Virus record (IMG/VR): IMGVR_UViG_3300035703_000451
Coordinates: 1-20,949 of that record
Source: a virus
DNA: 20,949 nt
Reading direction: 5' to 3' (one strand)
In this document: piece after piece, positions 1 through 20,949 of the stretch
How the letters are laid out: every line of letters begins with the position of its first letter
How positions within the stretch are numbered: position 1 is the first letter of the stretch
The notes under the pieces: model-generated
Seen by the model: only the letters and a program-made list of their open reading frames with translations
What the model was told of the DNA's origin: nothing
Database searches by the model: none
Made by a program: the position numbers and the translations under genes

Positions 1-736
1 CCTTAATAATATTCCCGATTACTTCAGTCCCATCTTTTTCTTTTTTCTTGCTTAGATATACAATAGTAGAAGAGGCATACTTAAGACCACTACCACCACC
101 CATCTCTTTAGTAGGAACATAAGCACCGATTACATCATAAGTATGATTAGTTACAATCATAGGAATTTTTGCTTGTCCTAACTTAAGTGTGAGCATACGG
201 AATGCACCTTTAACCAGTTGCGATTTGGTCATGTCACGAACTTGTTTGTCGTTCAGTGCATCAGTAATCTCTTTCTCAGTTGAAAGCATACCCAAAGAGT
301 CTAGCACAAACATACAAGGTTTTCGTTCTCCCTCAGGTTTCTTAAGGTAAATATCAACTGCCTTTAGAGCCTTTCCACGAAACTCTTCTACTGTGACAAC
401 ATTAACCACGACAAGACGTGATGTGTCGATGCCACGTGACTCCAAGAGAGATTTTGTGATGGCAGCCTCAGTATCAAAATAGAGACAATAACCATCGGGA
501 TTGGTATCAAGAAAATTCTTAACAACGGCGAGGCTGAAGAAAGTTTTTCCAGTAGAAGACTCTCCAGCAATAGCAGTAATCTTGTTCCCAGATACACCAC
601 CAAATATGCTACCTGAAACCAGTGCATTAAAAATGTACGAACCCGTGTCAACATAAGTCTCAGTCTCATCTATTTCAGAAGCAAGAGAAGCATATTCTCC
701 ACCAACCTCTTTAATTAAATCTTTAAGAAAATCCAT
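1..736 (-). CDS. uvsX: UvsX RecA-like recombinase (partial, C-terminus beyond left edge)
   Basis: The T4 UvsX family promotes strand exchange in recombination-dependent replication and repair. The visible 245 residues start at ATG 736 ([12 protein letters not shown]) and stay open to the window edge, so the C-terminal part is missing. A Walker A motif GESSTGKT lies near residue 52, a Walker B-like stretch ending in FVLDSLGML lies near residue 147, and a RecA-like VTNHTYDV segment is near residue 192. The start codon overlaps the stop of the upstream 54-aa gene in a TAATG junction, so the two are probably translationally coupled. The order polymerase, small ORF, recombinase suits a shared replication/recombination transcript. 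The fold is certain; the UvsX name rests on motif pattern and T4-like context. Confidence 0.95.
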
Positions 737-900
737 TAAGATACCATCCCGTATTCTTCACGAAGTATTTTTTTATAAGGTAAACCCTGTTGTTTAAGTT
801 CTTTGACAAGTTTTAATTTGTGATAAAGAGCGGCATCTCCGCCAAAACCAAGAGATTTTATGATAGTATCCAATTCTTTATCATTAATAGGCAAATCCAT
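736..900 (-). CDS. Small conserved-looking 54-aa protein between polymerase and UvsX
   Basis: This short ORF starts [20 protein letters not shown] and ends REEYGMVS. Its ATG overlaps the gp43 stop by one base (TAATG) and its own stop overlaps the uvsX start by one base (again TAATG). This double coupling is the main evidence that it is a real gene. The protein is mostly charged helix with a Gly-rich turn near residues 19-21. No catalytic motif, signal peptide or membrane segment is visible and I do not recognise a family. The segment [20 protein letters not shown] could be a small helix-turn-helix, but that is only a guess. Its position suggests a role tied to replication or recombination. 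Confidence 0.7.
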
Positions 901-3401
901 TATGCAAAAAATGATTCAAGGTTTACAGTTTTTTCCATATTCCACCCAATCACATCCAAAATAGATTTGAGTGGATCTACGAAACTTTTCTCAAATTGTA
1001 ATTCATAATCAATGTATTTGTCAAGTCCAAGTTCTTTTGGAAAATCGGAAATAAAAGAAATAACATTTTCCTGAATAATGTTTGGTTTCTTTAGAAATAC
1101 AAATTTTACTTTTTCACCATTATTAATAAGAGAATACTTATTAGTTAATTTTTTTTCTTTTATGTAATGATTAAATAAAAGTGCTCCACGAACTTGAATT
1201 GGAGTTTTAGGAGCATAAATTGACGATGAAGAATAATACTTACGAACATCAGAAGCAGTTCTTGGAAATGCAATTTGCTCTGGTGGAAGTGTTCTAAACT
1301 CTTCTCTACATTTTTGAATAAAATTAATCATGTCATCTTCAGTGCCACTCATTAAAATATTGAAAGAATCTTTAAACATTTTTCTACACGGTGCTGGTGT
1401 AGAAGATTTAATTGCCTCAATACCTTTAATCTTGAGTTTAGGTTCTTCATAACGAACACCTTCACTGTCCCATACACTCAAAATATATCGCTTCTTTGCA
1501 GTCCAGATACCACGTTCGGCAATACATTCACGCTTCATGAACATCTTTTGGTCGTAAGCATTCACATATTCCGCCAGTTCTTGATAAGAACTTTCAATAT
1601 ACTTTTCAAATTCCACCTGACAGACCTTATCAAGGAACGAAACAATGCCTTGAGTAGTTTTCTCTCTTCCTTTGAATACAGTTTCAACCAAAGGACCCAT
1701 ATTAACGTAAAGAGAATCAGTATCTGAAGCAATAACATAATCAACATCCCCACTCTTAAGAATTTTATTCAAATAAGAATTTACTTTATTCATAATCCAC
1801 TGAATGGAAAGTTGACCAGACAGTGTGATTGCCTCTGCATTTGCGAGTTTAAAATAACGGAAATACTGATTACCGATGGCACCATAGGCAGAGTTAAGTT
1901 GAATCTTCCTTGCCATTTGGATGTTATTGCAGCGAGCAATCTCTTTAATCAACTGCTTATTCTTTGTTTTTTCATATTCTTGCTCTGCCGCAAGCATCTT
2001 CTTTTTAAAGATTACACGTTCATTATAAATCTTTTCCATCAGTTCTGGAAGAAATCCCCGAACATCTTTACGATACATCGCTCCATTTGCACATACTGCG
2101 TAGTCCTTATACAGTTCAAAAGTGAGATCCTTATTCAGAATTTTGTCTACAGTTACAGATGGATGCCTTTCTTCCAAAAGAGTTTCTGGAGAGATGTTGT
2201 ATTGCATGATCAAGTGAGGATATAGCGAGTTAAGGTCAAAACTTACAACCCACTCATATATTCCAGGAATCGGTTCCTTTACATAAGCACCTTCATACTT
2301 AGAATCTTTATCAGAACGCTCTTTTGGTGGAATAACAATATTCCTTTTCTTCAAATAGTTGTAGATAATTGTATCCCACATTCGTACTTGAGAAAATACA
2401 TCCTCATAGTTTGCCTTGGCATCATATGCCATTGTAAGAGCAAGTTCAATCAGTTTCATCTTGTCTTCCAAACGGTCAACAAGTTCCACGTCAATGATGT
2501 TATACTCTACAAACTTTTGCCAACCTTTAGTATAGAAATCTTTAAAAGTATCAAACTCAGAGTGATCCAGTTTCTTCTGCTTCAATTCAACTTCGGCAAT
2601 ATAATCCAAACGATAAGATTCTTGTGCCTTATATGTAAATTTCTTATAAAGATCAAGATAGTCTAGCTGTGAGATTCCACCAATATCATAACAAAGATGC
2701 TTACGTCCGGAGATATAAGTTTCATCTTCAGTAACAAGACCCCAAGGTGACAAACGCTTCATCAGTTTTTCACCAAGAACCCTATCAATTCTGCGAACAA
2801 GATATGGAATATCGTACAGTTTGCTATTCCATCCAGTCACAACTTCCGGAGTGTTGGATTCAATCATCCACCAACTAATAAAATCATTTAAAAGATCGTA
2901 CTCATTAGAAAAAGAACGATAATCAACATTCTTCTGTTTGTTTTGAAAAGGACCTTTACCCCAAGTACGAATTTGCTTTGAGGAATAATCTTGAATAGTA
3001 ATCAGAAGAACTTCCTCTGCAGCAGATTCTACATCAGGAAATCCATTTTCAGAAGCAACCTCAATATCAATTGTAGTCACTTTAATCTTACTGATATCAA
3101 ACTTCAGTTCTTCTTCTGGATAAATGTCAGAAATATACTGATAGATGTATTGTGTATTTCCAAAGATTTTAAAGTTTTCTACATTCTCATACTTTTTAAC
3201 AAACTCCCTACAATCACGAACAGAACCAGGTTGTACTGCTTCAACATATTCCCCATTTAGAGTTTGATATTTAGTTTTTCTATTGGCAGGAACAAAAAGA
3301 GTCGGATTAAACTTTTCACGGGTCATAAAGTGTTTACCATCTTCATAACCACGAACCAAGAAGTTATCACCGACCATTTGAACGTTTGTATAAAATCTCA
3401 T
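900..3401 (-). CDS. 43: Replicative DNA polymerase, family B (T4 gp43)
   Basis: This is the phage replicative polymerase with 3'-5' proofreading. At 833 aa it is somewhat shorter than T4 gp43 (898 aa). Exonuclease motif I is TIDIEVASENG, with Asp112 and Glu114 at the same numbers as in T4. Polymerase motif A is SFDLNSLYPHL near residue 387, motif B is KIQLNSAYGAIGN near residue 500, and motif C is SDTDSLY near residue 560 with both catalytic aspartates. The start MRFYTNVQMV sits inside the end of the preceding arginase-like gene (35-base overlap). It works with the gp45 clamp, the gp44/62 loader and UvsX, all encoded here. It is the fourth gene of the transcript from the consensus promoter at 4712-4740. 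No truncation or frameshift was seen. Confidence 0.98.
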   Translation of the reverse strand: MRFYTNVQMVGDNFLVRGYEDGKHFMTREKFNPTLFVPANRKTKYQTLNGEYVEAVQPGSVRDCREFVKKYENVENFKIFGNTQYIYQYISDIYPEEELKFDISKIKVTTIDIEVASENGFPDVESAAEEVLLITIQDYSSKQIRTWGKGPFQNKQKNVDYRSFSNEYDLLNDFISWWMIESNTPEVVTGWNSKLYDIPYLVRRIDRVLGEKLMKRLSPWGLVTEDETYISGRKHLCYDIGGISQLDYLDLYKKFTYKAQESYRLDYIAEVELKQKKLDHSEFDTFKDFYTKGWQKFVEYNIIDVELVDRLEDKMKLIELALTMAYDAKANYEDVFSQVRMWDTIIYNYLKKRNIVIPPKERSDKDSKYEGAYVKEPIPGIYEWVVSFDLNSLYPHLIMQYNISPETLLEERHPSVTVDKILNKDLTFELYKDYAVCANGAMYRKDVRGFLPELMEKIYNERVIFKKKMLAAEQEYEKTKNKQLIKEIARCNNIQMARKIQLNSAYGAIGNQYFRYFKLANAEAITLSGQLSIQWIMNKVNSYLNKILKSGDVDYVIASDTDSLYVNMGPLVETVFKGREKTTQGIVSFLDKVCQVEFEKYIESSYQELAEYVNAYDQKMFMKRECIAERGIWTAKKRYILSVWDSEGVRYEEPKLKIKGIEAIKSSTPAPCRKMFKDSFNILMSGTEDDMINFIQKCREEFRTLPPEQIAFPRTASDVRKYYSSSSIYAPKTPIQVRGALLFNHYIKEKKLTNKYSLINNGEKVKFVFLKKPNIIQENVISFISDFPKELGLDKYIDYELQFEKSFVDPLKSILDVIGWNMEKTVNLESFFA

Positions 3402-4137
3402 TAGTTACCCTTTCATAATTTTTATAAATTTCAAATTTTTTATCTGAAATTAAATCAACTTTTTTGCCAGTACACTGCTCATACGCCATCATAAACATTG
3501 TAAAGTAATGCCAATGATTTTGTGGAATATACTGAGGTGAAAAACAAACAAATACATAATCAAACTCATAATCATCAAATGAATATTCATTTTGGAGATA
3601 GTGGGAGAATTTATTTCCCATTAATTCTTCAATAAATGGAAGTCTATCAACGTTACGACTAGTCTCATTATGAATCCAAGTAAAAGAATTTAATTTTTTT
3701 CTAGAATAAAGCCATGCACCCCAATTACCTTCGTTGACATGTTCACAATTAATAATCATATCATATTCCATTCTAAGAGCCGCACGCCCACTATTAGATT
3801 CATTATTATTAATTTCATCTGAAAATGATACATGGAATATATCATCATGATGGTCAATGTTAATGATATCTAAATTATCAAGTTCAGATATTTTATATAA
3901 AATAGAGTCGTGGTCATATCCGAAAAAAACATTTTTAGATTTTTTTATTGATTTTAAAAAAATTTCATAACAAAACAACAATGCTGATTGATCAATATAA
4001 AAATGCGATTCCTTGAAGTCTGAAGAATTATACAATAGTTTCCATCTTATTAATGGATTATCGTTCCATTTAATTCCTTGATATAATTCAATTACTGGAC
4101 CCATAATGTAGTCTAGGTCAATACTTAAAACTTTCAT
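3367..4137 (-). CDS. Arginase-like / UPF0489-like protein (256 aa)
   Basis: The most likely start is ATG 4137 (MKVLSIDLDYIMGP), one base after the TGA of the preceding gene; the frame is open further upstream to 4188. The protein has an N-terminal SIDLDYI strand, a YDHDSIL segment, INIDHHDD near residue 100, and VFVCFSPQYIP near residue 195 followed by a conserved-looking HWHYF. Clustered Asp/His ending beta strands resembles the metal-binding layout of arginase/deacetylase-fold proteins, including UPF0489. This assignment is from memory of the pattern, not a search. The substrate is unknown. The gene is AT-rich and its end overlaps gp43 by 35 bases, so it is cotranscribed with the polymerase. 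Confidence 0.75.
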   Translation of the reverse strand: MKVLSIDLDYIMGPVIELYQGIKWNDNPLIRWKLLYNSSDFKESHFYIDQSALLFCYEIFLKSIKKSKNVFFGYDHDSILYKISELDNLDIINIDHHDDIFHVSFSDEINNNESNSGRAALRMEYDMIINCEHVNEGNWGAWLYSRKKLNSFTWIHNETSRNVDRLPFIEELMGNKFSHYLQNEYSFDDYEFDYVFVCFSPQYIPQNHWHYFTMFMMAYEQCTGKKVDLISDKKFEIYKNYERVTNEILYKRSNGR

Positions 4138-4138
4138 A

Positions 4139-4381
4139 TCAAGTAAAAATATTTTGATATTCCAAAAGAATTTTTGGCAATGGTTCAACTAATGTCAATA
4201 TACTATCAGAATTTATTAATATAGATTTTTGTTCTGTTATCTTTGGCCATCTTACTAGTTGCTCATCAATTATTTCATATGGATTAATTAACTGGCAATC
4301 TGGTTCCCCAATTTCCGAATCTATTTCAGAAATTTCTGATATTAAAAGCGTCCCATTTTTTAAAATTAAACATCTAATCAT
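4139..4381 (-). CDS. Small protein of a three-member paralogous family, copy C (80 aa)
   Basis: The protein begins MIRCLILKNGTLLISEISEI and ends near LPKILLEYQNIFT. It has the same pattern as its upstream neighbour and the 99-aa protein near 8.2 kb: an N-terminal strand, a Gly, hydrophobic-I-(S/A)-(D/E)-hydrophobic, a central INP, then strands ending in EP and a terminal helix with a Y..xF pattern. It is the shortest and most diverged copy, lacking the SGE motif (NGT instead). The start overlaps the neighbour's stop by eight bases, so tandem duplication and coupled translation are likely. Function unknown; a small beta-barrel is my inference. The arginase-like gene follows one base later. Confidence 0.75.
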   Translation of the reverse strand: MIRCLILKNGTLLISEISEIDSEIGEPDCQLINPYEIIDEQLVRWPKITEQKSILINSDSILTLVEPLPKILLEYQNIFT

Positions 4382-4688
4382 TTAAAAACTCCTGATACAT
4401 AGCACTAAGTCTGTCAACGGGTTCCATAATTGTAACAACCCAATTTTTCGGTATAGCAAACTCTTTGTCTTTCGAAATAATAATCCAAGAAGATAAAGAA
4501 ACCTGAACTGATGACTCCAAATCACTATCTTCCTTTAAAAATAAGGGAGAACTCATATCAACTTTTTTAGGATTTATAAACAAATATCCATAAACTTTTT
4601 TTCCATCTTCACCTTCACCAGAAACCAATTCTTTAATATCGGATATTAACAACTCGCCAGATTTTAACAGGGCTAATTTAACGGTCAT
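4374..4688 (-). CDS. Small protein of a three-member paralogous family, copy B (104 aa)
   Basis: This is the first gene after the consensus promoter at 4712-4740; its ATG lies about 17 bases below the predicted transcription start. The protein begins MTVKLALLKSGELLISDIKE, has LFINPKKV in the middle, SSWIIISKDKEFAIPKNWVV, then MEPVDRLSAMYQEFL at the end. It shares the SGE..I.DI, INP, W and EP...L..Y.E.F landmarks with the 99-aa protein of the clamp-loader operon. No signal peptide or membrane segment. The strand-rich outline recalls Sm/LSm-like barrels, but I could not verify this. The ribosome-binding site is weak (GAGAA far upstream). Confidence 0.78.
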   Translation of the reverse strand: MTVKLALLKSGELLISDIKELVSGEGEDGKKVYGYLFINPKKVDMSSPLFLKEDSDLESSVQVSLSSWIIISKDKEFAIPKNWVVTIMEPVDRLSAMYQEFLND

Positions 4689-4711
4689 TTTTTACAAGAA
4701 TTCTCTTATCA

Positions 4712-4740
4712 ATTATAGCAATAAAAAAGAGGGGTGTCAA
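4712..4740 (-). promoter_or_regulatory. Perfect sigma70-type promoter for the gp43/uvsX transcript
   Basis: On the minus strand TTGACA (4740-4735) is followed by exactly 17 bases and TATAAT (4717-4712). All twelve bases match the bacterial consensus and the spacing is optimal. The predicted start is near 4705, 17 bases before the next ATG. The -35 box lies inside the terminator hairpin of the preceding hsp20 unit and the spacer contains its U-tract. This suits a host-sigma-dependent early promoter. Confidence 0.88.
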
Positions 4741-4764
4741 CTGGATTTTGCCAGTTACCCCTCT
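4723..4764 (-). terminator. Rho-independent terminator after hsp20
   Basis: The stem GAGGGGT/ACCCCTC (4729-4735 with 4757-4763) stacks on AACTGG/CCAGTT (4739-4744 with 4751-4756), with a three-base bulge at 4736-4738 and a six-base loop. On the minus strand it is followed by six T residues (4728-4723). The bulge and adjoining bases create the -35 box of the next promoter. Confidence 0.9.
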
Positions 4765-4792
4765 ATGGCACAGCGCCGACGATATTCAATTA

Positions 4793-4800
4793 TATTTATA
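4793..4800 (-). promoter_or_regulatory. TATAAATA late-promoter-like octamer at the end of hsp20
   Basis: An exact TATAAATA occurs on the minus strand across the hsp20 stop codon. It equals the T4 late promoter consensus and the boxes near 15.3 and 17.0 kb. Here, however, no gene starts right downstream; the hsp20 terminator comes instead. It may be a real late start for a very short RNA or may be chance. Confidence 0.3.
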
Positions 4801-5236
4801 GATAGTCTTTCCTTGCATGATGTTCTGGAACGACTTTTCCAAGTGTAATTGTTAACAGTCCATCCTCAAATTCCACTTTCCGTACTTCCGTGTCATCGGA
4901 TAGTGTCCATACTCTCTTGAAAGATCGTTGAGCCAGTCCCTTATGGACGTAGTTGGTCTCAGATTCCCTATCTTCCTTCTGTCCTTCGACAAAAAGTTTT
5001 CCATACTCAGTGTATACATAAACTTCTCCTTTCTTAAATCCAGCAAGTGCAAGTTCTAAACGCGATTCTACGTTACTAATTTGAACAAGATTATAAGGTG
5101 GGTAGTTAGAGGTAGTTTCATGAAGATTGAATAGACGATCAAAATATTCATCCATTCCGATACTATTGCGAGTAATCCTATCCATCAGGGCAGGAAGATC
5201 CGCAGATGTAAACCTTGAGGTTACAAGATTGGTCAT
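4796..5236 (-). CDS. hsp20: Hsp20 / small heat-shock chaperone (alpha-crystallin domain)
   Basis: Small heat-shock proteins bind unfolding proteins as ATP-independent holdases; T4-like cyanophages commonly carry one. This 146-aa protein has a short N-terminal arm with EYFDRLFNLHE near residue 30, then an alpha-crystallin-like beta domain from about residue 45: YNLVQISNVESRLELALAGF, KGEVYVYTEYGKLFVEG, a RSFKRVWTLSDDTEV strand pair, and the classic FEDGLLTITL near residue 123. A C-terminal I-x-I motif is not evident. It has the clearest ribosome-binding site in the window, its own -10 box upstream and its own terminator, so it is a single-gene transcription unit between two replication operons. 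Confidence 0.95.
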   Translation of the reverse strand: MTNLVTSRFTSADLPALMDRITRNSIGMDEYFDRLFNLHETTSNYPPYNLVQISNVESRLELALAGFKKGEVYVYTEYGKLFVEGQKEDRESETNYVHKGLAQRSFKRVWTLSDDTEVRKVEFEDGLLTITLGKVVPEHHARKDYL

Positions 5237-5243
5237 TATGGTA

Positions 5244-5250
5244 GCTCCTT
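5244..5250 (-). promoter_or_regulatory. Strong Shine-Dalgarno of hsp20
   Basis: AAGGAGC on the minus strand places the core AGGAG eight bases before the hsp20 ATG at 5236. Most other genes here lack so clear a site, so hsp20 is probably translated efficiently on its own rather than by coupling. Confidence 0.85.
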
Positions 5251-5296
5251 TAAAAGCGAGTTTGTGTTTTGTGGACCCTTTCGGCGTCCATTATTA

Positions 5297-5302
5297 ATTA
5301 TA
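5297..5302 (-). promoter_or_regulatory. Probable -10 box of the hsp20 promoter
   Basis: A perfect TATAAT lies on the minus strand in the 107-base gap before hsp20. With a 17-base spacer the -35 hexamer would be ATAGCA, a poor match. This is therefore a -10-driven promoter candidate, with a leader of about 50 bases. Confidence 0.55.
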
Positions 5303-5332
5303 CAGGTTTTTATAAAATTTGCTATATTAAAT

Positions 5333-5352
5333 ACCGAACAATGTTATTCGGT
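5333..5352 (-). terminator. Weak hairpin at the end of the 280-aa gene
   Basis: ACCGAA (5333-5338) and TTCGGT (5347-5352) can form a six-pair stem with an eight-base loop that contains the stop codon of the 280-aa gene. Downstream on the minus strand comes ATTTAATAT rather than a true T-run, so this is at best a leaky terminator. Confidence 0.35.
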
Positions 5353-6186
5353 TAACATAACTATTTTATCAATAATAATTTTAGAATCTTCTACTATTTT
5401 ATAGATTTCTAAAACATTCATATTATAATGAGAATATAAGTCGAATATTTTTTTACTCAATTCCTCCAAATCATTATATTTTTTTGAAAAAAAGTAATAA
5501 CAGTAATATGGATCTTTTGTCCAAATTTTAATATCTCTGCATATACAGTTAAAAGCACATCTTAAAAGTAATTTTAAATAATGCTTTATTTTATATTCAA
5601 AAAAAGATAACTGGTCTTCATTAATATACTCTAATAATTTAAGTATTTCATCTCTATTTTCTTTTAAAACTTCCTGATCTTCTTTTTCTAAACCATCTAA
5701 AAGTTTTTCATCAATTAATCTAAAATCTAATTTATCAATAGATAAATCTTCGCCCCATATACATCTATTCATAAATCTAGACCCCAATAAATTAGATTTA
5801 AAAAAACTAATACTGTCGGTTTCTAAAGTAACTTCTAATTCAAAGTTTAAATTTTTTCTTACTTTTTCTACAAGAAGAGTTTTAAAACTATGTAATTTTT
5901 TCTGTAAATATTCATCCCTATCTACATCATAAAAATCAGAAATATCAGAACTTCCAAATAGTATAACAAAATCTAAGCTTAATTTTTCTCCAGGTTCTAC
6001 AGTTTTATATAAATCCCTTCCATCCAAATATATTGAATGAATATTAGGAATATAGTCAAATATATCTTCCAATAAAAAAGAAATTACTTCACCAGTAAAA
6101 AATGGAAAAGTAATCTCTTTAAAATTGTTACTCAAATAATTTGATGAATCTACTTCCCAGTATTTTTTTGCAGTAGTATTATGCAC
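5344..6186 (-). CDS. Unknown AT-rich protein, possible divergent nucleotidyltransferase fold (280 aa)
   Basis: The frame opens with GTG 6186 (MHNTTAKKYWEVDSS); no ATG is near and no clear ribosome-binding site is seen, so the start is uncertain. Visible landmarks are SIYLDGRDLYK near residue 51, LSLDFVILFGSSD near residue 69, ELEVTLETD near residue 116, and CIWGEDLSIDKL near residue 142, followed by a long charged helical C-terminal half. A Gly-containing strand, then an Asp-bearing strand, then GEDL recalls the outline of aminoglycoside-nucleotidyltransferase-like proteins. The usual GS and DxD residues are not intact, so activity is doubtful. It is the last gene of the clamp/RegA transcript, 18 bases after regA. 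Its strong A+T and Lys/Ile/Asp-rich content suggests a recently acquired accessory gene. Confidence 0.7.
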   Translation of the reverse strand: MHNTTAKKYWEVDSSNYLSNNFKEITFPFFTGEVISFLLEDIFDYIPNIHSIYLDGRDLYKTVEPGEKLSLDFVILFGSSDISDFYDVDRDEYLQKKLHSFKTLLVEKVRKNLNFELEVTLETDSISFFKSNLLGSRFMNRCIWGEDLSIDKLDFRLIDEKLLDGLEKEDQEVLKENRDEILKLLEYINEDQLSFFEYKIKHYLKLLLRCAFNCICRDIKIWTKDPYYCYYFFSKKYNDLEELSKKIFDLYSHYNMNVLEIYKIVEDSKIIIDKIVMLTE

Positions 6187-6204
6187 TTTTTTGAATATAA
6201 GAAA

Positions 6205-6645
6205 TTAATCTTGTTCATCTGCTTTTTTCTTCTTAGAACCAATGTTATACTTGGTTTCTAGAATCCAGTCCCCTTTATCCTTGTAAGCAAGAACTTTAAT
6301 TTGATTCAATGGGGCAATATCTTGGATTTTCTTAACATCAACAATCTCAATCAAACCCCAATCTGCAAGAAGTTGGGCAATACGATTGCGACGCTGCACA
6401 TCATTCACAGTAAGATTTGCATGTTTACCGTCGAGAGCAAACAATTCCTTAAAGTGAACCAGATAGTATCTACCTTGCTTATGAAGAATATGGCAAGATT
6501 GATAGATTTTCTTTTCCTTTCGTGATGCGACTCCGATACGAGTCAAAGTTTCGCGTACCTTCAAAAAGTCGTCTGGTTCATTGAGAACCACTTCAACCAT
6601 TTGATCGGGCGTCCACTTCACTTCAGGTTCTTGAACGACACTCAT
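6205..6645 (-). CDS. regA: RegA translational repressor
   Basis: RegA binds the start regions of early phage mRNAs and represses their translation. This 146-aa protein contains the family core: LNEPDDFLKVRETLTRIGVA near residue 20, KIYQSCHILHKQGRYYLVHF near residue 46, KELFALDG, and RRNRIAQLLADWGLIEIVDV near residue 85. It is longer than T4 RegA (122 aa), with about 15 extra N-terminal residues and a Lys-rich C-terminal tail. A second ATG at residue 16 (MVEVVLNEPDDF) would match the T4 start, but the first ATG forms an ATGA overlap with the gp62 stop and is preferred. The order 45-44-62-regA-43 of T4 is kept apart from the inserted genes. Confidence 0.95.
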   Translation of the reverse strand: MSVVQEPEVKWTPDQMVEVVLNEPDDFLKVRETLTRIGVASRKEKKIYQSCHILHKQGRYYLVHFKELFALDGKHANLTVNDVQRRNRIAQLLADWGLIEIVDVKKIQDIAPLNQIKVLAYKDKGDWILETKYNIGSKKKKADEQD

Positions 6646-7022
6646 TTTGTTCCTCCAGTTTCAAATTTTGATTTAATAAATGTTAGTTGTTCTTTAGTAA
6701 GAATCCTCAAAGCTTGTTTTGCCTTTTCATTACTATAACCATAGTAACGTTTAACATAATCAAGGTCTTTGATTTTATCTTGTCGGAGCCAGGGAGAAAA
6801 TCTCTTCTTTTTCCTCAGACTATTTATAAAAAAGTCATATTGAAGTTTTTTAGAGAGAAAATGATATCGGTTCATTTCATTGGCAAACATAATACAATCA
6901 ATGTGCCCAGAGAGGCAGCGATTGATGATATATGGAGCATATTCCTTCTCAAGTGAAGGGTCTTCATCAATTAGATTGTTCTTCGTTTGATTGATCGAGT
7001 TTAACCAGTCCTTCAATTCCAT
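6642..7022 (-). CDS. 62: Clamp loader small subunit (T4 gp62)
   Basis: gp62 joins gp44 in the complex that loads the gp45 clamp. I chose the start MELKDWLNSINQTKN at 7022, giving 126 aa; the frame continues upstream but that part reads like dam antiframe. T4 gp62 is longer (187 aa). Visible pieces are EKEYAPYIINRCLSGHIDCI near residue 27, FANEMNRYHFLSKKLQYDFF, and a basic RKKKRFSPWLRQDK near residue 71, in the style of cyanophage gp62. Position directly before regA supports the call. Its first 56 bases overlap the end of the dam gene in another frame, and its stop overlaps regA by ATGA. Confidence 0.88.
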   Translation of the reverse strand: MELKDWLNSINQTKNNLIDEDPSLEKEYAPYIINRCLSGHIDCIMFANEMNRYHFLSKKLQYDFFINSLRKKKRFSPWLRQDKIKDLDYVKRYYGYSNEKAKQALRILTKEQLTFIKSKFETGGTK

Positions 7023-7839
7023 AATTAAACAGCAGCAGTTCTTTACGTTGTTTTTGCTCTCGCATATATTCACCAACGGAACGCATCGTATAAGTAAGAT
7101 CAAACTCAGCAGCGTTCCAGTTCTTGAATCGGTCTTTTACAAGTTGATCAGAATTATAACTTACTAACTGGTCCATATCATTAGAATCGCAATCAGCAGC
7201 AAACTTATCGTGATCAAATCCTTTATGCATTGATCCTTTACGCCCATAGAGATTATCCTTAATGTCATAAGGAGGATCGAGATACATAAAAGCACCCATG
7301 TTTCCATCCATAAGATAATCGTAGGAGTAATTAGTTATACGCCATTTCTCAATTAGTTTAGAATACCCAGGCAGTTTTTCAATTCCGCGCAGACTGAAAT
7401 TGTTGTTGGAGGCTTGTTCTGAAAATGATGAACTCTCTGTGAGACCACTGAAACTACACTTATTGACAACATAGAAAGCCACAGCACGATCAATGCTTGG
7501 CAAACTTTGGTCATTGATATGCTCCTTTGACTTTAGAAAAAGTTCTTTAGCAAGTTCAGGAGTATTGTATGAAAGTTTGCAATCAACTAATTCTTTTTTT
7601 AGTTCATTGCCAAACATCTGGAGTTGTTGCCAGAAGTTTACCAGTGGTTCATAAAGATCATTTACCCAAATATCTAGGTTAGGATATTTCTTTGTGATAT
7701 AAATCGCAACACTTCCACCACCAAGAAATGGTTCACGAAACTCGTCATAGTCACGAAGATCTGGAAAATAAGGATTCATCTTATCACAAGCACGGGACTT
7801 GCCTCCAGGATACCTCAAAGGTGTTTTAAGAGACTTCAT
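6967..7839 (-). CDS. dam: Dam-type DNA N6-adenine methyltransferase (D12 class)
   Basis: This enzyme class methylates adenine N6 in DNA using S-adenosylmethionine. The 290-aa protein starts at ATG 7839 (MKSLKTPLRYPGGKSR); a TTG lies two codons upstream. PLRYPGGKSR at residues 7-16 and FREPFLGGGSV at 35-45 form the cofactor site, and LDPPYD near residue 187 is the catalytic DPPY motif, all in the order of the D12/Dam family. Length is normal (T4 Dam 259, E. coli Dam 278). The target may be GATC but the sequence cannot prove that. It lies within the clamp-loader operon between gp44 and gp62, overlapping the 69-aa gene by 14 bases and gp62 by 56 bases. It could protect phage DNA from restriction or mark it for packaging. 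Confidence 0.95.
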   Translation of the reverse strand: MKSLKTPLRYPGGKSRACDKMNPYFPDLRDYDEFREPFLGGGSVAIYITKKYPNLDIWVNDLYEPLVNFWQQLQMFGNELKKELVDCKLSYNTPELAKELFLKSKEHINDQSLPSIDRAVAFYVVNKCSFSGLTESSSFSEQASNNNFSLRGIEKLPGYSKLIEKWRITNYSYDYLMDGNMGAFMYLDPPYDIKDNLYGRKGSMHKGFDHDKFAADCDSNDMDQLVSYNSDQLVKDRFKNWNAAEFDLTYTMRSVGEYMREQKQRKELLLFNYGIEGLVKLDQSNEEQSN

Positions 7840-8035
7840 AATCAATAGGATGATACTTCAAATATTCAAGAAAGGTCATTTTCATTTCTTTCTGCGTCAT
7901 GCCACAGTGCTCTGCGGCGGCAGGAAGAGTCATTTTAGCGCGAAACAATGCTTCGTTTGCTTCCTTCACATTCTCGGGAGTAGTTTTAACTTTTGGTTCT
8001 ACTAATTTAGATTTATCAATTTTCAGAATTCCCAT
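7826..8035 (-). CDS. Small 69-aa protein with helix-turn-helix-like segment
   Basis: The protein begins MGILKIDKSKLVEPKVK and has LFRAKMTLPAAAEHCGMTQKE at about residues 30-50, then an EYLKYHPIDYEVS tail. The spacing TLPAAAEHCGMTQ looks like helices 2 and 3 of a small helix-turn-helix, as in many phage regulators, but the match is by eye only. It follows the 99-aa gene by seven bases and its end overlaps dam. I do not recognise a named family. Confidence 0.75.
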   Translation of the reverse strand: MGILKIDKSKLVEPKVKTTPENVKEANEALFRAKMTLPAAAEHCGMTQKEMKMTFLEYLKYHPIDYEVS

Positions 8036-8042
8036 TCAATCC

Positions 8043-8342
8043 TCACATAATAAGTTTTTTACTTGGTGCCTTAATTACAGAAAACATTTCTTTATATTGA
8101 TCTGCAATTTGTTCTTGTGTATCTGCGATATAAACTACATATTTTTTTGATACGGAAAGTTCTTCATTCTTTCCTTTCAGGAGAGGAGACCAAGGGGCAA
8201 AACCCATCTGCCCATTACCAGCAGGAATAGCAACAATAGGATTAGAAATAACAATCACTTCTTCCCCCATATCAGTCTTATCATCAATTAGGTCTGCAAT
8301 TACATCTTCACCAGACCACATACGAATAAGTTTCACATTCAT
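8043..8342 (-). CDS. Small protein of a three-member paralogous family, copy A (99 aa)
   Basis: The protein begins MNVKLIRMWSGEDVIADLID and ends with YKEMFSVIKAPSKKLIM. Landmarks are SGEDVIADL, VISNPIVAI, APWSPLLKG, ELSVSKKYVVYIAD and the terminal QIADQYKEMF. These line up with the two tandem proteins at 4.1-4.7 kb, making it the third member of the family and probably the most conserved, since it sits in the core clamp-loader operon 11 bases after gp44. The SGEDVIADLID start resembles an Sm/LSm-type strand pattern, a hint at RNA binding that needs structural prediction. It may be a small accessory of replication or RNA handling. Confidence 0.8.
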   Translation of the reverse strand: MNVKLIRMWSGEDVIADLIDDKTDMGEEVIVISNPIVAIPAGNGQMGFAPWSPLLKGKNEELSVSKKYVVYIADTQEQIADQYKEMFSVIKAPSKKLIM

Positions 8343-8353
8343 TTTAAATTACC

Positions 8354-9298
8354 TCAACGAAATTCACATTCTACCATAATTTCAGTTAATGCCGCTAGGA
8401 GGTTAATTTCCTGATCAGCCACGAACGCACATTGGTATTGATACTTAGCAATAACAAGAACGGCAGCAGGGATAGACTGGGGCGAAAGGCAATCATAACA
8501 GGCGTCATACACCCTACGAAGTAAACTAGAAGCATCGTTGTCCAAGTTGGAGACCACCCACTTGCGGACTTCTGGAAAGTTTTTGTCTTTGAGATTCTTA
8601 ATGAGTTCATTTACAGATATGTCAGAAAAAGATGCAAGAATGCCAGAATCAATTTTTCCTCCAGTAGAGTACCTTTGGCATTCATTAAGAACTCTACGAA
8701 AATCAGGAAAGTGTTTAGTGACTAGTTCAACAACAACCTTTTCATCATACTCAATTTTCTCCTGATCCAAGATTTGGAGAACCCTCTTGAAGAAACTTCC
8801 TGCAAGTTGCTGCTTTTGCTTCCCTTTGATGTTGAAGTCGATGACGGCGCATCGAGAGTGAAGGGGTTCAATAATTTTGTTCTTGTAGTTGCAGGTGAAG
8901 ATGAATCGGCAGTTGTTATAAAATGCCTCAATATTCGCCCGTAGTAGGAGTTGTACGTCGTTTCCTGTGTTATCAGCCTCATCGATAATGATGACTTTGT
9001 GTTTAGAAGATCCCGTAAGTGAGACGGTCGAAGCGAAGTTCTTCGCTTGGTTCCGTACAGTATCCAGGAAACGCCCTTCGTCGGATCCGTTGATGACATA
9101 ATAATCTGCCCCCAGTTCGTTACATAATGCTTTTGCAATTGTAGTTTTACCAATACCAGGAGGTCCAGCAAGAAGGAGATTAGGAATCTCACCTTTTGTC
9201 ACAAACTCCTTAAATGTTTTTTTAGTTTCATCTGGAAGAATACAATCATCAATTACTTGAGGACGGTATTTTTCCGTTAAAAGAAATTCACTTGCCAT
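8354..9298 (-). CDS. 44: Clamp loader large subunit, AAA+ ATPase (T4 gp44)
   Basis: gp44 is the ATPase that opens and loads the gp45 sliding clamp. The start used is ATG 9298 (MASEFLLTEKYRPQ), two bases after the previous stop; a TTG four codons earlier is possible. At 314 aa it is near T4 gp44 (319 aa). Walker A is AGPPGIGKT at about residues 44-52, Walker B is VIIIDEAD near residue 105, a sensor-1-type FIFTCNYK follows, and LHSRC near residue 150 is the SRC arginine-finger motif of clamp loaders. The C-terminal half is helical. It lies in the order clamp, 170-aa protein, loader. Confidence 0.97.
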   Translation of the reverse strand: MASEFLLTEKYRPQVIDDCILPDETKKTFKEFVTKGEIPNLLLAGPPGIGKTTIAKALCNELGADYYVINGSDEGRFLDTVRNQAKNFASTVSLTGSSKHKVIIIDEADNTGNDVQLLLRANIEAFYNNCRFIFTCNYKNKIIEPLHSRCAVIDFNIKGKQKQQLAGSFFKRVLQILDQEKIEYDEKVVVELVTKHFPDFRRVLNECQRYSTGGKIDSGILASFSDISVNELIKNLKDKNFPEVRKWVVSNLDNDASSLLRRVYDACYDCLSPQSIPAAVLVIAKYQYQCAFVADQEINLLAALTEIMVECEFR

Positions 9299-9300
9299 AA

Positions 9301-9813
9301 TCAAATCCAATCAGGTTTTCTTTCTGGCATACGAAGATAGTTATCAGCAACCCAGGGTTTGGATGCGATATATCTTTTATATGCTTCAAATGTATCAATA
9401 GTCTTATCAAACTTCCATTCCTCAGGCATTGCCCTTGCAAATGGTGTCACTTCTGGAATCTTTCCTCTTGGAAATAAGTAAAAAGCATCTACAAGAGTCT
9501 TGTAGCAGGAGTGAGTTTTATTATACCGCAAAGTGTACTCATCACACAAATTGAGACCCCACTTGATTAACCAATAAGCATTATGGATACTCTCCATTGC
9601 CCATTTAGTGCAGGGATGATTACGAAATGCTCCTTTTTCGGTTTTGTAAGGGGTATGGTCAGTCTTATACAAGTGTCCATACCCATGTCCCCATTTCTCC
9701 GAGGCAACGATAGAAAGCATCTGACAGCATTCTAAAGGCATCTTGACAATATGCTTGTCGGGAAGACAGATAGCACTCTCTGCAGGAAATGGAGATGTGG
9801 CGAAGATATTCAT
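9301..9813 (-). CDS. Conserved-looking phage protein of unknown function (170 aa)
   Basis: The start is ATG 9813 (MNIFATSPFPAESA), overlapping the gp45 stop as TGATG; a TTG codon precedes it. The protein is rich in aromatic, His and Cys residues: DKHIVKMPLECCQML near residue 20, HLYKTDHTPYKTEKGAFRNH near residue 47, HPCTKWAMES, NAYWLIKWGLNLCDEYTLRY near residue 78, KTHSCYKTL, and a C-terminal ASKPWVADNYLRMPERKPDW. The many invariant-looking H, W, C and Y residues suggest an enzyme or ligand-binding protein. I have a feeling that similar proteins occur in other phages, but I cannot name the family. Its place between the clamp and loader genes implies a role in replication or nucleotide metabolism. 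Confidence 0.85.
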   Translation of the reverse strand: MNIFATSPFPAESAICLPDKHIVKMPLECCQMLSIVASEKWGHGYGHLYKTDHTPYKTEKGAFRNHPCTKWAMESIHNAYWLIKWGLNLCDEYTLRYNKTHSCYKTLVDAFYLFPRGKIPEVTPFARAMPEEWKFDKTIDTFEAYKRYIASKPWVADNYLRMPERKPDWI

Positions 9814-10499
9814 CAACCAAAGGTAGAATCAGGTTCCAGAGCAATATAATACTTCAGGTTGTACTTGGTGTTCGTGAACTGAGACAAAAGTTTAGAAGAC
9901 ACCACAACGTCATAGGCACCAGGAATAATCTTGATATTTTCTACCTTGAAGTTGAAGGTAAACTCATCATTAGTCTCACCAACCACAATGGCATATTCGT
10001 TAGAAGTGTCATTCTTCTTATCCCGCACCACCAATTTGATTACACCATTCTCACCAACGGCAGACAGGTCAGGCAGTTGATACACTGCTGCAGCCTTGAC
10101 CAGTTTCTCAAGAGAAGTGCTGTCTAGTTGGAAGCATACATCTTGAGAAGGCAGTTGGATTGCCTTATCAGGAGGAGAAATAATCACGTTAGGGTCAGCA
10201 TAAAAATATTTCACCCGACGTTTACCTTCTTTGATGCTCAAGTACGATTCTTCAGTAAAGTCTAGGTCAGGATCCTGATGAAGTCCCAAACCATTCAAAA
10301 ACTGGTTAAGGTCGTAAATCGCAAAGTCACGTGGGAACTCTTCATTAATTTCTGCCTCAGCAAGAATATTCTTCGCTACAGAAATTGTACGAAGTTGAGT
10401 TCCCCTTTTCACGAGAATAGAGTTGTTAATGCCTGCAAAGTTCTTCAGGAGAGCAAGAGTATTATCAGAGAGTTTCATAGTTTTGTCTTGAAGTTTCAT
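9813..10499 (-). CDS. 45: Sliding clamp / DNA polymerase processivity factor (T4 gp45)
   Basis: gp45 forms the trimeric ring that tethers gp43 and, with gp55, activates late transcription. The frame starts at ATG 10499 (MKLQDKTMKLSD), 228 aa, the same length as T4 gp45. A second ATG at 10478 (MKLSDNTLALLKNFAGIN) aligns with the T4 N-terminus MKLSKDT.ALLKNF and may be the true start. FAIYDLNQFLNGLG near residue 60 matches the clamp core and the C-terminal half has the strand pattern of the second clamp domain. The neighbours gp44, gp62 and gp43 fit. The gene before it ends two bases upstream. The repeated ATGAAACT at both starts makes the choice ambiguous. Confidence 0.96.
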   Translation of the reverse strand: MKLQDKTMKLSDNTLALLKNFAGINNSILVKRGTQLRTISVAKNILAEAEINEEFPRDFAIYDLNQFLNGLGLHQDPDLDFTEESYLSIKEGKRRVKYFYADPNVIISPPDKAIQLPSQDVCFQLDSTSLEKLVKAAAVYQLPDLSAVGENGVIKLVVRDKKNDTSNEYAIVVGETNDEFTFNFKVENIKIIPGAYDVVVSSKLLSQFTNTKYNLKYYIALEPDSTFG

Positions 10500-10501
10500 A
10501 A

Positions 10502-10855
10502 TCAACGGAATTCAGTCAGACCATTATCTTTGCGGGAATAATGCCCATCAAAGTGAAGCAGAAGCATAGCATAATGAATCACTTTGAGAAGGTCACGCTT
10601 ATTGCGCCCATCCTTATCACCATAGCGACTACCATATTTGATGATGTTTGCTTGGCAGAACCCAGCGGCAAGTTCTTTTGCTGCCATTAGGTCAATTGTT
10701 TGAACATCCTTGTAGTCTTGTTCGTGACCACAGTAGTGACTACCATAAGTACTGGTCACATAATCTTCAACATCTTTGAGAATTTTATCTTCATTGTATT
10801 TCCAAAGATGATTTTTAGTTTCGCTCATAGTAAAAGTAAAAGTTGAATCACTCAT
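10502..10855 (-). CDS. DUF3310-like protein (117 aa)
   Basis: This is the first gene of the clamp operon. The ATG at 10855 (MSDSTFTFTMSETKN) is preferred; ATG 10870 lies inside the hairpin and ATG 10828 is a shorter option. The segment YGSHYCGHEQDYKDVQTIDL near residue 32, FCQANIIKYGSRYGDKDG near residue 63 and DLLKVIHYAMLLLHFDGHY near residue 86 match the pattern I remember for DUF3310: S-H-Y, then a Gly/Ala-rich helix with IKY..R, then DL.K...Y. These are small phage proteins sometimes loosely called nucleotide-kinase-like; the activity is unproven. Position in the operon suggests a role in nucleotide or replication metabolism. Confidence 0.8.
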   Translation of the reverse strand: MSDSTFTFTMSETKNHLWKYNEDKILKDVEDYVTSTYGSHYCGHEQDYKDVQTIDLMAAKELAAGFCQANIIKYGSRYGDKDGRNKRDLLKVIHYAMLLLHFDGHYSRKDNGLTEFR

Positions 10856-10858
10856 AAA

Positions 10859-10882
10859 GGGAAGGTACATTTTTACCTTCCC
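10859..10882 (-). terminator. Hairpin after the CobS-like gene, overlapping the clamp-operon start
   Basis: A perfect nine-pair stem GGGAAGGTA/TACCTTCCC (10859-10867 with 10874-10882) has a six-base loop. On the minus strand it is followed only by TTTAT, a weak U-tract. For read-through from the ATPase gene it can act as an attenuating terminator. The predicted start of the clamp transcript (near 10878) lies inside its first arm, so that transcript would not keep the whole hairpin. Confidence 0.6.
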
Positions 10883-10884
10883 CA

Positions 10885-10913
10885 ATTATATCAAACAGAC
10901 TGATATGTGTCAA
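10885..10913 (-). promoter_or_regulatory. Perfect sigma70-type promoter for the clamp/loader operon
   Basis: TTGACA (10913-10908), a 17-base spacer and TATAAT (10890-10885) match the bacterial consensus at all twelve positions on the minus strand. The -35, the spacer and the ATPase gene's stop codon overlap: the promoter lies in the last codons of the CobS-like gene. It should start the DUF3310-45-170aa-44-...-regA transcript early in infection using the host polymerase. Confidence 0.9.
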
Positions 10914-12006
10914 TGGACTCTTCAGAAGGCATTTTAAAGTCAGCATCAACCTTGTCATACAGTTCCAGGAAGGACTGTTTGGTTTCATCATCAAAGCGAT
11001 TCACACACACTTGAATTGCCTTTGCCTTGTCTTGAAAAATGCTGTATGCACGGATAATGTGAGTCAGACGACGGGTGCTGATGATTTCCTCAATACCACC
11101 ATCATAGAAGGTCTTGCGGATGATGTCTGCCCAGTCCACCAGACGCTTGCAGAAGTCACGGTCTTCCACGCCAAGGTCCAGAGCAATGCCTTCCAGGATC
11201 TTCTGCTCAGTAGCAGGGGCAGGATAGGACTGCTCAAAGGTCACAGGGAAACGCTCAAGGAATGCCTCATTGAGCACGTTGGTGCCGATGAAACGACCAT
11301 CATCAGAACCCTTACCTTTGGTGTTAGCAGTGGCGATGACGTTGAATCCAGCAGCAGGTTTCACAAAGCTACCAATCTTCTTGAGGAACACACCCTTACC
11401 TTCCAGAATGGATTGAAGGCACAGAATCTTGTTAGAAGCAAGGTCAATCTCATCCAGCAGCAGCACAGCACCACGCTCAAGTGCTTCAACCACAGGACCA
11501 TTGTGCCAAACAGTTTCACCATTCACAAGACGAAAACCACCGATCAAATCATCTTCATCGGTTTCAATAGTAATGTTCACACGAATCATCTCACGTTTGA
11601 GTTGAGCACACGCTTGCTCCACCGAGAACGTTTTACCGTTACCCGACAGACCCGTGATAAACGCAGGGTAAAAGATACGGGACTGAATAATTTTTTTAAT
11701 ATCACCAAAGTTACCAAACTTGACGAAGGTATCATCTTTATCAGGAATGAGGTTTTGTTCCACGGCAGGGAGGGCAGCAGGAGCTTGATATGCTTGCTCC
11801 ATTTTATTTACAACAGTCGGGGTCACTTCCAGATTCCAACGACCACGAGCAGTCTTATAGTCTTCAAGGCGACGGGTCACAGTCTGGTAGTTCAGACCAC
11901 GAGAGGCGCAAAAACCTTTGAGGTCGCCAGAAGTAATTTCAGAACCATAGAGTTCTTTGATGCTTTCAATGAGTTGTTGATCGTTCACAGAAGACTTGCG
12001 AGGCAT
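10891..12006 (-). CDS. cobS: MoxR/CobS-type AAA+ ATPase
   Basis: CobS proteins are AAA+ subunits that with CobT form cobaltochelatase; cyanophage relatives are usually labelled CobS. The 371-aa protein has a small N-terminal domain (residues 1-60) that looks DNA-binding, with RGLNYQTVTRRLEDYK as a helix-turn-helix candidate. Walker A is TGLSGNGKT at about residues 118-126, Walker B is VLLLDEIDLAS near residue 182, sensor 1 is VIATANTKG near residue 226, and an AFLERFPVTFEQ segment is typical of MoxR-class ATPases. Its partner is probably the 716-aa HEVGH/VWA protein nearby. No other cobalamin gene is present, so a chelatase role is not shown. This gene is visibly GC-richer than its neighbours. 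The start is ATG 12006. Confidence 0.93.
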   Translation of the reverse strand: MPRKSSVNDQQLIESIKELYGSEITSGDLKGFCASRGLNYQTVTRRLEDYKTARGRWNLEVTPTVVNKMEQAYQAPAALPAVEQNLIPDKDDTFVKFGNFGDIKKIIQSRIFYPAFITGLSGNGKTFSVEQACAQLKREMIRVNITIETDEDDLIGGFRLVNGETVWHNGPVVEALERGAVLLLDEIDLASNKILCLQSILEGKGVFLKKIGSFVKPAAGFNVIATANTKGKGSDDGRFIGTNVLNEAFLERFPVTFEQSYPAPATEQKILEGIALDLGVEDRDFCKRLVDWADIIRKTFYDGGIEEIISTRRLTHIIRAYSIFQDKAKAIQVCVNRFDDETKQSFLELYDKVDADFKMPSEESIDTYQSV

Positions 12007-12038
12007 GATGTAGTTAGGTGGTTTGTTTCAACAGATAT

Positions 12039-12044
12039 ATTATA
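12039..12044 (-). promoter_or_regulatory. -10 box before the CobS-like gene
   Basis: A perfect TATAAT lies on the minus strand 33 bases before the ATG at 12006, just after the U-tract of the preceding terminator. No acceptable -35 hexamer is found at 15-18 bases, so recognition may rest on the -10 alone or on a phage factor. Confidence 0.5.
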
Positions 12045-12049
12045 CACAC

Positions 12050-12073
12050 AAAAAAGGGGCAACCACGTGCCCC
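12050..12073 (-). terminator. Rho-independent terminator after the 77-aa gene
   Basis: GGGGCA (12056-12061) pairs with TGCCCC (12068-12073) around a six-base loop, and two A-T pairs extend the stem. On the minus strand it runs into six T residues (12055-12050). Confidence 0.9.
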
Positions 12074-12095
12074 TTGTGACAGTTTGAAGATTGGT

Positions 12096-12329
12096 TCAGT
12101 CTTCGGGTCGGGTGTTTGCAACAGGTTTACCTGCCCTTCTTGCTGCTTTATTTCCTGCCCCCCTATCTCTATTTTTACCCTGAACATCTGCCCAGTAATC
12201 TTTATTACGTCTATTGCTTTCACCACCAACAGAGCGTTCTTCTGGAGGGGCACTTCTTCCACCACGCTTTCTCATAGATCCAAACTTAGGATCTAGTACT
12301 TCTAACATAAACTCTTTAAAAGTTTTCAT
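12096..12329 (-). CDS. Small basic protein with a T4-like capsid-targeting sequence, candidate internal head protein
   Basis: The 77-aa protein begins MKTFKEFMLEVLDPKFG. This closely resembles the N-terminal capsid-targeting sequence of T4 internal proteins (as I recall, MKTYQEFIAE in IPIII), which sends them into the prohead and is then cut off by the gp21 protease after Glu. Here the cut would fall after Glu10. The remainder is strongly basic (about 17 Lys/Arg against 9 Asp/Glu), low in hydrophobics and Gly/Arg-rich, as expected of a DNA-associated packaged protein. It lies behind a late-like promoter and a 47-aa gene and is closed by a terminator. No homologue was checked. It could also be a scaffold component. 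Confidence 0.75.
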   Translation of the reverse strand: MKTFKEFMLEVLDPKFGSMRKRGGRSAPPEERSVGGESNRRNKDYWADVQGKNRDRGAGNKAARRAGKPVANTRPED

Positions 12330-12330
12330 T

Positions 12331-12474
12331 TTAGTCTAAGGTAATTTTTTTACTCTTCGAAGCCTTGGTAATAGGAACTACCTTATCTTCAACTACTTCC
12401 TTTACAGGTGCTGGTGCTTGTGTCGGTTCGGAAACTGGTTGTGGTTGCCCAAACAAGTCAGTAAATCTACTCAT
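12331..12474 (-). CDS. Small Pro-rich 47-aa protein
   Basis: The ORF starts at ATG 12474 (MSRFTDLFGQPQPVSE) and ends KKITLD; its stop comes one base before the ATG of the 77-aa gene. The middle is rich in Pro, Ala, Val and Glu (EPTQAPAPVKEVVED), the end in Lys/Ser, so it is probably disordered with a short N-terminal helix. A late-like promoter box lies 25 bases upstream. This, and its partner with a capsid-targeting sequence, suggests a virion or assembly role. No family is recognised. No clear ribosome-binding site is visible. Confidence 0.65.
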   Translation of the reverse strand: MSRFTDLFGQPQPVSEPTQAPAPVKEVVEDKVVPITKASKSKKITLD

Positions 12475-12498
12475 TAAAATTATCAGAATTCTTTTAAA

Positions 12499-12506
12499 TA
12501 TTTATC
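12499..12506 (-). promoter_or_regulatory. Late-like promoter GATAAATA before the 47/77-aa genes
   Basis: GATAAATA on the minus strand is one base off the T4 late consensus TATAAATA and lies 25 bases before the ATG at 12474. This is the same distance range as the two exact boxes upstream of the 544- and 184-aa genes. It overlaps the end of the 716-aa gene. Confidence 0.6.
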
Positions 12507-14655
12507 AAGCAACCAATTCTACAAACTCACCAAGAATTCTTTTGTTCATTTTCTTAGATTTAAGGCTCTTTACAAATGCAGATTTAATTTGTGCCTTAGA
12601 TGCACACTCAGCAACATCAAACTCAGTATCCTGGGAAAGGGCATTAGAAGAAAGACCGAAGTAAGAATGATATCCAGACTTTTTGATAGTGAATGCTTTC
12701 TCTTTCTTCCAAGCAGTCATTACTTTTTCATAATCAGGACCATAATATCCACAATAGCGTCGAATAAAGTTGCCAGCATCACGCCCTTCAAGAACACGAA
12801 TACCAATAAAGTTAATATCAGCGAACTTATCACGAAGATTGCGAAGAAGAACATCAGTAAACTGATGCCACTCTACATCACACGAATAAGTATTACCAGT
12901 CTTGCGGTCACGCAGGAAAGCATTAGGTCCAATGTGAGCAGTGCCCATAAAGGGACCATCTTCCCAGTGACGTTGAACCTCACGGTGATACTTGACCATG
13001 CAAGCTTCACCATCAGTCAGTACAACACACTGAACTTTCTGAAGTTTGTTCTCTTTTTGAAACTTAGGAAGAATTTGATGAAGAGAGATAAGTGCCTCAT
13101 TCAGAGGAGTTCCAGAAAGACTCAGACCAGTAGGAACTGGATAAGAACAGTGAGACCAACGACTAAATGAGGCAGCAAGACGGAAGATATTCTTCATCTG
13201 CTCATCCAGAGTCTTACCATTCACATTACTAGTAAGCAAATTCATCATTGAAAACCACTCACCAACTTGAACAAGACCATCTTTTTTCTTGTAGGCAAGT
13301 TCACGCAGGTTTACTTTACCGTGTTCATCATACGTTACCAAAGGATACTCAGAAGTGAAAGCATAAACCTCAAAAGGAATTGCAACTTTCTTGCAGAACC
13401 AAACAAGGTTGAAGAGTTGCTTGACAGTATCTAGCATGACATCACCCATCGAACCAGACCAGTCCAGAACAAATACTAGACCATGATTCTTACCATCAGC
13501 AAGAGTCGTTACCTTACGGAACAAGTCTTCATTGTATTTGTAAGTGTGCAGTTTGGTGCAGTCCAGAACTCCAGTGCGAGCAGTAGAAGCACGGGAGTAG
13601 GAATCTGCTGCCTTACGACACTCAAACTCCTTCACCAGATAGTTGACTTCTTTCTGGGCAGAACGCTTGAACTGATTGAACTGAGTATCAACTCCACCAA
13701 AGATAATCTCTTCAGCATATTCACGGTATTCCAACCAGTTGCTCCACTCATCCCGACAACGATTGTGAATCTCAGAGTTGGGGACAATGATTTTTTTCAG
13801 GTCAACTTGAGGAAGTTCCAGATAAACATTTTCATAACCATCACGATTCACCAGTTCTTTCAGTGCCTCTTCCAAAGAGTCCATCGTCTTGACTTCTGGT
13901 TCTTCATCTTTCTCACCACCAACAAGAGATTTATTAGGATGCTGTTGCTGAGAATTTTCACCAGAAGAAGCACCATCTGAACCATCAGACTCAGGTTGAT
14001 CATTCTCACCTTCTTGCTGGTCAGAGAAGTCAGAAGCAGGTTGCTGACTTGCACCAGAATCCTGAGATTGAAGGTTATCCAGTTGAACCTTAGTCTCTTC
14101 CTGTTGCTTCTGCTTACAATACTTGTAGAGTGCCTCTGCGGCAATCAAAACCTCAGAAAAGGTTTCAGATTCTGCAATCTGATTGATAATATCAGTCTCT
14201 TCTCCACGCTCAATCAGAATATCAGTAAAGTTACCGATCTTGAACCACAGGTTTGCACGGTCGGCAAGATTCATCTCATCAATCTTCTCATCGGCAATCT
14301 GAAAGAAATCATCATCAGCAAGTTCCTTGTAACCGTTGAAAAAGGTCTTAGCAAGACCAGGATAACGACGCTTCATCATCTTTTCAATACGAGCATCTTC
14401 CACGATATTGACGAACTGAGGAGGAACCCTGACCTTCTCAGTCCAGTCTTCATCGGGTGTATAAAGTGCGTGACCAACCTCGTGCCCCACCAGCAGGTCA
14501 TACACGGTATTGCTTGCCTTCTCCCACATCGGCAGGGTCAGCACACGAGTATGAACGTTGAACTGGGCAGTCTCTACCTTCTTGTGCTCAACCACAAGAT
14601 CTTCGGTGGCAAGCAGTTTAGCAAGTTGGGACTTGATTTCGTGGCGGACGGTCAT
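12505..14655 (-). CDS. cobT: HEVGH peptidase-like / CobT-like VWA-domain protein (716 aa)
   Basis: The N-terminus carries HEVGH at residues 58-62, a zinc-metalloprotease HExxH motif, followed near residue 83 by NIVEDARIEKMMKRRYPG, which may supply a third ligand. A long acidic, Ser/Gln/Glu/Asp-rich linker follows (about 200-265). The C-terminal half is a von Willebrand A domain with the MIDAS motif VLDWSGSMGD near residue 397, a LSLSGTPLNEAL segment, and VLTDGEA. This is the CobT/VWA style, where a metal-binding VWA protein works with a MoxR-type AAA+ ATPase; the ATPase lies two small genes downstream. The order acidic linker plus VWA fits CobT, but the HExxH domain suggests a peptidase or adaptor role. 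Start ATG 14655 (MTVRHEIKSQLAKL). The name cobT is tentative. Confidence 0.92.
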   Translation of the reverse strand: MTVRHEIKSQLAKLLATEDLVVEHKKVETAQFNVHTRVLTLPMWEKASNTVYDLLVGHEVGHALYTPDEDWTEKVRVPPQFVNIVEDARIEKMMKRRYPGLAKTFFNGYKELADDDFFQIADEKIDEMNLADRANLWFKIGNFTDILIERGEETDIINQIAESETFSEVLIAAEALYKYCKQKQQEETKVQLDNLQSQDSGASQQPASDFSDQQEGENDQPESDGSDGASSGENSQQQHPNKSLVGGEKDEEPEVKTMDSLEEALKELVNRDGYENVYLELPQVDLKKIIVPNSEIHNRCRDEWSNWLEYREYAEEIIFGGVDTQFNQFKRSAQKEVNYLVKEFECRKAADSYSRASTARTGVLDCTKLHTYKYNEDLFRKVTTLADGKNHGLVFVLDWSGSMGDVMLDTVKQLFNLVWFCKKVAIPFEVYAFTSEYPLVTYDEHGKVNLRELAYKKKDGLVQVGEWFSMMNLLTSNVNGKTLDEQMKNIFRLAASFSRWSHCSYPVPTGLSLSGTPLNEALISLHQILPKFQKENKLQKVQCVVLTDGEACMVKYHREVQRHWEDGPFMGTAHIGPNAFLRDRKTGNTYSCDVEWHQFTDVLLRNLRDKFADINFIGIRVLEGRDAGNFIRRYCGYYGPDYEKVMTAWKKEKAFTIKKSGYHSYFGLSSNALSQDTEFDVAECASKAQIKSAFVKSLKSKKMNKRILGEFVELVA

Positions 14656-14684
14656 AGGTCTGATGCGTTATAAAACCAATATAC

Positions 14685-14710
14685 AAAAAAAGAGGGTGGT
14701 GAAACCCTCT
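14685..14710 (-). terminator. Rho-independent terminator after the 184-aa gene
   Basis: AGAGGGT (14691-14697) pairs perfectly with ACCCTCT (14704-14710) around a GGTGAA/TTCACC loop. The minus strand then has a run of seven T residues (14691-14685). It separates the late pair from the VWA-protein gene. Confidence 0.93.
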
Positions 14711-14734
14711 TGTGTGCCAGTTTGGAAAGTGGTC

Positions 14735-15289
14735 TTATCTAATAGTGATATCTGGTTTTTTAAGTAGTTTGCCAGCAGCTCCACTAGTTGGTGGTTCTCC
14801 AATAACAGGTGCAGGAGATTTTTTACCGTCAATTCTATTTGATGGTTTTGACATCAGATTCTGCATTGCTGGACTCATCTCAACAATACTTTGCTTCCAC
14901 TCTTCACTCATATTTGCCATAATAGCAAGAGCTGCTTTGTTGGTATCAGCATAACCTTCTGCGACCAGGTATTCTAGCAGATAATCAAAGAGATCTATTT
15001 CTGGTTCAAAATGTGCTTTTTGAACGGTTGGTTTATTTTTCGCTTCAAGTTCATTACGACGACCAGCTGGATTATTCATTGCATTACGACGACGAATTTG
15101 TCTCATTGCTTCATCATCATCCCCCCTACCCATAGCACGTCTCTCAGTTTCATATGCTCTATTAGACTGTCTTTCAATTTTTTGTTTATTGGGAGATTTA
15201 TATCCTTCTTCTATTGAAGTTACAGTTTTGTCAACTTGGTGAATCTGTTTATATGCTTCCCAAAGTTCTTTAACTTCCTTATCTTTCAT
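14735..15289 (-). CDS. Late virion-like protein, short paralogue (184 aa)
   Basis: The protein begins MKDKEVKELWEAYKQIHQV, then a basic charged region (residues 30-80), the box KPTVQKAHFEPE at 86-97, the box FDYLLEYLVAEGYADTNKAA at 101-120 with IMANMSEEWKQSI at 123-135, and a Pro/Gly/Lys tail. The same three boxes in the same order occur in the 544-aa protein just upstream, so the two are paralogues. An exact TATAAATA late promoter lies 20 bases before the start and a strong terminator follows. I remember the EGYA...MSEEW box from other T4-like cyanophage structural or hypothetical proteins but cannot name a function. A virion or assembly role is inferred from late expression. Confidence 0.88.
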   Translation of the reverse strand: MKDKEVKELWEAYKQIHQVDKTVTSIEEGYKSPNKQKIERQSNRAYETERRAMGRGDDDEAMRQIRRRNAMNNPAGRRNELEAKNKPTVQKAHFEPEIDLFDYLLEYLVAEGYADTNKAALAIMANMSEEWKQSIVEMSPAMQNLMSKPSNRIDGKKSPAPVIGEPPTSGAAGKLLKKPDITIR

Positions 15290-15308
15290 TTTTCTATGTG
15301 TTTTTATG

Positions 15309-15316
15309 TATTTATA
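15309..15316 (-). promoter_or_regulatory. T4-type late promoter before the 184-aa gene
   Basis: An exact TATAAATA lies on the minus strand in the 33-base gap between the 544-aa and 184-aa genes, 20 bases from the ATG. In T4 this octamer is read by RNA polymerase carrying gp55 and activated by gp45, both encoded in this window. Confidence 0.85.
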
Positions 15317-15322
15317 GTTGAG

Positions 15323-16957
15323 TTACTTTACCTTAGTTGTATACTTTTTACTGTTCCATGTAAATTCTTTTTGCCCAGAAGTTCTAGCTGCCTTAAAAGC
15401 TTTATCGAAAGATTGTGCTTTAGTTAGTCCTTGATCAGGATTTTTTGGACCTTGTTGTGGTTTGTAATCACCTCTTCTTAGAGCTGCTTTGAGAGTGCTA
15501 TCTCCTGTATTATAAGATTGCAGTCCAGCAGCGGCCGCTGCAATATGAGGACTACGTGTAGGAAGAGACACTCCAGGATTTCTAGTCTGGGTGTTAGATC
15601 TGACAGATCTCATCAAATTTTGCTGCCCAGTAGCATTAGGTCTTGGTGGGGTTCCAATTTTAAAAGTTTGTTTTTGTGGTTGGGGTTTAGAAGATCCTTG
15701 AGTTGCAATTTTATTCAAATTTACAGGACCACTAGGTGGTTTTTGTGGCATTTTATCAATACCGGTCATCATTCTAAACATTTTAGCGGCATTGCTAATA
15801 TTTTTACCTACGTCTTGTAAGGCATTTTCAGAAAGAATTTGTTCTGTAATACTTCCCCTCCAATCTTCACTCATGTTTGACATAATAATAAATGCAGATC
15901 TATCATTATTAGCATATCCTTCATCGATTAAATATCCAACAATATATTCATCACTCAATCCTTTTCTAGCAAGATGACCAGCTAGTCTACCAGTATTATA
16001 AACTCCTTTAACAACTTCACCACCAACTTTTCCAACACCTTTTGCTGCTTTGCCAATTACTTTACCAGTTTCCTTTGCAGCGTCCATAGCAGCATTATGT
16101 CTTTCAAGTCCTCTGTTTACAACACCAGCAAGACGGTCTAATGTTGTTGGTTTTCTAGGTTGTTTCTTAGCGGCAGAGGCAACAGCAGATTGTCTTTGGA
16201 GAGATGCTTTCAAACCTGATGGTTTTGATTTTGATGCTTCGTTTTCTGCTGCTTTTCTTTCTGTCTTTTGAGCACGAAGTTCTTCTATTCTTTTTTCTGG
16301 AGGTTTTCCTGGCGATTTCTTTGTTCCTTTGTATGGTTTACCTGTTTTACTTACTGGTTCAACTTTTACTTTTGTTCCACCAGAACCTCTCCTTGCTTCA
16401 GTTAAAATATATTCTTCAGCAATATCATAAACAAAATTAGCAAACTCCTCTAAACCAAGTTCTTCGATAAGAATATCAACTCCATCCTCATTAAGACCCA
16501 TTTCATAAAAATATTGAGCAGCAATTTCTACTTCTTCTTTCTTAATTGTCCCACCCTTATTAAATCCAGGAACTCTTCCTCTCAAAGGTTGTGTTGCTCT
16601 ATCATACATTTGTCCTCCTGTTCGTCTACCAAGAACATTACCAACAATTGCTCCACCAGGAATTCCAGTTCTTTGACCTTGAGTTCTACCAACTACGCCA
16701 CCAACAGTTTTTGCCGCACTTCTTCCTAAATTATCCAATGCCGAAATAGGATTTTCGCTTAATTGCTCACCCTCTGCCTCATAATGTGCATTTTGTAATG
16801 TTGGTTTTTTAGGTTCAATAACTTTACCACCACCATGAGGTTTAGTTAATGGTTCTAAAACGTCTCTAGCAGTTTTTCCTGGTGGAATAGGAACTCCAAT
16901 TTGTTCATAAACTTGATTATATGCTTCCCAAATATTTTTTAATTCCTTTGAATTCAT
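15323..16957 (-). CDS. Late virion-like protein, long paralogue with terminal tag (544 aa)
   Basis: The protein begins MNSKELKNIWEAYNQVYEQ, followed by KPTLQNAHYEAEGEQL (51-66), a Gly-rich segment (80-118), an acidic helical unit IAAQYFYEMGLNEDGVDILI at 145-164 ending near LTEARRG (186-191), a long basic region, Gly/Ala/Lys helices at 285-335, and the box IVGYLIDEGYANNDRSA with NMSEDWRGSI at 339-370. The C-terminus, FDKAFKAARTSGQKEFTW then SKKYTTKVK, looks like a tag seen at the ends of many phage structural proteins. LTE|A at 187 and IDE|G at 346 resemble T4 gp21 prohead-protease cut sites. An exact late promoter precedes it. Virion or internal head protein is the best guess; no enzyme domain is visible. 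Confidence 0.88.
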   Translation of the reverse strand: MNSKELKNIWEAYNQVYEQIGVPIPPGKTARDVLEPLTKPHGGGKVIEPKKPTLQNAHYEAEGEQLSENPISALDNLGRSAAKTVGGVVGRTQGQRTGIPGGAIVGNVLGRRTGGQMYDRATQPLRGRVPGFNKGGTIKKEEVEIAAQYFYEMGLNEDGVDILIEELGLEEFANFVYDIAEEYILTEARRGSGGTKVKVEPVSKTGKPYKGTKKSPGKPPEKRIEELRAQKTERKAAENEASKSKPSGLKASLQRQSAVASAAKKQPRKPTTLDRLAGVVNRGLERHNAAMDAAKETGKVIGKAAKGVGKVGGEVVKGVYNTGRLAGHLARKGLSDEYIVGYLIDEGYANNDRSAFIIMSNMSEDWRGSITEQILSENALQDVGKNISNAAKMFRMMTGIDKMPQKPPSGPVNLNKIATQGSSKPQPQKQTFKIGTPPRPNATGQQNLMRSVRSNTQTRNPGVSLPTRSPHIAAAAAGLQSYNTGDSTLKAALRRGDYKPQQGPKNPDQGLTKAQSFDKAFKAARTSGQKEFTWNSKKYTTKVK

Positions 16958-16975
16958 TTTTTTATAAAGACTTTT

Positions 16976-17119
16976 TTAGATATTTATAAAAAAAGAACCG
17001 CCCCGTAAGAGGCGGTTCTTGAGTGCTTGGCGTCGTGCTTTTGCTTGTCGGAGTGCTTGCGGTTTTAGTTTTCGCTTTTGCTCCTTCTTACTGTGGTGTT
17101 GCCAATTTGGAAGTTTCAT
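16976..17119 (-). CDS. Small basic 47-aa ORF coupled to gp46
   Basis: The ORF starts at ATG 17119 (MKLPNWQHHSKKEQKRKLKP), sharing an ATGA overlap with the gp46 stop, and continues to 16976. It is extremely rich in Lys, Arg and Gln (LRQAKARRQALKNRLLRGG), suggesting a nucleic-acid- or ribosome-binding peptide. Its last third is encoded by the terminator hairpin and by the late promoter of the next gene. That makes its C-terminal part doubtful, since termination would cut the mRNA within the gene. The coupling and the sustained basic composition favour a real product; a chance ORF cannot be excluded. Confidence 0.5.
   Translation of the reverse strand: MKLPNWQHHSKKEQKRKLKPQALRQAKARRQALKNRLLRGGSFFINI
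16981..16988 (-). promoter_or_regulatory. T4-type late promoter before the 544-aa gene
   Basis: An exact TATAAATA lies on the minus strand 24 bases before ATG 16957. Its first T is the last base of the preceding terminator's T-run, so terminator and promoter are directly fused. Confidence 0.85.
16987..17020 (-). terminator. Rho-independent terminator after gp46
   Basis: A perfect ten-pair stem AAGAACCGCC/GGCGGTTCTT (16993-17002 with 17011-17020) has an eight-base loop, and the minus strand then runs through seven T residues. It closes the gp55-47-46 unit and is the strongest terminator in the window. Confidence 0.94.
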
Positions 17120-18846
17120 TTTTCTAGTGATTCTTGAGATACCATACGCGAAAAACCTTTAACCTTTTCAAACCGTGTGACACTTTCGAATTTGTCATGT
17201 AGGTCTGTCTTATGAGAAATCACGAAGATATTAGCATCCTTAATGACGTAACGAATGATTTTCAGAAACTCATCCGTACCAAAACCATCAAGTGAGGAAT
17301 CAAATACCTCATCCATAATCAGCAGATTGGTATTAACGGAGTTTTTGACTCGTGCCACTTCTCTCCAAGTGAAGAGGAGTGCCAAATCGATTCTCATTTT
17401 TTCACCCTCACTGAAGGAACTATAAGAAAAGTCTTCATGAATGGGTGATTTTACCGTTTCGTTGAATTCTTCATCCAGATGGAAATTAATATAAAAATCC
17501 ATCATTTGAAGATAACGATTCACCTGCTGATTTATGAACGGAAGATACTTCTTAATGATCTTCGTTTTTACACCATCATCCTTTAGTAAGGAATAGGCAA
17601 AATCGTAATAAACGATTTCTTCTTTTTTAGTTGAAAGGTCTTCGAATGTTTTTTGGAGATTGGTTTGAAATTCTTCTAACTTCTCATGTTCAGTATTTCT
17701 GTTTGCAAGGTTTTGGGTAATAGTTTGAATTTCAGATTCAAGGTCTCGTATTTGTCTCTGGTTGAGGTTAATCCGAGTATTGTTTTGAGAAATCTCATGG
17801 TTGAGTTTCGTAATCTCCTTAGAAAGTGCGATGAATTGACGCTCTCTTTCCTGTTCTATTTTTATAGTCTCTTCCAGGTCTTGATAACCTTTTTGGAGTT
17901 CCTTTGCTTTATTTTGAGCGTCTGTAATTCTATTTAACCGAAACTCTTCCTCAATCGTCTGAGTACATGTAGGGCATACCGTATTTTCAGTAAAAAACTT
18001 ATGCTCTTTGGTAATAGCAGATACTTTCTGAGAAATTTTACCCTTAAGGTTGTTGAGTTTGACTAACTTATCCCCAGCACCTACAACTTCCTCTTGCTCC
18101 TTGGTGTACTTGAAAATATCCTCTTCGGTCTTAGCATTTTCATTTAGATAAACACCAACTTCAGCATCTAACTTGGAAATCTTTTCTTGGTTGGCATTAA
18201 TATTGGCATTACCACGATTTTCAAGTTCCTCAATGAAACTTTGTTGCATCTTCATCTTGTCCTTGAGATTTTCTTTCTTAAGTTCAAGTGATTTTACTTG
18301 CTCTTTCTTTTCACGAATCTTATCTTTAATCAACGCATTCATGGTAGAAAATATACGAATATCCAACAAATCCTCAATCACTTCCCGTCGATGTGAAGTT
18401 GCAAGTTGCATGAAAGGTACAAAGGTACTACTACCCAAAATCACAATTTGGGTAAAAGACTTGTAGTTTACCTTAAGAATATTTTCTTCTAGAATTTTTT
18501 GATTAGCACGATCATCCGCTTCTTTATGAAGAGGGTTGCCATTCACTTCAATATCAAAAACATTTGGTTTGATTCCACGTCGAACCAAATAATTTCTATT
18601 ATTGATAGTAAACTCAATCTCAACTAAACAATCTTTTTCGTTTACGGTGTTGACAAGTTGTGGTTTATTGATTTTACGAAATGGTTTGTTAAACAAAACA
18701 AATGTTAAGGCATCAAGAACTGTAGATTTGCCAGCACCATTTGTTCCAATAATTAAATTTGTATTATTTTTTTCAAAATCAATTTCCGTAAACTGATTTC
18801 CAGATGACAGAAAATTTTTGTATCTAATCTTGTGAAATACTAACAT
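17116..18846 (-). CDS. 46: Recombination nuclease subunit, Rad50/SbcC-like ATPase (T4 gp46)
   Basis: gp46 forms the gp46/gp47 complex that resects DNA ends, and acts in recombination-dependent replication and host DNA breakdown. The 576-aa protein has Walker A IGTNGAGKST at about residues 33-42, two long coiled-coil arms (about 170-290 and 305-430), a zinc-hook CPTC near residue 293, the ABC signature FSEGEK near residue 478, and Walker B LLIMDEVFD near residue 510, with a D-loop SSLDG. Length is close to T4 gp46 (560 aa). The start ATG 18846 lies inside the end of the DUF3110 gene (23-base overlap). Confidence 0.97.
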   Translation of the reverse strand: MLVFHKIRYKNFLSSGNQFTEIDFEKNNTNLIIGTNGAGKSTVLDALTFVLFNKPFRKINKPQLVNTVNEKDCLVEIEFTINNRNYLVRRGIKPNVFDIEVNGNPLHKEADDRANQKILEENILKVNYKSFTQIVILGSSTFVPFMQLATSHRREVIEDLLDIRIFSTMNALIKDKIREKKEQVKSLELKKENLKDKMKMQQSFIEELENRGNANINANQEKISKLDAEVGVYLNENAKTEEDIFKYTKEQEEVVGAGDKLVKLNNLKGKISQKVSAITKEHKFFTENTVCPTCTQTIEEEFRLNRITDAQNKAKELQKGYQDLEETIKIEQERERQFIALSKEITKLNHEISQNNTRINLNQRQIRDLESEIQTITQNLANRNTEHEKLEEFQTNLQKTFEDLSTKKEEIVYYDFAYSLLKDDGVKTKIIKKYLPFINQQVNRYLQMMDFYINFHLDEEFNETVKSPIHEDFSYSSFSEGEKMRIDLALLFTWREVARVKNSVNTNLLIMDEVFDSSLDGFGTDEFLKIIRYVIKDANIFVISHKTDLHDKFESVTRFEKVKGFSRMVSQESLEK

Positions 18847-19099
18847 TTTTTGGGGGAATTACAATATCTTCAGGGGTAATCACTGCATACTTGTAATTAT
18901 AAAGCTTACAAGTTTTTATGGCAAGTTCATCATCAACTTCAACAACTTGCATTTCTGTTTCTTCTTGATCTTCCAACATCAAGGCATACCGAGTTGCATC
19001 ATCTTCATCTTCAAACAAAAATAAAACTTTATGTCCATATTGGTCCTGAACTGCATATGCTCCGTCGTCTTTTCTGTCTTTAAGAGTGAGAAGAAACAT
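18824..19099 (-). CDS. DUF3110 family protein (91 aa)
   Basis: The start ATG 19099 (MFLLTLKDRKDDGAYAVQ) forms a TAATG junction with the gp47 stop; an in-frame TTG lies five codons upstream. The core VLFLFEDEDDATRYALMLED at about residues 24-43 matches what I recall as the signature of DUF3110, a family of small proteins in cyanobacteria and their phages. VVEVDDELAIKTCK and a closing YAVITPEDIVIPP follow. Function is unknown. It sits between the two subunits of the gp46/47 nuclease, where T4 has other small genes, so it may modulate that complex or simply be a carried host gene. Confidence 0.85.
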   Translation of the reverse strand: MFLLTLKDRKDDGAYAVQDQYGHKVLFLFEDEDDATRYALMLEDQEETEMQVVEVDDELAIKTCKLYNYKYAVITPEDIVIPPKNVSISQD

Positions 19100-20133
19100 T
19101 ACTCTACTTCGCAAGATTGTCTATAAAGATCTTGAAATATACCCTTAATAATGTTTTTATCAAATTGAAATTCAGATTCATCAATATAACGATTTAAGAT
19201 TGACATTGTATTTTCTTCCTCATCAATCTCAAAATCTTCATTCTCTTGAATGTCAAAATTTTCAACAATCTTCAGATCCTGAATACCTACAGAATAAAGT
19301 TTATCAATAAATTTTTCAAAGTCTTTAGGTTTTGATTTTTTACGAACAATGACCTTAACGATTTTACTCTCATACTCAGTTGCATCAAACAACTGATAGG
19401 GAGTATCTTCATAATAAATGTTGTAAAATAATTTATAAGGATTGTTGATTGGAGTATGAGTGAGGGTTTCCGTATCAAAGATATGAAAACCCCGAGTATC
19501 ATTTACATCCGTCCAATACATTTCATAAGGATTTCCTAGATAGAAAACCTTTCCGTTGTCTGATCGAGTGTGATAGTGTCCCGAGTAGACCCGTTCGAAC
19601 TTCTCAAATAGTTCGCTCTCCAAACCATGCTCCATGATGAGTTGTCGATTAACTCTAAATCCTTGGAGTTCAAGGTGCCCCATCGCAACCGTGCTAGTTG
19701 TCTTTTGAATAAGTTTAAGAGTTTTTGCTTCATTTTCTTGATTAATCCAGGGTAAAAATAAAATTTTTAATCCACCAATATTAACTTCTGTCGGTTCACT
19801 ATATGTCTTGATATTAGAATAAGTCTGAAGAATAAGTTCAGGGGAGTTTACACTATTGGTATTCTTGTAGTAAGTATCATGATTACCAACGATCATGTGT
19901 ACATCATAATTTTTCAAATTATCAAATACCACTCTTTTTGACCATTCAAGACTTTGATAATCAATTGACTTGCGGCTATCAAAAGCATCACCCATATGAA
20001 TGACTGCTTTTACCCCCTGTTTTTCGAGAGTAGGAAAAAATACATTCTTGTAGAAAAGTTCAAAGTAATCATGAAGATACTTTGACCCTTTTTTGGCACC
20101 ATAGTGGGTGTCTGTTATGATTGCTACCTTCAT
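19099..20133 (-). CDS. 47: Recombination nuclease subunit, Mre11/SbcD-like (T4 gp47)
   Basis: gp47 is the phosphoesterase partner of gp46. The 344-aa protein has the five metallophosphatase motifs in order: DTHYG (8-12), HMGDAFDSR (46-54), VGNHDTYY (82-89), MGHLE (151-155) and YSGHYHTR (183-190). The length is near T4 gp47 (339 aa). The C-terminal third has acidic ENEDFEIDEEENTM near residue 298 and presumably contacts gp46. The ATG overlaps the gp55 stop as ATGA, and the DUF3110 gene follows by TAATG, so gp55, gp47, DUF3110 protein and gp46 are translated as a coupled set. Confidence 0.97.
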   Translation of the reverse strand: MKVAIITDTHYGAKKGSKYLHDYFELFYKNVFFPTLEKQGVKAVIHMGDAFDSRKSIDYQSLEWSKRVVFDNLKNYDVHMIVGNHDTYYKNTNSVNSPELILQTYSNIKTYSEPTEVNIGGLKILFLPWINQENEAKTLKLIQKTTSTVAMGHLELQGFRVNRQLIMEHGLESELFEKFERVYSGHYHTRSDNGKVFYLGNPYEMYWTDVNDTRGFHIFDTETLTHTPINNPYKLFYNIYYEDTPYQLFDATEYESKIVKVIVRKKSKPKDFEKFIDKLYSVGIQDLKIVENFDIQENEDFEIDEEENTMSILNRYIDESEFQFDKNIIKGIFQDLYRQSCEVE

Positions 20134-20648
20134 TTATTACTGCGATACTGAATGGCATCTTTAATGGAATTATACTCCGAACTATGCCCAGAAAGCAAGC
20201 TGTCGTCAACCATCATAACCTCATCAAATCCAGTGCGTTCGATAATCTTGGTCTTGATATCCAGTTGCTTCTTCTCTTTCTGGATTCTCCTCAGAAATGC
20301 GTAGTGAATAATCTGAGTAAAATAGGCAAAAGGATTTTTTGATTTCTCTGGATCGAAATTATGAATATATTGAACACAATTTTCAATTCCGTCAGAGATC
20401 ATATCCTCACGAAACATATAGTTTACAAAGTTTGGTTTATATGATAAGTGAGTCGCAATCTTCAAAAAACACTCGCCCAAATAATTTGGAATAGGAGGTT
20501 TTCCTTCCCAATGTTTTGCCCTATCCTGCTTAGTTGGATTTCTATCATATTTTTTAACAAAAGAGCTCTCAACTTTAGAACGATAGACAATCATTGCCTC
20601 TAATAGCTCTTTGTTGTTCACATAATGTTCTGTTTTTTTCTTGGGCAT
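20130..20648 (-). CDS. 55: Late transcription sigma factor (T4 gp55)
   Basis: gp55 is the small sigma-family protein that directs RNA polymerase to late promoters of the type TATAAATA, with gp45 as activator. The 172-aa protein (T4: 185 aa) starts MPKKKTEHYVNNKELLEAM. The region FREDMISDGIENCVQYIHNF near residue 79 and PEKSKNPFAYFTQIIHYAFL near residue 100 followed by RRIQKEKKQ are the family's hallmark, corresponding to sigma region 2. Two exact TATAAATA boxes and one near match in this same window are its likely targets. It overlaps gp47 by ATGA and has its own upstream promoter. Confidence 0.96.
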   Translation of the reverse strand: MPKKKTEHYVNNKELLEAMIVYRSKVESSFVKKYDRNPTKQDRAKHWEGKPPIPNYLGECFLKIATHLSYKPNFVNYMFREDMISDGIENCVQYIHNFDPEKSKNPFAYFTQIIHYAFLRRIQKEKKQLDIKTKIIERTGFDEVMMVDDSLLSGHSSEYNSIKDAIQYRSNK

Positions 20649-20680
20649 AGCATTGGACTCATTTAATATAATTTTTCTTT

Positions 20681-20710
20681 ATTATAACATATTTTCAAAA
20701 GACTTGACAA
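20681..20710 (-). promoter_or_regulatory. Sigma70-like promoter for the gp55-47-46 operon
   Basis: On the minus strand TTGTCA (20710-20705), an 18-base spacer and TATAAT (20686-20681) match 11 of 12 consensus bases, though the spacer is one base long. The predicted start is near 20674, leaving a 26-base leader before gp55. The rest of the 110-base gap between gp55 and the right-edge gene shows no ORF. Confidence 0.65.
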
Positions 20711-20758
20711 TATTAAAAAATATAAGTAGAATCTCTTTGTTGGTTTTGAAGATGAGAT

Positions 20759-20949
20759 TTAGCTTTTATTATTCTTATATATTTTTTCTAAGCTCTTACG
20801 AGCTTCTTCTACTGACGATAAATATCCCATTCTTTCAGATATATTAACTTTTCCACTCTGATTAAATATTGATGAAGAATCTTCATCGTTTACGAAGCTA
20901 TTATATACTTCTATTAATTTTTCATTTTTACTTTCAGTTATTGTAATAA
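20759..20949 (-). CDS. C-terminal end of an unrecognised gene (partial at right edge)
   Basis: An open frame enters from the right edge and ends at 20759, giving the last 62 residues of a protein. It reads ...TESKNEKLIEVYNSFVNDED then SGKVNISERMGYLSSVEEAR and ends KIYKNNKS. No start is visible. The residues are mainly charged and helical, with no recognised motif. The composition resembles the AT-rich accessory genes of the window. It is probably a real gene because the frame uses typical codons and points the same way as all others, but an ORF this short could be chance. Confidence 0.5.
   Translation of the reverse strand, partial: ITITESKNEKLIEVYNSFVNDEDSSSIFNQSGKVNISERMGYLSSVEEARKSLEKIYKNNKS

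Follow-up and report, generated by a model that had tools for sequence, protein, structure and literature searches.

The 77-aa product of a small gene in a T4-like cyanophage is probably the precursor of a small, basic internal head protein, whose body is a cassette carried behind a constant capsid-targeting sequence (CTS). The gene lies in a 20,949-base IMG/VR virus record, hereafter the window, to which, among cultured phages, S-SRM01 and S-SM2 (Kyanoviridae) are most closely related. Its full product is MKTFKEFMLEVLDPKFGSMRKRGGRSAPPEERSVGGESNRRNKDYWADVQGKNRDRGAGNKAARRAGKPVANTRPED, with the N-terminal start MKTFKEFMLEVLDPKFGSMRKRGGRSAPPEERS, and the features concerned are collected in Table 1. 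T4-type CTS head targeting of this protein is well supported, because identity with T4 internal protein I (IPI), a late-promoter motif, the presence of a different body behind the CTS in a close relative and the enrichment of tagged N-termini among S-CREM2 proteins detected by mass spectrometry (MS) all point to it.

Table 1. Features of the window (a slash in a residue string marks a known or predicted cut).
Feature	Position	Strand	Remark
CobS-like MoxR AAA+ ATPase (phrog_249)	10891..12006	-	downstream wall of the variable slot
77-aa CDS, CTS plus basic KRGG body	12096..12329	-	candidate internal head protein
KRGG body module, residues 11-65, about 55 aa	12135..12299	-	common to multi-module proteins of other uncultured phages
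Predicted prohead-protease cut E10/V11	12299..12300	-	slightly off the strict T4 site pattern
CTS MKTFKEFMLE, residues 1-10	12300..12329	-	codons 1-8 DNA-identical to L121
47-aa ORF MSRFTDLF...	12331..12474	-	directly upstream of the CTS ORF; same place in L121
T4-like late-promoter motif GATAAATA	12499..12506	-	25 nt upstream of the 47-aa ORF; kept in L121
CobT/vWA-like 'peptidase' (phrog_459)	12505..14655	-	upstream neighbour; other slot wall
184-aa protein, LWE/AY N-terminus, EGYADT...SEEW module	14735..15289	-	late motif 20 nt upstream
544-aa modular protein, IWE/AYNQVY N-terminus	15323..16957	-	late motif 24 nt upstream

An earlier note on this DNA had placed the N-terminus close to the targeting peptide of the T4 internal proteins, MKTYQEFIAE, and the T4 genome bears this out. 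Both ipII and ipIII begin MKTYQEFIAE/A, and ipI, which reads MKTFKEFTSTTTPVSTITE/A, starts with MKTFKEF and is identical to the window CTS over residues 1–7 (7/7). Positions 4 and 7 of the T4 CTS matter for targeting, and positions 8 and 10 for processing (PMC9026906); Phe4, Phe7 and Glu10 of the window occupy such critical positions, and the sequence carries the combination of an aromatic residue at 4, Phe at 7, a hydrophobic residue at 8 and Glu at 10. This T4 likeness is not due to chance. A regular expression for the CTS matched once in the window, whereas 200 Markov shuffles gave 0 matches on average, and in S-CREM2 it matched 5/219 N-termini versus 0/787 internal methionines. A further T4 protein, gp61.1 (54 aa; gene 61.1, NC_000866 18966-19130), begins MKTFKEFIKE/D and, by its sequence, looks like another CTS-bearing member of the T4 proteome.

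The cassette nature of the body is seen by comparing the window with a closely related phage contig, L121, in which the 1,500 nt upstream are 88% identical and the 934 nt downstream (cobS) 84%. L121 shares the late-promoter motif, the 47-aa ORF and an identical stretch of 24 nt, ATGAAAACTTTTAAAGAGTTTATG, which encodes the MKTFKEFM start, and DNA homology stops at the 24th base, that is, at codon 8 of the CTS ORF. Behind these constant 24 nt stands the KRGG body in the window and an unrelated 'TMKDF' body in L121. The best explanation is that recombination between phages exchanges the body as a cassette, while the CTS in front of it stays constant as an anchor. In cultured relatives, the gene slot between the cobS-like and cobT-like walls is filled by other genes.

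The 47-aa ORF and the CTS ORF meet at the junction TAA A ATG, and the two genes would be transcribed late, as one two-gene unit, to judge from the conserved motif ahead of them. T4-like late motifs are enriched upstream of S-CREM2 virion genes; ATAAATA is not enriched across the window (6 occurrences vs 7.1 expected), and the case for a late promoter is built on where the motif stands and on its being kept in L121. An ordinary, non-virion host-takeover protein, its N-terminal likeness coincidental, would be expected neither to keep such a motif nor to show a swap at the CTS boundary, and the chance expectation of the CTS motif is near zero; this reading, which has nothing of its own to recommend it beyond the fact that small phage ORFs amid replication genes often encode such proteins, is improbable in the extreme.

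The earlier note had also proposed looking in other cyanophage genomes for MKTFKEF starts with variable bodies, and a survey of IMG/VR was strongly positive. An exact DNA pattern for MKTFKEFM was searched, with the permuted MKFTEKFM as control, the shorter form being adopted because a strict MKTFKEFMLE pattern found nothing in IMG/VR besides the window. The pattern occurs in 76 contigs, the permuted control in 0, and the matches give 54 distinct proteins, window included. In 52/54 the ATG lies at most 25 codons from the start of the open frame, and in 51/54 [LIVM]xE directly follows the constant part, while the bodies form 21 clusters with no similarity at E 1e-4. They include an S-adenosylmethionine (SAM) lyase (PF23780, 7.5e-17), a GNAT acetyltransferase (6e-6) and a weak, PARP-like match (0.001) below the cut-off. 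The CTS proteins concerned in the latter two cases, in L103 (9876-10286, minus strand; GNAT body) and L134 (6771-7490, minus strand; weak PARP-like body), are candidate injected enzymes.

Virions of cultured cyanophages carry proteins with the same kind of start. Among the S-CREM2 proteins, 52 of which were detected in virions by MS (PMC10665884), the expression M[KRQ].[FYL]..F[ILMVF].E marks a SAM hydrolase (MKDFDSFLEE), gp13 (MKDLHSFLTE), a kinase (VKRFDAFLTE, GTG start), gp136 (MQTFSMFFSE) and a cytidylyltransferase (MKNFSSFLTE). All five are MS-detected (5/5, vs 52/219 overall; Fisher p=6e-4), the expression having been picked after some S-CREM2 N-termini had been seen, and a stricter, T4-derived expression gives 4/4 (p=0.003). 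The first expression, fixed thereafter and applied to S-SCSM1, matches two proteins: NMNAT, which is a virion protein, and ORF30, which is not marked as one (1/2). The cytidylyltransferase family has also been reported in S-SM1 virions (PMC3037559), so that this CTS-bearing cytidylyltransferase/NMNAT family is a reported virion protein in S-SM1 and S-SCSM1; its S-SM2 member is matched over at least 80% of its length in 382 phage records. The authors of the S-CREM2 (PMC10665884) and S-SCSM1 studies could not tell packaging of the enzymes from carry-over or contamination. Some of the multi-module proteins related to the window protein are likewise known merely as virion-associated, with no location given, which would leave room for a component of the neck or tail that uses the MKTF start as a docking helix for another structure; since T4 itself uses this motif to direct proteins to its head, and since the S-CREM2 tag sits on enzymes and hypothetical proteins and never on tail proteins, such a role is highly improbable.

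Two other MS-detected proteins carry related stretches away from the N-terminus. S-SCSM1 ORF93 (MK867354 91626-91835), of 69 aa, has a C-terminal CTS-like stretch, ...KKRTFKEFLEYIE, and S-CREM2 gp12 (OR473000 7704-10313), annotated as Cas9-like, has RFASFMAE/A about 18–25 residues from its start, which may mean an offset tag or a wrongly assigned start codon.

Removal of the CTS by cleavage after Glu10 is likely but not certain. In T4 the propeptides of ipI-III and gp23 end at [LI]xE[AGS], which also fits eight sites in gp22, and nine such sites occur in the gp22 of S-CREM2, so the specificity of the prohead protease seems conserved in the cyanophage. Peptidase_S77 (gp21) was found in 7/8 related genomes, the window itself being a 21-kb fragment. 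In S-SM2, SSM2_108 reads MKTLKQFLKE/TPTNSVGNGGYTSAGGQTVAGYD and gp23 reads MIAE/QPTNAVGNGGYTSSGGQTVAGFD; the CTS of the former is thus joined to a segment that matches the mature N-arm of gp23, at the point where the gp23 propeptide should end, a position itself placed by comparison with T4. Cut sites are modestly enriched in MS-selected proteins (13 vs 8.0 and 7 vs 3.3 expected, each with p about 0.05); a first, stronger statistic (42 vs 15) was obtained on proteins chosen by hand, which have modules in common, and is partly circular and redundant.

The window site, MLE/V, differs from the strict T4 pattern [LI]xE/[AGS] at P3 (Met) and P1' (Val), and because it departs from that pattern twice, processing may be inefficient or absent. 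The protein could then be targeted by its CTS and remain uncut, the whole 77-aa chain serving as a core or DNA-neutralising packaging component and not as a host-directed effector. In T4, Asp at position 10 stops processing while still allowing targeting (PMC9026906), and a basic, disordered body without an enzymatic signature would suit such a role, yet the relatives retain Glu, often in T4-fitting sites (IAE/G, LAE/A, LKE/A), the closest homologue, L006, having MLE/A, and enzymes swap freely with the body behind the CTS, as cargo would. We consider an uncut packaging component unlikely and retain the cleaved internal head protein as the preferred reading.

Copies of the KRGG body are under purifying selection (mean pN 0.094, pS 0.375; 13 distinct coding copies), so the 77-aa ORF is real. 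The remainder behind the CTS had been described as small, basic and poor in hydrophobic residues, in agreement with a predicted mature product of 67 aa with pI 10.9, net charge +8 and 13% VILMFWYC; the T4 internal proteins have pI 9.0–9.7. The module is strongly conserved and is present at 21 loci in IMG/VR, on virus contigs only. No relatives were confirmed among 84,980 bacterial and archaeal genomes, and hence no cellular origin was found for it.

The contexts of the module form a mosaic: it stands after MKTFQEFMLE, after LxEAYNQVYxELDE, after ...EEWRESIVE and inside long proteins, and the residue that precedes it is Glu in every context, L014 included. Some of the long proteins begin MRTYQEFVSE, and one ends in a SAM-lyase domain. 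Such starts, nearer to T4 IPII/III than the window tag is, are combined with TMKDF and KRGG modules in L016 (2970-4292), whose C-terminus is the SAM-lyase domain, and in L026, L020 and L025. Proteins that carry the KRGG module have matches, in their other parts, to S-CREM2 gp6, gp137 and gp160, each of them detected by MS (BLAST against all 219 CDS), and to S-SCSM1 29, 89 and 92 (BLAST against virion-tagged S-SCSM1 proteins only).

The 77-aa ORF has no tblastn match in cultured phages even at E=10, none in Pfam, PHROGs or PADLOC, and a chance match only in the PDB; these four resources show neither an enzymatic or anti-defence signature in the KRGG body nor kinship to a known inhibitor or enzyme. 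Structure prediction of the CTS protein is of low confidence (pLDDT 59) and mostly disordered, so no effector activity is readable from the predicted fold. Of the earlier proposal of a T4-like internal head protein acting against host defences, the head targeting is well supported, by IPI identity, late motif, L121 swap and S-CREM2 MS; an anti-defence role of the KRGG body is no more than a possibility. The plainest guess is a DNA-bound basic peptide, a host-directed effector being possible.

The adjoining pair, described in the earlier note as protease/AAA+, turned out to be CobT/CobS-like, the phrog_459 'peptidase' not being a prohead protease; processing of the CTS protein by this pair was dropped for that reason, and the pair is apparently unrelated to head maturation. 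Beyond it lie the genes for the 184-aa and 544-aa proteins, both missing from L121. The EGYADT...SEEW module of the former matches the virion protein SSCSM1_89, and all three proteins have LxE/AY-like N-termini, perhaps another type of address for the head. The 'EGYADTNKAALAIMANMSEEW' module is also present in the cyanophage relatives L001 and L003.

For the 77-aa protein itself, we infer the following course. Once expressed late, it would dock to the prohead core through MKTFKEFMLE, as in T4 and in keeping with the MS detection of cyanophage CTS proteins, and a gp21-type protease would then most likely cleave past Glu10. The resulting 67-aa, largely unfolded KRGG peptide would stay with the packaged DNA and, following T4, be ejected together with it. 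The same module is also carried in longer multi-module proteins of virion type, directly behind Glu.

More tentatively, and with the odds somewhat against it, T4-like cyanophages may possess a mix-and-match injection system, in which a constant CTS or LxE/AYxxVY acts as recombination anchor and head address, enzymes and basic modules are interchangeable behind it, and the precursor is diced in the head and its peptides co-injected. If so, the cargo would comprise SAM lyase, GNAT, kinase, NMNAT, possibly an ADP-ribosyltransferase, and small basic modules, and prohead-protease sites between strung modules would allow one precursor to yield several peptides. A shared T4-type head address would account for the packaging of enzymes in cyanophage virions, would allow injected cargo that is now hidden to be predicted from the sequences of T4-like cyanophages, and would show where they keep their first-strike proteins.

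Among known systems, the ejection proteins of phiKZ and SPN3US are alike in being packaged in the head and in having N-terminal propeptides cut after Glu, with several sites per protein (PMC5694885); these propeptides are, however, mostly longer than 100 residues and unrelated in sequence, and are cut at AxE (SPN3US) or SxE (phiKZ), not [LI]xE. T4 Alt is a head-packaged enzyme injected with the DNA, with a propeptide removed by gp21, and the CTS protein of L134 is weakly PARP-like; the sequence of Alt is unrelated to the KRGG body. The SAM hydrolase, APH/ChoK-like kinase and cytidylyltransferase of S-CREM2 and the NMNAT of S-SCSM1 share the CTS-type N-terminus, MS detection in virions and, in most of them, the late motif; they differ in having larger, enzymatic bodies, and the papers leave the route, or the fact, of their encapsidation undecided. 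T4 IPI, IPII and IPIII are alike in their N-terminal CTS, in their small, basic and variable bodies and in a gp21-type protease, here found in related genomes. As a review of the T4 head states, the internal proteins of T-even phages are diverse and the CTS alone is conserved (PMC3012670), so the principle of a constant CTS with diverse bodies was already known; for cyanophages, no earlier report of a CTS was found in the open-access literature, to which the search was confined. Unlike in T4, the KRGG body is unrelated to any internal protein, it is in relatives of the window also one module within long multi-module proteins, and the swap takes place between cobS and a cobT-like gene, not at the T4 ip loci. 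Three points extend beyond T4: the cassette swap, seen at DNA level, lies at a new locus, the KRGG module is reused in multi-module proteins of virion type, and there is a link to the virion enzymes of cultured cyanophages.
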